From assembly GCA_017412115.1 (NCBI GenBank), contig JAFPYR010000017.1, positions 71,159 through 135,158 on the forward strand: a stretch of DNA of 64,000 bases. The letters run 5' to 3'. Source of the stretch: Bacteroidales bacterium. Lineage in GTDB: Bacteria; Bacteroidota; Bacteroidia; Bacteroidales; UBA3824. Position 1 is the stretch's first letter. Every line of letters starts with the position of its first letter. The position numbers and the translations under genes are program-made. Below, piece by piece: positions 1 through 64,000 of the stretch. The notes beneath the pieces are model-generated. The model saw only the letters and a list, made by a program, of their open reading frames with translations. It made no database searches and was not told where the DNA came from.

Positions 1-744
1 TTTCTCGGCATTTTCCTTGAAATTTTCAATTTGTGCCTTCAATGCTATCCAACCCTTCGCAAAACGTATTACAAAGGTTGAAAGATTTTCGTCTTTTGAA
101 GTCTCAAGCGCCTCTTCTATTGTCTGACTAATGCGTTTTTGCGCTTGCGTAACGTTTTCATCCGACTTTTTAAAAATTTCAGTAACGAATTTTCCCAGAG
201 GAATAGCCTTATTGAGTTGTGCGCTGACAGCAGCTTTTTCGCCTTCAAGCGTTTCCATTTCGGAGCGCATCTGTTGAAAACGGATGTTGTATTTTTCGAT
301 TTTCTCGTCCATCCGCTCTTTGACGATTTTTTCGATTTCGTCCTCAGGAGGCTCCACAGAAGAATTTTGCGGAATCCTTGACGAAATTTTAGCAACCGAA
401 TCAACGGAAAACAATGTCTTAACCGTTCTTTCAAGCCATTGCTCAGCAGAAAGACCTTCGTCAGCATAAGGTAATTGAAGGTTAGGATTATTAATCAACT
501 CTTCAAAAACATCGCTACCAAAAGTCGAAACCAACCATGAAGCAATTCTATTAGAGTCAGCTACGGGGTCTGAAGTCTGATTTTCAACTTTTTTGGAAAG
601 CGACATCGAACTTCCTTCCGTAGAATTTTCTATCTGACCGTTATTAACTTTTTTGGTAAGCGACAACTTTGAGGTTGCGGAATTGTTAGCTCCGCCTTGT
701 CCTTGTTCGTTGTTGCCGCTTACGGATAAACTCAGTTTTGCCAT
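1..744 (-). CDS. Coiled-coil protein of the SrfB operon, 3' end cut by window edge
   Basis: The reading frame starts at an ATG at 744 and runs open off the left edge (248 codons visible). I do not recognise a family. The first 55 residues are low-complexity (Asn, Gly, Ser, Gln) and carry three copies of a short motif: KLSLSV near residue 3, KLSLTKKV near 26 and MSLSKKV near 47. Residues about 60-120 look globular and contain Trp and Phe. From about residue 135 the chain is Glu/Lys-rich and probably a coiled coil. It lies 32 bp after the SrfB-like gene on the same strand, so it is probably co-transcribed. In enterobacteria srfB is followed by srfC, so this could hold the equivalent position, but no homology can be claimed from this fragment. 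Confidence 0.75.
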   Translation of the reverse strand, partial: MAKLSLSVSGNNEQGQGGANNSATSKLSLTKKVNNGQIENSTEGSSMSLSKKVENQTSDPVADSNRIASWLVSTFGSDVFEELINNPNLQLPYADEGLSAEQWLERTVKTLFSVDSVAKISSRIPQNSSVEPPEDEIEKIVKERMDEKIEKYNIRFQQMRSEMETLEGEKAAVSAQLNKAIPLGKFVTEIFKKSDENVTQAQKRISQTIEEALETSKDENLSTFVIRFAKGWIALKAQIENFKENAEK

Positions 745-776
745 ACTCTTACTGAATTTTTCTTATAGGGAAAAAA

Positions 777-3770
777 TTAATTATCAAACAACTGAATCAG
801 GAATATGCCTGAATCCATCCAATAACCGTGTTCATCTGCCAAAGACTGTAAAGTAAGTTTCAGATTTTCGGCTGCTACTTTTTTACCCTCTTTGTCCAAA
901 ATATTTCTAAGCGGTTTCAAGCGTTCCTTGTTGCGGGCATCCCTTTCCAGATCGAATGTCAAAGGTTCACGGTCTTTGAGCGACTGAGCCGCTTGTTGTG
1001 AAGAATAAACCAATTTGTACATCGGAGCCGAAATCCAATCGTCAGTCGGCATTTGCCTCATACCCAACATCATATGTCCGAAGAACTTAACGTTCTTGGT
1101 ATCGGTATCGGGATCCAAGAAAATACCTTTTAATCTTGCCTTGTTCGGGTCGTATTCGCCGATATAATCCGCCGTAGAACAGAAATTTTGTTTCAAAAGC
1201 GAGGTGTCTATCGTGAAATCGTCCAAACGGCACAATTTTCCAGCCATCAAAGCCACCGTTGCGCCTACTGCAACGCAGGTTTTCGGGTCTTTGATAACGC
1301 CCGTACCCTCTGCAAAAGGATACCACGTACCTATTCTGTAATGTCCTAACTGAACAACTTTGTCCGGAGTTACGGGCAAATATTTCAAGAACAAATCCCT
1401 AACAACAGGCAACAAACTCGGTCTGCCCGACAAAAGGACATAATCACACTCGTATTGAGCAACAATGCCGCAAAGGTCGCCAATCATCTTTTCAACAACA
1501 TCTTTTACGACTTTGTTAGTGCCTTCGTTATCGAGTTCCCAAGTTATTTTTTCCAAATCGAAACTCTCCGCGCCGTCGTTTCTGAACTCTTGATTGATAT
1601 ATTCTACAAGTTGCGCATTAGGATGCGGATAATTAACAAAGAAACTTTCAAAACTGCGTCTCTCAGGCGGTCTTTCCTCTGAAGCGTGCTGAAGAATATC
1701 CGTTGCAATCGGAATTGCAATCTGCATTGCAAATTGTTTTTTCATCAGTTTGTCCTTTGCCGTCGTTCTGCCTAAATACGGTCCGAAAAGGAAATTCATA
1801 ACATTAACTGAATTTCGCGTTCCGCATTTCTCGGCATAAATTTTAATCGTAGGCAATACGATACGTTCAATTACACGTTTCAAAATATCGTCGCCTGCAA
1901 GATTGAAACCTTCCCAAAACATAGGAGCCGGTGTCAAAACCGAAATATTAGCATCGGGATTAGCCTGATAAGAGGCAATCATCAAGTCGGTTGTACCGCC
2001 GCCGATGTCCACGCTCGCAATCGTAACCGCCGGCAATGACGGATAAAGCGTATCCTGACGGAGTTTTCCGACAGTGTTAATATAAAGTTTGGCGTTGTTC
2101 ATAAAACGGTCTTTAATCTCACCGTAAACAAACGTCAATTGATTGCAGGTTGCCTCGTCATAATTCCAATCATCACGTTTATCAGCATCTTTTCTGATGT
2201 CGTCAGCCTCAGGAATTATAGTTAAGTTTTCGTCAATAAATCCGTGTCCGAAATATGCTTTGAGCGATTCCAAAGCCTCTTTTGCGTGTTCACGAAGTAT
2301 AACTTGCTCGGTCTGAAGCATTGCCGTAGGACAAGTCAGAACGATACGTTTGAGTTTTCTCGGTAGATTTTCCTGACCCTGACGTTTACGGAAAGAATAA
2401 CTATTAACGTATGTTACAGCCTGCATAAAAATTTCCGCTAAAGCAAACGTCATAAGCGAACTCCTTGAAAAATAAGGATTCATCGCCGGATAAGGTTTTT
2501 TCAATTCGGGGTCTTGTTCGGCTTTTTGTCTTTCGTATTCAAGCAGTTTGCCGTCCTCAGTGAAAAGTTCCGCAATACCGTAAAGCGCCGGTTTTTGGAA
2601 AGTTTCTTCCGCCTTTGAAATATACGTCCAAGGGAATGTACGTTTTTCCAAATCCCAAAGATAACGTTTCGGACTTGACATCACCGAATTAGAATTGTCG
2701 GCAGTATTAAGAACCGTAAGTCGCTGAGCCTCACGACCTATTCTAACCAAAGAAGGCCATGCAAAGGCTTTAGGATTGCCAGAGAGTATAAACTGCGATT
2801 CGTCGCCCAAAGAGGTTTTTACGAATGCAACTCTCATGTCAAAAGGTTCGGAATATATTCTGTCAGGATAAGTCATATCCCTGATTTCGAGCGGTACGGC
2901 ATCGGTAAATTCAAACGGCTGACCCGTTTTAACTGATTCTACCAAAATACCCGTTGTACGCGAGTTACCCACATCAAGAATCAAATCCACGTCAATACTT
3001 ACGTTATGAGTATAAAGCGTTAATTTCGGGAAAGTATCAGCCTTGCCCAAAACTTTCAAAAGCGTAAGATAAAAAGACGTATGAAGGAAATTGTATTCGT
3101 CATCATTTTTGCCCAAAGCAGAACGTTTTTTCTCGAATTCGTTCCTGAGCCATTCTTGAACCCAACTGCGAGCGCAGAAAAAGAAATTATTAGCGGGTTT
3201 GACAGCACATTCAAAAACCGAATTTTGTGCATCTTTTACCGTCGGAGTAAGATAAGCTTCATTGTTGTCAGCACAACGCGTATCAAAAGCCAAAACCACA
3301 TTGTGAGTATATTCGCTTTCGTCGTCAGTGCCGGAAATTCTGCTAATCCACATCATTGCCCATGTTTCAGGACCTTGTTGAAATTTTGTTCCGTCGTAAC
3401 TTTTCCTTAAGTACGGAATAGGAATCCAAACACCTTCATAACTTTCAACCGCTTCTCTTGCCCTAACAGTAATAATTTTGTGTTCGGGGATAGTTCTAAT
3501 AAGCGATTGAGGAATGCGGCTTTCTTCTATTTCACCCGTCTGAGGATCGACGGCCACTTTCTGAATTTCGTCGGTAAGTTCTATATATTTCTGAAGTTTT
3601 TCGTGATAATAAGGAAAAACAAACTGTATCTCCTTGTTACCCTCAATATCTTCTTCGATTTTTTCGTAAAAATCGGCATTTACCTTCATTGCAGCAGACT
3701 TCATTCCGAGATTTATCTTAACGGAATGAAACTGAATGCCGGAATTTGCTATCAGACTGAAATCACTCAT
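777..3770 (-). CDS. SrfB-family actin/Hsp70-like ATPase
   Basis: A 997-residue protein matching what I know of the SrfB 'virulence factor' family (PF07520-type), a poorly understood family with an actin/Hsp70-like ATPase fold. Two phosphate-loop signatures are visible: DLILDVGNSRTTG near residue 262 and SVDIGGGTTDLM near 587, followed by an adenosine-type motif, YVLLSGRPSLLP, near 778. The first 250 residues precede the fold and are specific to the family. There is no signal peptide or membrane segment, so it is cytoplasmic. A TTG six bases upstream could also start the frame; I chose the ATG at 3770. It sits 29 bp behind a zinc-ribbon gene and 32 bp ahead of a coiled-coil gene, probably one operon. 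Its biochemical role is not known. The family call is confident, the function is not. Confidence 0.88.
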   Translation of the reverse strand: MSDFSLIANSGIQFHSVKINLGMKSAAMKVNADFYEKIEEDIEGNKEIQFVFPYYHEKLQKYIELTDEIQKVAVDPQTGEIEESRIPQSLIRTIPEHKIITVRAREAVESYEGVWIPIPYLRKSYDGTKFQQGPETWAMMWISRISGTDDESEYTHNVVLAFDTRCADNNEAYLTPTVKDAQNSVFECAVKPANNFFFCARSWVQEWLRNEFEKKRSALGKNDDEYNFLHTSFYLTLLKVLGKADTFPKLTLYTHNVSIDVDLILDVGNSRTTGILVESVKTGQPFEFTDAVPLEIRDMTYPDRIYSEPFDMRVAFVKTSLGDESQFILSGNPKAFAWPSLVRIGREAQRLTVLNTADNSNSVMSSPKRYLWDLEKRTFPWTYISKAEETFQKPALYGIAELFTEDGKLLEYERQKAEQDPELKKPYPAMNPYFSRSSLMTFALAEIFMQAVTYVNSYSFRKRQGQENLPRKLKRIVLTCPTAMLQTEQVILREHAKEALESLKAYFGHGFIDENLTIIPEADDIRKDADKRDDWNYDEATCNQLTFVYGEIKDRFMNNAKLYINTVGKLRQDTLYPSLPAVTIASVDIGGGTTDLMIASYQANPDANISVLTPAPMFWEGFNLAGDDILKRVIERIVLPTIKIYAEKCGTRNSVNVMNFLFGPYLGRTTAKDKLMKKQFAMQIAIPIATDILQHASEERPPERRSFESFFVNYPHPNAQLVEYINQEFRNDGAESFDLEKITWELDNEGTNKVVKDVVEKMIGDLCGIVAQYECDYVLLSGRPSLLPVVRDLFLKYLPVTPDKVVQLGHYRIGTWYPFAEGTGVIKDPKTCVAVGATVALMAGKLCRLDDFTIDTSLLKQNFCSTADYIGEYDPNKARLKGIFLDPDTDTKNVKFFGHMMLGMRQMPTDDWISAPMYKLVYSSQQAAQSLKDREPLTFDLERDARNKERLKPLRNILDKEGKKVAAENLKLTLQSLADEHGYWMDSGIFLIQLFDN

Positions 3771-3799
3771 TGTCAAAAAAAAATATAAGGTTAATATTG

Positions 3800-4426
3800 T
3801 TAACTCAAATCCAAATCCACTTCCTCGTCAGAATTAGAGGGTGTTTCCGTTTTTTTCTGATTGTTACAGAACGGACATACCGACAAGGAAGAAGGATAAA
3901 TTTCTCCGCAATACGCACACGTTTTAAGTTTGCCCTGAGGCTCTTCCTTAGGTTTTACCTCCTGAGTTTTTTCAGGTTGTTGAAAATACACTGCCTGAGC
4001 TTTTTCAGTTTGTTGAGGTTGTGCACTTAATTTAACACTTTTAGCAATAACGTCGAAATAAATTCTTTGCGACTGCCAATTGCTTTGATTCAAGAATCTT
4101 TCCTGATAACTCTCGCCCCTTGCAAGACAATATCTGCCGAGAACTTTTTCGTCAGCGGCAAAATTAGAAAAACTCTTCTTCTTTATAGGAATCTTCAGAC
4201 CGTTGGTTTTTGAAATATAAGGTTTCAAATCACTAAGGTCTAACTTATAAGCACACTCCGAAGGCGAATCGTTGAATTTTACGAAAACGTCATAAATCTT
4301 CGGAGTACCTGCCAAAAGCAAGTTGATAAGTTGTTTGCCTATATTAAAACAACCCTCCTTCCCGTCCTTAGAAACAACCGTTACGTGCAATCCGTCAGAG
4401 TCTTGCATCCAAGTTAAAAATTCCAT
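3800..4426 (-). CDS. First gene of the SrfB operon: unknown domain plus C-terminal zinc ribbon
   Basis: A 208-residue cytoplasmic protein. An N-terminal globular region (about 1-135) of no family I recognise is followed by a Gln/Pro/Lys/Glu linker (about 135-165). A four-cysteine zinc ribbon follows, with CAYC at 170-173 and CPFC at 184-187, and then an acidic tail ending in LDLS. The frame extends upstream to 4474, but I place the start at the ATG at 4426. A Bacteroidetes -7 box at 4472-4479 would put transcription initiation inside the longer version. It leads a likely three-gene operon with the SrfB-like ATPase. In Salmonella the gene before srfB is srfA; whether this is a counterpart cannot be told from sequence alone. 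Confidence 0.8.
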   Translation of the reverse strand: MEFLTWMQDSDGLHVTVVSKDGKEGCFNIGKQLINLLLAGTPKIYDVFVKFNDSPSECAYKLDLSDLKPYISKTNGLKIPIKKKSFSNFAADEKVLGRYCLARGESYQERFLNQSNWQSQRIYFDVIAKSVKLSAQPQQTEKAQAVYFQQPEKTQEVKPKEEPQGKLKTCAYCGEIYPSSLSVCPFCNNQKKTETPSNSDEEVDLDLS

Positions 4427-4471
4427 TTTTTTAGTTAAAGTGTTTGTAAAACTATATTGTCGAGTCGGAAA

Positions 4472-4479
4472 CAAATATA
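4472..4479 (-). promoter_or_regulatory. -7 box upstream of the SrfB operon
   Basis: Reads TATATTTG on the minus strand, an exact TAnnTTTG match, about 45 nt before the ATG at 4426. No good -33 TTTG is visible. Confidence 0.5.
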
Positions 4480-4649
4480 AAGAAAAAAAATTTGATTATA
4501 AAAACTTTTTTTATAAAAAAAATCAAAGTTTTTTATAACACTTTATTAATCAAACTATTAGAAAAGAAAAATATGTGTTTTTTTATCAAAATATTTCAAT
4601 ATTACGAAAAAACTAAAAAAAAATCTAAAAACATTACCACACTATAAAG

Positions 4650-4692
4650 AAAAAAAAGAAAACACGACAAAAGGTCATATTTTCTTTTTTTT
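4650..4692 (-). terminator. Probable terminator after the clpP pair
   Basis: An A-rich arm (4651-4662) plus GAC pairs with GTC plus a T-rich arm (4680-4692), followed on the minus strand by a T-run. It lies about 45 nt beyond the stop codon at 4736. The stem is mostly A-T, so it is only moderately convincing. The rest of 4427-4735 is very AT-rich, and I see no gene in it. Confidence 0.45.
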
Positions 4693-4735
4693 ATATCAAG
4701 ATTTTTAATTTTTTTCTTTGTTGTTTTTCAACAAA

Positions 4736-5335
4736 TTAAAACTCAAGTTTTTCCGTAATTTTATCTACAATACCGTATTCCAAAGCCTCTTTTGCGTCCA
4801 ACCAATGGTCTTCTTCGATGTCAGCCATAACGGTTTCAAAATCTTTTCCGCAGTTTTCTGCTAAAATTTCTGCCGTAATACGTTTTGTTTTGTTGATTTG
4901 TTTTGCCGTGATTTCAAGGTTTGATGCCTTGTCCTGAAAATGTCCGCCGATTAAAGGCTGGTGAATCATTACCTCGCCGTGAGAGAAAATCTCTCTTGAA
5001 CCTTTTTCGCCGGCAGAAAGCAAAAGCGACGCCATTGAAGCACAAAGACCGATACAAACCGTCTTAACGGGCGAAGAAATCATTTTCATAGTATCAAGAA
5101 TAGCCATTCCCGATGTTACCGAGCCACCCGGAGAACTGATGTACATTGTAATCTGTTTGCCCGGGTCGGTCATTTCAAGGTAAAGAAGACGGTTGATAAC
5201 CTGCTCGGCAGATTCATCATCAACCTCACCCCAGAAAAAAATACAACGTTTTTCCAAAAATTTTTCAGAAAATTTCATTCCCGAAAAATTATTCAATATG
5301 TTTTCCAATCCGTAATTTTCACTTATTTTAGTCAT
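4736..5335 (-). CDS. clpP2: ATP-dependent Clp protease proteolytic subunit, second paralogue
   Basis: ClpP-family serine protease of 199 residues, the barrel that degrades proteins fed by a Clp ATPase in the cytoplasm. The catalytic triad is readable: Ser100 in GLCASMAS, His125 in MIHQPL and Asp176 in EEDHWL. The glycine-rich SSPGGSVTSG segment is present. It follows another clpP by 13 bp and is therefore a tandem paralogue. It is clearly diverged from its neighbour, with a shorter N-terminus and FWGEVDD instead of FIGTPID. The two could form a mixed ClpP1/ClpP2 complex, as known in some other bacteria. No clpX follows, unlike the common tig-clpP-clpX order. Confidence 0.92.
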   Translation of the reverse strand: MTKISENYGLENILNNFSGMKFSEKFLEKRCIFFWGEVDDESAEQVINRLLYLEMTDPGKQITMYISSPGGSVTSGMAILDTMKMISSPVKTVCIGLCASMASLLLSAGEKGSREIFSHGEVMIHQPLIGGHFQDKASNLEITAKQINKTKRITAEILAENCGKDFETVMADIEEDHWLDAKEALEYGIVDKITEKLEF

Positions 5336-5348
5336 AATGCAGATATTT

Positions 5349-6029
5349 TTATTGTACTGAGTTTTTATCTCTGAAAATCACTTGGTCGATAAGACCGTAT
5401 TCTTTAGCCTCGTTACTCAACATCCAAAAATCCCTATTGGCATCTTTCTCGATTTTTTCTATCGGCTGACCCGTATGAAGCGAAAGAATATCATAAAGAT
5501 CTTTTTTAGCTTTAATAATTTCGTTGACAGAAATCTGAATATCCGAAGCTTGACCGCCCGCATAACCTGCCGGCTGATGAATCATTATTCTTGAATGTTT
5601 CAAAGCATAACGTTTGCCTTTTGTACCCGCTGCCAAAAGCACGGCACCCATAGAGGCCGCCATACCCGTACAAATCGTTGAAATCTTGCACGAAATATAC
5701 TGCATCGTATCATAAACGCCCAAACCGCCGTAAACACTGCCGCCCGGAGTGTTAAGATAAATCTGAATATCTTTTTGCGGGTCAGTAGATTCAAGGAAAA
5801 GCAACTGAGCTTGAATTATATTAGCGACTTCATTGTCAATAGGCGTTCCGATAAAAATGATTCTGTCCGCTATAAGGCGTGAAAATACATCGACTTCACG
5901 GAAAGGCATATCGCGTTCTTCAATCACGGCACGGGTCATATCGGAAATAGCACCCGTATACTGATCAAAAGTATTGCTGCTGATGCCTTTGTGCATAACG
6001 GCATATTTTCTGAATTCGTTGTTTGTCAT
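5349..6029 (-). CDS. clpP: ATP-dependent Clp protease proteolytic subunit, first paralogue
   Basis: ClpP of 226 residues with triad Ser126 (GMAAS), His151 (MIHQP) and Asp200 (ANRD), the NTPGGSVYGG handle region, and a longer N-terminal segment (about 1-45). Such a segment is usually removed by self-processing. This is the more canonical of the two tandem copies. It lies 117 bp downstream of tig and 13 bp upstream of the second copy, so all three are probably one protein quality-control operon. The partner unfoldase is not in the window. Confidence 0.95.
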   Translation of the reverse strand: MTNNEFRKYAVMHKGISSNTFDQYTGAISDMTRAVIEERDMPFREVDVFSRLIADRIIFIGTPIDNEVANIIQAQLLFLESTDPQKDIQIYLNTPGGSVYGGLGVYDTMQYISCKISTICTGMAASMGAVLLAAGTKGKRYALKHSRIMIHQPAGYAGGQASDIQISVNEIIKAKKDLYDILSLHTGQPIEKIEKDANRDFWMLSNEAKEYGLIDQVIFRDKNSVQ

Positions 6030-6146
6030 AAATTAAATTGTTATGAAATTAAAACGTAAAAAGAGCATTTCAACGGAAACCGAAATTATTAATACTCAAC
6101 TGCCGCCGAAATACTCTGATTTTATAATTTTTACAAAAAATATATC

Positions 6147-7508
6147 TTAGTCTTCAAACAATTTTGAAAAATCTGCATAAGAAATATTTTGTTGTGTAAG
6201 AGTTGCCTTTTCTTTTACAAGATCGGTAATTTTTTTAGAAACCACCTGAGAACGAATCATATTCTTGTCTTGAGCTTTAGCAAGTCTTTCTTTTGCGTAA
6301 TTGTCAAGCATATCGGCAGGAATTTGAGAAGGTCTGATACCATAACGTGCAAACTCTTGTGCGGTAAGGTCTTTTGCAGCCTCCAACATCTCGTCATCAG
6401 AAATTTCGATATTGTTGTTCTTAACGATTTTGCCTTCGATTAAGTTCCATTTAATATCGTCTTTCATGTTCGGGAATTGTTTTTCGAGTTTTTCCTTGTC
6501 GAAATCTTTATATTGTTCGAGGTTGAGCATCCAACGAACCATGAAATCCATAGGAATGTCAAATTTGCCGTTTTCAACAAGAGTTTTTCTGGTATCAATC
6601 ATCAATTTGATGTCTGATTCCATTGCATAACCCTCTTTGTACTGTTCAACGATAGTAGCACGCAACTCATCTTCGTTGTGAACTTTGCCTTCACCGAAAA
6701 ATCTGTCATAAACCTCTTGCGTGAGTTCGCCTTGAACAAAGTTTGAAATTTCATCGATTTTGAATGCAAAATTTACATTCATCGTCTTGAAATCAATCAT
6801 ATTGTTACCCAAAAGTGCTTTTGCTTCGCTTTCGTTAGGAAATACCTGAGTCAAATCGAAAGAAATCTGATCGCCTACTTTTTTACCGATAAAACCTGCT
6901 CTTTGTTTTTCGTCTTTTACTCTGTCTACCAACATCGAAGTAGTGTTAGAAAGACCGCCTTCGAGTTTTTCTCCTTTTTCATCAACTTGAAAAACTTCAC
7001 CTTTCAAGAATGATTTTTCAGTAGAAACCTCTGCCGGTTCTTGTTTGCCAGCTGCGTTTTTGTATTGTTCAACGGCTTTATCAACAACTGAAGGCTCAAC
7101 ATCAATAACATATTGTGTCAAATTCAAATTGTTGTCAATCTGAACGTCAAACTCAGGAGCAAGTGCTATATCAAAATAGAATGTATAATCCGTGTCTTTT
7201 GAAAAATCAACTTCGGTTTTCTCTCTTTCTGAGGGCAACGGGTCGCCCATATAATCAATTTTATTATCGTTGAGATAATCGAAAAGACCTTTAGAAAGGA
7301 CTTTATTGATTTCCTCAGCCATAACTCTTGTGTTAAATTCTTTTTTAACCAAACCCATAGGAGCTTTGCCGGGACGGAAACCCTTAAAATTAGCCTTTCT
7401 CTGAATATCTTTCAATGAATTGTCTACTTTAGACTGATAATCGTCTTTCGTTAAAGTAACCTTAATTGTGGCATTAAGCGCATCAATATTGTTTTGTGTA
7501 ACTTCCAT
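6147..7508 (-). CDS. tig: Trigger factor, ribosome-associated chaperone
   Basis: A 453-residue trigger factor that binds nascent chains at the ribosomal exit tunnel. The N-terminal ribosome-binding signature GFRPGKAPMG is near residue 43. The central PPIase-like region is poorly conserved, as is common in Bacteroidetes, and the C-terminal helical arms are present. The length is normal for the phylum. It sits upstream of the two clpP genes and downstream of tRNA-Leu on the same strand. I see no strong promoter between the tRNA and tig, so read-through from the tRNA promoter is possible. Confidence 0.93.
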   Translation of the reverse strand: MEVTQNNIDALNATIKVTLTKDDYQSKVDNSLKDIQRKANFKGFRPGKAPMGLVKKEFNTRVMAEEINKVLSKGLFDYLNDNKIDYMGDPLPSEREKTEVDFSKDTDYTFYFDIALAPEFDVQIDNNLNLTQYVIDVEPSVVDKAVEQYKNAAGKQEPAEVSTEKSFLKGEVFQVDEKGEKLEGGLSNTTSMLVDRVKDEKQRAGFIGKKVGDQISFDLTQVFPNESEAKALLGNNMIDFKTMNVNFAFKIDEISNFVQGELTQEVYDRFFGEGKVHNEDELRATIVEQYKEGYAMESDIKLMIDTRKTLVENGKFDIPMDFMVRWMLNLEQYKDFDKEKLEKQFPNMKDDIKWNLIEGKIVKNNNIEISDDEMLEAAKDLTAQEFARYGIRPSQIPADMLDNYAKERLAKAQDKNMIRSQVVSKKITDLVKEKATLTQQNISYADFSKLFED

Positions 7509-7520
7509 TTAATTTTTATG

Positions 7521-7540
7521 TTTTTAGAAATTTCTAAAAA
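7521..7540. other. 20-bp perfect palindrome in the tig leader
   Basis: TTTTTAGAAATTTCTAAAAA, a perfect palindrome 13 nt before the tig start. It could be an operator or a short hairpin. AT-rich sequence makes chance palindromes likelier. Confidence 0.35.
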
Positions 7541-7602
7541 ATAAGACCGGCACACGAAAAAAAAATTAAGTTCCGTGATTTTCGGCCTTACCTAAAAAAT
7601 AG

Positions 7603-7684
7603 TGCGGATGAAGGGACTCGAACCCCCACGCCCGAAAGCATTAGATCCTAAGTCTAACGCGGCTACCAATTACGCCACACCCGC
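7603..7684 (-). tRNA. tRNA-Leu(TAG)
   Basis: On the minus strand, a seven-pair acceptor stem (GCGGGTG with CATCCGC) encloses a D-arm, an anticodon stem TTAGA/TCTAA with loop CTTAGGA, and a T-arm with TTCGAGT. The anticodon is TAG. The long variable arm (TGCTTTCGGGCGT) is the class II form expected of leucine tRNA. Discriminator base A is present and the CCA end is not encoded. It has a near-perfect Bacteroidetes promoter directly upstream. Confidence 0.96.
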
Positions 7685-7701
7685 CTTCAGAATTTGCGGT
7701 G

Positions 7702-7733
7702 CAAAGGTAGAGCGATTTTTTATTTTTTGCAAA
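7702..7733 (-). promoter_or_regulatory. Consensus Bacteroidetes promoter for tRNA-Leu
   Basis: On the minus strand: TTTG (7730-7733), a 20-bp spacer, then TACCTTTG (7702-7709). This is an exact match to the TTTG-N19/20-TAnnTTTG consensus, 18 bp before the mature tRNA 5' end. Confidence 0.8.
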
Positions 7734-7779
7734 TTTTTTTTTTAATTTTTTACAAAAAAAATATATATTCCCTTTGCGC

Positions 7780-10410
7780 CTATCTTAATCCCACGATTTT
7801 TTTGATTTCGCTCAATTTGTTCAACGCTTCAATCGGGGTTAAATTATTAATATCAATCTTTTTGATTTCGTCCCTAACCTGAAGCAAAACAGGGTCTTCA
7901 AGCTGAAAGAAACTCAATTGAACGCCTTCGCTTTGGTGTCTTTTGTTTTTAACGGATTCTTTTGCATTAGAAACCTTAGTCTGAACTTCGGAATTTCCAC
8001 GCGAACCGCTTTCCAATTCTTTCATAATTTGATTAGCCCTTTCAACCACAACCTTGGGCATTCCGGCTAATTTTGCGACATGGATACCGAAACTATGTTC
8101 GCTACCGCCCGGAACAAGTTTTCGCATAAAAATCACTTTTCCGCCTTTTTCCGAAACCGAAACGTTATAGTTTTTGATTCTTTCAAAACTTTCAGCCATA
8201 TCGTTAAGTTCGTGATAATGAGTTGCAAAAAGAGTTTTAGCCCTTGCCGAAGGATATTCGTGAATATATTCAACGATAGCCTGAGCTATCGAAATTCCAT
8301 CGTAAGTCGATGTTCCGCGTCCCAACTCGTCAAAAAGCACCAAACTTCTATTTGTCATGTTGTTAAGGATTCCCGCTGCTTCATTCATCTCGACCATAAA
8401 AGTTGATTCGCCCGAAGAAATATTGTCAGAGGCGCCGACCCTTGTAAAAACCTTATCAACATAACCTGCCGTTACCGCTTTTGCCGGAACAAAACTTCCG
8501 GCTTGAGCCATCAGCATTATCAAAGCCGTCTGTCTTAAAAGCGCAGATTTACCCGCCATGTTAGGACCGGTAATCATCATAATCTGCTGCGTCTTATCGT
8601 CCAAGAAAATATCGTTAGGAATGTATTCCTCTCCGATTGCAAGCTGTTGTTCGATAACAGGATGCCGTCCAGCGGTGATTTTAATCTCGTTGCTATCGTT
8701 GATTTCGGGTTTGCAATAATCATAATCCAAAGCACATTGAGCATACGAACAAAGACAATCAACGGCGGCAACGGTTTTGGCGTTTTGCAAAAAAATCTCG
8801 ATGTAATTTTTAAGATACGAACATAAATCGTTGAAAATCTGAGTTTCCAAGGTTTGAATTTTGTCCTCGGCACCGAGAATTTTTTCTTCGTATTCTTTCA
8901 GCTCCGAGGTAATATAACGCTCAGCACCAGTCAAAGTTTGTTTACGAATCCAATCCTGAGGCACTTTTTCCTTATGAGTATTTCTGACCTCAATGTAATA
9001 TCCGAAAACGTTAGTAAAACCGATTTTAAGCGATGGAATTTGCGTTTGTTCGCTTAAATTCTGTTCCATTTTCAAAAGGTATTCCTTGGAATGAAAAGCG
9101 ATATTTCTCAACTCGTCAAGTTCCTGATTTACACCCTCGTTAATAAAATTTCCCTTTGAAATCAAAAGGGGCGGATCTTCAACGATTTCCTTTGAAATTT
9201 TTTCAACGACCTCTCCGCATGGATTAAGTTTGTCGGCAACGGGTGTAAAAATTGTTTTGCCGTTATCAACAGCCGTTAAAAGCGAATATTTAATTTTTTT
9301 GACACATTCAAGCGAAAGTTTTATCTGATTGACATCTCTCGGAGACAATCTCATCGTTGAAATTTTAGAGGCAAGACGCTCAATATCACCGACTTGTCTT
9401 AATGCTGAACGTAAATCCTCCAAAAGCGAAAAATCATTTTTGAGTTCTTCGGCATAGTCCGAACGTTTTTTGATTAACGATATATCTTTCAAGGGCAAAG
9501 CTATCCAATGTTTCAACATCCTACCGCCTTGAGGACTTACGGTTTTGTCAATAACGTCCAAAAGTGTTTTGCCGGAAGGACTCAGCGGAGAAAAAATTTC
9601 AAGATTTCTAACCGTAAATTTATCCAACCAGACATATTTTCCCTCGTCAATACGAGAAATTTTTAAGATATGACCTAACTGCGTATGTTGCGTAATATCA
9701 AGATAATGCAAAAGCGCACCAGCAGCAGTTGCAGCCGAGGGCATTTCCTCGATTCCGAACCCTTTGAGCGAAGGCGTTGAAAACTGTCTTAAAAGTCTTT
9801 CCCTTGCCGTTGCCTCTTCAAACGCCCAATCCTCCAAAGGATAAAAATAATATTTAGTTCCGAAAAGTTGCTGTACATCCTCTTTTCTTGAACGCTCATA
9901 AAGAACTTCCTTTGGCGAAAGCGATGCCAAAAGTTTTTCAATATATTCCGTACTGCCTTCTGAGGCCAAAAAATCTCCCGTCGAAATATCCAAAAACGCT
10001 ACCCCCGTCTTACCCTTAGAAAAGTTAATACAAGCAGCGTAATTATCCGATTTATTGTCCAAAACATTATCGTTAAGCGAAACGCCGGGAGTAATCAGTT
10101 CCGTAATTCCGCGTTTAACGATTTTTGTGGCGAATTTCGGGTCTTCCAATTGTTCGCATATTGCCACTCTCTCCCCCGCCCTGACAAGTCTCGGTAAATA
10201 ATTGTCCAAAGCATGATAAGGAATTCCCGCTAATGCCTCGCCCGCTCTTTTTGTGAGTGTAATACCAAGAATTTCAGAGGCTTTAACGGCATCTGAAGCA
10301 AAGGTTTCATAAAAATCTCCCACTCTAAAAAGCAACAAAGCATCAGGATATTTTGCCTTGATACTATTGTACTGCTTCATAAGGGGGGTCTCGGAAGGTG
10401 ATTTCGCCAT
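7780..10410 (-). CDS. mutS: DNA mismatch repair protein MutS
   Basis: An 876-residue MutS1 that recognises mismatched bases. The mismatch-binding domain starts with [20 protein letters not shown] and contains the Phe-x-Glu element (GDFYETF). Connector and lever domains follow. The ATPase has a Walker A motif, TGPNMAGKS, near residue 615, and a Walker B/signature region containing [14 protein letters not shown]. Length is typical. It is on the minus strand between the lipoprotein gene and the tRNA-Leu promoter. Confidence 0.97.
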
Positions 10411-10460
10411 TTTTGTTTTCTTAAAAAATTACGGATTTAAGTTTTCTGTTCTAAAAAAAA

Positions 10461-11027
10461 TTAATTCAATTTTACTTTGAAAGCGGCTTTAAAACCTGTA
10501 AATTCGCCTTGATCGAAAGTTTCATAACCGAAAGTTAAGGACACAATTTTTTTAGTAAAAGTCATAGTTTTTTCGTTGAAAAACCATTTTTCTTCAAACA
10601 TAATATCGCCGATTTCTTTACGGTTGAATTTTTTTTCAAGCTCTTTAATATCGTTTACCGACAATTCAGCATCGGTAAAATAATCGTATGCCTGCAATTT
10701 TCCTTTATAAACGGCTTGATAAATTGCGTTCGCAAGAGGCTGAATATTGGTTTTTGCTAATCTTTCCTCTTCCCAATCGTCATCTTTTTTGTGGTTTTTA
10801 ACAACGACATCGTAAAAAATAGGGTCAGTAATTTTTATAGCCTCAGTAGAATCAAAATCATAAAAAAACTCCGATTCCTTAACAACTGCGGGAGCAACTA
10901 TTTTTTCTTTAACCGTATCGGTATTTAAACTATCTACTTGATTTTGAGCGTTTTGTACGCCGGGATTGTTTGTGCAAGAAGCAAAAAAACAAGCACAAAA
11001 AATAGCTGAAAACAAATTCTTTTTCAT
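10461..11027 (-). CDS. Hypothetical lipoprotein
   Basis: A 188-residue protein with a type II signal peptide: a short charged start, a hydrophobic stretch, and lipobox FASC with Cys18. The mature part begins with an Asn/Gln/Thr-rich linker and continues into a small globular domain rich in Phe, Lys and Glu (about 75-188). I do not recognise the family. It is probably anchored in the outer or inner membrane facing the periplasm. It has its own promoter-like element upstream and precedes mutS by 50 bp. Confidence 0.8.
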   Translation of the reverse strand: MKKNLFSAIFCACFFASCTNNPGVQNAQNQVDSLNTDTVKEKIVAPAVVKESEFFYDFDSTEAIKITDPIFYDVVVKNHKKDDDWEEERLAKTNIQPLANAIYQAVYKGKLQAYDYFTDAELSVNDIKELEKKFNRKEIGDIMFEEKWFFNEKTMTFTKKIVSLTFGYETFDQGEFTGFKAAFKVKLN

Positions 11028-11065
11028 AACTTTTTAATCTGAAGTTTTTTTTAAAATACAGAAAA

Positions 11066-11097
11066 CAAAATTAGATAAAAAAAGTTTTTTCAGCAAC
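11066..11097 (-). promoter_or_regulatory. Promoter of the lipoprotein gene
   Basis: Minus strand: GTTG (11094-11097), 20-bp spacer, TAATTTTG (11066-11073). The -7 is exact and the -33 differs by one base. Confidence 0.5.
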
Positions 11098-11114
11098 AGA
11101 TATTTTCAAAAAAA

Positions 11115-12518
11115 TTATTCAGATTTTTTCTCCTCAATATCAGGTTCTAATAAGGATTTTTTGCGTTTTCTGAAAATGCGGATTGTAATAAAAAACGTTA
11201 TCACCAATGCAACTAATCCCGCAAAAGCAAACAACTGATCAGGAGCAAAAGTCATTTCGGTAATTGTTGCAAAAGCTTTTGAAACGTTTACGATACCCAA
11301 AACTAATGTTACCCAAGTTACGATTATCATCATAACGTTAGAAAACCAACCGTTCAAATGCTCTCTTCCCATAACCTTCTTGTCGTTTACAACCATGAAA
11401 AGGAATATGCTGACAAAGGGAAGTATCAAACCGTTGAAAGCTTGAGCCGCCACGATTGCCGGAACAGGTTTTATTTGCAAATAACCCAAAACGATTCCGA
11501 CCGTCAAAACAACGTATGCAACCCACTGAAAAGAATTAGCATTTTTAGGAGTTCCGTCAGGATTTTTCTTCTCAAAAATACTTCTTGAGGTCAAAGCCGA
11601 GGCAAGCGGTGAGGTAATAGCACTCGTAAAACCGGCAGCAAACATTCCGAAACCAAAAATATAAACCGCCCATTGTCCGATATGCAAAGTCAAAGTCTGA
11701 GAAAGAAGTTTGTAAGAAAACTGCAAATTATTAATAGCCTCTCTTGTCAACCCCCTTGTCATCTCTGTACCGACGCTCAAAATAGCCATTGAAATCAAAC
11801 CGCCCAAAATTACGGCAGTAGAAATACCGATTCGCATATCCTTAACCGTGGTATCTTTTTGAACGACATTAGAACCCAAAAACAAATCATAAGGTACAAC
11901 CGTCGTTCCAATCAATCCCAAAATCAAAAGACCTGCGCCCGTGGTATCAGGAAGTGTAGGAACAAACATTCCTTTAATAATCTCCTCAGCCGGCGGTTTT
12001 GCAAAAACGGCAGTCGTTATGAAAGTTGCACCCATCAAAAAGACAAAACTGCCCATAAAATTAGCCATCGACCTCAAAGATTTAAGACTCAAAGCCAAAC
12101 CCGCAATTACAGCTATCGCCGTAACTATCAAGCGTTTGTCCAAATGCGGAAAGACCAAAGAAAGTCCCTCAACCGAGCCTAAAATATTACCCGTTTCGTA
12201 TGCGGCACAACCCAAAATTATCGCGCCCACAATCATCACCAAAACCGGCACTTGAGCTTTGCTTCCCGCAAAATGATATTTTATTGCTTGTCCCAAATTC
12301 ATTTTGGAATAAATCGTAGCCCTCGCACTAGCCTCCTGCAATACAAGACAAGCAATAGTAGAAAAAGACAAGGCCCACAAAAGCTGGAACTGAAAATCAG
12401 CTCCGGCTTTTGTAGCTGTCGTAACAGTCCCCGGACCGATAAAAGCCGCAGAGATTATCGACCAAAACAGAATGTTCAAAATTCTGTTCTTAACCGCTGT
12501 TAATGCCTTGTTCTTCAT
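11115..12518 (-). CDS. Nramp-related (SLC11-like) transporter lacking the canonical metal-binding motifs
   Basis: A 467-residue integral membrane protein with about 11 hydrophobic segments and the overall layout of the Nramp family, which imports divalent metals with protons. In classical Nramp the first helix carries DPGN and the sixth MPH. Here the aligned positions read GPGT (28-31, followed by an AGAD-like segment) and VPY (208-210, in VVPYDLFLGS). The substrate may therefore not be Mn2+ or Fe2+. Nramp-related Mg2+ transporters are known to differ at these positions, but I cannot assign the substrate. It is monocistronic, with GGCT-like and lipoprotein genes as neighbours. Confidence 0.85.
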   Translation of the reverse strand: MKNKALTAVKNRILNILFWSIISAAFIGPGTVTTATKAGADFQFQLLWALSFSTIACLVLQEASARATIYSKMNLGQAIKYHFAGSKAQVPVLVMIVGAIILGCAAYETGNILGSVEGLSLVFPHLDKRLIVTAIAVIAGLALSLKSLRSMANFMGSFVFLMGATFITTAVFAKPPAEEIIKGMFVPTLPDTTGAGLLILGLIGTTVVPYDLFLGSNVVQKDTTVKDMRIGISTAVILGGLISMAILSVGTEMTRGLTREAINNLQFSYKLLSQTLTLHIGQWAVYIFGFGMFAAGFTSAITSPLASALTSRSIFEKKNPDGTPKNANSFQWVAYVVLTVGIVLGYLQIKPVPAIVAAQAFNGLILPFVSIFLFMVVNDKKVMGREHLNGWFSNVMMIIVTWVTLVLGIVNVSKAFATITEMTFAPDQLFAFAGLVALVITFFITIRIFRKRKKSLLEPDIEEKKSE

Positions 12519-12561
12519 CTAAAAAAGTTAATATCGAAAATTAAACTCTATAATTTTTTTT

Positions 12562-12569
12562 CAAAATTA
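12562..12569 (-). promoter_or_regulatory. -7 box upstream of the Nramp-like gene
   Basis: TAATTTTG on the minus strand, overlapping the stop codon of the preceding gene and 44 nt before the Nramp-like ATG. No clear -33. Confidence 0.35.
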
Positions 12570-13088
12570 AAAATCAATTCTCATCTGACCCTTCATAAAG
12601 TCAATTATATCATGTGGTTCAAGAATTTTAGTTTTTTCTTTTTCGAGAAAACTTCCGATTTCCTGAACAGGGTCTTTGAATGAGGAATAATCACCTCCGA
12701 TAATTTTAACGGGATCATTGCGTCTGCGATAATAGAAACAGAAATCCGCTCCGTCAAGATTAAAATTAAAATCGGGATTTTTTTCAATTGACCAGGTTGG
12801 AATCAATCTCAAATCATAACCTTTAGGGAATTCTCCCGAACGCGATTCCAAATGATTGATTCTCTGCAAACAAGAATAGTCTACAAGGTACATCTCCCCT
12901 TTCGTGTAGGCTTCATGTTCTTTTGTGTCGATGTAAACACTGCCGTTTTCAGCCATCATCAACTGGCCCCTTGTGTAATATTTGCCGCCATAAGTGCTGC
13001 CGCCCATATAAAAATCAAAACGCTGACCTTTCAGCAATGTGCCGAAAACAAAGATTTTGATAATATGACTTTTTTGATTGTTTATCAT
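12567..13088 (-). CDS. Gamma-glutamylcyclotransferase-like (AIG2/GGCT fold) protein
   Basis: A 173-residue cytoplasmic protein. The N-terminal strand IFVFGTLLKGQRFDFYM has the pattern of the GGCT-like fold (usually VYGTLRxG), followed by a Gly/Tyr-rich loop and GEMYLVDYSCLQRINHLES, which matches the GELYxVd..LD.lE region. Family members cyclise gamma-glutamyl compounds, but many are of unknown substrate. The C-terminal 60 residues (Lys/Asp-rich) appear to be an extension. It is unlinked to recognisable glutathione genes. Confidence 0.75.
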   Translation of the reverse strand: MINNQKSHIIKIFVFGTLLKGQRFDFYMGGSTYGGKYYTRGQLMMAENGSVYIDTKEHEAYTKGEMYLVDYSCLQRINHLESRSGEFPKGYDLRLIPTWSIEKNPDFNFNLDGADFCFYYRRRNDPVKIIGGDYSSFKDPVQEIGSFLEKEKTKILEPHDIIDFMKGQMRIDF

Positions 13089-13224
13089 AATTCATTTTTT
13101 ATTTAATGTATCTATAAAATTCATGCCAAAACCATCGGAAAAAACAATTATCTTTTGCCCTTAGAGCAAAAAAACTAAAATTTTGGTACAATATAAGTTA
13201 CTTTTTTACCTAAAAACAAACTAA

Positions 13225-13251
13225 AACCCGGTTCAAAATATGCCCCGGGTT
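13225..13251 (-). terminator. Terminator after the M23 peptidase gene
   Basis: Stem AACCCGG (13225-13231) with CCGGGTT (13245-13251), about 40 nt past the M23 stop at 13289. On the minus strand it is followed by TTTTAG and further T-rich sequence. Confidence 0.5.
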
Positions 13252-13288
13252 AGTATCTTTTCTTTTCGCCTAAAAGGAATATCCTAAA

Positions 13289-14257
13289 CTATTCTTCGTC
13301 GGAAACCTCCGAAAAATTAGCCGAGGCTTTAAGTAAATTTTGATATTCTTCTTCGCTCAAACCGCTTTTATAGAAGTTGACGGGATCAACAGGTTTGTCG
13401 TTGATTCTCACCTCATAATGGCAGTGAGGACTTGTAGAAAGTCCGGTATTGCCTACATGACCGATAACCTCGCCCCTATTGACTTTTTGACCTTCTTTTA
13501 CCAAAATTTTGCTCATGTGAGCATATACTGTTGTATAACCGAATCCGTGATTAATTTTTACTACGTTTCCGTAGCCGTTTTGTGTGCCTGCCATTGCAAC
13601 TGTACCGTTGCCGGCAGCGTAGATAGGAGCACCATGAGGAGCCGTCAAATCCACTCCGGCGTGCATTCTATAAATATGTAAAATCGGATGAAATCTATAA
13701 CCGAAAGGAGAACCAAATCTTATAAAATCTTTCACGTCAACAGGTTGTATTGACGGAATACTTGCCAACATTTTTTCTTTGTTTTTTACCAAATCAGCAA
13801 CCTCGGCATAAGAACCGGACTGAACTTTCATAAAACTTATCATCTTGTCCGAGTTGTAAGCTGCTGCAATCATCAAAGAAGCCTCCGAAAAGCCTCTCAA
13901 AGCTTCGTATTTATCAACACCACCGAAGCCCGCCAATCTCTCCGCCTCAGAAAGCGGTTCTTTTTGGAAAATCATACGGTACTCATCATCATGCTTTTGA
14001 ATTTCGGATAATTCAACCAAAGATTGATGAAATTTCTTATTTAAGTCTTTGAATTTTTCAACCAACGACTCCCGCTCCATCAAGACTCCTTGCTCTGCGG
14101 GCGAGGCTATGTAATAAGAGGCTAAAACTCCTAACGAAATGCCTAACACCAATGTAAAAGCGAACTTAGGCAACACTTTCTGATAAATAAATCGAGCCAA
14201 TGCAAATTCTTGCTGCTCAAATTTCAGAGTGTCAGGGTTAAATTTGTACTTTATCAT
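13289..14257 (-). CDS. Membrane-anchored M23 family peptidase
   Basis: A 322-residue protein with an N-terminal membrane helix (about 30-52), a periplasmic coiled-coil region (60-100) and a C-terminal LytM/M23 domain (about 180-300). The zinc and catalytic residues are visible: His199 and Asp203 in HAGVD, His247 in YAHMS, and His278/His280 in HCHYEV. The domain probably cuts peptidoglycan cross-bridges or activates other hydrolases during growth or division. All ligands are present, so it should be active. It is a single gene flanked by its own promoter and terminator. Confidence 0.92.
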   Translation of the reverse strand: MIKYKFNPDTLKFEQQEFALARFIYQKVLPKFAFTLVLGISLGVLASYYIASPAEQGVLMERESLVEKFKDLNKKFHQSLVELSEIQKHDDEYRMIFQKEPLSEAERLAGFGGVDKYEALRGFSEASLMIAAAYNSDKMISFMKVQSGSYAEVADLVKNKEKMLASIPSIQPVDVKDFIRFGSPFGYRFHPILHIYRMHAGVDLTAPHGAPIYAAGNGTVAMAGTQNGYGNVVKINHGFGYTTVYAHMSKILVKEGQKVNRGEVIGHVGNTGLSTSPHCHYEVRINDKPVDPVNFYKSGLSEEEYQNLLKASANFSEVSDEE

Positions 14258-14624
14258 ACGATAATTAATTTTGTTCTAAAAGATTTTAAATAGTAATTTT
14301 CATTAATGCTAATGTTTTTCTATTTTTCATCCCTCATTTTTTCAGATGACAAAATTATATCGAAATAATCAATTATACAACTTTTTTGTAAAAAAATATT
14401 TCCGAAAACACCCCGAAAATCACGGAAATACATCTTATTATAAGTCTAATAAATTAATTATCAACAAATTATCTTTTAATAAAAAATTCTAAAATTTTTA
14501 CGATAATTTTTATTAAAAAACACTCGCGGATATAAATGTCCCGCAAAAAAAAAGAATAAAACTTCAAAAAACATTTTCGAATATTTTAATTTACAAAAAT
14601 CCTGCCGAAGACGAAAAAGTAATA
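14258..14624. other. 367-bp AT-rich intergenic region
   Basis: It contains the M23 promoter (14350-14381). A weak hairpin, GCGG (14526-14529) with CCGC (14541-14544), may end transcription of the outer-membrane protein gene on the minus strand. No reading frame or RNA gene is apparent. Confidence 0.6.
14350..14381 (-). promoter_or_regulatory. Promoter of the M23 peptidase gene
   Basis: Minus strand: GTTG (14378-14381), 20-bp spacer, TAATTTTG (14350-14357), giving a leader of about 85 nt. Confidence 0.5.
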
Positions 14625-15398
14625 TTAATTTTCTTTTTCGTACTCGTTAAGATACTCATAATGGGCTCCGTGCTTGATTCTTCCGAGGCGCATTGCAATG
14701 AAAAGATTACCGATAAACTGGGGATTTTTTTTCTGAGCCATTATCTCTAATTTTTTGGCATAAGCCGAAATCTTAAAACCGGTTTCCAAGGCGACAAGTT
14801 TTTTATCGTTTTTTCCGAACTCAAAACTCAAGCCGCCTTTGAATTCCGCACCCGGGACAACTGAAATTTCATCAAAACCTTTAACGAAACTCGATGTACC
14901 CAAAGTAATTGTGGCATAATGATTTACAGGGTCAAATTTTTCCGACCTCACATCATCACCGCTGTAATAAATTTCGTAATAAATAGGCTTTAAGAAGGCA
15001 AGAGAGGCTCCAACCATATAAAAAAGCCTGATTTCTACTGTGTTAAGATCTTGTTTTTGAAACAAGGAACGCTGACGGCCCCGTGAATAAAAAAACTCGA
15101 AACAAAAATTCTTTTTACCGAAACAAAACTGTCCATAGTCTGCAACATACGGATTAGAAGCCCTGTATTGCTGAGGATGTTTTATAAATGAAATCCCGCA
15201 ATCCCAAAGGTTTTTCTTAAAATAATTTACAAACTTGCCGCTTCTGTAATCGAATTCCAACCCGTTGGTTTTCAAACTCATACTCAACGACCATTCGTTA
15301 CGGTACAATACTTTTTTCGTAGTATCAAGTTCTCCTTGAGCCAAGGAAACTTTGCCAAAAAGAACTATCAACAATATTACGAGGCTCAGCTTTTTCAT
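14625..15398 (-). CDS. Hypothetical outer-membrane protein
   Basis: A 257-residue protein with a signal peptide ending near SLAQG (about residue 21). Alternating hydrophobic strands and many aromatic residues suggest a small beta-barrel or a barrel-associated protein, for example IRLFYMVGASLAFLKPIYYEIY and GNLFIAMRLGRI. I do not recognise the family. It lies 8 bp after a 45-residue lipoprotein gene and is probably co-transcribed with it. Confidence 0.75.
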   Translation of the reverse strand: MKKLSLVILLIVLFGKVSLAQGELDTTKKVLYRNEWSLSMSLKTNGLEFDYRSGKFVNYFKKNLWDCGISFIKHPQQYRASNPYVADYGQFCFGKKNFCFEFFYSRGRQRSLFQKQDLNTVEIRLFYMVGASLAFLKPIYYEIYYSGDDVRSEKFDPVNHYATITLGTSSFVKGFDEISVVPGAEFKGGLSFEFGKNDKKLVALETGFKISAYAKKLEIMAQKKNPQFIGNLFIAMRLGRIKHGAHYEYLNEYEKEN

Positions 15399-15406
15399 TT
15401 TCCCGA

Positions 15407-15544
15407 TTAAAAATGCACTTTGTCAACCGTTATAGTTTTCACTACATCTGCATAAGCGGGACACGCCGGCCTACTAGGTCTGCATGACGAGAGCAAACAT
15501 ACCACAGCCGCAACGGCAGCTATCAACAACAAAGACTTTTTCAT
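15407..15544 (-). CDS. Small lipoprotein (45 residues)
   Basis: The likely start is the ATG at 15544, because the sequence from there is a classical lipoprotein signal: MKKSLLLIAAVAAVVCLLSS followed by Cys21. The longer frame to 15592 would run into the -7 box. The mature peptide is only about 25 residues with two more residues of note, Cys27 and a Pro-rich start. Tiny lipoproteins like this often accompany an outer-membrane protein; the next gene, 8 bp on, is one. Confidence 0.7.
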   Translation of the reverse strand: MKKSLLLIAAVAAVVCLLSSCRPSRPACPAYADVVKTITVDKVHF

Positions 15545-15589
15545 GTTTTTAAATTGTTTTTTAAGTTCAACTTTATAACTTTTTAAACG

Positions 15590-15597
15590 CAAAATTA
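15590..15597 (-). promoter_or_regulatory. -7 box for the lipoprotein/outer-membrane protein pair
   Basis: TAATTTTG on the minus strand, about 46 nt before the ATG at 15544. The -33 is unclear. Confidence 0.45.
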
Positions 15598-15632
15598 ATG
15601 ATTTTGTTTATTTTTTTGCGTATTTTTTTTAA

Positions 15633-17069
15633 TTAAAATTCCAACATTATTGAAATGTGGATTTTAGATAGCCGTAGCGGCAATATTTTACCGTTTTCGA
15701 CCGGCAGAGCCCACGAAAAAACCGTGTTAGCCCGGGACTTTTTAACACCAAAACCCGTACCAAAACCCATCGGAAAATCTTTAAAACTTTGGATTAGAGT
15801 CTCACTCTCAAAAAACGCACAATCATAAAAAACAAAAACGGAAAAACTCCCGCCCGGCCTCAGCCATAAAGTATTGTTCGAGAGAATATAACGCGCGGCA
15901 TAAATTGAATTTTCGGAGAATCCTCTCAAACTCTTTGCTCCGCCGAGCATATAATTTTCGTGAATGTCAATTTTTGCGTTGTTAATCAAATCTTTGGCTG
16001 AAACCGAAAATTCATAATCAAAATTCGAGAAAAAGGACAAAGTTTTGGAAAAATTTGCAGAAAGCTCCACGACATTACTTTTGCCGAAAAGAAAATTCCG
16101 TTTTCCGGCAAGGAGCGAAAAACTGATTTTTTGAAAACCCTTTTCACTTGAAACCTCAAAACCGTACAAAGCCGATTTCGAGGAAAAAATTTCTTCAGAG
16201 CCTTGCGAGGGCGAAAGTTTTTTAAAAGCGGCAACAAGCGAGAGGTTAAAACCGCTAAAAATCATAAAACTTATTTTAGGAGAAAATCGCAAATTGATGC
16301 AGGAAGAATCCGCTTTGTTTAAATCCGCATTAAAAGCCACGGAGGTTTTTGTCCTGAAAATAAACGGAAAGAAAAAATCCAAATCCGCTTTTTGTGAATT
16401 TTTGCCGTAACCTATCCAATTGAAAGAAAACTTTTCGCCTTTGGAAAAATTGTTACGCAAAATCAAAAACGCTTCACCGTTAAGATAATAACGATCTAAA
16501 ATTTCATCGTACAAAACTGAGGCTAAAGCATTTACAGAATTAGCCCTTAAACTCTCCAAAAAAAAATAAATGTCAGCCTCCTTTCCGTCATAAAATTCAG
16601 TCTGAGTTTTTCTCTTAACAGAAAAAAAATCTGATGCCGACAAAATTTTGTCAGAGGAGTTAATTTTTTTTTCGCAATACAGGCATTTAGGTTTCAAATC
16701 CGTCAAATTGTATATATAATAAGGTGATATTTTGCAGTCCCCGAGAAGAAAAATATTCTTTATAAAAACTTTATTGCCGAATTTAAGAGTATTATAAAGA
16801 GAAATTTTAAATTTTTTTATACATAAAGAATCGTTTGAAATCTCACAAAAAGGAAACCCTAAAGAAGCGGTTTTCAAGAGAATCTTCTGATTGATTTTTT
16901 CGATTGCAAGAGTATCTAACTTTTTGAATAAAAATCGTTTATGATAATAATTTTTTACGCTGTCAGTTCTCAAAAAATAATTTTGAAGCCTGAAAACCGA
17001 ATTTTGTGCAAAAAGATTTAAAACAGAAAATAATGTTAAGTAAACTACAATTAGATTTTTTTTTAACAT
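15633..17069 (-). CDS. Omp85-superfamily (BamA/TamA-like) outer-membrane protein
   Basis: A 478-residue exported protein with a signal peptide ending LNLFAQ (about residue 22). The first about 160 residues can hold one or two POTRA-like domains and include five cysteines, among them a CxxC at 129-132. The rest looks like a 16-strand barrel. The diagnostic sequence GGAKSLRGF near residue 380 matches the conserved RGF loop of Omp85 proteins, and the chain ends in Phe. It is much shorter than BamA, so it is more likely a specialised translocator or assembly factor than the essential BamA. It is divergent from the cold-shock gene. Confidence 0.82.
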   Translation of the reverse strand: MLKKNLIVVYLTLFSVLNLFAQNSVFRLQNYFLRTDSVKNYYHKRFLFKKLDTLAIEKINQKILLKTASLGFPFCEISNDSLCIKKFKISLYNTLKFGNKVFIKNIFLLGDCKISPYYIYNLTDLKPKCLYCEKKINSSDKILSASDFFSVKRKTQTEFYDGKEADIYFFLESLRANSVNALASVLYDEILDRYYLNGEAFLILRNNFSKGEKFSFNWIGYGKNSQKADLDFFFPFIFRTKTSVAFNADLNKADSSCINLRFSPKISFMIFSGFNLSLVAAFKKLSPSQGSEEIFSSKSALYGFEVSSEKGFQKISFSLLAGKRNFLFGKSNVVELSANFSKTLSFFSNFDYEFSVSAKDLINNAKIDIHENYMLGGAKSLRGFSENSIYAARYILSNNTLWLRPGGSFSVFVFYDCAFFESETLIQSFKDFPMGFGTGFGVKKSRANTVFSWALPVENGKILPLRLSKIHISIMLEF

Positions 17070-17084
17070 AAAGATAACATTTTT

Positions 17085-17115
17085 TTTGTTTTTTTGAAAA
17101 GATTATATATCTTTG
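17085..17115 (+). promoter_or_regulatory. Consensus promoter for the cold-shock gene
   Basis: TTTG (17085-17088), 19-bp spacer, TATCTTTG (17108-17115). The leader is only about 28 nt, so the long regulatory leader known from E. coli cspA is absent. Confidence 0.7.
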
Positions 17116-17149
17116 CAATCGAACTTAAACTCATAAATAAAAGATAATC

Positions 17150-17371
17150 ATGGCTCAAAAAACACACACCGGAAAGGTGAAGTGGTATGACACCACAAAA
17201 GGATTCGGTTTTATTGAAACCGAAGAGGGAAACGATATTTTTGTTCATTACACCGGAGTACCTAATGTCAGCAATAAGAAAGTAAATCTCCTTGCTGATC
17301 AAAAAGTTACATTCGAGATTACAGAAGGCAAACGCGGACCTCAAGCAACAAACGTAGCTGTTTCAAAGTAA
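17150..17371 (+). CDS. Cold-shock domain protein (CspA family)
   Basis: A 73-residue single cold-shock domain that binds single-stranded RNA and DNA. RNP1 (KGFGFIE, near residue 22) and RNP2 (DIFVHY, near 33) are both intact. It differs slightly from standard CspA by a VSNKKVNLL insertion after the second motif. It is monocistronic, with a consensus promoter and an intrinsic terminator. Whether it is cold-induced or constitutive cannot be told. Confidence 0.95.
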   Translation: MAQKTHTGKVKWYDTTKGFGFIETEEGNDIFVHYTGVPNVSNKKVNLLADQKVTFEITEGKRGPQATNVAVSK

Positions 17372-17400
17372 TCCGAACTTTTAAAGGAAAAATCAAAAAA

Positions 17401-17435
17401 AACGCCATAAGGGTATTTTCTTATGACGTTTTTTT
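17401..17435 (+). terminator. Intrinsic terminator, probably bidirectional
   Basis: Stem AACGCCATAAG (17401-17411) with CTTATGACGTT (17420-17430), one mismatch, then seven T. An A-run precedes it, so it can also serve the convergent LRR gene ending at 17459. Confidence 0.85.
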
Positions 17436-17458
17436 GTGCGTAAATGAAATATTTTTTT

Positions 17459-18382
17459 CTAATCAACAGTCAAAACCAATGTGCAATTAGAATTTTTCTT
17501 AGAGAAACTTGCCGTAAAATCATCCAACTGTTTCTGAGTAATATTATTCAAATTTCTGCCTCTGAACATTGTAAGACCGAAATGTGCATAAAAATAGTCA
17601 AGACTTGCAGCTGAAATTCCCGTATTTGAACAATCCACCTCCGTAAGACTTCTGACTCCTTGCAAAGGACGCAATGTAACTACCTTTGTATCAGCAATAT
17701 TTACTGATTCAAGATTTTTCAAATACTGAAGCGGCGTCAAATCATCAACGTTAGTTTCAGAACAATCAAAATTAATAAGGTTCACAAGTTTATCAACACC
17801 ATCGATTGTATACAAACTTTGGTTTTGAGACACATTCAAATCTGTAAGTTTTTTCAATTCCTTAATTTGAAGAAGGTTGTTTACGGTACAGAAATGAATA
17901 TCAAGTTTTTTCAAATTCATCAAACCGCGCAAAGGAGCAAGTGATTTGACCATCGTGTTACCACAATTGATAGAAACCAAGTTCGTTAAATTTGAAACCG
18001 GAATCAACGAATTGATATTATCGTTGTTAGAGCAGTTGAGGTCCACCAAATTGGTCAAACCCTCAATACCATCCAATGAAGTGATATTAGTACCACTACA
18101 ATTAATTTTGGTTAAGAATTTGAGTTGTGCCAACGGTTTCAAATCGGTAATTTGTTTGTTGCCCGAACAATTTATTTGCTGCATTTTAACAATATCAGCC
18201 AATTGCTCGTCCGTAGGCTCAACATCCTTACCTTTAAGCTCCAAATCCCTGAAAATCTTTTTCCATGCCGGAGTCAAAGAATTCCACCACTGACGGTTTT
18301 CCTGCGCAAAAAGCGTGTTTCCGCCAAACACAATTATTGCCAAGAATATGACAATTATTTTTCCTATTATGCTTCTATTCAT
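17459..18382 (-). CDS. Secreted leucine-rich repeat protein
   Basis: I start at the ATG at 18382 (307 residues), where a clear signal peptide begins (ends near LFAQ, about residue 28); the upstream extension adds nothing signal-like. About nine LRR units of 22-23 residues follow, of the internalin-like type (LxxLxxLxxLxxLNCSxTxIxxL). A cysteine recurs at the same position in most repeats (INCSG, INCSG, LNCSN, INCGN, FDCSE, VDCSN), forming a Cys ladder. The role is probably surface binding. There is no visible sorting domain at the C-terminus. Confidence 0.85.
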   Translation of the reverse strand: MNRSIIGKIIVIFLAIIVFGGNTLFAQENRQWWNSLTPAWKKIFRDLELKGKDVEPTDEQLADIVKMQQINCSGNKQITDLKPLAQLKFLTKINCSGTNITSLDGIEGLTNLVDLNCSNNDNINSLIPVSNLTNLVSINCGNTMVKSLAPLRGLMNLKKLDIHFCTVNNLLQIKELKKLTDLNVSQNQSLYTIDGVDKLVNLINFDCSETNVDDLTPLQYLKNLESVNIADTKVVTLRPLQGVRSLTEVDCSNTGISAASLDYFYAHFGLTMFRGRNLNNITQKQLDDFTASFSKKNSNCTLVLTVD

Positions 18383-18445
18383 GTTACTAAAAGTATATAA
18401 ATTGTTAATTATCAATATTTACCTTTTCTAAAAAAAAAATCAACG

Positions 18446-18733
18446 TCAAAAAAGCGTAGGACATTGAATTTTTTTCTTCTCTTCAACTTCAAAAAGTGTC
18501 GGATAATCCTCCTCAAAACGCTTTAAAACGGCAGACATAATCGTTTCACGAAGGAATTTCGCTCTGTTATTTATTTTATATTTTCTGAAATATCTCATCA
18601 AAGCCTTCAATTCCATATCGTTAAGGCGAAAACTCTGTCTGTGCTTTCGCTTAAAAGCTTCTTTTTCTTCCTCCGTCCTCTCTTTTTTGGACATTTTCCC
18701 GCTTTTTGACACGGTTACTTTACGTACAGCCAT
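18446..18733 (-). CDS. Small basic protein with ribbon-helix-helix-like region
   Basis: A 95-residue protein: a Lys-rich N-terminus (1-32), then SFRLNDMELKALMRYF and a helical stretch ending PTLF. The pattern of a strand followed by two helices resembles ribbon-helix-helix DNA-binding or mobilisation-accessory proteins. I cannot place it more exactly. It stands alone with its own -7 box and a leader of about 110 nt. Confidence 0.65.
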   Translation of the reverse strand: MAVRKVTVSKSGKMSKKERTEEEKEAFKRKHRQSFRLNDMELKALMRYFRKYKINNRAKFLRETIMSAVLKRFEEDYPTLFEVEEKKKIQCPTLF

Positions 18734-18847
18734 ATTCAGTTTTTTTTATTATAACACCATACCGTTTTTTTTCAAAACGTCCGTTTTATTAATTCTTTTA
18801 GCGTAAAACTTTTAAAAATATTGCACGGACTAATAAAAAACAATACG

Positions 18848-18855
18848 CAAAGTTA
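18848..18855 (-). promoter_or_regulatory. -7 box upstream of the RHH-like gene
   Basis: TAACTTTG on the minus strand, 114 nt before the ATG, with TTTT at the -33 position. Confidence 0.45.
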
Positions 18856-18886
18856 TTATTTTTTTTGTTTTAAAAAAATTATACGG

Positions 18887-19765
18887 CTATTTTTTTTCGA
18901 TTTTTGCAAGCAAATAAACCAAAAATATTGTTAATAACGCTGATAAAATTATCACCGCATTATATTCCATAAATTGCGACTGTTCAACAACTTTATCGTC
19001 AGATTTTATGTAATAAGTGGTTGTGGCCATAAAATTGTTAAAAAAGTGACAAATCACCGGCACCCATAAATTTTTTGTGTACAACAACATAAAACCTAAC
19101 AAGGCTCCTAAAAGAAATCTCGGTAAAAAACCGAAAAACTGCAAATGCCCGCTACTGAAAACCGCCGCCGAAATCACCACGCAAAGCCAACCTCTCATGT
19201 TTGCCGAGTCTGACAAAAGATTTTTCTGAATAGTTGCCCTAAAAAACAACTCCTCTCCTATTGCCGGAATCAGCGCAATAACCAAAACGTTAATCAAATA
19301 ACGAGAAAGAGTCTGGTCTACGAGAAGTTTTTCGGTAAGCATTTTTGCCGTCTCCTCCTCTGAGCGCATCCAATCCTCCAACGAAGATAAAAACTTAGGC
19401 AATTTCATCGCCAAATTTATCTCCTCCAAAAACGAAACCATAGGCATCGAAACCACCATCAATGCGATACTTATCAACAAAGATTTCAATCTCGGAGCTT
19501 TGTTGAGTGCCAAAGCGTTAAAAACATTCTTATCCTGAAAGAAAAACGCAAAAAACACTGCCGGCATTATAAAAATTCCTACCGATAATAAAGACTGAGA
19601 ATACTGCAAAGCCTCTACACTCATCGAAATGACATTTTCTCTGCCGAATATAATGCTCGCCGAAAGCGTCGTTAAAACAGAAAATATCATCGTAAAAACT
19701 ATTGTTATCACGATAAACCACATCAGTTTTACCCAAAAACCGCTATTTTTAAAAAGTGAAGCCAT
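18887..19765 (-). CDS. CPBP-family intramembrane glutamic protease
   Basis: A 292-residue polytopic membrane protein with about 7-8 helices. The three CPBP motifs are present in order: EELFFR (Glu171, Glu172, Arg176), FSSGH (His207) and HFFNN (His240, Asn244). Relatives process CaaX proteins or confer bacteriocin self-immunity, but most bacterial members lack a known substrate. It has a divergent orientation to the barrel protein at 19927. Confidence 0.9.
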   Translation of the reverse strand: MASLFKNSGFWVKLMWFIVITIVFTMIFSVLTTLSASIIFGRENVISMSVEALQYSQSLLSVGIFIMPAVFFAFFFQDKNVFNALALNKAPRLKSLLISIALMVVSMPMVSFLEEINLAMKLPKFLSSLEDWMRSEEETAKMLTEKLLVDQTLSRYLINVLVIALIPAIGEELFFRATIQKNLLSDSANMRGWLCVVISAAVFSSGHLQFFGFLPRFLLGALLGFMLLYTKNLWVPVICHFFNNFMATTTYYIKSDDKVVEQSQFMEYNAVIILSALLTIFLVYLLAKIEKK

Positions 19766-19800
19766 TATTTTCTTTTATAACGTTTTTCAAAATTCGGGCG

Positions 19801-19808
19801 CAAAATTA
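19801..19808 (-). promoter_or_regulatory. -7 box upstream of the CPBP protease gene
   Basis: TAATTTTG on the minus strand, 35 nt before the ATG. Confidence 0.4.
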
Positions 19809-19926
19809 TAAAACTTTCCGCAGTAAAAAAAAATCTTAATTTTTTTTATAAAAAAAAGCGATTATATTAAAAGAAATTTGCTTACTTTAGCAACTTGAAA
19901 ATAATTAACAAATACATAAAATAAAA

Positions 19927-20676
19927 ATGAAAAAACTTTTAACTATCATCTCTTTGATTGTCATGTCCTTAGGCGGATATGCACAACGCGGTGGCGCACC
20001 AAACTGGATTTCAATCGCAGCTAAAGGCGGTTACGGAAATTCTATTTTCTTTTGCAAACAAGCCAGCGACCTCGAAGGTTACGACAAAGACGTTATGGCT
20101 CCCTCTTATTGTTTCGGTGGAAGATTAGGCGTGGTTTTTATCGACAAAGTCGGCGTTTCGTTAGAATATTTGGGTTCTAATTACGAATCGAAATACGATT
20201 ATAACAACAACGTTTTAACACTTTCGGGCAATATGAAAATGAAAGCCGGCGATTTTCTCGCACTTTTCAGATACACGGGCGAATACGGTTTCTACTGCGA
20301 ATTAGGACCGAAATTTACCTCTGTAAAAGAAGTTACAAGAGAATTTGAAACACAAGTCGGAAAAGCTTCCGCTCCCGGAATAGAAGAACCTGTTACCAAC
20401 GATTTCAAAGGTAAATTTACGAGCGTAGTTTTCGGATTCGGTTTCATGCCTTACAACGGCGACAGAGTTCAAGTAAGTTTGGGTTTAAGAGCAGCTTATT
20501 GCAACAAAAACATCTTGGAGACTCAAGGCAACATTTTCGGACTCGATGGCATGGCTACAATCCAAAACGTTGAAATCAAACCTTTTTCAGCACAAGTCAT
20601 GTTGGAGGTTAATTACCATTTTGCAAGATTCGGAACGGCAACTTGCGGAAAACAAAAAATCATTTTCTTTAAGTAA
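19927..20676 (+). CDS. Outer-membrane beta-barrel protein
   Basis: A 249-residue protein with a signal peptide ending GGYAQ (residue 19). The remainder has alternating polar and hydrophobic strands with many Gly, Tyr and Phe (for example GGRLGVVFIDKVGVSLEYLG and VVFGFGFMPY), consistent with an 8-stranded barrel. No specific family is recognised. It is 30 bp upstream of the phosphofructokinase gene on the same strand, with no terminator between them, so some co-transcription is likely. Confidence 0.8.
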   Translation: MKKLLTIISLIVMSLGGYAQRGGAPNWISIAAKGGYGNSIFFCKQASDLEGYDKDVMAPSYCFGGRLGVVFIDKVGVSLEYLGSNYESKYDYNNNVLTLSGNMKMKAGDFLALFRYTGEYGFYCELGPKFTSVKEVTREFETQVGKASAPGIEEPVTNDFKGKFTSVVFGFGFMPYNGDRVQVSLGLRAAYCNKNILETQGNIFGLDGMATIQNVEIKPFSAQVMLEVNYHFARFGTATCGKQKIIFFK

Positions 20677-20706
20677 AAAAACTTTATAAAAAACCTAATA
20701 AAAAAA

Positions 20707-22113
20707 ATGACACAGGAAGAATTAAATTCACTGGATTTTAACGTTAAATCGTTAGGAAAATGTAACGTACCTTCACCCCTACATCTGTCAAAAGTTGTAG
20801 GCGACGAAGTCTACGATTACGTAACAGAGAAAGAAAGAATACTTTATGACGGTTCTACGAAAGCGGTTTATGATTTCAAAGAAACAAACATTCCGCCGAT
20901 TTCGTTTGAAAAAGCCGGTCCGAGAGAATTCATTTATTTTGAACCTAACAAAACCAAAGTGGCAATCGTTACCGCCGGAGGTCTTTGTCCCGGTCTCAAC
21001 AATGTCATCAGAGGTCTTGTAATGCAGCTTTTCCGCCGCTACAATGTTCACAACGTTATCGGCATAAAATTCGGTTTGCAAGGTTTCATCTCGAAATACA
21101 ATCACCCGTATGTTGTTTTAACCCCTGACATTGTGGACAGAATACACCTTCAAGGCGGTAGTTTTTTGAGTTCTTCAAGAGGCGACCAACCGAGCGAGGA
21201 GATTGTAGACACGCTTCAAAGAGAAAACGTTAATATCCTTTTCTGCATCGGCGGCGACGGTACTTTGAGAGCGGCTCAAGACATCAGCGACGAAATAGAA
21301 CGAAGAGGTCTGAAAATTTCAGTGGGCTGCGTTCCAAAAACCATTGACAACGACATCAGTTTTATTGATAAATCTTTCGGTTTTGAAACCGCGTTTTCAG
21401 AGGCAAGTAACATCTGTATCAACGCTCACAACGAAGCCAAAGGCGCATACAACGGTATCGCTATCGTTAAACTCATGGGTAGGGATTCTGGTTTTATCGC
21501 CGCTAACACGACTCTTGCAACGGGCGATGTAAATTTCGTAATCATTCCCGAAATGCGCTTTGACCTTTACGGCGAAAGAGGCTTGATAAATCAAATCAAA
21601 AAACGTTTGATTTCACGTCAGCACGCTTTGGTAATCGTTGCAGAAGGTGCAGGTCAGTTCCTCTTTGAAGAAGATGAAAACGTGGAAAGAGATGCCTCAG
21701 GAAACGTTAAATACAAAGACATCGGAGTTTATTTGAAAGATAAAATCCATGAACAGTTCAAGAAAGAAGGTTTGGCACACACGATAAAATATATCGACCC
21801 AAGTTATATTATAAGGAGTGCGCCGGCTAATTCCAACGATTCTAAATTCTGCAATCAGTTGGCTCAAAACGCTGTTCACGCTGCTATGGCCGGCAAAACA
21901 GCTTTCGTTGTCGGACACTGGAACGCCGCTTTCACGATTCTGCCCATTAGAGCAGCCGTAAAAGAAAGAAAACGCATCAACCTCGAAAGCGAACTTTGGT
22001 GGAGCGCATTGGAATCAACATCACAATTGCCCAAAATGCTTAACGATCCAAACGCAAGCGGTGAAAACAAAATCGCTTCCCCGACTTTAAAATCAACTGC
22101 CGGCGGAAAATAA
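20707..22113 (+). CDS. pfkA: 6-phosphofructokinase (long, TP0108-like clade)
   Basis: A 468-residue phosphofructokinase phosphorylating fructose 6-phosphate in glycolysis. The conserved TAGGLCPGLNNV, GGDGTLRAA (near residue 182) and PKTIDNDI segments are visible. Gly after GGD, rather than a second Asp, predicts ATP rather than pyrophosphate as phosphoryl donor, though this clade includes both. The extended N-terminus (about 75 residues) is typical of the long clade. It ends at a strong terminator. Confidence 0.93.
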   Translation: MTQEELNSLDFNVKSLGKCNVPSPLHLSKVVGDEVYDYVTEKERILYDGSTKAVYDFKETNIPPISFEKAGPREFIYFEPNKTKVAIVTAGGLCPGLNNVIRGLVMQLFRRYNVHNVIGIKFGLQGFISKYNHPYVVLTPDIVDRIHLQGGSFLSSSRGDQPSEEIVDTLQRENVNILFCIGGDGTLRAAQDISDEIERRGLKISVGCVPKTIDNDISFIDKSFGFETAFSEASNICINAHNEAKGAYNGIAIVKLMGRDSGFIAANTTLATGDVNFVIIPEMRFDLYGERGLINQIKKRLISRQHALVIVAEGAGQFLFEEDENVERDASGNVKYKDIGVYLKDKIHEQFKKEGLAHTIKYIDPSYIIRSAPANSNDSKFCNQLAQNAVHAAMAGKTAFVVGHWNAAFTILPIRAAVKERKRINLESELWWSALESTSQLPKMLNDPNASGENKIASPTLKSTAGGK

Positions 22114-22136
22114 ATACTACGTATGTCATAATAAAT

Positions 22137-22176
22137 TGTAGGGGCGAACAAAAAAAATTCGCCCTTACATTTTTTT
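22137..22176 (+). terminator. Intrinsic terminator after pfkA
   Basis: Stem TGTAGGGGCGAA (22137-22148) with TTCGCCCTTACA (22158-22169), one G-U pair, followed by seven T. Confidence 0.88.
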
Positions 22177-22206
22177 GTTATCACGTTTTTTCATTTATAA
22201 AAAAAC

Positions 22207-25149
22207 ATGAAATCTTTTTTACAGGAATGTGCCGAGGATATATTAAAAAAATTTGACAAAGAGGATTCTGTTTGCGTTGTTTTTCCGAACAAACGTACAA
22301 TGATTTATTTCAGAAAAGAATACGCAAAACTCAAAAACGAAGTTTCATTTGCAAAAAATTTATATCCTATCAATCTGATTTTAAACAAGTTCCACAAAAC
22401 AACAACGGCTGACGAATTAACGCTGTTGTTTGAATTATATGATGCTTTCAGACAAGTGTTTTTTAAGCCAGAAATGCGCAACAAAAATATCGCAGGTGAT
22501 TTCAATCTGTTTTTCGACACGGGACAAAAAATACTTTCAGACTTCAACGAAATCGACAATTATTTAATCGATATTGACAGATTGTGTCACAACTTTGCAG
22601 ATTTAAGCGAGTTAGACGCTTTTTATTCCGATTTGGACGAAGAAACGGTAAAAATCATAAAAGCATTTTGGGCTAATTTTTCAACAGAAAGGCTCAGCAA
22701 CGAAAAATTAAGATTTCAAGAATTATGGATTAATCTGCCTGAAGTTTACAAAATTTTCCGCAAAAATCTCAAGGAAAAAAAATGTTCGTATTCGGGAATG
22801 CACAACAGAGAAATCTGCGAAATTATTAAAAAAGGTAATCTCAAAACCGAATTCAAAACTTATATCTTCGTAGGTTTCAACGTCTTAAACAAGGCCGAGA
22901 GAAAGATTTTTTCTTATCTCAAACAATCAGGGAAAGCCAAATTTTATTGGGACGCTGACGATTATTACATTTCTGACAGAAATCAAGAAGCAGGAATGTT
23001 TATGCGGGGTTATCTCAAAGATTTTCCAAACGAGATGAATCCTAAACCTCCATCAAATATTATTTCACAAGAAAAAAATGTTGAATATATCGCTGTGCCA
23101 CTGGAGGTTGCACAAGCGAAAGCCGTTCATGAGGTTTTGTCTCAAATGTCAAAAATGCCCGATTTTGTTCCCGAAAAAACGGCTGTAGTTTTAGGCGACG
23201 AACATCTTTTGTTCCCCGTCTTAAACAGTATTCCAAAAGAAATCGAAAAAATAAACGTTACGATGGGTTATCCGTTTAAGGAAACACCCGTTTACTCGTT
23301 CATTGACAACTGTTTACAATTAAGAAACAACGTAAAGAAAACATCTTCGGGCAATACGGATTATTATTTCAAAGACGTCATGTCGGTTTTAAACCATCCG
23401 TTTGTCTGCAATTTGAAAGATTTTTATTCCAAAGCAATCTGTCAAAAAATAAAAGACGAACGCAAAATCCGTATTCCGAAAGATTTTTTGGGCAGTTACA
23501 GCCACATTTTAAGTCTTATTTTTGAGGCTGAGATTTCCTCGCCGGAGGATTTGCTGAATAATTTTTTGGAAATACTTTCAGAAATTTATTTCATAAAAAA
23601 CCCCGAAAGCGAAAACACAACTCCAAAACTCGAAAACGAATTTATTTATTCGGCTTACACTTCCATAAAAAAACTTTATAACAATATTTCTGCCCTAAAA
23701 TACAAAGAATTGGATTTAACCTTAACGGCAAGGCTTTTGAAACAGCATCTTTTGGAGGTGAAAATTCCGTTTGAATCCGAAGACGGGGACGGCATTCAAA
23801 TTATCGGTATGATGGAAACCAGAAACATTGATTTCGATAATATTATTTTGACCGGTATGAACGAAGGCGTTTTTCCAAAACGCAGCGAAAACAATTCGTT
23901 CATAACAGAGGGCATGAGACTCGCTTTTGATATGCCGGTGGTAAAATTCAAAGACGCAGTTTTCGGATACTTTTTTTACCGGCTTTTTCAGCGTTCAAAA
24001 AATATTACGGTGCTTTACAACAATGTTTTTGCTAATTCGCTTTCCGGCGAGGCAAGCCGTTTTGCAACGCAAATTCTAAAAGAGGCGTCCTCAGAGGCAG
24101 TTCAAGATTCTAAAATCCACATAACCCAAAAACAATTTGTCAGAAAAATTCAACCTCTGAAAGCCAAAGATATTTTCGTAAAAAGCAACGAGGACACTTT
24201 TGAAAAACTACGTCCGTATTTTTCAAAAGGCGAAGGCGCAAGGGCATTGTCGCCCTCGGCTCTTAACACTTTTATAAATTGTCCGCTGAAATTTTATTTT
24301 CAGTACATCGCAAGACTTTTGCCGAAAGAGGATTTGGAGGAAGAGGCAACGGCTGCGGATTTTGGGTCAATACTTCACTCCACGATTGAAAAACTTTATA
24401 ACAAAATTTGCGAATTAACAAATTCAAAAACAATCACTTGCGAGGCTATTAAACTGATTCATCCGTTAAAAGAGGAATTTGCATTGGAACAATTCAATCA
24501 GCATTTTAAGGTTAATAATTCTTCCAAAGAAAAACTTTCGGGTTTTGACAGCATATTTTTTGAAGTTTTGTTGCAATATTTGGACAGAATTTTGGATTTT
24601 GACAGTAGCATTGCACCGTTTCAATTAACGGGAACGGAGAAAAAAGAATATGCACGAATGAAAATTTTTTCATCGGGAAAGGCATTAGAAATAAATCTCG
24701 GCGGCATTTTGGACAGAGAAGATTTCATAGAAAAAACTCAAAGCCTTAGAATCGTGGACTACAAAACGGGCGATACCTCTGATTCGATGAAATTTTCATG
24801 CGTTGATGATATTTTTTCAAAACCGCCGGCAACACGCTCAAAAGAGGCGTTTCAGGTACTGCTATATTCGTGGGTTTATATGCAAAACCACCCTGATACG
24901 CAACCCGAACCGGCAATTTATTCTGTAAGAAACGAGATTACAAAAGAAAATTCAAGATTTACGATCATCAAGGATAAAAAAATTACAATTCCCGTTAACA
25001 AAAACAATATCAAAGAATTAACGGAAGAATTCAAAGAAAAGTTAAAAGAAGTTTTAGAACAACTTTTTGACATAAACCAAGAATTTAAGGCGAAAGAATC
25101 TCCAAATTGCAGGTTTTGTAATTTTCAGAATTTTTGTCAGGGAATTTAA
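22207..25149 (+). CDS. AddB-like PD-(D/E)XK nuclease/helicase subunit
   Basis: A 980-residue protein resembling the Bacteroidetes AddB-like subunit of a recombination nuclease. The N-terminus has a degenerate nucleotide-binding segment (VCVVFPNKR) and helicase-like middle parts (GMMETRNIDFDNIILTGMNE). The C-terminal nuclease carries LRIVDYKTGD near residue 846. Four cysteines, one in FINCPLKFYF near 691 and three in CRFCNFQNFC near the end, match the iron-sulphur staple of AddB. An AddA partner should exist but is not next to it. It probably acts in double-strand break repair. Confidence 0.85.
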   Translation: MKSFLQECAEDILKKFDKEDSVCVVFPNKRTMIYFRKEYAKLKNEVSFAKNLYPINLILNKFHKTTTADELTLLFELYDAFRQVFFKPEMRNKNIAGDFNLFFDTGQKILSDFNEIDNYLIDIDRLCHNFADLSELDAFYSDLDEETVKIIKAFWANFSTERLSNEKLRFQELWINLPEVYKIFRKNLKEKKCSYSGMHNREICEIIKKGNLKTEFKTYIFVGFNVLNKAERKIFSYLKQSGKAKFYWDADDYYISDRNQEAGMFMRGYLKDFPNEMNPKPPSNIISQEKNVEYIAVPLEVAQAKAVHEVLSQMSKMPDFVPEKTAVVLGDEHLLFPVLNSIPKEIEKINVTMGYPFKETPVYSFIDNCLQLRNNVKKTSSGNTDYYFKDVMSVLNHPFVCNLKDFYSKAICQKIKDERKIRIPKDFLGSYSHILSLIFEAEISSPEDLLNNFLEILSEIYFIKNPESENTTPKLENEFIYSAYTSIKKLYNNISALKYKELDLTLTARLLKQHLLEVKIPFESEDGDGIQIIGMMETRNIDFDNIILTGMNEGVFPKRSENNSFITEGMRLAFDMPVVKFKDAVFGYFFYRLFQRSKNITVLYNNVFANSLSGEASRFATQILKEASSEAVQDSKIHITQKQFVRKIQPLKAKDIFVKSNEDTFEKLRPYFSKGEGARALSPSALNTFINCPLKFYFQYIARLLPKEDLEEEATAADFGSILHSTIEKLYNKICELTNSKTITCEAIKLIHPLKEEFALEQFNQHFKVNNSSKEKLSGFDSIFFEVLLQYLDRILDFDSSIAPFQLTGTEKKEYARMKIFSSGKALEINLGGILDREDFIEKTQSLRIVDYKTGDTSDSMKFSCVDDIFSKPPATRSKEAFQVLLYSWVYMQNHPDTQPEPAIYSVRNEITKENSRFTIIKDKKITIPVNKNNIKELTEEFKEKLKEVLEQLFDINQEFKAKESPNCRFCNFQNFCQGI

Positions 25150-25172
25150 CATTAAACTTAAAAAAAAAACAG

Positions 25173-25180
25173 TAATTTTG
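25173..25180 (+). promoter_or_regulatory. -7 box upstream of ugd
   Basis: TAATTTTG, 26 nt before the ATG at 25207. No clear -33. Confidence 0.45.
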
Positions 25181-25206
25181 CAGCATAAAAAAACATTTAT
25201 AAGAAA

Positions 25207-26595
25207 ATGGTTAAAAATATTTGTTGTATCGGAGCAGGGTATGTAGGCGGACCGACAATGACGGTTATGGCTTACAAATGTCCCGAAATCAGAATTAACG
25301 TCGTTGATATGAACGCCAAACGAATTGAAGATTGGAACAGCGACGATTTAACGAAAATTCCGGTTTTTGAACCCGGACTTGCCGATTTGGTAAAAGAAGT
25401 CAGAGGCAAAAATTTGTTTTTTTCTACCGAAGTAGACAAAGCCATCGACGAGGCAGATATGATTTTCATGTCCGTTAACACTCCGACGAAAGAGTACGGT
25501 AAAGGTGCCGGCATGGCTGCCGATTTAAAGTATATTGAACTTTGTGCGCGTCAGATTGCCCACGTTTCCAAAAGCGATAAAATCGTAGTTGAAAAATCAA
25601 CGCTTCCTGTCCGCACAGCAGAGGCTATACGTTCTATTCTTGACAATACAGGCAACCATGTTAAATTTCAAATTCTTTCCAACCCTGAATTTTTGGCGGA
25701 AGGTACGGCAATCAACGACCTTTTGAACGCAGACAGAGTTTTAATCGGAGGACTTCAAACTCCAGAGGGAAAAGCTGCAATTGAAGAATTAACAGCGATT
25801 TACGCACATTGGATTCCCAGAGAAAGAATTATTCAGACCAACGTTTGGTCAAGCGAACTTTCCAAACTGACAGCAAATGCGTTTTTAGCACAAAGAATTT
25901 CGTCAATCAACTCACTATCAGCACTTTGCGAGAAAACAGAGGCTGATGTTACTGAAGTTGCAAGGGCTATCGGTGCCGATACAAGAATCGGTAACAAATT
26001 TTTAACGGCATCAGTAGGTTTTGGCGGTTCTTGTTTTCAAAAAGACCTTTTAAACTTGGTTTATATTTGTCATACGCTCGGATTAGAAGAGGTTGCAGAA
26101 TATTGGAATCAAGTAATTAAAATCAATAATTATCAGAAACACCGTTTTGCAGATAATATTATTACAACGCTTTATAATACGGTTTCGGCTAAAAAAATAG
26201 CGTTTTTGGGTTGGGCTTTCAAGAAAAATACCAACGATACGAGGGAAACCCCCGCAATGTACGTTGCCGATTATTTGTTGGAAGATTTAGCTAACATAAC
26301 GGTTTACGATCCGAAAGTTACTGAAACTCAAATGTATATCGACATCAACCACCTTAACTCAAGGGACGATTCTATCAATCACAAACAATTGAAAATGGTT
26401 TCAAATCCGTATGAGGCTTGCAAAGAGGCTCATGCCATAGTAATCCTTACTGAATGGGACGAGTTCAAAGATTTGGATTGGAAAAAAATTCACGATTCTA
26501 TGATGAAACCCGCATTCATTTTTGACGGCAGAAATATTTTAGAGCGCAAAAAAATGGAAAGTTTAGGTTTCAATTACCACGGGATAGGAAGATAA
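25207..26595 (+). CDS. ugd: UDP-glucose 6-dehydrogenase, animal-like type
   Basis: A 462-residue enzyme that oxidises UDP-glucose to UDP-glucuronate with two NAD+. The N-terminal Rossmann motif is [12 protein letters not shown]. The catalytic cysteine in [10 protein letters not shown] is residue 276, the same number as in human UGDH. From memory of the human protein, long blocks are nearly identical: [36 protein letters not shown] and [14 protein letters not shown]. It lacks the C-terminal tail of the animal enzyme. The product feeds capsule or polysaccharide synthesis. It is a single gene ending at a strong terminator. Confidence 0.96.
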
Positions 26596-26605
26596 CATTA
26601 CAAAA

Positions 26606-26650
26606 AAAATGACGGTGCAGTTTTTTTTTGAAAATTGCACCGTCATTTTT
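26606..26650 (+). terminator. Intrinsic terminator after ugd
   Basis: Perfect stem AAAATGACGGTGCA (26606-26619) with TGCACCGTCATTTT (26636-26649), followed by T-rich sequence. It can also serve as a boundary for the convergent ATPase gene. Confidence 0.9.
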
Positions 26651-26716
26651 ATTTTTTTTAATGATGATGAAACTTTTTTATTAGGCTGCTATACCAATAT
26701 GACTGTTTTTATTTTC

Positions 26717-27913
26717 CTAATACATCATTCCGAACAGCCAGAGCGGAATCTTGTTCCCGAAGCCGATTTCAATTTCGTCTGCCGCGACAAAACTGTCGGG
26801 AATGTCCTTGATTTGCGTGAATTTTTTGCCTTTTCCGCCAATTTCAAAGAGATATTTGTTGTCAACCAATAAGTCGCCTTGCTTGGGGTATTGTATTGAG
26901 TGCGACTGACTTAGCATTGCGGCAAAAAATGATTCGCGCATAGTGCCGACATCTGCGGGATGAGCCAAAGCCTGCATAAGGTTCGAGTTGTTGAAAAGAA
27001 CTTTTTCGGGTTTGCCCAACGCTTTAAGTCCCTTGCTGTCAGAGTACAGCAGCCTTAGAAGCGCGGAGCGGTGAAGCAACGCAAGAAGTCTGATGAGTTG
27101 GTTGCGCGTTGTGGCAAGTGCCTCGCACAACGATGAAACATTGAGCGTAAAAGGTGTCATCTGAGCCAACAGAATGAGAAGCCGTTTGGCTTTGCGAAGT
27201 GTTTCATACTCAATGGTTTCCACTGCGGGAATGTCGTTTTCTATAATTGTTGAGGTTACCTGCTGAATCCTTTCGTTGTAACTCTCCAACGATGATGTTT
27301 CGAGCAAAAAAGGATAATATCCCTGCAAAACGTATTTTTCAAAAAGCGGAATCACTTTCTGTTTTCCCGCAATTTCGGAGGCAATCTGCTGATGGTTTGT
27401 TAAAATTTCTTCGAGCGTAACAGGCTTAAAATCAGCAATTCCGTTGATTGCCAAATATTCGCGGAACGACAAGCCCTCCAAATGGTACATTCTCAGCCGG
27501 CGCGAAAGGTCAGCCTTTGCGTTGTCGATTTCCAAAAGGGACGAGCCTGTAAATACGACGTGAAGTCCGGGATAACTGTCGTAAATGTTCTTGATTTCAC
27601 GAACCCAATTAGGATAACGGTGCACTTCATCAAGAAAAACATGCGTAACTCCGTGAGTATAAAGGTATTCTATAAGTTCAAGCAGTTTGTGTCCGCTAAA
27701 CCAAATATTGTCAAGAGAAACATAAAACGCATTGTTTCTGTTAGGGAAAGCAAGTTTTATGTGTTGCAGCAGCATTGTGGTTTTACCCACGCCGCGTGCG
27801 CCTTTAATGCCGATAAGAGGCTCATTCCAGTCAATTGACGGATATAAGTATCTGACATAGTTACAGTTGGTTGCCTCCAATCGTCTGTTATATGCTAAAA
27901 ATAATGTTTCCAT
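26717..27913 (-). CDS. AAA+ ATPase of the AAA_14/DUF4143 family
   Basis: A 398-residue ATPase with Walker A GARGVGKTT (38-46), Walker B VFLDEVH (92-98), and a sensor-like VVFTGSSLLE. A C-terminal winged-helix plus nuclease-like region follows, as in the DUF4143 family. These proteins are very common in Bacteroidetes accessory regions, and their function is not established. Codon and base use look richer in G and C than the neighbours, suggesting transfer. Three tandem palindromes and a -7 box lie just upstream, suggesting specific regulation. It is convergent with ugd. Confidence 0.88.
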   Translation of the reverse strand: METLFLAYNRRLEATNCNYVRYLYPSIDWNEPLIGIKGARGVGKTTMLLQHIKLAFPNRNNAFYVSLDNIWFSGHKLLELIEYLYTHGVTHVFLDEVHRYPNWVREIKNIYDSYPGLHVVFTGSSLLEIDNAKADLSRRLRMYHLEGLSFREYLAINGIADFKPVTLEEILTNHQQIASEIAGKQKVIPLFEKYVLQGYYPFLLETSSLESYNERIQQVTSTIIENDIPAVETIEYETLRKAKRLLILLAQMTPFTLNVSSLCEALATTRNQLIRLLALLHRSALLRLLYSDSKGLKALGKPEKVLFNNSNLMQALAHPADVGTMRESFFAAMLSQSHSIQYPKQGDLLVDNKYLFEIGGKGKKFTQIKDIPDSFVAADEIEIGFGNKIPLWLFGMMY

Positions 27914-27941
27914 TTTTGGATTTTTTTAGTTTGTCCGACTG

Positions 27942-27949
27942 CAAAGTTA
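27942..27949 (-). promoter_or_regulatory. -7 box upstream of the DUF4143-type ATPase
   Basis: TAACTTTG on the minus strand, 29 nt before the ATG. The first palindrome copy (27958-27973) sits in the spacer, so a bound protein would compete with RNA polymerase. Confidence 0.5.
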
Positions 27950-27957
27950 CATAAATC

Positions 27958-28037
27958 TTTCTTTGTAAAGAAACTTTTTTTCAAAAATCTTTCTTTGTAA
28001 AGAAACTTTTTTGAAGATTTCTTTCTTTGTAAAGAAA
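27958..28037. repeat. Three tandem 16-bp near-palindromes at 32-bp period
   Basis: TTTCTTTGTAAAGAAA occurs at 27958-27973, 27990-28005 and 28022-28037, all three identical. The distance between starts is exactly 32 bp both times. Each is a palindrome except for the two central bases, and short flanking bases (ATCTT before or ACTTTTT after) are also partly shared. It lies immediately upstream of the ATPase gene, overlapping its promoter. It is probably an operator array rather than a CRISPR, since the spacers are 16 bp and AT-rich. Confidence 0.8.
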
Positions 28038-28097
28038 CTTTTTGCAAAAATAATAAAAATCAACACAAAAATCATTTCGTAGAAATTCAAGATTTAA

Positions 28098-28105
28098 TAT
28101 TTTTG
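28098..28105 (+). promoter_or_regulatory. -7 box on the plus strand, distal
   Basis: TATTTTTG, with TTTC at 28075-28078 as a possible -33. A transcript from here would include the inverted repeats at 28116-28222. Confidence 0.35.
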
Positions 28106-28184
28106 CAACGGCTTTGTGGTAAAGCAAGGTGCGACCCGTCCAAAGATTTCATCATACCACGCTTAATAAAATAATTATAATGTT

Positions 28185-28192
28185 TAACTTTG
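28185..28192 (+). promoter_or_regulatory. -7 box on the plus strand, proximal
   Basis: TAACTTTG, 75 nt before the ATG at 28268. No clear -33. Confidence 0.4.
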
Positions 28193-28267
28193 TGTCATAG
28201 TTTTTGTCGCAAAGTACGGGTCAACAAAACAGATAAAAACTAAGACACACAAAAAAAGTTCAACATT

Positions 28268-28966
28268 ATGAACCATATTGAATATTTCAAATTACAAGCG
28301 AAAAATCTTTTTAAAGATTTTAAAACCCGTCAGTACAACAAAAGTAATAAATGCTACGAGTACACTCCCGAATTTTTCGATATTGGAGGACTCTTTTTCT
28401 CTCTTGAAATTCCTGATGATAAAGACAATTTCACGTTCACATTGATGAACGCTCAGCACGTCATAGCCAAGGTGGTAGGCTTTGACAAATGGGAAAATCT
28501 TATTCACGCTTCCGAATCAGCGCAAAATTTTGCAAAAGAAAGACTTGAATATGTCAAGCAAAATTTTTCTTGGAGTGTAAAACAAAAAGCGAATTCACTT
28601 GGATTCGGCGAACCAATTTACCGTGCAGCAGCATATCAAGATTTGGAATTGGAAAGTTTCAATTTTGATTATTCCAATCTGAGTGAAATGGCTTTAAGAC
28701 CGCCAATGGGCTTCTCTGCCAAAAATTCAAAAACTGGCTTATATGATTTCTCTGTTAAAATCGGCAGTCATTTTTTTGTCGGCAACGGCAAAAATTTGCA
28801 ATTTGCAAAAATTGCAGCAGACAAAAAGGCGTATCAATTTTTGTGTCAAGAAGAGGCTAAGATTCTGTATGGCACGACAACTGATAAGCTTGTCGAAGAA
28901 ACAGAAGAATGGAGTATTCCTGTTCGAAAAAATGGTTATATTGAGGCTTTTGAGAATCATAAATAA
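28268..28966 (+). CDS. Hypothetical protein with short N-terminal helical domain
   Basis: A 232-residue soluble protein. Residues about 5-85 (HIEYFKLQAKNLFKDFKTR to AQHVIAKVVGFDKWENLIHA) form a helical module that I have seen at the start of many uncharacterised proteins of accessory regions. It has the pattern 'LQAKNLxKDF ... QHxIAKxxGFxxWxxLI'. The remaining 140 residues are unrecognised. It is followed after 11 bp by the CoiA-like gene, so the two are probably co-transcribed and may work together. Function unknown. Confidence 0.75.
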   Translation: MNHIEYFKLQAKNLFKDFKTRQYNKSNKCYEYTPEFFDIGGLFFSLEIPDDKDNFTFTLMNAQHVIAKVVGFDKWENLIHASESAQNFAKERLEYVKQNFSWSVKQKANSLGFGEPIYRAAAYQDLELESFNFDYSNLSEMALRPPMGFSAKNSKTGLYDFSVKIGSHFFVGNGKNLQFAKIAADKKAYQFLCQEEAKILYGTTTDKLVEETEEWSIPVRKNGYIEAFENHK

Positions 28967-28977
28967 ACGGGCATATT

Positions 28978-29757
28978 ATGGTAAAATCAGATTACAGATT
29001 TGCATCAACTCTAAATCCTTATGGATTAGATAAAAACAACAATTTGGTTTGTGTTGATGATGTTCCAAAAGGATTGGATTGTGGTTGCGTATGTCCGGCG
29101 TGTAAAGTTGACCTTATTGCAAAACAAGGCAAAGAAAGGGTATATCACTTTGCCCATAGTTGCGATGACAAATCATGTCTGCATATTCAGGAAACATATT
29201 TTCAATTGACCAAGCAAATCCTTGAAAACAACAAGTATATTATGTTGCCGGAATACGACATAATAAAATCAGAAAAAATTGCAATTACCAATATAACATT
29301 GCAAAATCTTACGTATGCAGCCAATATTTTGCCGGATATTGTTGTTGAAACAGAAATCGGAATGCAAGTTTATATACGTTTTAAGCGCAAAAGAGGAAAA
29401 GATATTTCCTTTGATAGAAATAATGTTTACCTTGAGCTTGACGCTAACGATATAAAAATCAACGAATTAGAAAGTTTTTTATTATATTCTACTGAAAACA
29501 AAAATTGGTTGAATAATCCGTTTTATGATAAATATTTAGAGCAGGAATATCAGACAATGGAATCCGCAATTTCGCAAATTGATAATTCTGCTGAAAATAA
29601 CGAACTTTATGGAATAATAGAACCAAATTTTGTCAGCAATAAATCTTGGTCGTATGATAAACAGAATATGACGAATACTAATCAAGAAATGCTGTTGAAT
29701 GATTTGCAAAATTTAGAAATTGATGTATCAGGAAATTTGACACATAAAAATCATTAA
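28978..29757 (+). CDS. CoiA-like protein with zinc-ribbon N-terminus
   Basis: A 259-residue protein. The N-terminal 65 residues hold a cysteine-rich ribbon (CGCVCPAC at 35-42) followed by KERVYHFAHS (His57, His60), the pattern at the start of competence protein CoiA-like nucleases. The middle segment LPDIVVETEIGMQVYIRFKR looks like a restriction-type nuclease core: an acidic residue is present (Asp), but the position where an active member would have Glu appears to be Arg (YIRFKR). The C-terminal 90 residues are Asn/Glu-rich and unrecognised. It may be an inactive binding derivative. It is downstream of another unknown gene. Confidence 0.65.
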   Translation: MVKSDYRFASTLNPYGLDKNNNLVCVDDVPKGLDCGCVCPACKVDLIAKQGKERVYHFAHSCDDKSCLHIQETYFQLTKQILENNKYIMLPEYDIIKSEKIAITNITLQNLTYAANILPDIVVETEIGMQVYIRFKRKRGKDISFDRNNVYLELDANDIKINELESFLLYSTENKNWLNNPFYDKYLEQEYQTMESAISQIDNSAENNELYGIIEPNFVSNKSWSYDKQNMTNTNQEMLLNDLQNLEIDVSGNLTHKNH

Positions 29758-29761
29758 TAGT

Positions 29762-29805
29762 AATCACCGTTTATCGCAGAAAAATGTGATAAACGGTGAT
29801 TTTAT
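29762..29805 (+). terminator. Intrinsic terminator between convergent genes
   Basis: Perfect 14-bp stem AATCACCGTTTATC (29762-29775) with GATAAACGGTGATT (29788-29801), then T-rich. It serves the CoiA-like gene and probably also the toxin gene ending at 29812. Confidence 0.88.
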
Positions 29806-29811
29806 AAAGTT

Positions 29812-30124
29812 TTATTTTACTTGTGCGGCTTGGTTAGTGGGGTCTTTACGGCAGTTCCAAAAGGCTGCAATATAGATAGTTTCATCTTCAATGTAATAAA
29901 CCATCTTACTTCGTCTGTTGATAATAATACTGCGGTATGTTTTGGCTCGTTCTTCAAAAAGAGGGGTCAATAGAAGCCATATACGGGTTGATTTTGAGCA
30001 ACCGTATAGTATCACTGGTTTCCAACAGAAATTCTTTTTTGGAGTTTTCACCAAACCTGTTGAGTATATAGGCTGCAATTTGCAGTCTTGCCATTTTTGC
30101 TTGCGGTTTCCAAATTACTTTCAT
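29812..30124 (-). pseudogene. RelE/ParE-family toxin, frameshifted
   Basis: The frame starts at the ATG at 30124, which overlaps the antitoxin stop codon by four bases (ATGA). It encodes a typical start, MKVIWKPQAKMARLQIAAYI. After about 54 residues (ending ASIDP) it meets a stop. The rest of the protein, LFEERAKTYRSIIINRR to the end, is intact in another frame. The break is at a CCCC run (29963-29966 on the plus strand as GGGG). Deleting one C restores a continuous protein of about 103 residues, the usual length. So this is a recent inactivation, a phase-variable run or a sequencing error. The ParE/RelE assignment rests on the C-terminal pattern KMVYYIEDETIYIAAFWNCR. Confidence 0.85.
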
Positions 30125-30432
30125 ACTGCCATTGCCAAATCAGGTTCTACCCTTCCCATTAACGCCAACTCTTCCTCATCCCATGCTTCCTCGTCTGGAA
30201 TGCCTCTGCCTGCCGCGAAATCGGCTTCCGCCTCGTCAAGCATGGCATTGATTTCGTCCATAGTGTAAGGACGGAGATTTCTCTCGTATTCCTCAACGTC
30301 AAAGTCATCATCTTTTTTCGGCTCGGCAAACGCCGTTTTCATGCTTTCCATAAGCATAAGACTGAGTTCAAATTTTTCGCTGTTGTTCAAGTTTTTTGCC
30401 AACTCCCAGCAACGCATTACTTCTGTTTTCAT
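30121..30432 (-). CDS. Antitoxin-like partner of the RelE/ParE toxin
   Basis: A 103-residue acidic protein, with a helical first half and a C-terminal part rich in Glu and Asp, as expected for a toxin-neutralising tail. It includes the segment YTMDEINAMLDEAEADFAAGRG, which resembles the C-terminal neutralising region of antitoxins paired with this toxin type. Its stop overlaps the toxin start by four bases, so translation of the two is coupled. It has a good promoter upstream. With the toxin broken, it may persist as an orphan antitoxin. Confidence 0.75.
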   Translation of the reverse strand: MKTEVMRCWELAKNLNNSEKFELSLMLMESMKTAFAEPKKDDDFDVEEYERNLRPYTMDEINAMLDEAEADFAAGRGIPDEEAWDEEELALMGRVEPDLAMAV

Positions 30433-30459
30433 AGTTTTAAAAATTTTAGTTTAACGCCG

Positions 30460-30491
30460 TAAAATTAGAAAAAGTTTTTGAAAATCTCAAA
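30460..30491 (-). promoter_or_regulatory. Promoter of the toxin-antitoxin pair
   Basis: Minus strand: TTTG (30488-30491), 20-bp spacer, TAATTTTA (30460-30467). One base off consensus in the -7 box. Confidence 0.55.
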
Positions 30492-30538
30492 CTTTTTATC
30501 CTCCGTCTACCATCACAAACGCCGCCCAGTAAAAAAAC

Positions 30539-31138
30539 TCATAAAGTGATTTTGCCGTTTTGATTAAACAAATCCGTAATTTTCTGTACGATATTTTTTC
30601 TGACCGAGACTGTAACTTCAAAAAACTCAGCGCCGGAGGTTTCCAAAATTTTCAAATCGTTGTCTTTTATGATTCTCATTACGAAATTCATGTTTGCGTA
30701 AGAGGTTTTTACGCGGATTTTCTCCGTTACAAGCCTTTCCTCTTTTTCGGCGTTGTCAAGAGCCATAGACGCAGCTTGAGAATAAGCGTCAATCAAACCC
30801 GGAATACCGAGTTTTGTTCCACCGAAATATCTGACAACCAACACAATAACATCGGTCAAACCTTTTGAACGGATAGTGTTTAAGACCGGCAACCCTGACG
30901 AGCCGGAAGGTTCGCCGTCGTCAGCAGCGCGGAATCTCTCTCCATCAGCACCAAGTCTAAAAGCATAAACGACATGAGTGGCATCGTAATATTTTTTCTT
31001 GAACTTTTTGCGAAGTTCGTCTGCCTCGTCTTCGCTTTCGATATGAAAAGCAAAAGAGAGAAATTTTGAACCCTTTTCCTTGAAAATAGCCTCGCCACCG
31101 CTTTCGGAAATTGTTATGTAACTGTCAGATTTTTCCAT
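30539..31138 (-). CDS. yigZ: YigZ/IMPACT family protein
   Basis: 199 residues from the ATG at 31138. The longer frame to 31210 begins with a Phe/Lys-rich stretch overlapping the promoter and is not used. The hallmark segment ATHVVYAFRL plus DDGEPSGSSGLPVL and VVRYFGGTKLG identify the UPF0029/YigZ family, related to eukaryotic IMPACT. The biochemical role in bacteria is not clear; a link to translation has been proposed. Monocistronic. Confidence 0.9.
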   Translation of the reverse strand: MEKSDSYITISESGGEAIFKEKGSKFLSFAFHIESEDEADELRKKFKKKYYDATHVVYAFRLGADGERFRAADDGEPSGSSGLPVLNTIRSKGLTDVIVLVVRYFGGTKLGIPGLIDAYSQAASMALDNAEKEERLVTEKIRVKTSYANMNFVMRIIKDNDLKILETSGAEFFEVTVSVRKNIVQKITDLFNQNGKITL

Positions 31139-31159
31139 TAAGTCAATTTTATTTTTGCA

Positions 31160-31167
31160 CAAAAATA
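31160..31167 (-). promoter_or_regulatory. -7 box upstream of yigZ
   Basis: TATTTTTG on the minus strand, 22 nt before the ATG at 31138. Confidence 0.45.
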
Positions 31168-31208
31168 AAACTTTTTTTCTTAAAAAAAGACAATAAAAAC
31201 AAAAAAAC

Positions 31209-31253
31209 ATAACTCCCCATAACTCAAAAAAAAATCGAGTTATGGGGAATTAT
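31209..31253 (-). terminator. Intrinsic terminator after ung
   Basis: A 17-bp stem, ATAACTCCCCATAACTC (31209-31225) with GAGTTATGGGGAATTAT (31237-31253), one G-U pair, with a T-run on the minus-strand side. It ends the murB-yitT-ung unit about 100 nt beyond the ung stop. Confidence 0.88.
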
Positions 31254-31352
31254 AAAAAATATAAATTACTTATAATCAGCAGTATAACTAAAATGATTTT
31301 TTTTTAAAACTATAAAAAAATAATTTTGTCAGAAAATAAAATTTCCGCCAAA

Positions 31353-32015
31353 TTACCACTCTATCGCTGTTTTGCCATGTTGAATCAAATATTCGTTTGC
31401 CTTTGAAAAATGTTTGCAGCCGAAAAATCCTCTGTAAACACTCAGCGGCGAAGGGTGTACTGTGTTCAAAATCAAATGCTTATTCGTGTCGATAACCTTG
31501 CCTTTGTTTTTAGCGTAACTACCCCAAAGCATGAAAACGACATTCTCTTTTTTGTCGGAAATTTTTTGAATCACCGAATCCGTAAACCATTCCCAACCTT
31601 TGTTTGCGTGAGAAGCCGCCTCGTGAGCCCTTACCGTCAGAATGGAGTTCAAAAGGAAAACGCCTTGTTTTGCCCAACGTTCAAGGTTGCCTGACTTAGG
31701 AACTTTTACGCCCAAATCCGATTCTATCTCCTTAAAAATATTTTGAAGCGACGGCGGAAACTGCACTCCGTCCTGAACCGAAAAACACAAACCGTGCGCT
31801 TGCATAGGTTCGTGATACGGATCTTGACCAATGATGACAACTTTTACGTTATCAAACGGACAAAGATTGAAGGCATTAAAAATATTTTTACCTTCGGGAT
31901 ATATGGTGTGCGTTTTGTATTCTTCTTTGACAAACTCCGTAAGTATCTTAAAATAAGGCTTTTCAAATTCGTCAGAGAGAACTTTTTTCCAACTTTCTTC
32001 GATTTTAACGTCCAT
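31353..32015 (-). CDS. ung: Uracil-DNA glycosylase, family 1
   Basis: A 220-residue enzyme that removes uracil from DNA. The water-activating motif GQDPYH (Asp65), the uracil-binding strand with LLNSILTV (Asn123), and the HPSPLS loop (His187) are all present. Length is standard. It starts 5 bp after yitT in a compact unit murB-yitT-ung. Confidence 0.97.
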   Translation of the reverse strand: MDVKIEESWKKVLSDEFEKPYFKILTEFVKEEYKTHTIYPEGKNIFNAFNLCPFDNVKVVIIGQDPYHEPMQAHGLCFSVQDGVQFPPSLQNIFKEIESDLGVKVPKSGNLERWAKQGVFLLNSILTVRAHEAASHANKGWEWFTDSVIQKISDKKENVVFMLWGSYAKNKGKVIDTNKHLILNTVHPSPLSVYRGFFGCKHFSKANEYLIQHGKTAIEW

Positions 32016-32020
32016 AATTT

Positions 32021-32929
32021 TTAAAAACTGTTTTTTTCTTTTAAATTCTTGAAACCCTCGCCCAAAACTTCACTTGCATCCAAAACCGTCATAAATGCTT
32101 TCGGGTCAATCTCGCGAATATAATCTTTCAACTCCTCAACCTCTTTTCTTTCAAGGACGGTGAGAATGACGTTTTTTTCGGCGTGTTCATACATACCTTT
32201 TCCGGCTAAATACGTGCCGCCGCGATCCATTTCCCTCAAAATTCTTGAACGGATTTCTTCGTGCTTTTCCGAAATGATTAACAGCGCCTTCTGAACGCTC
32301 ATACCTTGAAGCACAATATCTATCGTTTTGCCGGTTACATAAATGATTATCAGCGAGAAAAGCGGAATCGCCCAAGATTGAAACGCCGCAATACTCATCA
32401 AAACAACAACCGCATCAACAGTGATTTGAAGTTTTCCGAGAGGCTGCCGCGTAAATTTAGCCAACATTGCCGCAATAGCGTCAGTGCCGCCTGAGGAGGC
32501 TTTAGCTTTGAAAACCAAACCGCTACCTATTCCGATTAACAAACCTCCGAAAATCGCCGACAACAAAGGCTCGTTTTCGACCAAAGGTTCATATCCCCAA
32601 GTAAACTCCAAGAGCGTAGTACTCAGGGACATAGCCGTAAAACCTATGACCGTCTTAAAACCGAATCCCGCGCCGATTAACTTCATTCCCAAAAGCGTAA
32701 TCGGAATATCCATAAAAAGCGACATCACTCCGATAGGTAAACCTTCGGGAAACGTTTCAAACACCCCTTTTGTTAAGTGGTGAATCATAATCGAAATACC
32801 GTAAACGCCGCCCGGAACAAATTTATAAGGCGATACGAATAAAATAAATGCAACAGCAACTATGAACGCCCCGACAATAATCAAAACGTACTGCCAAAGC
32901 GTCTTTTTATTAAAAGTATATCCTGACAT
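32021..32929 (-). CDS. YitT-family membrane protein (DUF161 + DUF2179)
   Basis: 302 residues. Five to six membrane helices with the YitT signature (FVPGGVYGISIMIHHLTKG, KASSGGTDAIA) occupy the first 205 residues. A cytosolic DUF2179 domain with GGTYLAGKGMY follows. The function of the family is not established. It lies 7 bp after murB and 5 bp before ung, so it is co-transcribed. Confidence 0.9.
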   Translation of the reverse strand: MSGYTFNKKTLWQYVLIIVGAFIVAVAFILFVSPYKFVPGGVYGISIMIHHLTKGVFETFPEGLPIGVMSLFMDIPITLLGMKLIGAGFGFKTVIGFTAMSLSTTLLEFTWGYEPLVENEPLLSAIFGGLLIGIGSGLVFKAKASSGGTDAIAAMLAKFTRQPLGKLQITVDAVVVLMSIAAFQSWAIPLFSLIIIYVTGKTIDIVLQGMSVQKALLIISEKHEEIRSRILREMDRGGTYLAGKGMYEHAEKNVILTVLERKEVEELKDYIREIDPKAFMTVLDASEVLGEGFKNLKEKNSF

Positions 32930-32936
32930 TTTTTAT

Positions 32937-33950
32937 CTAACAGATAACAACCTCCGGCTCTAATTTAATTCCGAATTTTTCTTTTACAGTCTTTTCTATT
33001 TTTTTAGCATAAGCCAAAATATCTTTGCCCGTAGCATTGCCTAAATTTAGCATTATCAACGCGTTATTTTTAGCAACACCGACTTTGGCTCCTTCCTCTG
33101 TTTTCTTAAAACCGCACAAGTCAATAAGTTGTCCGGCTGCAAGTTTTACTTTGCCGTTTTCTTGTTCGTAGGCTTTAAGCTCAGGAAATTGCGCTTTAAG
33201 TTTTTCGGCTGCGGCTTTTGTTAATTCAGGATTCTTAAAGAAACTTCCCGCATTGCCGAATTGTCTGAAATCAGGAATTCTCTCGTTTCTGATAGCTAAA
33301 ATAACTCTACGCACAATATTCGGAGTCAAAATCTGAAACTCGGAAAGTCTTTGTCTCAAATAATCATAATCCAAAATAGGAACAAATTTTTTCTCCAATT
33401 TAAAAGTTACCGAGGTAACAAAAGCATTGTCTTTCAAATCGTTTTTGAAAACCGAATCCCTATAACCGAATTTGCAGTCCTCCCCTTTTATGGTCTTGAA
33501 AGAATAATCCTCAAAGTCATAATACTCAACCTCTTGAATATAATTTTTAACATCGGCACCGTATGCACCGATACTCTGAACGGCTGAAGCTCCAATCGTT
33601 CCAGGTATGCCGGATAAGTTTTCGAGACCGAAATAATGTTTTTTAACGCAGAAATCAACAAATTTATCAAAATCTTCGCCCGAAGAGACTTTTACAATAG
33701 CTTGATTATCATCATCTTGCAAAACTTCAATACCGGAGAGAAGATTTTTGAGGACTACGCCCTTAAAATCCTTTGAAAAAACGATATTACTACCGTTTCC
33801 GAGTATAATACGAGGCATCTCAAAATACCTGCGTTTTCTGATAAAAGATTCAAGGTCTTGTCTTTCAGCAATTTCGAAATAATATTCCGCTTTTGCCGCC
33901 AAGTTAAAGGTGTTAGAATCTTTAAGTGAAAAATCTGAATATAAAAGCAT
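32937..33950 (-). CDS. murB: UDP-N-acetylenolpyruvoylglucosamine reductase
   Basis: A 337-residue FAD enzyme that reduces the MurA product to UDP-MurNAc. The FAD-binding ILGNGSNIVFS, substrate-loop GYRDSVFK and active-site GNAGSFFKNP segments are present, as is SGIPGTIGASAVQSIGAYG. Length and motifs fit the E. coli-like (type I) MurB. It heads a tight three-gene unit. A consensus -7 box lies 23 nt upstream. Confidence 0.97.
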   Translation of the reverse strand: MLLYSDFSLKDSNTFNLAAKAEYYFEIAERQDLESFIRKRRYFEMPRIILGNGSNIVFSKDFKGVVLKNLLSGIEVLQDDDNQAIVKVSSGEDFDKFVDFCVKKHYFGLENLSGIPGTIGASAVQSIGAYGADVKNYIQEVEYYDFEDYSFKTIKGEDCKFGYRDSVFKNDLKDNAFVTSVTFKLEKKFVPILDYDYLRQRLSEFQILTPNIVRRVILAIRNERIPDFRQFGNAGSFFKNPELTKAAAEKLKAQFPELKAYEQENGKVKLAAGQLIDLCGFKKTEEGAKVGVAKNNALIMLNLGNATGKDILAYAKKIEKTVKEKFGIKLEPEVVIC

Positions 33951-33972
33951 AATTTTATATTTTTTAACGCTG

Positions 33973-33980
33973 CAAAGGTA
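33973..33980 (-). promoter_or_regulatory. -7 box upstream of murB
   Basis: TACCTTTG on the minus strand, 22 nt before the ATG. No clear -33. Confidence 0.5.
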
Positions 33981-34029
33981 AATTATTTTTTTGAACTTTC
34001 AGTATAATTTTTTTTAAAATTATAAATTA

Positions 34030-35988
34030 TTAAAACCTTACGCCCATTACCAAAACATCGTCTAATTGTTTGAGTTTTCCTCTCCAAGCCACAAGATTAT
34101 CATCAAGCATTTGCTTTTGCTGTTGCAATTCCTCGTTGTGAATCTTTAAAAGAAATTCTCTGAATTGTTTTATCATATATTTTTTGCGTTTGCCGTTTAC
34201 AATACCGAACTGATCGGAATAACCGTCAGAAAACATGTAAATCATATCACCTTTGATAACCTCAAATTCGTGATTGGTAAATCTCTCGGTCTGATTTTCA
34301 TAATAACCGATAGGCATTTCGTCGGCATCTATTTGCGTTAATTTTCCGTCCCTGATGAAAATCAACGGATTATGTGCGCCGGCGTACTGAATTTTTGAAG
34401 TATTCTTATCATAAACGCAAATCGCCATATCCATACCGTCTTTTTGCTCGTCCTCTTTTCCCGACTGACGAAGATATGTGATAATATCAGCACGAAGTTG
34501 AGTTAAAATTTCTCCCGCCGTAATATTATCACCCGACATTCTCGCCGTTATATCGTTTAAGAAAGCTATACCAAGAAGACTCATAAAAGCTCCCGGAACA
34601 CCGTGTCCCGTACAATCGGCAGCCGTGAAAACAAATTTATCATCAACATCATTGCCCCAATAAAAATCGCCGCTGACAATATCCCTTGGCTTCAACATTA
34701 TAAAATGCGAGGGCAAATATTTACTGAAATATTCCTCCGGCGGCATAACGGCCTGCTGAATCTTCTGCGCATAACGGATACTTTCGATAATTTTATCGTT
34801 TTGAGCAGTAATTTCGTCTTTTTGAGCCGTAATCTCAATATTTTGTTTTTCGATTTTTTCGTTTTGAGCGGCAAGTTTTTCGTTGTCCTTACGCTTGCCC
34901 ATGTAAAGTTTTGCAATAATAAAAATCATTATCAAGAATACACCCAAAACAATCGAAGAAACCAATATAATATTGTTTAACAGTTTGTTACGAATATTAA
35001 GTTTCAACAATTCGTCTTCTTTTTCTGCAATTTCCTTATTGACTTGCTCAATGTGCATTTGCTGGTCAAGAGCGACTTTCTGCTGTTCAACAAGTTCCGC
35101 ACGCTGTTTTTCCAACTCCTCTGAAACCTGAATTGCCTCCCTGTTTTTCTTTTCAAGATTTTGTTCGGTTTCCTCAAGCTCTTGCATCGTAACAAGTTGT
35201 TTGTTTTTCAAAACAAGCATTTCCTGACGTTGCTTTTCCAATTTTTCAGCCTGATTCTGAATAGCACGGTTTTGCAACTCCATACTGCGGTTTTGTTTTT
35301 CTATCTGCTGCTGTTTCTGAAAAATCTCTCTCTCCCTCTGATCCAACAATTTCTGTTTGCTGTTGAGTTCTTTCTCCTTCTGCAAAAGTTCTTTTTGGGT
35401 CATCGAAAGCTGTTTGGATTGCTCTTGAATAATTTCGTCCTTGGAAATATCGTCGCCGTGAAGCTCTTTGGTCATATTCGGGTGAACGCTGATTCCCACC
35501 TTCCTCAAATTAGCACTGCTAAAACAAAACGATACAAGTCCAGTCTTTTCATCAACGAAATTTATCATCACCGATTTGGAATCCTCGCAATTATCTGAAA
35601 CAATGGCAATAGGTTTGCGTTTCAAGCCGTCACGCGCCTCCTTATAATCGGCGGCAAAGGGTACGTACAAAACATTAAAACTCCTATCATAAAGAGCATC
35701 GGAAACAGAAACAAAATTTTTAACAACTAATTTAGTACCCGAGGCCGGATAACCTTTGCGAGCTTCCCTTTTCAAAAGCCTCAAAAAATCCGAATCGGCA
35801 TTAACAACGGCAATGATTATCGTGCTAATTTCTTCGTCGTTTTCCCAAAGCAAATACTTAGGAATCTCGTAAAGGAATTTCGCTTTTTGCTCAAAAGCCG
35901 TCTCCCCGTACTGCGCAAACGCCTTAAAACACGATAAAACAAGTATCGCGGTGATTAAAATGCTATATAATTTCAGTTTTTTCACCAT
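34030..35988 (-). CDS. SpoIIE-type phosphatase with periplasmic YfiR-like domain
   Basis: A 652-residue signal protein. A signal peptide (ends near FAQ, residue 26) precedes a YfiR/DUF4154-like domain (about 28-170), then a long Gln/Glu/Lys coiled coil (about 185-335), a membrane helix (about 337-362), and a second coil. A C-terminal PP2C/SpoIIE domain follows, with VSGDFYW near 430, [21 protein letters not shown] and FSDGYSDQ. The metal ligands Asp and Gly of the PP2C fold are present, so it should be an active phosphatase, presumably on an anti-sigma-factor antagonist. It is 28 bp after the Nudix gene, possibly co-transcribed. Confidence 0.85.
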   Translation of the reverse strand: MVKKLKLYSILITAILVLSCFKAFAQYGETAFEQKAKFLYEIPKYLLWENDEEISTIIIAVVNADSDFLRLLKREARKGYPASGTKLVVKNFVSVSDALYDRSFNVLYVPFAADYKEARDGLKRKPIAIVSDNCEDSKSVMINFVDEKTGLVSFCFSSANLRKVGISVHPNMTKELHGDDISKDEIIQEQSKQLSMTQKELLQKEKELNSKQKLLDQREREIFQKQQQIEKQNRSMELQNRAIQNQAEKLEKQRQEMLVLKNKQLVTMQELEETEQNLEKKNREAIQVSEELEKQRAELVEQQKVALDQQMHIEQVNKEIAEKEDELLKLNIRNKLLNNIILVSSIVLGVFLIMIFIIAKLYMGKRKDNEKLAAQNEKIEKQNIEITAQKDEITAQNDKIIESIRYAQKIQQAVMPPEEYFSKYLPSHFIMLKPRDIVSGDFYWGNDVDDKFVFTAADCTGHGVPGAFMSLLGIAFLNDITARMSGDNITAGEILTQLRADIITYLRQSGKEDEQKDGMDMAICVYDKNTSKIQYAGAHNPLIFIRDGKLTQIDADEMPIGYYENQTERFTNHEFEVIKGDMIYMFSDGYSDQFGIVNGKRKKYMIKQFREFLLKIHNEELQQQKQMLDDNLVAWRGKLKQLDDVLVMGVRF

Positions 35989-36016
35989 CTTAAAAGTTTT
36001 TTATTACGACTTTCCG

Positions 36017-36445
36017 TTAATGGTTGGCAAGAATAAACTCTTCCAAAATTTTAGCATGGTCAAAAGCCAATGCCGGTAATTGATTGAAATCAAACCAATC
36101 TACATCTGCTGCATCATCGTCCGCAACTGCCTCCGTATCTTCATCAACGTAAGCATAAAAAACTATCGTTATCGTCCTTCCTCTGGGGTCTCTGCCCGGA
36201 TCGCCAAAAGCCTTAAACTGCGAAAGAAATTGACATTCAATCCCCGTTTCTTCTTTTAATTCCCTTGCAGCACTCTGCTCCAAAGTTTCACCTTCCTCGG
36301 TAAAACCGCCCGGAAATGCCCAACAATCTTTAAACGGTTCACGCTTTCGCTTTATTAACAATACTTGACGTGTTATGCCCTCACCCCTTACAACGATAGT
36401 GTCTGTGGTAACGGAAGGCATAGGATACTTATATGTGTAAGCCAT
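36017..36445 (-). CDS. Nudix hydrolase
   Basis: A 142-residue protein. The complete Nudix box is present at residues 47-69 (G-x5-E-x7-REL-x-EE-x-G-I), so it is catalytically competent. Typical substrates are nucleoside diphosphates linked to another group, such as ADP-ribose. The start of the chain and the DPRGRTITIVFYAYV strand resemble ADP-ribose or 8-oxo-dGTP type enzymes, but I cannot decide. It has a well-formed promoter in the divergent region shared with queE. Confidence 0.92.
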   Translation of the reverse strand: MAYTYKYPMPSVTTDTIVVRGEGITRQVLLIKRKREPFKDCWAFPGGFTEEGETLEQSAARELKEETGIECQFLSQFKAFGDPGRDPRGRTITIVFYAYVDEDTEAVADDDAADVDWFDFNQLPALAFDHAKILEEFILANH

Positions 36446-36477
36446 TTTTTTCCCTTCTTTAATGATTTTTTACAAGA

Positions 36478-36509
36478 CAAATGTACATCTTTTTTTTCAT
36501 TAATGCAAT
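36478..36509 (-). promoter_or_regulatory. Promoter of the Nudix gene
   Basis: Minus strand: ATTG (36506-36509), 20-bp spacer, TACATTTG (36478-36485), 32 nt before the ATG. Confidence 0.55.
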
Positions 36510-36591
36510 TTTTTGTCCACAAATTAGAAAAAAAGTATTTTTTTATGTATTTTTTTTATACTTTTACAAATTGTTAAAAAAAAAATTTGTC

Positions 36592-37212
36592 ATGGAAGAT
36601 ATAATTTCTTTAGGAAAAGCGTTGCCGGTAGCGGAAGAGTTTTATTCCGTTCAGGGTGAGGGACTTAACGCCGGAGTACCGGCATATTTCATACGACTTG
36701 CGGGCTGCGATGTCAGGTGTCCGTGGTGCGACACCAAAGAGAGTTGGGACGAAAAAAAATTCAAAACCGAAAACATAGAAGATATTGTTTCAAGAATTTC
36801 GCAAACACCTGCTTGCAACGTCGTAATCACGGGCGGCGAACCTACCATGCACAATTTAGCACCGCTGTGCGAAAGTCTTGAAAAAAAATGTTTGTCAATT
36901 TGGCTCGAAACCTCCGGCACTCACCCTTTAACGGGAAATTTTGACTGGATAGCCGTTTCGCCTAAAAAAAATATTCAACCCTTGGAAGAGGTTTTGGAAC
37001 TTGCCGACGAACTCAAAATGGTGATAACAAGTCCTGAGGATTTCTCTTTAGCGGAAAAATACGCTCAAAAAGTATCCTCGGAGTGTGCACTTTTGCTTCA
37101 GGCGGAATGGAACAATGCAAAAGAAATCAATCCGCTAATTTTGGATTACGTATTAAAACACCCGGTTTGGAAAATTTCGTTACAAACTCATAAATTCTTA
37201 AATATAAGGTGA
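36592..37212 (+). CDS. queE: 7-carboxy-7-deazaguanine synthase
   Basis: 206 residues from the ATG at 36592, chosen because the extension to 36481 has no homologous character and consists of Phe/Lys-rich low complexity. It is a radical SAM enzyme: CDVRCPWC provides the cluster cysteines Cys39, Cys43 and Cys46, and the GGEP motif follows in ITGGEPTM. It makes the 7-deazapurine precursor of queuosine and related bases. It is short, as usual for QueE. The PrsW-like gene starts 4 bp after its stop. Confidence 0.93.
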   Translation: MEDIISLGKALPVAEEFYSVQGEGLNAGVPAYFIRLAGCDVRCPWCDTKESWDEKKFKTENIEDIVSRISQTPACNVVITGGEPTMHNLAPLCESLEKKCLSIWLETSGTHPLTGNFDWIAVSPKKNIQPLEEVLELADELKMVITSPEDFSLAEKYAQKVSSECALLLQAEWNNAKEINPLILDYVLKHPVWKISLQTHKFLNIR

Positions 37213-37216
37213 TTGT

Positions 37217-37876
37217 ATGACACTTATGGCCTTGGTAGCATTGCTACCCGTGTTTGTAATATTGTTTTACGTTTACATCAAAGATACAAGGAAAGAGCCT
37301 TTCAGTGTGCTGATTACGACTTTCATGTTAGGCGCATTAGCCGTTATTCCGGCAATATTGGCAGAACTTGGGGGAAGTTTTATTTCGGAAAATCCGTTTT
37401 TTGAAAATTTTCTGATAGTATCGCCCGTGGAAGAAGGTGTAAAACTCTTTGTTATAATGATTTATGTTTTTTTTCACAGAGAATTTGATGACAGATTCGA
37501 TGCTATTATATATTGCGTAACGGCATCTCTGGGATTCGCTGCCGTGGAAAACCTGATTTACACTTTTGAAAACGGTATCGAAGTCGCAATATTAAGAGCC
37601 GTAACCGCAATTCCGGGGCATACTGCATTCGCTGTTTTTATGGGAAGTTTTGTTGCTAAAGCCAAAACTCATGCAATTTATAACCGAAAAGGAAAACGAA
37701 ACAAATATATTTTTCTTGCATTTTTAGTCCCGGCAATAATGCATGGTCTTTACGATTTTCTTATCAGCATAAAATTTTTCTGGGGATTTGCCGCTTTGAT
37801 AATTTACTCCGATATTCATTCCATTATAATCGTAAACAAAGCAAGTAAAGAAGACAGACCGTTTCAACAAGAATAG
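37217..37876 (+). CDS. PrsW-like intramembrane metalloprotease
   Basis: A 219-residue protein with about 7-8 membrane helices. The PrsW motifs are visible in order: EEGVK (EExxK), ENLIY, PGHTAFAVFMG, and HGLYDF. In Bacillus PrsW cuts an anti-sigma factor in response to antimicrobial peptides; the substrate here is unknown. It starts 4 bp after queE, so it is co-transcribed with it, an association with no obvious reason. A perfect inverted repeat covers its stop codon. Confidence 0.88.
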   Translation: MTLMALVALLPVFVILFYVYIKDTRKEPFSVLITTFMLGALAVIPAILAELGGSFISENPFFENFLIVSPVEEGVKLFVIMIYVFFHREFDDRFDAIIYCVTASLGFAAVENLIYTFENGIEVAILRAVTAIPGHTAFAVFMGSFVAKAKTHAIYNRKGKRNKYIFLAFLVPAIMHGLYDFLISIKFFWGFAALIIYSDIHSIIIVNKASKEDRPFQQE

Positions 37877-37886
37877 AAACGGTCTG
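37855..37886. terminator. Hairpin between convergent prsW and glmM
   Basis: Perfect 11-bp inverted repeat CAGACCGTTTC (37855-37865) with GAAACGGTCTG (37876-37886). It contains the prsW stop codon. The T-run is weak on both strands, so termination may be inefficient. Confidence 0.45.
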
Positions 37887-37906
37887 CCAAAAAGGGAAAA
37901 AATCTT

Positions 37907-39307
37907 TTACATTACGCTTTTAATTTTTTCAATCATATCCACAGCCAATTTGTCAGCCTCGGACTGTGATTTTGCCTCGGTGTAAATTCTGATAATCGGC
38001 TCTGTGTTAGATTTGCGTAAATGAACCCAGTTTTCGGGAAAGTCGATTTTAACACCGTCGATTGTAGTTACCGTTGTGCCGGAAATCTGATTGTAAATGC
38101 CTTCGATTTTTTTCAAAAGATTATCAACATTGATTTCGGGCGTAAGTTCGATTTTGTTTTTGCTCATAAAATATTGAGGATATTCAAGTTTCAAGGCTGA
38201 AACTTTTTTCTTCTTTTTAGCAAGATAAGTCAAAAACAATGCTATTCCGACGATTGAATCCCTACCGTAATGAAGTTCAGGATAGATAACTCCGCCGTTG
38301 CCTTCACCGCCGATAACAGAATGATTTTCTTTCATTTTGGTTACAACATTGAGTTCGCCAACAGCCGAAGCATCATAATGACAACCGTATTTTAACGTAA
38401 CGTCCCTCAAAGCACGGCTTGAAGAAAGATTGCTTGCCGTATTGCCTTTTTTGTGTTGCAAAATATAGTCAGCAACGGCAACCAAAGTGTATTCTTCGCC
38501 GAACATTTCGCCGTCTTCCTGCATGATTGCAAGACGGTCTACATCGGGATCAACAGCAAAACCTACGTCCGCTTTTTTGTTTATGACAGCCTTGGAAAGT
38601 TCCGTAAGATTTTGTTTTAAAGGCTCGGGATTATGTGCGAAATTTCCATCAGGAGTAGAATTTATAATTTCAAATTTCTTAACGCCCAAAGCCGAAAGCA
38701 GTTTCGGAACAATTATCGCTCCTACTGAATTTATCACATCAACGCAAACCGTAAAATCTGCCTCCGCAATTGCTTTTGTATCAACAAGTTCAAGACCAAG
38801 AACTTTTTTAATGTGAACATCTTCAAAGTTTTTGATTTCGGTGATTTTTCCAAGTGAAAATACTTCGGAAAAATCCGTTGTTTCTTCTGCCGTAAGGGAA
38901 TAATCAATAATGAATTTTCCGTCCTCAGCATTCAAAAATTCGCCTGAAGAATTAAGGAGTTTCAAAGCATTCCACTGTGTAGGATTATGGCTTGCCGTTA
39001 GAATAATTCCTCCGTCCGCTTTAAATTCCGTAACAGCGATTTCGGTTGTCGGAGTTGTTGCAAGGTCAATATCTATGACATCGATTCCGCAGAAAGTAAG
39101 CGCACCGGTAACGATTTGTTTAACGTTAGGGCCTGAAATTCTGGCATCGCGCCCCACAACAACTGTGTATTTATCTTTTTTTGACTGTTTTTTAATCCAT
39201 TGTGAATATGCCGTGATAAATTTCACAATGTCAAAAGGCGTAAGGTTGTCGCCGGAGTGTCCGCCGATTGTACCGCGTATGCCTGAAATTGATTTTATTA
39301 ATGCCAT
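37907..39307 (-). CDS. glmM: Phosphoglucosamine mutase
   Basis: 466 residues. The phosphoserine loop TASHNP (Ser106), the metal loop DPDVDR near residue 253, the sugar-binding GGEGNGG and the C-terminal phosphate-binding RKSNTEPIIRIY are intact. The enzyme converts glucosamine 6-phosphate to the 1-phosphate for UDP-GlcNAc. A phosphomannomutase activity cannot be excluded by sequence, but the Bacteroidetes GlmM assignment fits. It follows the YbaK-type gene by 46 bp. Confidence 0.92.
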   Translation of the reverse strand: MALIKSISGIRGTIGGHSGDNLTPFDIVKFITAYSQWIKKQSKKDKYTVVVGRDARISGPNVKQIVTGALTFCGIDVIDIDLATTPTTEIAVTEFKADGGIILTASHNPTQWNALKLLNSSGEFLNAEDGKFIIDYSLTAEETTDFSEVFSLGKITEIKNFEDVHIKKVLGLELVDTKAIAEADFTVCVDVINSVGAIIVPKLLSALGVKKFEIINSTPDGNFAHNPEPLKQNLTELSKAVINKKADVGFAVDPDVDRLAIMQEDGEMFGEEYTLVAVADYILQHKKGNTASNLSSSRALRDVTLKYGCHYDASAVGELNVVTKMKENHSVIGGEGNGGVIYPELHYGRDSIVGIALFLTYLAKKKKKVSALKLEYPQYFMSKNKIELTPEINVDNLLKKIEGIYNQISGTTVTTIDGVKIDFPENWVHLRKSNTEPIIRIYTEAKSQSEADKLAVDMIEKIKSVM

Positions 39308-39353
39308 CGGTTTAAAGTATTTTTTGATTTTTTATAAATTTACATGAAAAAAA

Positions 39354-39875
39354 TTAATATAATTCCAAATAACAATAAGCATTTCCGACAATGGAAAGGT
39401 ATTTCTCGAATTCCGTTTTTTTTATGACAACCGTATAACAACAATCGTTAGGGTGAAAACTCAGTAAATCAGCATTTTGAAGATTTTTGTCCAAAAACAG
39501 AAAAACATGATTTTCCTTGTCGTTGATAAGTCCGAAAGGCGAAACACTACCCGGTAAAAGGTCAAGATATTTCAACATTCTCTCCTGAGAGGCAAATGAA
39601 AGTTTTCCGGGCGAAGACATTCCTTTTGAAAGTAATTCCGCTTTGAGTTTTTGCTCAAGCGAATGAATGTCGAGGTCATGATCGCAATCAAAACAGACAA
39701 GATAATGTTTGTTGCCTTTGTGATTGCGAAAAAAAAGGTTTTTACAATGAACTGACCCGTCATCTCTCCACCAACGCTTTGCCTCTTCAATAGTTTTGCC
39801 TTCGGGATGCTCATAACAGGTAAATTCTATATTATTGTCTTCCAAATATTTAACAACAGTTTCCTGACGTGTCAT
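39354..39875 (-). CDS. YbaK/ProX-type aminoacyl-tRNA deacylase
   Basis: A 173-residue single YbaK-like domain. The N-terminal helix, FTCYEHPEGKTIEEA, KNLFFRNHKG (with the likely catalytic Lys45), and PGSVSPFGLINDK match the ProXp-ala/PrdX branch, which clears mischarged tRNA-Pro. It is free-standing, as in many Bacteroidetes and Clostridia. It leads a two-gene unit with glmM and shares a divergent promoter region with maf. Confidence 0.88.
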   Translation of the reverse strand: MTRQETVVKYLEDNNIEFTCYEHPEGKTIEEAKRWWRDDGSVHCKNLFFRNHKGNKHYLVCFDCDHDLDIHSLEQKLKAELLSKGMSSPGKLSFASQERMLKYLDLLPGSVSPFGLINDKENHVFLFLDKNLQNADLLSFHPNDCCYTVVIKKTEFEKYLSIVGNAYCYLELY

Positions 39876-39904
39876 AATTTTTATTCAATAGTTTTTATTC
39901 AGCG

Positions 39905-39912
39905 CAAAGTTA
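39905..39912 (-). promoter_or_regulatory. -7 box of the ybaK-type/glmM unit
   Basis: TAACTTTG on the minus strand, 30 nt before the ATG at 39875. Confidence 0.5.
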
Positions 39913-39944
39913 TGAAAGTTTTTTCTTAGGTAAAAAGTTTTTTT

Positions 39945-39952
39945 TAATTTTG
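39945..39952 (+). promoter_or_regulatory. -7 box upstream of maf-pyrC
   Basis: TAATTTTG, 35 nt before the ATG at 39987. It is divergent from the -7 box at 39905, so the two promoters share a 50-bp region. Confidence 0.5.
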
Positions 39953-39986
39953 CCGCTGATAAAAAAAGAAAAAATATAAAAATATC

Positions 39987-40592
39987 ATGCAGCTTAACGA
40001 AAAGCTTAAAAAATTTCATATAATTCTCGGTTCGGGTTCACCCCGCAGAAAAGAAATTTTCTCAATTCTCGGTTTCGATTTTGAAATCAAAACTTTCCCC
40101 ACCGAAGAAAATTATCCCGAAGAACTTGACAAAAAACAAGTTTCGGAATTTATCGCCGTCGAAAAAGCAGCGGCTTTCAAAGAGATGCTCGAAAATCAAA
40201 AAAATTCCATCGTCATCACCGCTGATACAACCGTCGTATTAGAAAACGAAATACTCGGAAAACCAAACGGCAGAAACGGTGCAATCGAAATGTTAAAAAA
40301 ACTCTCCGGCAAAAAACATACTGTTTGCACCGGCGTTTGTATTAAAAACCATTCTAAAGAAGTAACCTTTTCGGCTTATTCCGATGTATGGTTTAGAGAA
40401 TTGAGCGATGAGGAAATCATTTTTTACGTTGATAATTTCAAACCGTTTGACAAAGCCGGCTCGTATGCCGTTCAGGAATGGATAGGTGCGGCTGCAATAG
40501 CAAGAATAGAGGGTTCGTATTATAACGTAGTAGGTCTTCCCTCTCAAAAACTTTATATGGAATTAGAAAAATTTATTGACGGATTAAAATGA
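39987..40592 (+). CDS. maf: Maf-family nucleoside triphosphate pyrophosphatase
   Basis: A 201-residue protein with LGSGSPRRKEI at the start, ITADTTVV, KLSGKKHTVCTGV, and YAVQEWIGAAAIARIEGSYYNVVGLP, all Maf hallmarks. Family members hydrolyse dTTP, UTP or modified nucleotides and can delay septation. Its stop overlaps the pyrC start by four bases (ATGA), indicating translational coupling with pyrimidine synthesis. Confidence 0.95.
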   Translation: MQLNEKLKKFHIILGSGSPRRKEIFSILGFDFEIKTFPTEENYPEELDKKQVSEFIAVEKAAAFKEMLENQKNSIVITADTTVVLENEILGKPNGRNGAIEMLKKLSGKKHTVCTGVCIKNHSKEVTFSAYSDVWFRELSDEEIIFYVDNFKPFDKAGSYAVQEWIGAAAIARIEGSYYNVVGLPSQKLYMELEKFIDGLK

Positions 40593-41929
40593 GAACACTT
40601 ATAAAAAACGGTAAAATAGTAAACGAAGGCAAAATTTTTAAGGGTTCGATTTTAATCGAAGACGAAAAAATTTTAGGCGTTTACACTCGGGAGCAAACCC
40701 CACAAGAGGCTCTTAAAGCAGATAAAATTTATGACGCTTCAGGAAAAATCGTTTTTCCCGGATTTATTGACACTCATGTCCATTTCCGCGAACCCGGTCT
40801 GATTCACAAAGCCGATATTTTTTCGGAATCACGCGCAGCAGCAGCCGGTGGCATTACAACTTATTTTGAAATGCCTAACACCAAACCGCCGACAACAACG
40901 GAAAAACTCGTTGAAGAAAAATTAGAATCAGCAAAGAAAAATTCCCTCGTTAATTATTCATTTTTTATAGGAGCCACAAACGATAATATTGACGAAATCA
41001 TCAATGCCGATTTTTCAAAAATTTGCGGCATAAAAGTTTTTATGGGTTCAAGCACCGGCAATATGCTTGTTGATAATTTGGAAAGCCTAAAAAAACTTTT
41101 TCAAAATTTGCCGTCAATTATAGTGGCGCATTGCGAAAGCGAAAAAATAATTCAAGAAGGATTAGAAAAATTTCATAAACTCTATCCCGAAAACGCTCCG
41201 GCAAAAATTCATGAATTTGTCCGCAGCGCAAAAGCTTGTTATCAATCAACCGAATTAGCCGTCAGACTCGCTAAAGAATACGGTACAAGACTTCACGTTG
41301 CCCACATCAGCACCAAAAAGGAACTTTCATTGTTTTCGGATAACGAATTAAAAGACAAAAAAATAACCGCCGAGGTCTGCATTCCGCATCTTTGGTTCTC
41401 CTCTGACGATTATCAAGGACGGGGAATAAGAATAAAATGCAATCCGTCAATAAAATCGCGCGGAGACCGTAACGCCTTGCGTAAAGCATTGGTTAACAAT
41501 TTCATAGATACAGTTGCAACAGACCATGCACCACATACTTTTGAGGAGAAAAACAAAGAATATTTTCTTGCACCCTCAGGTATGCCTTCGATAGAGTTTT
41601 CGTCAGCAGTTATGTACAATTTGGCACAAAGAAAAGTTTTTCCTCTAACTTTAATAGCGGAAAAAATGTGTCATAACCCTGCAAAAATTTTCAAAATAAA
41701 AGACAGGGGCTTTTTGCGGGAAGGTTATTACGCAGACATCGCTATTATCGATCCCGAAAAAGATTTTGTAATCAAAGACAATGAAGTTTTAAGCAAATGC
41801 AAATGGTCGCCTTTTGATGGTTACAATTTCAAAGGGAAAGTATGCGCTACGATGGTAAACGGCAAATTTGTTTACAAAGATTTTGCGTTAATCGAAACAC
41901 AAGCAGCAAAACAAGTTGATTTTTTTTAA
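40589..41929 (+). CDS. pyrC: Dihydroorotase
   Basis: A 446-residue amidohydrolase that closes dihydroorotate in pyrimidine synthesis. The HVHFREPG metal motif (His63, His65), FEMPNTKP, the carbamylated-lysine region GIKVFMGSS, VAHCESEK, HVAHIS and VATDHAPHT are all readable. It resembles the AllB/PyrC class I enzymes used by Bacteroidetes. It overlaps maf by four bases. Confidence 0.95.
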   Translation: MRTLIKNGKIVNEGKIFKGSILIEDEKILGVYTREQTPQEALKADKIYDASGKIVFPGFIDTHVHFREPGLIHKADIFSESRAAAAGGITTYFEMPNTKPPTTTEKLVEEKLESAKKNSLVNYSFFIGATNDNIDEIINADFSKICGIKVFMGSSTGNMLVDNLESLKKLFQNLPSIIVAHCESEKIIQEGLEKFHKLYPENAPAKIHEFVRSAKACYQSTELAVRLAKEYGTRLHVAHISTKKELSLFSDNELKDKKITAEVCIPHLWFSSDDYQGRGIRIKCNPSIKSRGDRNALRKALVNNFIDTVATDHAPHTFEEKNKEYFLAPSGMPSIEFSSAVMYNLAQRKVFPLTLIAEKMCHNPAKIFKIKDRGFLREGYYADIAIIDPEKDFVIKDNEVLSKCKWSPFDGYNFKGKVCATMVNGKFVYKDFALIETQAAKQVDFF

Positions 41930-41968
41930 TTAATAATGCAATTTTTTAAGAAAAAAGTCAATTTTTAT

Positions 41969-41999
41969 TTTGCACATAAATAAATCCTTACTACTTTTA
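41969..41999 (+). promoter_or_regulatory. Promoter-like element ahead of the hairpin region
   Basis: TTTG (41969-41972), 19-bp spacer, TACTTTTA (41992-41999). The last -7 base is A instead of G. Initiation would fall about 42005, at the first hairpin. Confidence 0.5.
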
Positions 42000-42002
42000 C
42001 AA

Positions 42003-42190
42003 CGGAGAGCGGCTACATATTCCCACTCTCCGACATATTTTATTTTGGGAATTGGCATTGTGCTGTAATCTTATCGAAAATGTGGAAGTTTTCAAAGCAA
42101 ATGATTATAAGCACAACTGCCACGCCTATCATACAGGCGTGGGTCGTTGTGTTATATTATTTGCTTGGGTACTTCCACAACCTTCGATAA
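42003..42190 (+). ncRNA. Candidate structured RNA or structured leader: two hairpins
   Basis: Hairpin 1: CGGAGAG (42003-42009) with CTCTCCG (42026-42032). Hairpin 2 is a 120-nt nested structure. TTATCGAA (42071-42078) pairs with 42183-42190, GTGGAAGT (42082-42089) with 42171-42178, AAGCAAAT (42095-42102) with 42159-42166, CACAAC (42112-42117) with 42146-42151, and CCACGCCT (42120-42127) with 42135-42142. The loop is seven bases. All five helices are perfect and nested in order, separated by internal loops. It is not a simple terminator because no T-run follows. It may be a small RNA, a leader controlling the BspA-like gene, or a mobile palindromic element. Confidence 0.4.
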
Positions 42191-42283
42191 AAATATACAA
42201 AAACGACTACGCTTTTTTTATGCATAGCTGCAATCCAATTTTTTTATATTTTGATTTTTTATTCAATAACTAAAAAAACAATT

Positions 42284-42973
42284 ATGAAAATTTTAAAACT
42301 ATCAGATTTTAACACCTGTGCATCATGTCCTGACAAGGAAAGAAAAAATGCGTATGCTATATTAAAAGAAGGGGTTTTAATTTTTAGATACGACAACTAT
42401 AAGCCCGAAGACGCGTTTAAAATGAATAACGATTCTAAGTTTCCGATGTGGATCTCAAAAAATTCTGAAATTAAAACAATAATTTTTGAAAATTCATTCA
42501 AAGATTATACTCCTAAAACTTGTTACGCATGGTTTTATGATTGTATAAATCTCACTGAAATACAGAACATTAACAATCTTAACACATCTCAAGTCATAGA
42601 TATGGGTTCTATGTTTTGCGGATGCAATTCTCTTATAAGACTTGATGTCAATAATTTTGACACAAAAAATGTTTCGGACATGGGGTATATGTTTCAAGGT
42701 TGCAATTCTCTTATACAACTTGATGTCAGTAGATTCGATACAAGAAATGTAAAATATATGTACAATATGTTTTCAAATTGTTACTCTTTGAAAACAATTT
42801 TGGTCGGGGACAATTGGAATACCAAAGCCGTAACTTCGTCAGAATCAATGTTTACAAATTCTAACAATCTTATAGGCGGAAAAGGAACAACCTACAATCA
42901 GGGAAAAAACGACAAAGAATACGCCCGTATTGACGGCGGTGAAAATTATCCGGGGTATTTCACTAAAAAATAA
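42284..42973 (+). CDS. BspA-like DUF285 repeat protein without signal peptide
   Basis: 229 residues. DUF285-type repeats are clear: NTSQVIDMGSMFCGCNSLIRLDV, NVSDMGYMFQGCNSLIQLDV and NVKYMYNMFSNCYSLKT, which form the usual 'MF.GC.SL..LD' pattern. A tail ending GYFTKK follows, as is common at the C-terminus of this family. Members are usually exported surface proteins, but this one has no signal peptide (starts MKILKLSDFNTCASCP). An upstream start at 42251 gives no signal either. It is probably a fragment or a cytoplasmic protein. The DNA shows near-identical 70-bp repeats in the middle. Confidence 0.85.
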   Translation: MKILKLSDFNTCASCPDKERKNAYAILKEGVLIFRYDNYKPEDAFKMNNDSKFPMWISKNSEIKTIIFENSFKDYTPKTCYAWFYDCINLTEIQNINNLNTSQVIDMGSMFCGCNSLIRLDVNNFDTKNVSDMGYMFQGCNSLIQLDVSRFDTRNVKYMYNMFSNCYSLKTILVGDNWNTKAVTSSESMFTNSNNLIGGKGTTYNQGKNDKEYARIDGGENYPGYFTKK

Positions 42974-43038
42974 AAACTTCTATAAAAAAAACCTTGTAGA
43001 AAGCCTATTTTTTGACATTTCTACAAGAGATTTTTTCT

Positions 43039-43611
43039 TTAGACGTTTTCAGCGTATTGAGCCGCAGTATAGAAATTTTCTTTTTTTAATTGCGGTAATA
43101 CTAAATCTTTATCGCTCAAAAGCATTTTCTCTTTCGGGATCTTCCAATCAACGCCGATTGACGCATCAGAAAAAATAATTCCCTGCTCTGAGTCTTTATT
43201 ATAAACGTTATCAACTTTATATTGAAAAATTGCTTTTTCACTCAAAACTACAAAACCGTGAAGAAAACCTCTCGGAATCCAAAACCTGCGTTTGTTTTCT
43301 TCAGAAAGTTCAACTGCCAAATATTTTCCGAAGGTCGGAGAATCGGTTCTAACATCAACTGCAACGTCAATAACCTTTCCAAGCGGAACGCTTACAAGTT
43401 TAGCCTGAGTATAAGGCGGTCTTTGCAAATGCAAACCCCTAAGAACACCGAATGATGACATTGATTCGTTTTCCTGAACAAAATTTACTTTGCCGGCATT
43501 CTCTTCAAAAAGTTCTTTCTTGAATGTTTCACAAAAATAACCGCGAGAATCCCCGATTACTTTCGGCTCTATTATTAAAAGCCCTTCAATTTCTGTTTTT
43601 ATAAAATTCAT
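43039..43611 (-). CDS. rfbC: dTDP-4-dehydrorhamnose 3,5-epimerase
   Basis: 190 residues. GVLRGLHLQ (catalytic His) plus GKVIDVAVDVRTDSPTFG and WIPRGFLHGFVVLSE match RfbC/RmlC. It makes the third step to dTDP-L-rhamnose from glucose 1-phosphate. It follows rfbA by 12 bp. The other two enzymes (rfbB, rfbD) are not in the window. Confidence 0.96.
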   Translation of the reverse strand: MNFIKTEIEGLLIIEPKVIGDSRGYFCETFKKELFEENAGKVNFVQENESMSSFGVLRGLHLQRPPYTQAKLVSVPLGKVIDVAVDVRTDSPTFGKYLAVELSEENKRRFWIPRGFLHGFVVLSEKAIFQYKVDNVYNKDSEQGIIFSDASIGVDWKIPKEKMLLSDKDLVLPQLKKENFYTAAQYAENV

Positions 43612-43619
43612 TTTAATTA

Positions 43620-43640
43620 TGAATTATGAATTGTGAATTT
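43620..43640. repeat. Heptamer tandem repeat at the rfbA 3' end
   Basis: Three copies of TGAATT plus one base (43620-43640), overlapping the end of rfbA. It has a similar character to the 53095-53129 repeat, but the sequence is different. Confidence 0.5.
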
Positions 43641-44514
43641 TCGACTCCGCCAATCGGATTAAATATTTCCCGTAATCGTTTTTCTCCATGACTTTTGCAA
43701 GGGATAAAAGTTTTTCCGCCGAAATATAACCGAGCGAAAAAGCGATTTCTTCGATACAAGAAATTTTTAAGCCCTGACGTGTTTCTATCGTCTGAATAAA
43801 CGAACCGGCTTCGTTGAGAGATTCATGCGTGCCGGTATCAAGCCATGCAAAACCGCGTCCCATGAGTTCTACACCAAGACGTTCCTGCTCAAGATATTTT
43901 TGATTGACAGTTGTAATTTCAAGTTCACCACGTTTTGAAGGTTTTATTTCTGAGGCTATTTTAACAACATCGTTAGGATAAAAATACAAGCCGACAACAG
44001 CGTAATTAGATTTTGGATGTTCGGGTTTTTCCTCAATAGAAGTTGCCTTTCCGTTTTTGTCGAAAGCGATAACGCCGTATCTTTCCGGATCGGTAACAGA
44101 ATAGCCGAAAACTGTTGCAATATGCTCTGTTTCAACTCTTTTACACGCATGATGAAGAATATTCGGCAGACCGTGTCCATAAAAAATATTATCACCCAAA
44201 ACAAGGCAAACGTCATCATCACCGATAAATTCTTTTCCGATAATAAAAGCTTGTGCAAGTCCCTCAGGACGGGGTTGCTCTTTATAAGAAAAATTCAATC
44301 CCCAATCCTCACCAGTGCCGAGCATACGCTCAAAAAGCGGCAAATCCTGCGGCGTTGAAATTATTAAAATATCCCTTATCCCGGCTAACATCAACGTAGA
44401 AAGAGGATAATAAATCATAGGCTTGTCGTATACAGGCAGCAATTGTTTTGAAATAACTTTCGTTATCGGATAAAGCCTTGTACCCGAACCACCTGCCAAA
44501 ATAATACCTTTCAT
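43624..44514 (-). CDS. rfbA: Glucose-1-phosphate thymidylyltransferase
   Basis: 296 residues from the ATG at 44514. The frame reaches 44703, but the extra part is not conserved and overlaps the divergent promoter. [18 protein letters not shown] is the classical nucleotide-binding start, with [18 protein letters not shown] and [12 protein letters not shown] following. It is the first step of dTDP-rhamnose synthesis, co-transcribed with rfbC. Confidence 0.96.
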
Positions 44515-44544
44515 GTCGAGTAAATTATTAAATTTTGTTTTTTG

Positions 44545-44552
44545 CAAAATTA
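44545..44552 (-). promoter_or_regulatory. -7 box upstream of rfbA
   Basis: TAATTTTG on the minus strand, 31 nt before the ATG at 44514. Confidence 0.45.
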
Positions 44553-44576
44553 TGGATTTTTTTTCAAAAAAGGAAT

Positions 44577-44584
44577 TATTTTTG
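44577..44584 (+). promoter_or_regulatory. -7 box upstream of the TPR/SpoIIE phosphatase
   Basis: TATTTTTG, 22 nt before the ATG at 44606. It is divergent from the rfbA box. Confidence 0.4.
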
Positions 44585-44605
44585 TAGCTTTTTACCCTCA
44601 AAGCA

Positions 44606-46558
44606 ATGAAAACGTTTAAAAGATATATTTTGTGTCTAATTTTTTTGTTGGTAGCCGTCTGCGTAAAAGCCCAAGAAGCTATTAATATTAAACAGACTAT
44701 CATAGAAGAACTTAGAAATGCTTCAGGTTTTCGTAAAGCCGTTTTACTTTACGAATTATCTGAGGCGGAAAGCAATATGTCTATTGACAAAACGATTAAT
44801 TATGCTTTACATACTATCACTTATCTTGATTCCATAAGCGGCAGACCTTTTGATTTCTCTAATCCGGGATACGAATCCGATTCTATTCTAAAACTCAGAG
44901 CAGCAGCTAATTACCGTTTAGGAAAATCATATCTCGCCTTGTTAAAAGAAAACAGCGATACTACCAAAAATGCTTTTTACACCAACAAAGCCGGATATTA
45001 TTTAAATGTAAGTTTAACAATACGTCAATTTCAAAAAGACAGCTCGGGAATTGCTAAAGATATCAACGTATTAGCATTTATTGAGGCAATAAAAGGCAAT
45101 AGAAGAAAAGCCGATTCCCTTTTTGAAAAAGCATTGAAAATTTACGAAAAACTTCATGACAAAACCGGAATTGCAATAGTGGCAAGTTATATCGGACTTT
45201 CGCTAAAAGACAGTGTTGCAACTCAATACAAAGCCGAAATGAATTTTAAAACGGCGTATCAGTATTTTATAGAAACGGGCGATTCGCTCAACGCCGTCAA
45301 AACAATGGCTGAGCTTGCCGAATTATATTTTGCGCAAGAGCTTTTTAACGAGGCACGAAAACAACTTTTGCCGGCCTTGAAATTTTGCATTAAACACAAT
45401 CTCCATGTTACCGAAAGCTGGATTCACGGACAATTAGCCAAAATTTACGAAAAAGACAGTGTATATTCTTTGGCTTTAATGCACTTAAAACGTCATAACA
45501 AAATCATGGATTCTGTTTTGAACGAAAAAAACATAACGCATCTCAACGAATTGTCGTTCAGATACGAAAACGATAAAAAGGATTTAAGAATAATAAAACT
45601 AAACAAACAGACAGTAATAGATCAATACATAATTTTCATAACCACGGGAATTCTGTTAATAGGTCTTTATTATCTTTACCGCAATCACCGTCTCAACAAA
45701 AAACTTACTGAACGGAATATTCAGATTCACAATCAAAACGAACAAATTAAACATCAAAAAGATTTAATAGAGGAGGTTCACGAAAACCTCTATTCGAGCA
45801 TAAACTATGCGGCAAGACTTCAGATGATAATCATAAAAGGCAGTATTACGGCCGAAAACATTTTAAAAGATTATTTTCTGATTTATCTGCCAAGAGATGT
45901 AGTATCGGGCGATTTTTATTATGTCAGAGATTATTACGATGATTGCCGCGTGGTTGCCGTTGCTGATTGCACAGGACACGGTGTCCCGGCTGCGTTTTTG
46001 AGCGTTTTGAACATAACGTTCTTAAACGAATTTTTCAACGACATCGACCACAAACCCGACCCCGCAACACTTTTGGAAGTATTAAGAATAAAAATTAAAA
46101 ATACTCTCAATCAAAACGGCGACGTGTATTCCTCTACCGACGGTATGGATATTGCCATTGTTATCGCCGACAGAAAAAAACGCACGGCAAGTTATGCGGG
46201 AGCTTACATAGACCTTTTTATCGTTGATGACAAAACCAAAAAGGTAAAAACAATAAAAAGCGTACACAACCCTATCGGTTGGTACAACAAAGAAAGCGAT
46301 TTTTCCAGCACGGAATTATCACTAAACGAAAACGATGTTTTGTATATGTTTTCGGACGGTTATACTGACCAGATAAACGCTGATGTTGAGAAATTTACGA
46401 AATACAGAATGAGGAAAATAATGGAAGAATTTGCACCTTACGACCTCAAAACCCAAAAACAACTGTATATCGAAAATTTTATCAATTGGAAAAAAAATGT
46501 CGATCAAGTAGACGATGTCCTGCTAATGGGCGTAAGGGCACATTGCCTTTATGACTAA
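44606..46558 (+). CDS. Membrane-bound SpoIIE-type phosphatase with TPR-like sensor
   Basis: A 650-residue protein with a signal peptide ending KAQ (about residue 23). A helical repeat region of TPR type (about 25-310, for example [13 protein letters not shown] and [13 protein letters not shown]) precedes a membrane helix (about 340-360), a short coil, and a C-terminal SpoIIE domain with VSGDFYYV near 430, [21 protein letters not shown] and FSDGYTDQ. The usual AGAHNP segment is AGAYID here, so one conserved position differs. Together with the phosphatase at 34030 it gives the window two SpoIIE phosphatases with different sensors. Confidence 0.85.
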
Positions 46559-46574
46559 AATTTTTTCAAAAAAA

Positions 46575-46606
46575 TTTGTTAGTTAGGAATTGTTTTTGTT
46601 ATTTTG
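46575..46606 (+). promoter_or_regulatory. Promoter of the hypothetical gene at 46635
   Basis: TTTG (46575-46578), 20-bp spacer, TTATTTTG (46599-46606). The first -7 positions differ from TAnnTTTG. Confidence 0.45.
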
Positions 46607-46634
46607 CAGATTAGAAATAAATATAACGGATATA

Positions 46635-47204
46635 ATGACTGAAACTGAAGAAATAAAAGAAAGACGCAGAAAAATTATTCAGAGCGTTAGAGAAGATTTA
46701 CAGACGATTTTAGGTAAATACACTCATCAACGCATTTCTGATGAATGGTTTTTTTACGGGTTGGGATTCAATCGTGATGATATGCAATACGTATTCGGAT
46801 TCAACGCCGGCTTTTTCAAATTAGAGGAAGTTGAAGGACATGCTTATAGTCATGTCGGAGTAAATGTTTTGGTTAGGACCAACGGCATTCATCCCGAAAT
46901 CAGAACCCAATATCAGAAATTTTTCCGCCATGAATTAACTGATTGGATTACGGAATCGGAACAGAGTTATTCATCCTTTAGAGGCGGTGTAGGTACGATA
47001 TTCCCGCATTACAGAAATATTAAAACTTTCTATTCCGATATGCAAATCCGCGAATACATAAAAGAAGGCATTCAAGGAATCGCTAAAATGTATAACGCTA
47101 TATCGCAGAATCCGGACGGAATTTTTAATAACGTACTTTGCATGAATTCAAGAAACGAAACAATTTTGGATCTTGTAAAAAAAACAGCTCAGCAATCAAA
47201 ATAA
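46635..47204 (+). CDS. Conserved hypothetical protein
   Basis: 189 residues from the ATG at 46635 (the longer frame to 46590 begins inside the promoter). It is soluble, with no signal peptide, Asp/Glu/Arg-rich at the N-terminus, then GLGFNRDDMQYVFGFNAGFFKLEEVEGHAYSHVG, which looks like a compact alpha/beta domain. I recognise no family. It ends 3 bp before the VWA/BatA-like gene and is probably co-transcribed with it. Confidence 0.75.
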   Translation: MTETEEIKERRRKIIQSVREDLQTILGKYTHQRISDEWFFYGLGFNRDDMQYVFGFNAGFFKLEEVEGHAYSHVGVNVLVRTNGIHPEIRTQYQKFFRHELTDWITESEQSYSSFRGGVGTIFPHYRNIKTFYSDMQIREYIKEGIQGIAKMYNAISQNPDGIFNNVLCMNSRNETILDLVKKTAQQSK

Positions 47205-47207
47205 ACG

Positions 47208-49268
47208 ATGCAGTTTCTTAATGCCGGTTTTTTGTGGGCGGGATTTGCCGTCCTAATACCGCTGATTATACATTTGTTTAATTTCAGACGCTACAAAACG
47301 GTATATTTCAGCGACGTAAGGTTTTTGCAAAACTTAAAAAACTCAACGAGACATCGTTCGGTGCTGAAACATCTTTTAATATTGGCAGCGAGGATATTAA
47401 TTATAGCCTCGCTCGTTTTTGCTTTTGCCGAACCCGTAATTTCCACTTCAGGAGAAACCGGTAACAAAGCCATAAAAAATGCTCCTCCCGTAATCTATAT
47501 TGACAATTCATTCAGCATGATGAACGGCAAAATTGAAGGATTAAATCTCGAAAACGCCAAAAATAAAGCCCTTGAAATTGCCGGAGCATTCGATACTCAA
47601 ACACCTATAATGCTGATTACCAACGGTTTTTTAGCTCAGCACAACCGCCTTGTTAAAGCAGATGGAATAAGGGATTTTTTGCAAAAACTTTCTCCATCGC
47701 CCAAAGTGCCGACGCTAGGTCAGGTAATAGAAAAATCTTTGAACAATCTCAACTTGCTTGATATAGAGCAAGATACGAAAAAAAATATTTTCATAATTTC
47801 GGATTTTCAGAAAAGTATTTGCGATTTCAACAAATTGCAGGCAGATTCCAACTTAACAATTTCGTTGATACCGATTGTAAATGAGAGTGTTAATAATGTT
47901 TATATTGATACGGCGGAATTTCTCTCGCCTCAAAGAATGAGGCTTTCTCAAGAGGAAGTTTCGGTAACTATTGCCAACCTTTCAAACGAGATTGTCAAAA
48001 ATGTTCCGATAAAACTTTACATCAACGGCAACACAAAATGCGCCGAGACAACAGACATCAACGCTGGTGAAAAAAAACAAATCATTTTGAAATATGTCAA
48101 TCCCGAGAAAAGTCTTGTAAAGGGAAGAATTTCAATAACAGATTTTCCCGTAAGTTATGACAACGATTTGTTTTTCAGCTACAAAATCGACACGCTGAAA
48201 AAAGTTTTAATCATAGGCGAAAACAATTCTAAAAAATATTTTAATGCGCTTTTCAGCAAAGACAAAAATTTTAAAACGGATATAATCCCGGAAAATCAAG
48301 AAGATATAAATTTCAACAACTATCAGTCCGTGATTTTGAACTCGCCTGAAAAAATTTCAAGAACGCTCTGCGGCAAGATTATAAATTTTGTTTCACAAGG
48401 CGGAAATGTTGTTTTTGTACCGTCGTTTTCGGGGTCAGTAGAGGATTATAATTATTTGCTTTCATCGCTTCAATGCAATGTATTTTTGTCGAAAGATACT
48501 TTGAAATGCAAAATTTCAAAATTCAACGACAAATCTCCGCTTCTGAGAAATGCAATAAAATCCGTCCCGGAAAACGTTGAAATGCCGGTAATTAAACAAT
48601 GTTATAATTCCTCATCAAATAGTTACGAAGGCGAAGACATAATCCTCGAAAGCGATTCTTACAAAAAAATTCTTTCGGCAAATCAATACAAAGGCGGAAG
48701 ATTTTATGTTTTTTACACTCCGTTAAACGAAAAAGCAGGAAATCTTGTTACCGACCGTTTGATTGTGCCTATTCTTTACAACGCCGTAACAATATCGCAA
48801 AATTATGATTTTTCGTATTATTCCGTTATAGGAAAAGACAACGGAATAAGCGTAAAATTAGACAATTACAGAGAAGGAGATAAAGTCTTCTTAAAACAGG
48901 AAGACTCGTTAAGCGAATTTATTCCAAGACTTTCAGGTCCTGACGGTTACGGAAATTACAAAGTTTTTTCGGAAGATGCAATTCAAACGCCCGGCTTTTA
49001 TGATTTGACAATAGAAGGACAAAAAGCCGCAACTCTTGCATACAATTATGACAGAAAAGAATCTGATTTAAGATTTGAAAACGTAGAAAAAGTAGCGGAC
49101 GATTTGAATTCCAAAGGCTTTAAAAATGTCCGAATCATCAATTCTGAAAACGAAACATTCGCTTCAACAGCCGTTAAAGAGGCGGAAAACCGCCCGCTAT
49201 GGAAAGTTTTTATAATTTTAGCACTGCTATTCGGAGTGTGTGAAATTCTGATTTGCAGATTTTTATAA
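47208..49268 (+). CDS. BatA-like membrane protein with VWA domain
   Basis: 686 residues. The N-terminal double-transmembrane region (FLWAGFAVLIPLIIHLFNFRR, then RSVLKHLLILAARILIIASL, about 10-75) is the BatA-type domain. A VWA-like domain follows with a MIDAS-type DNSFS (Asp99, Ser101, Ser103). The large remaining part is beta-rich and predicted extracytoplasmic, ending in a final hydrophobic helix (about 664-684) with a short tail. In Bacteroidetes such proteins occur near aerotolerance (Bat) genes, but no batB-batE neighbours are present here. Function not established. Confidence 0.82.
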   Translation: MQFLNAGFLWAGFAVLIPLIIHLFNFRRYKTVYFSDVRFLQNLKNSTRHRSVLKHLLILAARILIIASLVFAFAEPVISTSGETGNKAIKNAPPVIYIDNSFSMMNGKIEGLNLENAKNKALEIAGAFDTQTPIMLITNGFLAQHNRLVKADGIRDFLQKLSPSPKVPTLGQVIEKSLNNLNLLDIEQDTKKNIFIISDFQKSICDFNKLQADSNLTISLIPIVNESVNNVYIDTAEFLSPQRMRLSQEEVSVTIANLSNEIVKNVPIKLYINGNTKCAETTDINAGEKKQIILKYVNPEKSLVKGRISITDFPVSYDNDLFFSYKIDTLKKVLIIGENNSKKYFNALFSKDKNFKTDIIPENQEDINFNNYQSVILNSPEKISRTLCGKIINFVSQGGNVVFVPSFSGSVEDYNYLLSSLQCNVFLSKDTLKCKISKFNDKSPLLRNAIKSVPENVEMPVIKQCYNSSSNSYEGEDIILESDSYKKILSANQYKGGRFYVFYTPLNEKAGNLVTDRLIVPILYNAVTISQNYDFSYYSVIGKDNGISVKLDNYREGDKVFLKQEDSLSEFIPRLSGPDGYGNYKVFSEDAIQTPGFYDLTIEGQKAATLAYNYDRKESDLRFENVEKVADDLNSKGFKNVRIINSENETFASTAVKEAENRPLWKVFIILALLFGVCEILICRFL

Positions 49269-49279
49269 AAAAACAAAAA

Positions 49280-50587
49280 TCAGTCAATCCTTGTTATCCT
49301 TGCTCCTAAAGCACTTAATCTTGCATCAAGGTTTTCGTAACCTCGGTCGATTTGTTCGATGTTATGAATAATGCTTTTGCCTTCTGCCGAAAGAGCTGCA
49401 ATCAAAAGCGCAACACCGGCTCTAATATCGGGCGAGGTCATCGAAGTTGCTTTCAACGGAAATTTATGGTCAAGACCAATAACAGTGGCACGGTGAGGGT
49501 CACAAAGAATAATCTGCGCTCCCATGTCAATAAGTTTATCAACGAAAAACAAACGCGATTCAAACATTTTTTGATGAATCAAAACGCTGCCTTTAGCCTG
49601 TGTTGCCACCACTAACAACACGCTCAACAAATCCGGAGTCAAACCAGGCCATGGCGCATCAGAAACCGTTAAAATAGAACCATCAATGTATGAGGCTATT
49701 TCATAACTATCTTGCGCTGGAATAATTATATCATCGTCTTTTTCCAAAACGGTGATGCCGAGTTTGCGGAATGCTCCCGGAATCAAACCGAGATTTTCAC
49801 GGCTGACATTTTTAACGGTAATCTCCGAACCCGTCATTGCGGCAAGTCCGATAAAAGAACCAATTTCTATCATGTCGGGAAGGCAACGGTGATTACAACC
49901 ATGAAGTGTTTCAACACCCTTGATTTTCAGAAGGTTGCTGCCAACACCCGAAATATCGGCTCCCATAGAAACCAACATTTTGCAAAGCTGACAAATGTAC
50001 GGTTCACAGGCAGCATTAAAAATTGTAGTTTCGCCTTTTGCCAAAACAGCAGCCATAACAATATTTGCCGTACCCGTTACGGAAGCCTCCTCCAACAAAA
50101 TATACGTTCCTTTAAGATTTTTGCCGTTAATAGTATACGACGACTCTTTCAAATCGAAAGAAAACTCCGCACCGAGTTTTTTCAGACCGATAAAATGCGT
50201 ATCAAGATGCCGTCTGCCAATTTTGTCGCCACCCGGTTTTGGCAAATAAGCATATCCGAAACGGGCAAGCAACGGACCTACTATCATAACAGAACCCCTT
50301 AATTTCGCACTTTTCATGCGGAAATTCTCCGATTTGAGAAAATCGAAATTAACTGTTTTCGCTTGAAAAGAATATGTGTTTTTGGCTTGATGAACAACCT
50401 CAACGCCAATATCCTTCAAGAGTTCGATTAAATTCAGTATATCCGAAATTTCAGGGACGTTGCTTACGGTAATTTTTTCTGAAGTTAAAAGCGTTGCGCA
50501 TATAATTTCCAACGCCTCGTTTTTAGCTCCTTGCGGAATAATTTCGCCCGAGAGCCTTGCGCCCCCGTAAATTTCGTATTTAGACAT
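49280..50587 (-). CDS. murA: UDP-N-acetylglucosamine 1-carboxyvinyltransferase (Asp in place of catalytic Cys)
   Basis: 435 residues, first committed step of peptidoglycan synthesis. The inside-out alpha/beta barrel motifs GSVMIVGPLLARFG and GGDKIGRRHLDTHF are clear. The position that is Cys115 in E. coli (PGGCAIG) is Asp121 here (PGGDKIG), the substitution that makes MurA insensitive to fosfomycin in several other groups. It lies 28 bp after the DUF4290 gene, a common Bacteroidetes pairing. Confidence 0.95.
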   Translation of the reverse strand: MSKYEIYGGARLSGEIIPQGAKNEALEIICATLLTSEKITVSNVPEISDILNLIELLKDIGVEVVHQAKNTYSFQAKTVNFDFLKSENFRMKSAKLRGSVMIVGPLLARFGYAYLPKPGGDKIGRRHLDTHFIGLKKLGAEFSFDLKESSYTINGKNLKGTYILLEEASVTGTANIVMAAVLAKGETTIFNAACEPYICQLCKMLVSMGADISGVGSNLLKIKGVETLHGCNHRCLPDMIEIGSFIGLAAMTGSEITVKNVSRENLGLIPGAFRKLGITVLEKDDDIIIPAQDSYEIASYIDGSILTVSDAPWPGLTPDLLSVLLVVATQAKGSVLIHQKMFESRLFFVDKLIDMGAQIILCDPHRATVIGLDHKFPLKATSMTSPDIRAGVALLIAALSAEGKSIIHNIEQIDRGYENLDARLSALGARITRID

Positions 50588-50615
50588 GGTTGAAGTTTCT
50601 TTTTCTGTTGTTAAA

Positions 50616-51302
50616 CTATTTATGATAATTGTTAGTATAATAACGGCGGTTACTGTTATAACCCTGCTGATTGCTGCTATTGTTGCGACCGTTACGATTA
50701 CTGAAATTGTTTTGATTGTTCTGAGCGTTTTGACGCGATTTCGATTTCATAAAATCACGACCGTCAATGAGTTTGAGTCCCTCATCTCTGACCTCAAGCT
50801 CACCTTCCGAAATCTCTTTCAAAACCTTAAAAATCACTTCGTCGTTGATGTTTTCCTTGTTCCACAAAACATAGGATTTTTTCATGTGATTGGTAATGGT
50901 TTTAATCATTTCGTTTTTGCGAACAGGATCATCTATGGTTTTACACTTGTTCATCAAACCCTCAATAATACGTCCGAAAATCGGATATTTCATATCCTTC
51001 TCATAACGGAAAACAGGAGAAGGTTTTGAATACAAATTCTCCTTGTCCGGAATAGGATACGGAGAAAACTGCGTCAATTTAAAATCCGACATTATTGCCA
51101 AATGATCCCACAAAATATGTTTAAAGTCAGGGTGATTGTCCCTTAACTGCGGGTTAAGATTTCCCATTATCGAAATAATTGCCTTAACCGATTTTTCCTT
51201 ATCAATAGGATCCGTCAAGTTTACGGCATAATCTATCAACATTTGGACATTGCGTCCGTACTCAGGAAATGCTAAACTTTTCCTTGATGTGTTATATTCC
51301 AT
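50616..51302 (-). CDS. DUF4290 protein
   Basis: 228 residues. SLAFPEYGRNVQMLIDYAVN and DFKHILWDHLAIMSDF are DUF4290 features. Next to murA this is a conserved Bacteroidetes arrangement. The last about 45 residues are an Asn/Gln/Arg/Tyr-rich low-complexity tail that may be disordered. Function is unknown; the linkage suggests a role near cell-wall precursor synthesis. Confidence 0.9.
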   Translation of the reverse strand: MEYNTSRKSLAFPEYGRNVQMLIDYAVNLTDPIDKEKSVKAIISIMGNLNPQLRDNHPDFKHILWDHLAIMSDFKLTQFSPYPIPDKENLYSKPSPVFRYEKDMKYPIFGRIIEGLMNKCKTIDDPVRKNEMIKTITNHMKKSYVLWNKENINDEVIFKVLKEISEGELEVRDEGLKLIDGRDFMKSKSRQNAQNNQNNFSNRNGRNNSSNQQGYNSNRRYYTNNYHK

Positions 51303-51347
51303 ATATCTCTCTTTATATAATTACAATTTCAGTTTTTTAATTTTTTT

Positions 51348-53051
51348 CTATTTATAACCCGGATTTTGTTCGATTACAGCATCTTTGTTGAGCTGAATTT
51401 CAGACAAAGGAATAGGCAACAAAGTATGAATGTTTTCGTCAAAACCCGTAATCCGCTTTGAATCTACGCCTTCTGGGCATTTATCCATTACCATTTTAAC
51501 ACGCTCAGCAAGTTTTTTAGTCCTACAAAGCGTATAACGGCGGTTTTCCTCTCCAACAAGTTCTCGGATTCTTTCATCAAGAATAAAATCCAAAGTCATC
51601 TCAGAGGCTGAAACTACTCCCGCCTGAGGATCTCCGCCCTCTTGTTCACGGTATTCCTTAAATGCACGGTCTCTTAAAACATTGATGTCATCGGCAGCGC
51701 CCTGAGTATTATCTTGCATAACTCTTGCTTCAGCTCTCAAAAGATAAGCATCAGCCAAACGCATTAAAGGCCAATCCTTTACCATCGCCCAACCGAAATC
51801 TTCAGTAGGATCATAAGCTCCCCATTTTGTACAATGAGGATACATCACATTAAGCGTATCTTGTTTTCTACAATGAACTAAATCTCCGGTTTTAACAGAA
51901 ATTTTTGTCAGGCCTTCCGTTTTCCCTGCTTTCTCATCTTCTTCTGAAACATCAACCCTGAAACCGTCAGCATCAATATAATATTCGCCCGTCCAATCCG
52001 GCTTGTTGTACCATAAATTGCGACGGATATTATAATTGGAATTTCTGATGTCGCCTTTCTGATAAAGTCCGTATTTTACATAATTGCTTAACCTTAATCT
52101 ACCGTTTCCACGACCACCCAACGAGTCGGCATTTTGCATACCTTCTATTTTATGAAACGCTGCAACCCAATTTCTACGCTGCTGAGGAGCAGAAATCGTA
52201 CCGCCCGAAACTGTTTTGTCGTATTCCATTTGAAAAATCCAAATAGCTTCTGTATTATTCTGACTTCTGCGCTGATTGCCCCAACGGAACATATCACTAT
52301 AATAATCACCGCCCTCCGACAAAAACTTTCCGTAACGCTCCTGAATAAGGCTGTAATTACCTTCGTCAATTACCGGCGATACTATATCCTCAGCTTCTTT
52401 GTATTTTCCCATTCTAAGATAAGCCTCAGCTGCAAGAATACGCGCACAATCTTTATTTATGCGGCTTTCCGTAATAGTTTTACCAACACCAGGAAGATTT
52501 CCAACAGCATTATTCAAATCCGAAATTATAAGAGCATCTATTTTTGAAATATCTTCTCTAACATAATCAGTTCTCGGTTTTGATATGGTTTGAGTAACAA
52601 GCGGGACCTTACCCCAAAAAGTTACCAACATATTATAAGAATAAGCTCTAAAAAATTCCGCCTCGGCTTTTTCCTCCGGAGTTGCCATTTCAGAGGAAAT
52701 TATAATGTTAGCATTGTTAATAATTTTATAAAGATAATTCCAAAGATGAGATACGCCTGCATTTTCTGAATTTAACGAAGCATACTGATAAAACGGAATT
52801 TCAACGCGATCAACATCACCAGGGGCACCGACATCAGTACCGTCTTGAAAACACCCTACAAAACCTTGGGAATCAGACCAACCCCATAATTCAGCAAATT
52901 GACGGTGAAGTCCTATAATTTTCGCCTCAACATCCTCTATATCAACAGAATATGAGGAATACATCTGTTCGTCCAAAAAACTTTCTTTGCACGAGCTAAA
53001 ACCCGTTATTGCAACAGCGGCAATGCCGTATATTATTTTTTGTATTTTCAT
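51348..53051 (-). CDS. SusD/RagB-family nutrient-binding lipoprotein
   Basis: 567 residues. Lipoprotein signal with FSSC (Cys21). The SusD fold is recognisable from AEAEFFRAYSYNMLVTFWGKVPLVTQ, ILAAEAYLRMGKYKEAE, and RLADAYLLRAEARV, with FILDERIRELVGEENRRY near the C-terminus. It binds ligand on the surface as the lid over its SusC partner. No glycoside hydrolase, sulfatase, protease or anti-sigma gene lies nearby, so the substrate cannot be inferred. Confidence 0.95.
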   Translation of the reverse strand: MKIQKIIYGIAAVAITGFSSCKESFLDEQMYSSYSVDIEDVEAKIIGLHRQFAELWGWSDSQGFVGCFQDGTDVGAPGDVDRVEIPFYQYASLNSENAGVSHLWNYLYKIINNANIIISSEMATPEEKAEAEFFRAYSYNMLVTFWGKVPLVTQTISKPRTDYVREDISKIDALIISDLNNAVGNLPGVGKTITESRINKDCARILAAEAYLRMGKYKEAEDIVSPVIDEGNYSLIQERYGKFLSEGGDYYSDMFRWGNQRRSQNNTEAIWIFQMEYDKTVSGGTISAPQQRRNWVAAFHKIEGMQNADSLGGRGNGRLRLSNYVKYGLYQKGDIRNSNYNIRRNLWYNKPDWTGEYYIDADGFRVDVSEEDEKAGKTEGLTKISVKTGDLVHCRKQDTLNVMYPHCTKWGAYDPTEDFGWAMVKDWPLMRLADAYLLRAEARVMQDNTQGAADDINVLRDRAFKEYREQEGGDPQAGVVSASEMTLDFILDERIRELVGEENRRYTLCRTKKLAERVKMVMDKCPEGVDSKRITGFDENIHTLLPIPLSEIQLNKDAVIEQNPGYK

Positions 53052-53094
53052 CTTTTTCCTTTTTTTAAAAACTTACAATTAATTCTCTTAATTG

Positions 53095-53129
53095 TCAATT
53101 ATCAATTATCAATTGTCAATTGTCAATTA
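53095..53129. repeat. Heptamer tandem repeat at the susC stop
   Basis: Five copies of TCAATT plus A or G (53095-53129), the last overlapping the susC stop codon at 53127. Between susC and susD. Confidence 0.7.
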
Positions 53130-56100
53130 AAACGTTATATTAGCACCGAAAACAACACTCTTTGTCATAGGATAATTGTTTTCGTAACCGCCCCAACCGC
53201 GCTGAGTTAAATCAGCTTCAGGATCCCAGCCTTTCCATTTTGTAAAAGTAGCAAGATTACGTCCTGTTACATATAAAACTAACGAACCGATATGCATTTT
53301 TTCAACAGCTTTTGCGGAGAAAGTATAACTCAAGGTTACGTCCTTAATTCTCGTAAAACTTGCATCACACGGGAAACCGTAGTTCCAATGGTTGGAGGTT
53401 TTAGAAAGCGAACGGTATTCGTTACTTCTGTTTTCAGGAGTCCAATAACCGATTTCCGTCGTAAAATTTCTACGTCCCATTTCATCTCCCGCCGTTGCAA
53501 GCAATGAATTGTTACGCTTAATGCCTTGAACTGTTGAGATAAAAATACTCAAGGTAAAACCTTTGTAAGTTAAAGTGTTAGTAAGACCGGCTGTCCATTT
53601 CGGCGAAGTCTGTCCTTGAATAGTTTTGTCAGCATCAGGAGTAATACTACCATCGCCGTCTATATCTCTTAGTTTTACATCTCCGGGGTTAGCAGTAGGA
53701 TCGTGTGTCAAATGTTCTCCTCTTTGAATTTCGTCTTCCTGCCAAATGCCTTCCATTTCGTAATCATAAATTACACCGATAGGCTGCCCGATAAACCAAC
53801 GGTTACCTATATCATCTTTACCATCACCGTAAAGATCTACAATTTCGTTTTTGTTATATGAAAATACGAAGTCTGATTTCCATTCAAATTTCTTTTTAAC
53901 GATATTGTGAGTACAAAGCGTTAATTCAACACCAGTATTTTTGGTTTCGCCCATATTGGTCATAACACTTTCATAACCGGAAGCCCTAGGCAAATTTCTG
54001 CGTAAAAGCAAATTAGTAGTATTCGCAGAATAAACATCAATATTTCCTGAAAAACGATTTCTTATAAAACCAAAATCCAATCCAACATTGAATGTTTTAG
54101 TAGTTTCCCAAGAAAGTCCTGAATTTCCAAGTTCACTTTTTGTCCAAATTGCAGAAATAGATTTGCCGTCCATAGCCAAAAGACCATCATTCATTTTTCC
54201 GATAGTTTCATAAACACTGATAGCCTCGTTTCCGGCAATTCCGTAAGAAACCCTCAATTTGAGATTACTAAACGTATTGGAAACAGAGTTCATAAAACTT
54301 TCGTTAGAAATATTCCAACCTAAAGCAACGGATGGGAACACACCGTATTTGTTATCAGGTCCGAAAACAGAAGAACCGTCACGCCTTACTGTAAAAGTAA
54401 ATAAGTAACGACTTGCATACGAATAGTTTATTCTACCCATTTGCGATACGGTATTGTACTTGTCGGAATAAGAATCTGAGGTTTGCGTTTGAGCACCGCC
54501 AAGGTTGTGCCAAAGAAGTTCTTCGTTAACAAACTTAGAACCACCAGAGGAATTGTTATGATATTTTCTGCCACCTGAGGCATAAAGAAGTGTTATGTCC
54601 AAATGATTAACTTCACGGAAATCTTTGTTGTAACTAATAATATTTTCAGCAGTAAAACTTTGAGTTTCTGCATTATAAATATAACCATAACCACCATCGT
54701 TGTTATTTTGCTCTTTCCCGTTAAAATAAGCCTCACGTTCGGGAAGATATGTAAAACCGAAATTGAATTTATAATGCAAACCATCAAAAGCATGAATAAT
54801 TTTACCAAAATCCAAATCGGCAAAACCGTTAAGATTAACATTCCAAGACCTTCGTTCATGGTCTTGATTAACGTCTTTCATCGGGTTGAAAAACAATTGT
54901 TCACTCTCCATAGGATAAATGCAATAAGAGCCGTCAGACTCTAAAAGCTTTCCATAAGGACTCATGGCCTCTGCCATAAGGAAATTAACCCTTCCGCCGT
55001 CTTTGTTATGAGAAACTATATAAGAATTTGTTCCGATTTTCAGATAATTAGTAACGTCGGCATCAATATTGGTTCTAATAGAAATGCGTTTGTAATTATA
55101 TCCTTTCAAAATACCTTTTTGATCCATGTAATCGCCGGAAATGTAATAATGGTGGTTTTCTGTTCCTCCGCTGATTACAACATTATGGTTTTGAATAATA
55201 CCCGTGCGAGATGCCTCACCATAAATCCAATCGGTTTCTATTCCGAAAGCCTGATTATTTATTTCGGCCTCGTTTTTAACAAAACTATTAATCATAGTTT
55301 CGCCGGGATTCTGTGCCACATAATCTCTATAACGCTGCGTCATCTGCTCTCCGTCACAAAACTCAAGTTTTTTGGCGAAATCTTCTACTCCGAAATAACC
55401 ATTATATGCGATTTTAGGTTTGCCTTCCTTGCCTTTTTTGGTTGTAATAAGGATAACGCCGTTTGCACCGTTAGTACCGTAAATAGCTGTTGCAGAAGCA
55501 TCTTTCAAAATTTCAATAGACTCGATGTCGCTAGGATTGATATCGTTGAGCGAGCCACCGCTTTTGCTGATAGGAATACCGTCTACGACAACGTAAGGAC
55601 CTGTTCCGGCATTAATAGAATTGCGTCCGCGAACCAAAGTTACGGGAGAATCACCCGGAATGGACGAACCCTGTGATACATTAACACCGGCTGCCACTCC
55701 TTGAACGGCTTGCATAGCATTAGCAACGGGAATCCTCGAAAGTCTCTCTTCTTCAACCGAGGCTACCGAACCCGTAACGTCAGATTTCTTCTGAACACCG
55801 TAACCTACAACTACAACTTCGTCGTGCGAAATATCATCCTCACGCAAAAAAACATTAACAGTTTCACCCGGATTGAATTTAATCTCTTGCGTCTCAAAAC
55901 CAATGTAAGAAATTACAAGCACTCCGGGCACATCAGCAATAATTAAGAAATTTCCGTCAATATCGGAAATAGTACCATTGTTAGTACCCTTAATATAAAT
56001 CGTCGCACCTATAACGGGGTCGCCATTATGATCCGTAATATTACCTTTTACGGATTTTTGTTGCACCTGTGTTACCGCCTGCGCATCAACTCTCAAAGAG

Positions 56101-56156
56101 GGAGTCAGGAAAATTCCTGTTGTTAAGGCGAATGTCAAAATTTTTAAATAGTTCAT
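53127..56156 (-). CDS. SusC/RagA-family TonB-linked outer-membrane transporter
   Basis: 1009 residues. Signal peptide (ends near VDAQ, residue 26), then a carboxypeptidase-regulatory-like domain (about 36-107, VKGNITDHNGDPVIGATI). A DEVVVVGYG segment (112-120) precedes the plug with SIEILKDASATAIYGTNGANGVILITTKKG, and a 22-strand barrel follows, ending with Phe. This is the pore subunit of a SusCD 'pedal-bin' transporter. It lacks the extra N-terminal STN domain, so it is not expected to signal to an anti-sigma factor. It is followed by susD after about 75 bp. Confidence 0.96.
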   Translation of the reverse strand: MNYLKILTFALTTGIFLTPSLRVDAQAVTQVQQKSVKGNITDHNGDPVIGATIYIKGTNNGTISDIDGNFLIIADVPGVLVISYIGFETQEIKFNPGETVNVFLREDDISHDEVVVVGYGVQKKSDVTGSVASVEEERLSRIPVANAMQAVQGVAAGVNVSQGSSIPGDSPVTLVRGRNSINAGTGPYVVVDGIPISKSGGSLNDINPSDIESIEILKDASATAIYGTNGANGVILITTKKGKEGKPKIAYNGYFGVEDFAKKLEFCDGEQMTQRYRDYVAQNPGETMINSFVKNEAEINNQAFGIETDWIYGEASRTGIIQNHNVVISGGTENHHYYISGDYMDQKGILKGYNYKRISIRTNIDADVTNYLKIGTNSYIVSHNKDGGRVNFLMAEAMSPYGKLLESDGSYCIYPMESEQLFFNPMKDVNQDHERRSWNVNLNGFADLDFGKIIHAFDGLHYKFNFGFTYLPEREAYFNGKEQNNNDGGYGYIYNAETQSFTAENIISYNKDFREVNHLDITLLYASGGRKYHNNSSGGSKFVNEELLWHNLGGAQTQTSDSYSDKYNTVSQMGRINYSYASRYLFTFTVRRDGSSVFGPDNKYGVFPSVALGWNISNESFMNSVSNTFSNLKLRVSYGIAGNEAISVYETIGKMNDGLLAMDGKSISAIWTKSELGNSGLSWETTKTFNVGLDFGFIRNRFSGNIDVYSANTTNLLLRRNLPRASGYESVMTNMGETKNTGVELTLCTHNIVKKKFEWKSDFVFSYNKNEIVDLYGDGKDDIGNRWFIGQPIGVIYDYEMEGIWQEDEIQRGEHLTHDPTANPGDVKLRDIDGDGSITPDADKTIQGQTSPKWTAGLTNTLTYKGFTLSIFISTVQGIKRNNSLLATAGDEMGRRNFTTEIGYWTPENRSNEYRSLSKTSNHWNYGFPCDASFTRIKDVTLSYTFSAKAVEKMHIGSLVLYVTGRNLATFTKWKGWDPEADLTQRGWGGYENNYPMTKSVVFGANITF

Positions 56157-56277
56157 AAGTTTTCTTATTCTGGTTAATAATTAAACATATTTATCACTAT
56201 ATTTTGGTAATCAACAATTAATTACCTATATGTTCTTTTTTCGGAGCTATTAGTTATTTGTAACAAAAAAAATTAAG

Positions 56278-58557
56278 TTAATTTTTGATTATAGTCATAT
56301 TTGCCGCTGCATATTTGAGCAGTAAATTTTTTCTGCCGACACTCATAAAATCGACCGAAATTGTCGTATCATTGCCGGTTTTATTGACTGCGGCTATCTT
56401 ACCGCGTCCGAATTTATCATGTTGAACCTCAACACCTTCTTTAAAAAGACTTTCGTCCGTTTTAGGTTTTCCAAGATTGCCGAAACGGAAAGAAGAAAGT
56501 TTTTTAAGATTTTTTTCTTCCGCAATTTTCGTCAGCGAATTAGGATGACGTTTCATCGAAAACGGATGATCAGAGGCTTGAAACATAGATTCTCCGCCGA
56601 TTCCGTAATCCAAATAACGGCTGTCAATCTCCTTTATAAACCTTGAAGGCGATGCCGGTGTTAATTGTCCCCATTTATAACGCATTCTGGCAAAAGAAAC
56701 GGTAAGTTTTTTTTGAGCTCTTGTTACCGCCACATAAAAAAGTCTGCGCTCCTCCTCCAAATCCTTGTTTGACATCACAGACCTCGCTGAAGGGAATAGT
56801 CCCTCCTCTACTCCTGCCAAATAAACGTTCTTAAATTCCAAACCTTTTGAAGAGTGAATCGTTAAAAGCGAAACCTTATTGAAATCGCCTTTATCCTCAT
56901 CGGCATCTGTCATAAGTGAAACATCATCAAGATATTGTGCTAACAATAATTCCTGACCGCTGTCGTTTTTATGAGCCTCACACATGGCTTTGATACCGTT
57001 CAAAAGTTCCTGTATATTCTCGTAACGAGACTGTCCCTCAGGTGTTTTGTCCGAACTCAAATCCTGCAAAATACCTGATTCTGAGGCAATTTTCATCGCC
57101 GCCTGATAAGCGTTAGAGGTCAATGAAAAATTATGAAACGAAAAAACTAATTTCATAAAACCCGCAACAGCATTCAACGTCCTCGGTGAAATCTTAGAAT
57201 CAAACTGAGAAATCTGTGCCACAGTGTTCCAAATACTCAAACCATTTTGAGTGGAAATTGCAGAAATTTTTTCCATCGTCGTATCACCAATTCCACGTTT
57301 TGGATAATTAACGACTCTCAAAAACGCCTCATCATCGTTTCCGTTTACGGCAAGTCTTAAATACGAAATCAAATCTTTGACCTCTTTGCGCTGATAAAAC
57401 GATAATCCACCGTAAATTTTGTACGGAATAGAACGTTTCATAAGCGATTCCTCAAGTATTCTTGATTGCGCATTAGTGCGGTAAAGTATCGCAAAATCAG
57501 CATAGCCGTCAGCCTGACCGTCTGAAATTTTTTTCAAAATATCAGCGGCAATATTAAAACCTTCCTCATTGTCAGCTGCGTTTTCCATAACACGGATTTT
57601 ATCGCCGGTTTCGTTTTCGGAAAAAGAATTCTTTTTCATCTGACGCGAATTGCAAGCAATAACCGTATTAGCAGCATTAACAATAGTTTGAGTACTACGG
57701 TAGTTTTGTTCAAGTTTAAAAATCTGTGCCTCTTTATAATCTTTTTTGAAATTCAGAATGTTTTCTATCTGCGCACCACGAAACGAGTAAATACTTTGAG
57801 CATCGTCGCCAACCACAAAAACGTGACGGTGAACGTTTGCCAAGGCTTTAACAATATTGTACTGAACAGAATTAGTATCCTGATACTCATCAACCAAAAT
57901 ATATTTGAACTTTCCGGCATATTTTTGGACAACATCAGGATTGTTTCTGAATAAAATCTGCGTTTGCAACAATAAATCGTCAAAATCCATAGCATTAGCG
58001 GATTTACATTTTTTGACGTAGATTTTATAAATCTTCGCAATAAGCGGTTTTTGAGCGTTGCAATCGTCAGCGTAATAAGGACTTGTTTCGTATTCGTCGG
58101 AGGTGATAAGTCCGTTTTTGGCGGTTGTAATGCGGTTGTAAACCTCGTTTACGGGATATTTTTTATCATCAAGTTTTAAGTCTTTAACAATGCCTTTAAC
58201 AAGTTTTTTAGCATCCTCGGCATCATAAATCGTAAAATTCGGTTTATATTCCGTTTTAGAGATTTCCATCCTTAGGATTTTCAAGAAAATGGAGTGAAAG
58301 GTTCCCATCCAAAGCGAAGCAGATTTTTCTTCGCCGATTTTTTGAGCGATTCTTTCCTTCATCTCCCTTGCCGCTTTGTTAGTAAAAGTGATTGCAAGAA
58401 TGTTCCAAGGCTGATAACCGTTTTCCAAAAGGTGCATAATTTTGTAAGTGAGCACCCTTGTTTTGCCCGAACCTGCACCAGCTATTACCAAAGCCGGTCC
58501 GTCAATATATTCTACAGCCGCCCTTTGCGGCTCGTTCAATTCGTCCAAATATGACAT
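56278..58557 (-). CDS. UvrD/PcrA-type superfamily 1 DNA helicase
   Basis: A 759-residue helicase. The Walker A AGAGSGKTR (26-34), motif II VDEYQDTN, motif III DDAQSIYSFRGA, motif IV FKLEQNYRST, motif V SSKGLEFKNVY and motif VI YVAVTRAQKKL are all readable. It unwinds DNA 3'-5' in repair and replication restart. A C-terminal Tudor-like end with KFGRGKI matches PcrA. It is about 100 bp downstream of mreD on the same strand, an unusual position. Confidence 0.95.
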   Translation of the reverse strand: MSYLDELNEPQRAAVEYIDGPALVIAGAGSGKTRVLTYKIMHLLENGYQPWNILAITFTNKAAREMKERIAQKIGEEKSASLWMGTFHSIFLKILRMEISKTEYKPNFTIYDAEDAKKLVKGIVKDLKLDDKKYPVNEVYNRITTAKNGLITSDEYETSPYYADDCNAQKPLIAKIYKIYVKKCKSANAMDFDDLLLQTQILFRNNPDVVQKYAGKFKYILVDEYQDTNSVQYNIVKALANVHRHVFVVGDDAQSIYSFRGAQIENILNFKKDYKEAQIFKLEQNYRSTQTIVNAANTVIACNSRQMKKNSFSENETGDKIRVMENAADNEEGFNIAADILKKISDGQADGYADFAILYRTNAQSRILEESLMKRSIPYKIYGGLSFYQRKEVKDLISYLRLAVNGNDDEAFLRVVNYPKRGIGDTTMEKISAISTQNGLSIWNTVAQISQFDSKISPRTLNAVAGFMKLVFSFHNFSLTSNAYQAAMKIASESGILQDLSSDKTPEGQSRYENIQELLNGIKAMCEAHKNDSGQELLLAQYLDDVSLMTDADEDKGDFNKVSLLTIHSSKGLEFKNVYLAGVEEGLFPSARSVMSNKDLEEERRLFYVAVTRAQKKLTVSFARMRYKWGQLTPASPSRFIKEIDSRYLDYGIGGESMFQASDHPFSMKRHPNSLTKIAEEKNLKKLSSFRFGNLGKPKTDESLFKEGVEVQHDKFGRGKIAAVNKTGNDTTISVDFMSVGRKNLLLKYAAANMTIIKN

Positions 58558-58658
58558 TTTATAAAAGTTCTTTCATTTTTGATAATACGGATAAAACGAA
58601 AAAAAGTTCGCTAAAAACCGTATAAAATTATGATAATTTTTTGCCTTTGATAAGATAA

Positions 58659-59171
58659 TTACTTTCGATATGCGATGTATTGCGCAAAAATAACGAAAAC
58701 TTCAGTACAAATACTCGTGAAAATAATTTTCAACAAAGTACGCAAAAAGTTTTCAAAACCGAAAGCATCCAACATAAAATATGCTGCATGATGAACAACT
58801 ATCAACGGAACGGAATAACTCAAAAACCAACTAAAGCCCATTTCCATCAGATAAGGATGCGTTCCGTTTTCGTAACCGTCCCTCGGAGCTATAATATCGA
58901 GGACTTTTATCCTCAAAAACGCTGTAACCACCGAAGCGGCAGAATTCAAGCCCGGCGTATCACAAAAAATATCAACAGAATATCCCAAAATAAAACCAAA
59001 AACCAACTGAAGCCAAAGAGGGACTTCGTATGGCACTACAAGGATAAAAAGCACATAAAACAAAGGTGTAATACCAAGCGAACTGATATTGATATTATTA
59101 AACACCATTATCTGTGCAAGTACAAGCACAATGTATGTCAGTAATATTTTAGAATATGCTCTGATGTCCAT
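58659..59171 (-). CDS. mreD: Rod shape-determining protein MreD
   Basis: 170 residues with about five membrane helices, the usual small size. It starts immediately after the mreC stop (TAA followed by ATG), so the two are translationally linked. It belongs to the elongasome with MreB, MreC, PBP2 and RodA. PBP2 and RodA genes do not follow here. Confidence 0.9.
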   Translation of the reverse strand: MDIRAYSKILLTYIVLVLAQIMVFNNINISSLGITPLFYVLFILVVPYEVPLWLQLVFGFILGYSVDIFCDTPGLNSAASVVTAFLRIKVLDIIAPRDGYENGTHPYLMEMGFSWFLSYSVPLIVVHHAAYFMLDAFGFENFLRTLLKIIFTSICTEVFVIFAQYIAYRK

Positions 59172-60008
59172 TTATTGCACAAATTTGTTTTCAAGACTTT
59201 CAAGATTGAGTTGTTCGTCTTGCATAAGATTTTCGATAATAAAAACGTTAGAAACGCATTTCATATCTGTCAAAAGTTTGACATTGATTTTATAGAAATT
59301 GTCTTCGGTATTTTTTTCAAAACTTTCGATTGTAGCAATCGGTATGCCGGGCGGAAAAATCGACGAATAACCGCTCGTTACAACCGTATCCCCTTGATGA
59401 AGCTCCACATGATTAGGAATTTCATTAAGTACGGCTTTGCGATAATCCTCTCCGAGCCAAATTATAGAACCGTAAAAATCGTTTGTTTTAAGTTTTGCAG
59501 AAATACCAATTTTGCGATTTAAGAGCGAAATAGCCGAAGCATAATGCTCGCTAACGGCAACAATAACGCCAACAACACCCGAAGCCGAAATAACTGCCAT
59601 ATCCTCTCTCACGCCGTTTGCACTGCCTTGATCAAGAGTTATAAAATTGTTTTGCCTTGATACTGAGTTCTTTACAACGGAAGCGGTTATGTATCTGTAT
59701 TTCAGTTTTCCCAAAGTGTCAAGCTTGTCATGAAACCTCGCCGTATCAATTATGTAGGAACTGCTTGAGTTGCTTCTGATTTTAGACAACTGCCTCATAA
59801 GGGAAGCGTTTTCCTCCCTTAAATAAAAATATCCGACATAACGCCACGTCAAATCATAAACACGCCCGGCGATATAATTTGCCGAAGTATTGAAAACAGA
59901 ATTTCTTCTGACATCACCTCCAATGAGCGAGGTCAAAGAAATTGCCTCCAACACAACAAAAATCAACAAGATATGTATTCTCTTGAGAAAATTCAGCAGA
60001 CTGTCCAT
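59172..60008 (-). CDS. mreC: Rod shape-determining protein MreC
   Basis: 278 residues from the ATG at 60008, chosen because a cytoplasm-membrane pattern begins there (MDSLLNFLKRIHILLIFVVLEA); the upstream extension to 60089 is rich in Lys, Arg and Phe. A membrane helix (about 9-30) is followed by a coiled coil (about 60-90) and the two beta-barrel domains, with SASGVVGVIVAVSEHYASAI and TSGYSSIFPPGIPIATI. It is the periplasmic scaffold of the elongasome. Confidence 0.93.
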   Translation of the reverse strand: MDSLLNFLKRIHILLIFVVLEAISLTSLIGGDVRRNSVFNTSANYIAGRVYDLTWRYVGYFYLREENASLMRQLSKIRSNSSSSYIIDTARFHDKLDTLGKLKYRYITASVVKNSVSRQNNFITLDQGSANGVREDMAVISASGVVGVIVAVSEHYASAISLLNRKIGISAKLKTNDFYGSIIWLGEDYRKAVLNEIPNHVELHQGDTVVTSGYSSIFPPGIPIATIESFEKNTEDNFYKINVKLLTDMKCVSNVFIIENLMQDEQLNLESLENKFVQ

Positions 60009-60119
60009 TCCAAAAATAAACCACAAAAACCGTTTTCCGTTGTCTTTTCCACGAAAAAGGATTTTTTCTCCTTTCTCTAAAAAAAACAAACAACGGAAAA
60101 CGGCAGGTTAAAATCTTTA

Positions 60120-61142
60120 TTATTTCAATAAGAACGGGAATTTGTCCACGTTTTTCAAAGCAATACCCGTACCCCTTGCAACTGCGTGCAACGGGTCTTC
60201 CGATACTTTAACCGGGAGATTAGTTTTTTCTGCTAACCTCTTGTCAAGACCTCTGAGCAATGCTCCGCCACCTGTCAAATGGATACCGTTTTTGAAAATA
60301 TCCGCATAAAGCTCCGGTGGTGTCTGTTCCAAAACGTTAAGAATTGCCGCTTCTATTTTACCGATTGATTTGTCCAAACAATGCGCAATTTCCTGATAAG
60401 AAATCGGAATTTCAACAGGCAAAGCAGTCATTTGATGAGGACCTCTTACCATATAATCGGCAGGCGGATCTTCCAAATCGGTGATTGCCGAGCCTACGTT
60501 GATTTTGATAGCCTCAGCCGTGCGGTCAAACACTTTAATATTATGCTGATGACGCATATACTCCATAATGTCTTCGGTGAAATCATCACCCGCAATTCTG
60601 ATACTTCTGTTGCAGACAATACCTCCCAAAGAAATAACGGCAATTTCCGTTGTACCGCCGCCTATATCAACAATCATATTGCCCTCAGGCGCCTCAACAT
60701 CAATACCGATACCAAGAGCCGCAGCCATCGGTTCAAAAATCATCCACACTTCTCTTGCTCCGGCGTGTTCGGCAGAATCCCTTACAGCACGTCTTTCAAC
60801 CTCAGTAGAGCCAGAAGGTATGCCGACAACGATTTTAATCGCCGGATTAAAAAGCATTTTCTTACGATTACCCATCTTAATCATGCCCCTAATCATCATC
60901 TCGGCAGCCCTAAAGTCTGCAATAACTCCGTCCCTCAAAGGACGGATTGTCCTGATATTTTCGTGCGTTTTACCGTGCATGAGCTGTGCTTTCATGCCGA
61001 TAGCAATAGTTTTTTCCGTAGTGTGATCTAATGCAACAATACTTGGCTCGTCTACTACAATGCGGTCATGCATTATAATAACGGTATTGGCCGTACCGAG
61101 ATCCATCGCTAATTCCTGTGTCAGAAATGAAAATAATCCCAT
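60120..61142 (-). CDS. mreB: Rod shape-determining protein MreB
   Basis: 340 residues, bacterial actin. MDLGTANT near residue 14 (phosphate 1), VDIGGGTTEIAV (phosphate 2) and LTGGGALLRGLDKRLAE (adenosine) are present, as in the well-studied MreB. It forms filaments that guide side-wall synthesis. It leads mreB-mreC-mreD-uvrD with a -7 box about 100 nt upstream. Confidence 0.98.
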   Translation of the reverse strand: MGLFSFLTQELAMDLGTANTVIIMHDRIVVDEPSIVALDHTTEKTIAIGMKAQLMHGKTHENIRTIRPLRDGVIADFRAAEMMIRGMIKMGNRKKMLFNPAIKIVVGIPSGSTEVERRAVRDSAEHAGAREVWMIFEPMAAALGIGIDVEAPEGNMIVDIGGGTTEIAVISLGGIVCNRSIRIAGDDFTEDIMEYMRHQHNIKVFDRTAEAIKINVGSAITDLEDPPADYMVRGPHQMTALPVEIPISYQEIAHCLDKSIGKIEAAILNVLEQTPPELYADIFKNGIHLTGGGALLRGLDKRLAEKTNLPVKVSEDPLHAVARGTGIALKNVDKFPFLLK

Positions 61143-61242
61143 TCTTTAAATTCTTTTTCAATGTTGTCAATCACATAAAAGATTTTGGTGTTTTTGGCTC
61201 GATTTTTGTATTAAATCAAGTTTATACTTCCCTTATGCGTTG

Positions 61243-61250
61243 CAAATATA
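61243..61250 (-). promoter_or_regulatory. -7 box upstream of mreB
   Basis: TATATTTG on the minus strand, about 100 nt before the ATG. Confidence 0.5.
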
Positions 61251-61300
61251 AAATATTTTTTTATCAAATGCTCTAATTTTTTGAAGTTTTTTTTATTTTT

Positions 61301-62857
61301 TTACTCCGAAAGCATTTTTTTGATTTCAAAAGCCAAGTTTTCAAGACTTATTTCCGTCTGAACTTTAGATTTCCACTCATTTTTGTCTGTGATTTTTTCG
61401 GCAAGGATTTTCCCGAGTTTAAGATTTTTGACCGTAGCCACACCTTTTGCCGCTTCATCGCCACCGATTATCACCGCTAACGTGCAATTATTTTTGTCAG
61501 CGTATGACATTTGATGTTTCAAACCGCGTTTTGCACCATAATAAATTTCGGTGTTGATACCTAAGAGACGAAGTTGCATTGCCGTTTTTTGATAAAGCGG
61601 CATCAAAGCATCGTCAAAAACGATAATTATAACCGGTCCGTCAATTTGTTTAGGCATTTGATTTGTCAGCGTTAATAATTCTGCCAAACGGTCTACGCCA
61701 ATTGAAGCACCAGTTGCGGGAACTTTTACTCCGAGAAGATTTTCTACCAAACCGTCATAACGTCCGCCGCCGCAAATACTTCCGACTTTTCTTTTTCTGC
61801 CTTTTTCGTCGGTATAATATTCCAAGGATTCAACCTCGTAAATCGGTCCCGTATAATAGCCCAAACCTCTTACCATCGAAGGATCAAGAATTGCAACCTC
61901 TTCGTTGAAACCGAGAGTTTCAAGAATTTCGTCAATTTTTTCCAACTCTTGAACACCTTCTTTATAAGTGTCGTTTTCAAAGGCGGGTTTACTTTTGAGT
62001 TTTTCGATTGTAGCCTTACGGGCTGAGTGTTGTTCAAAATCTTTTATAAAATTGACAATCAATGCGATATTTTCCTCTTTTAATCCCAAACCCGGAATCT
62101 GAGCCTTTGAAACCTCATCAACTCTGCCTTTTCCGAGTTCTTTTGCTACCTCGTCAATACCGATTTTGTCAAGTTTATCAATAATTCTCATAACGGCAGT
62201 TTCCGTATCTTTGTCGGTAATTCCGGCATGGAAAAGCAGACCGTTAACAATTTTTCTGTTATTAATTTTAATAAGATAAGTTCCGCGTTTAAGTCCTATG
62301 TTTTCAAGGGCCTGAGAAAGAATCATACAGTTTTCGGCATCGGTTGAAACATCCTCACTGCCTACCGTATCAAAATCCATCTGCCAAAACTCTCTAAAAC
62401 GTCCAGGGTCTAATTTTGCCTCAAATCTGAAAACAGGTCCGTACTGAAATCTTCTGAAAAGATTCGTTTTGCCTTGGATTTCACCTCTTAAATGCTGTTG
62501 CCAAAGTCCTTCGGCATAAACCCTCGCAAGCGGTGCCGTTAAATCGTAACGCATTGCAAGATAATGATTTTCCATTATGACAGAGTTGTCAGGATTACGC
62601 ATTTCTTTTCCTAAAGTGTCAAAAACGGGTTCTTGCTCGGGGTTTTTGAAAGAATAAACGCCTTGCGCTACGGAATCAGCATCGGGAAGATATTTTCCCA
62701 AACATTCTGCATATTCCAAAATCGGAGTATCAAATCTTGCAAAACCGTAACGACGGTAAACTTCGCTTGCTTTTTCTATAATATGCTCTCTAAGAGCGTT
62801 TTGTGTAGATGTAATATCTCTAAATCCCTTTACCTTTTGGGGAACTGTTCCTCTCAT
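61301..62857 (-). CDS. hisS: Histidyl-tRNA synthetase, unusual subtype
   Basis: 518 residues. Class II motifs are present: motif 1 near the start, motif 2 with FQYGPVFRFEAKLDPGRFREF, and motif 3-type GVDRLAELL. The His-specific RGLGYYTGPIYEVESLEYY and SICGGGRYDGL are clear. The motif 2 loop (AKLDPGRFREFWQMDFDTVG) differs from the usual bacterial RPQKGRYREF type and is closer to the GPGRFRQFxQ type known from alphaproteobacteria. It is longer than the common 420-450 residues. It has a very good promoter. Confidence 0.95.
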   Translation of the reverse strand: MRGTVPQKVKGFRDITSTQNALREHIIEKASEVYRRYGFARFDTPILEYAECLGKYLPDADSVAQGVYSFKNPEQEPVFDTLGKEMRNPDNSVIMENHYLAMRYDLTAPLARVYAEGLWQQHLRGEIQGKTNLFRRFQYGPVFRFEAKLDPGRFREFWQMDFDTVGSEDVSTDAENCMILSQALENIGLKRGTYLIKINNRKIVNGLLFHAGITDKDTETAVMRIIDKLDKIGIDEVAKELGKGRVDEVSKAQIPGLGLKEENIALIVNFIKDFEQHSARKATIEKLKSKPAFENDTYKEGVQELEKIDEILETLGFNEEVAILDPSMVRGLGYYTGPIYEVESLEYYTDEKGRKRKVGSICGGGRYDGLVENLLGVKVPATGASIGVDRLAELLTLTNQMPKQIDGPVIIIVFDDALMPLYQKTAMQLRLLGINTEIYYGAKRGLKHQMSYADKNNCTLAVIIGGDEAAKGVATVKNLKLGKILAEKITDKNEWKSKVQTEISLENLAFEIKKMLSE

Positions 62858-62895
62858 AACAAAAGTTTTTTTTAAAATAGAAATTTTTTAAAGCA

Positions 62896-62927
62896 CAAAA
62901 TTAAAAAAATTTTTAGTTAAAACCAAA
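62896..62927 (-). promoter_or_regulatory. Consensus promoter of hisS
   Basis: Minus strand: TTTG (62924-62927), 20-bp spacer, TAATTTTG (62896-62903). Both boxes are exact; the ATG is at 62857. Confidence 0.7.
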
Positions 62928-62957
62928 AGCGTTTATTACAAAAAAACTTAAAAAAAA

Positions 62958-62989
62958 TTTGTTAATTTCAATTTTTGTTATTTTATTTG
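62958..62989 (+). promoter_or_regulatory. Promoter of the DUF4870-like gene
   Basis: TTTG (62958-62961), 20-bp spacer, TTTATTTG (62982-62989). One mismatch in the -7 box. Confidence 0.45.
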
Positions 62990-63034
62990 CGTTCCAATTA
63001 AGAAAAATAATGTTCAATTCAAAAAACTAAAAAA

Positions 63035-63364
63035 ATGGAAGAGAAAATTGTAGATTCTCAGTACCAGACCAAAGGTTATCTTTGCTATCTCGGTATTTTG
63101 GTGTTAATACCATTATTGACTGTAAAAAAAGAAGTTAGAGACGAATTTATTGACTGTCACATAAAACAAGGATTCGGTCTCTTTGTGTCGATGGTTATTT
63201 TCAGTGTCCTCAGATCGTTTGGCGGTAACATTTTGGGAATGATATTCGGTTTGCTGAGTTTGGTTTGTTTTGTTCTTGCAATTTTAGGACTTATAAACGT
63301 CAGCAAAAAGAAAGTTACAAAATTGCCGGTCTTAGGTGATATTTTTGATAAAATTAATATCTAA
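63035..63364 (+). CDS. Small DUF4870/Tic20-like membrane protein
   Basis: 109 residues with three to four membrane helices. YLCYLGILVLIPLLT, EFIDCHIKQGFGLFV and the helix pair SLVCFVLAILGLINV resemble the small Tic20-like/DUF4870 family of membrane proteins. Function unknown. A single gene with its own promoter and terminator. Confidence 0.75.
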   Translation: MEEKIVDSQYQTKGYLCYLGILVLIPLLTVKKEVRDEFIDCHIKQGFGLFVSMVIFSVLRSFGGNILGMIFGLLSLVCFVLAILGLINVSKKKVTKLPVLGDIFDKINI

Positions 63365-63380
63365 CCCACACAAAAAAATC

Positions 63381-63421
63381 ACGGGCGAGAAAAAAGTTTT
63401 TTTTTACCGCCCGTTTTTTTT
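63381..63421 (+). terminator. Intrinsic terminator, probably bidirectional
   Basis: Stem ACGGGCG (63381-63387) with CGCCCGT (63408-63414), followed by an eight-base T-run; A-rich sequence on the other side serves the convergent gene. Confidence 0.8.
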
Positions 63422-63422
63422 A

Positions 63423-63881
63423 TTATAATCCTTTAACGATATTCCAATACTCATTTAATCCGCTGAGAATAACACAGATAACAATTACATACCAAGGAGC
63501 TTTAAAAAAATAAATTTTTCTAAAATAAGTTTCCTTACCTTTGATTAAATCATAAAGTACCCAAAAAAAACTAACAATCATAAAAACTGCAACAATAACA
63601 GCTAAAGGATTCATCATCAAGGCATTATAAAAATCAAAATGGAAAAATAATTTCAGTCCGCGTATCGTACCACACGCCGGACAAGGATAACCCGTTATGT
63701 TATGAAAAATACAAACGGTAAAATGTGTATGAGCCTTTAGATTCGGCGGCGTACATAACGAAAAATACAAAGCCGCTCCCGTTATCAAAAACAGAATGGC
63801 TTTGTATTTTTGCCTTACACTGCCGGTTTTTTCCGTAACTGTTAATACAGCACGAAAAAACTCCGATAGTCTTTCGTTCAT
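63423..63881 (-). CDS. DUF2752 membrane protein
   Basis: 152 residues with three membrane helices. The diagnostic GYPCPACGTIRGLKLFFHFDFYNALMMNPLA fits DUF2752: a Cys-x2-Cys next to a Gly-Thr-x-Arg loop and the F..AL..NP pattern. Function unknown. Upstream is a TM2 gene ending 4 bp before its start, a pairing common in this phylum. Confidence 0.9.
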   Translation of the reverse strand: MNERLSEFFRAVLTVTEKTGSVRQKYKAILFLITGAALYFSLCTPPNLKAHTHFTVCIFHNITGYPCPACGTIRGLKLFFHFDFYNALMMNPLAVIVAVFMIVSFFWVLYDLIKGKETYFRKIYFFKAPWYVIVICVILSGLNEYWNIVKGL

Positions 63882-63885
63882 TTTA

Positions 63886-64000
63886 CTAATCCGCTTTCAA
63901 AGGTCTTCCGTCTGCCATAGGCATTTGACCCTGAATAATTTTGATGATGTCCAATATCGTCCAAATACCACATCCGCCGAGAGTAATCAACTGTAACCAC
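63886..64000 (-). CDS. TM2-domain membrane protein, 5' end beyond the window
   Basis: The last 37 codons are visible. The segment LGGCGIWTILDIIKIIQG followed by MPMADGRPL matches the second half of a TM2 domain (glycine-rich helix then GRPL). The start lies outside the window. It ends 4 bp before the DUF2752 gene. Confidence 0.75.
   Translation of the reverse strand, partial: WLQLITLGGCGIWTILDIIKIIQGQMPMADGRPLKAD

Follow-up and report, generated by a model that had tools for sequence, protein, structure and literature searches.

The window, the whole 64,000-nucleotide stretch of a Bacteroidales genome that we analyzed, carries on its forward strand a conserved, structured RNA element. From its sequence we read this RNA, with a probability of slightly under 0.6, as a cis-acting leader that acts as a riboswitch-like transcription attenuator. 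The element is one member of a family of diverged RNAs with a promoter, covarying helices (two of which, P0 and P4, exclude each other), a U-tract, and linkage to the next gene.

Promoter, helices, and gene order in the window

A Bacteroidota-type promoter (consensus TAnnTTTG) lies at positions 41969 to 41999, with TTTG at 41969 to 41972, N19, and TACTTTTA at 41992 to 41999. Transcription would be expected to start near 42003, the position at which a variable first hairpin of the transcript can be read from the sequence (CGGAGAG at 42003 to 42009 with CTCTCCG at 42026 to 42032). In an alignment of relatives from the same genus, other sequences are substituted in this hairpin and self-complementarity is kept. 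Farther downstream, folding and covariation define a long nested hairpin at 42071 to 42190, the proposed antiterminator conformer. Its outermost helix is P1 (42071 to 42078 with 42183 to 42190; strands TTATCGAA and TTCGATAA), followed by the outer helices P2 (42081 to 42089 with 42171 to 42179) and P3 (42096 to 42102 with 42159 to 42165), the inner helix P4 (42111 to 42117 with 42146 to 42152), and P5 at the tip (42120 to 42127 with 42135 to 42142). The region from 42060 to 42200 folds at -59.3 kcal/mol, compared to -26.3 ± 3.3 kcal/mol for shuffled sequences (z = -9.9; 0 of 200 shuffles as good), and the longer region from 41969 to 42190 also departs from its shuffles (z = -8.9).

A preliminary description of this DNA had proposed the promoter, a first hairpin at the expected start site, five helices nested within 42071 to 42190, and more structure than chance would give. 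All four proposals were borne out, and the long hairpin exceeds chance because its helices covary in homologs. The hairpin is real, but the conserved unit is larger (~42049 to 42220), and within it the hairpin competes with a second set of helices. Covariance model R2, described below, matches this RNA core at 42049 to 42220 with 120.3 bits and an E value of 8.7e-27 (E values of our covariance models are rough).

Three helices beyond those of the preliminary description, P0, P6, and P7, emerged from an alignment of 47 diverse members (A3). P0, a 5′ hairpin at 42054 to 42121, pairs GGCATTGTGC.TGTAATC (42054 to 42070) with GATTATAAGCACAACTGCC (42103 to 42121) and excludes P4. P6 and P7 connect the strand 3′ of P5 to the 3′ end of the RNA, and covariation places them in one hairpin at 42135 to 42214, the proposed terminator stem. 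P6 pairs TATATT (42153 to 42158) with AATATA (42192 to 42197), and P7 pairs GGTCGTT (42142 to 42148) with AACGACT (42202 to 42208), with a possible extension between AGGCGTGG (42135 to 42142) and CTACGCTT (42207 to 42214). Directly 3′ of the P7 3′ strand lies a U-tract at 42213 to 42219, where the terminated RNA is predicted to end. Since the 3′ end is more likely to fall here, the transcript would probably be ~215 nt long instead of the ~190 nt put forward previously.

The next gene, at 42284 to 42973 on the same strand, starts 63 nt past the RNA core and encodes a DUF285/BspA-like protein of 229 amino acids (Pfam PF03382; E = 1.5e-24). The locus is accessory; in relatives, the dihydroorotase is followed by other genes.

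Homologous copies and covariation

Nucleotide BLAST of the window's own genome returned a single full copy, while relatives in the same genus carried homologs with ~75% identity, including seven within one genome. The alignment of these relatives contains a conserved block of ~170 nt, upstream of which lie a Bacteroidota promoter and the variable first hairpin. A covariance model based on the long hairpin (R1) matched a second, more diverged tier in 16 of the 18 genus genomes and, beyond the genus, in further families of the order, and a sequence profile confirmed the homology and strand of this tier. R1 also matched reverse strands, as a long hairpin of any kind receives a score, and it was dropped in favor of R2, a model derived from A3 that uses the closing stem, P0, P5, P6, and P7 and excludes P1 to P4. 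R2 found the RNA in all 18 genus genomes, with 15 matches in the window's own genome, whose other members are too diverged for BLAST, and 31 in each of two others (copy numbers in the large searches are lower bounds). Across the order, 101 of 295 sampled genomes and 69 of 183 genera had matches (E ≤ 1e-6) in a scan that scored few candidates per genome, and in the phylum the RNA was found in 46 of 395 sampled genomes. When R2 was run on 90 sources, 92 matches had the expected orientation and one weak match (28 bits) was on the opposite strand. Searching with a 16-base pattern of the flavobacterial type yielded loci from Flavobacterium, Chryseobacterium, Elizabethkingia, Parabacteroides, Bacteroides, Mucilaginibacter, Empedobacter, and other genomes; 75 of 80 loci retrieved from these named genomes were R2 matches.

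The RNA occurs in tandem at two loci. Two copies ~45 nt apart lie upstream of one gene (L082:1263-1640, minus strand), and at the other locus each copy precedes one of two adjacent Sel1-repeat genes (L076:3059-4972, plus strand). In Chryseobacterium/Kaistella loci L212, L218, L240, and L249, a second conserved hairpin (GCAATGG...CCATTGC) lies ~100 nt past the RNA, so the transcribed unit there may be longer.

With 15 diverged members in one genome, a single-copy RNA gene is ruled out. The preliminary description had suggested that one copy would indicate an RNA gene and many copies a mobile element, and this distinction fails here, as the many diverged copies behave like a leader family. A palindromic mobile element or repeat, similar to a MITE or REP sequence, would account for the many copies per genome, the long inverted repeat, and the accessory nature of the window locus, yet we regard it as very improbable. 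The copies are diverged, with one BLAST copy and relatives at ~75% identity where near-identical dispersed copies in free orientation would be typical of such repeats; their helices covary, including P0, P6, and P7 outside the palindrome; and orientation and spacing to the promoter and next gene are fixed. Phage records held no match, and of 36 viral contigs found by pattern, R2 confirmed the RNA in only 5 (one weakly), so a phage origin was rejected. A plasmid-borne element was rejected as well; among plasmids, the genus type had no match and the flavobacterial type one partial match. An integron attC site was also set aside, as there were no cassette arrays and no core site recognizable by eye.

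Covariation, which the preliminary description had proposed as a check, is strong. For P0, P1 to P3, P5, P6, and P7, 85.3% of cells in A3 were paired, compared to 42 to 49% with slid partners, and doubly changed cells (541 versus 85 to 150) and the covariation score (0.498 versus 0.10 to 0.14) differed in the same direction. In partner-swap tests, whose unclustered z-scores are inflated by relatedness, each helix was supported, and the compatible helices and the incompatible P4 all exceeded the swaps. When partners were swapped only within sequence clusters, every tested helix, including P4, kept its signal at an intermediate cutoff (z = 3.7 to 9.5); at the strictest cutoff, z ranged from 1.0 to 6.6 and P0 was no longer distinct. 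In relatives, unrelated yet complementary strands take the place of the window's P1 strands. A short closing stem around the whole RNA is present in most members and weak in the window type. Many copies clearly have an additional hairpin before the start codon, the loop of which pairs with the P7 3′ strand; in the window type this hairpin is weak or absent, and we do not count it as part of the core.

Two pairs of conserved helices are mutually exclusive in this alignment. P0 and P4 have the strand GCACAAC in common, with P0 not significant at the strictest clustering, and P5 and the extended terminator stem (P7) have AGGCGUGG in common. Support for P4 is comparatively weak. None of P0, P1 to P3, P5, P6, and P7 overlaps another, and all of them fit into one pseudoknotted fold, with the loops of P0 and P6 paired to each other. 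The covariation is also compatible with this single fold and does not prove switching.

Gene linkage and a proposed attenuator model

The promoter and U-tract recur across homologs. Upstream of the core, 64 of 91 homologous loci carry an exact TAnnTTTG, compared to 5.8 expected from shuffles, as do 61 of 76 loci of the named, mainly flavobacterial set (7.0 expected). None of 78 gaps between the RNA and the start codon contains this box. A T-rich run (mostly 73 to 90% T) directly follows the P7 3′ strand (consensus CCACGC) in both homolog sets. In the window, the 3′ portion from 42135 to 42220 folded alone gives a hairpin of -22.0 kcal/mol followed by U7, so that the sequence has the stem and U-tract of a putative intrinsic terminator. 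For 89 of 92 loci in the genus, order, and class set, the RNA and the next gene share a strand, and the median distance from the RNA end is 53 nt (downstream gene starts were assigned mechanically). Own promoter, same-strand gene, and no promoter between them are what a 5′ leader would show; the arrangement is less clear in flavobacteria, for which the named set has a same-strand next gene in 59 of 73 loci, often 100 to 300 nt off.

Downstream genes are diverse. They encode DUF285/BspA-like, LRR, and Sel1 proteins, lipoproteins, dynamin-like and other GTPases, caspase-like peptidases, and DNA methyltransferases of several restriction-modification types; no common pathway was found among them. 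At loci L163, L169, L172, L178, and L180 of the window's genus, the RNA lies directly before methyltransferase genes (Dcm-like, HsdM-like, HSDR_N plus N6_Mtase, and N6_N4_Mtase). In the window's own genome, an Rfam abiF RNA (L062:3474-3510, minus strand; 58.8 bits) lies ~360 nt upstream of one copy. Open reading frames that resemble Rpn/PD-(D/E)XK-type genes by eye lie just upstream at L018, L019, L021, and L058, although such genes are possibly just abundant in these genomes.

Taken together, the promoter, the U-tract, and the close same-strand gene make a structured leader of the BspA-like gene the best-fitting of the three readings offered in the preliminary description; a mobile palindrome is unsupported, and the third, a small RNA, holds to the extent that a released RNA of ~215 nt is the expected terminated product, but the leader fits better. 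Because AGGCGUGG is common to P5 and the terminator and GCACAAC to P0 and P4, the layout is that of an attenuator, for which we infer transcription, termination, and a direction of switching. Transcription would start near 42003, and P0 would fold first, with a choice point once RNA past 42145 emerges. In one outcome, the long hairpin of P1 to P5 would displace P0 and sequester AGGCGUGG in P5, which would block the full terminator stem and let polymerase read through into the BspA-like gene. In the other, P0 would stay and P6/P7 would form, so that polymerase would stop at the U-tract and release the RNA. P0 would thus serve as anti-antiterminator, the long hairpin as antiterminator, and P6/P7 as terminator. 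Folding of growing prefixes of the window RNA gave P0, then P0 with P5 once 42125 to 42145 was reached; P4 had formed by 42160, and by 42180 the fold had become the long hairpin. In the window copy, the long hairpin is the minimum free energy structure (-61.9 kcal/mol, versus -33.2 kcal/mol for nested P0/P5/P6/P7 without the pseudoknot), so the default may be read-through, which kinetics, a ligand, or a protein could alter. The lack of a common downstream pathway argues against a simple feedback metabolite.

Several observations run against attenuation. The long loop enclosed by P6/P7 is unusual for an intrinsic terminator, the flavobacterial next gene is often 100 to 300 nt away or on the opposite strand, and the downstream genes lack a common pathway. 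The leader role is less clear in flavobacteria, and a serious rival is that the family consists of free-standing small RNAs of ~200 nt, trans-acting or protein-binding, with their own promoter and terminator, and that downstream genes are reached by read-through or are mere neighbors. The RNA is indeed bracketed by a promoter and U-tract, flavobacterial copies adjoin a divergent helix-turn-helix (HTH) gene with the downstream gene often distant or on the opposite strand, and one Bacteroidales copy (L018) has a convergent gene as its sole downstream gene. However, a free-standing RNA would not need the promoterless, same-strand genes ~50 nt off that typify the 92 Bacteroidales loci, and we consider this reading possible but clearly less probable than a leader.

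The divergent HTH genes raise another alternative. In the named, mostly flavobacterial set, 43 of 77 loci have a small HTH gene that is oriented divergently to the RNA and starts ~115 to 140 nt upstream of it; among 41 of these genes examined, Pfam HTH_3 was present in 25 and HTH_26 in 24. Palindromes lie in the intergenic region common to the HTH gene and the RNA. In named flavobacterial loci, short palindromes ~20 to 40 nt upstream of the RNA promoter are locus specific, as are the HTH proteins, and look like matching operators. Several Bacteroidales copies have a small HTH-like gene directly downstream, three of which were recovered by the HTH profile. It is conceivable that protein and RNA form a two-part system, with the protein repressing or binding the RNA and the two together gating accessory genes. 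The divergent genes with palindromes between and the downstream HTH-like genes are in keeping with this, but most Bacteroidales copies, including the window's, have no adjoining HTH gene, the HTH proteins are as highly diverse as ordinary local repressors would be, and the profile used for neighbor counts was made from the same proteins that were counted. We therefore think such a system improbable.

Should the RNA prove to be a switch, the genes under its control would include those for surface proteins and DNA methyltransferases along with other accessory genes, and one shared signal would link them. More tentatively, these RNAs might be an uncatalogued, phylum-wide, pseudoknotted class that works, often jointly with small HTH proteins, as a general RNA-based gate through which one signal acts on the expression of Bacteroidota accessory genes (surface proteins, restriction-modification, GTPases). 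With the fold and covariance model, the RNA can be tested directly in culturable members of Flavobacterium, Chryseobacterium, Parabacteroides, and Bacteroides.

Comparison with known RNA families

The RNA is as elaborate as large riboswitches, occurs across Bacteroidota from gut, rumen, and environmental sources at up to ~30 copies per genome, and is absent from Rfam 15. No Rfam 15 family matched the element in the window or in ~65 homologous loci that ranged from the genus to the whole phylum; the best chance score was 28.8 bits for MCS4, against a threshold of 56, and Rfam matches in the window were to tRNA only. We did not find a description of this RNA in open-access text.

The FopS small RNAs of Bacteroides form a multicopy family. 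They are ~65 to 70 nt long, consist of a single-stranded 5′ region followed by a single terminator hairpin, and base pair with targets in trans (PMC11697453). Like FopS, the present RNA belongs to a paralogous family, has many copies in a Bacteroidota genome, and is preceded by ordinary promoters, but at ~215 nt, with a pseudoknotted core and a position preceding genes, it does not have the features of FopS members. Other structured Bacteroidetes RNAs, namely, Flavo-1, Bacteroidales-1, and 6S-flavo, came from comparative genomics (PMC2864571), and their Rfam models match none of the searched loci. A metagenome catalogue lists HMP2_4205, HMP2_1065, and HMP2_1032 as palindromic candidates of 80 to 132 bp, mostly from Bacteroidetes, and the domain that it finds most often downstream of its candidates is HTH_XRE (PMC8040213). 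The main text of that catalogue presents neither a pseudoknotted fold nor a leader family, and one of these palindromic candidates may be a fragment of the present RNA.

The closest likeness is to attenuators and riboswitches, which share with the window RNA a structured 5′ leader with its own promoter, alternative helices, and a terminator stem with a U-tract before the gene. Unlike them, the window RNA has no common downstream pathway and no matching Rfam riboswitch or leader model, and the role of a ligand or factor is putative. Structured leader RNAs are a known kind of element, whereas the class itself appears new.
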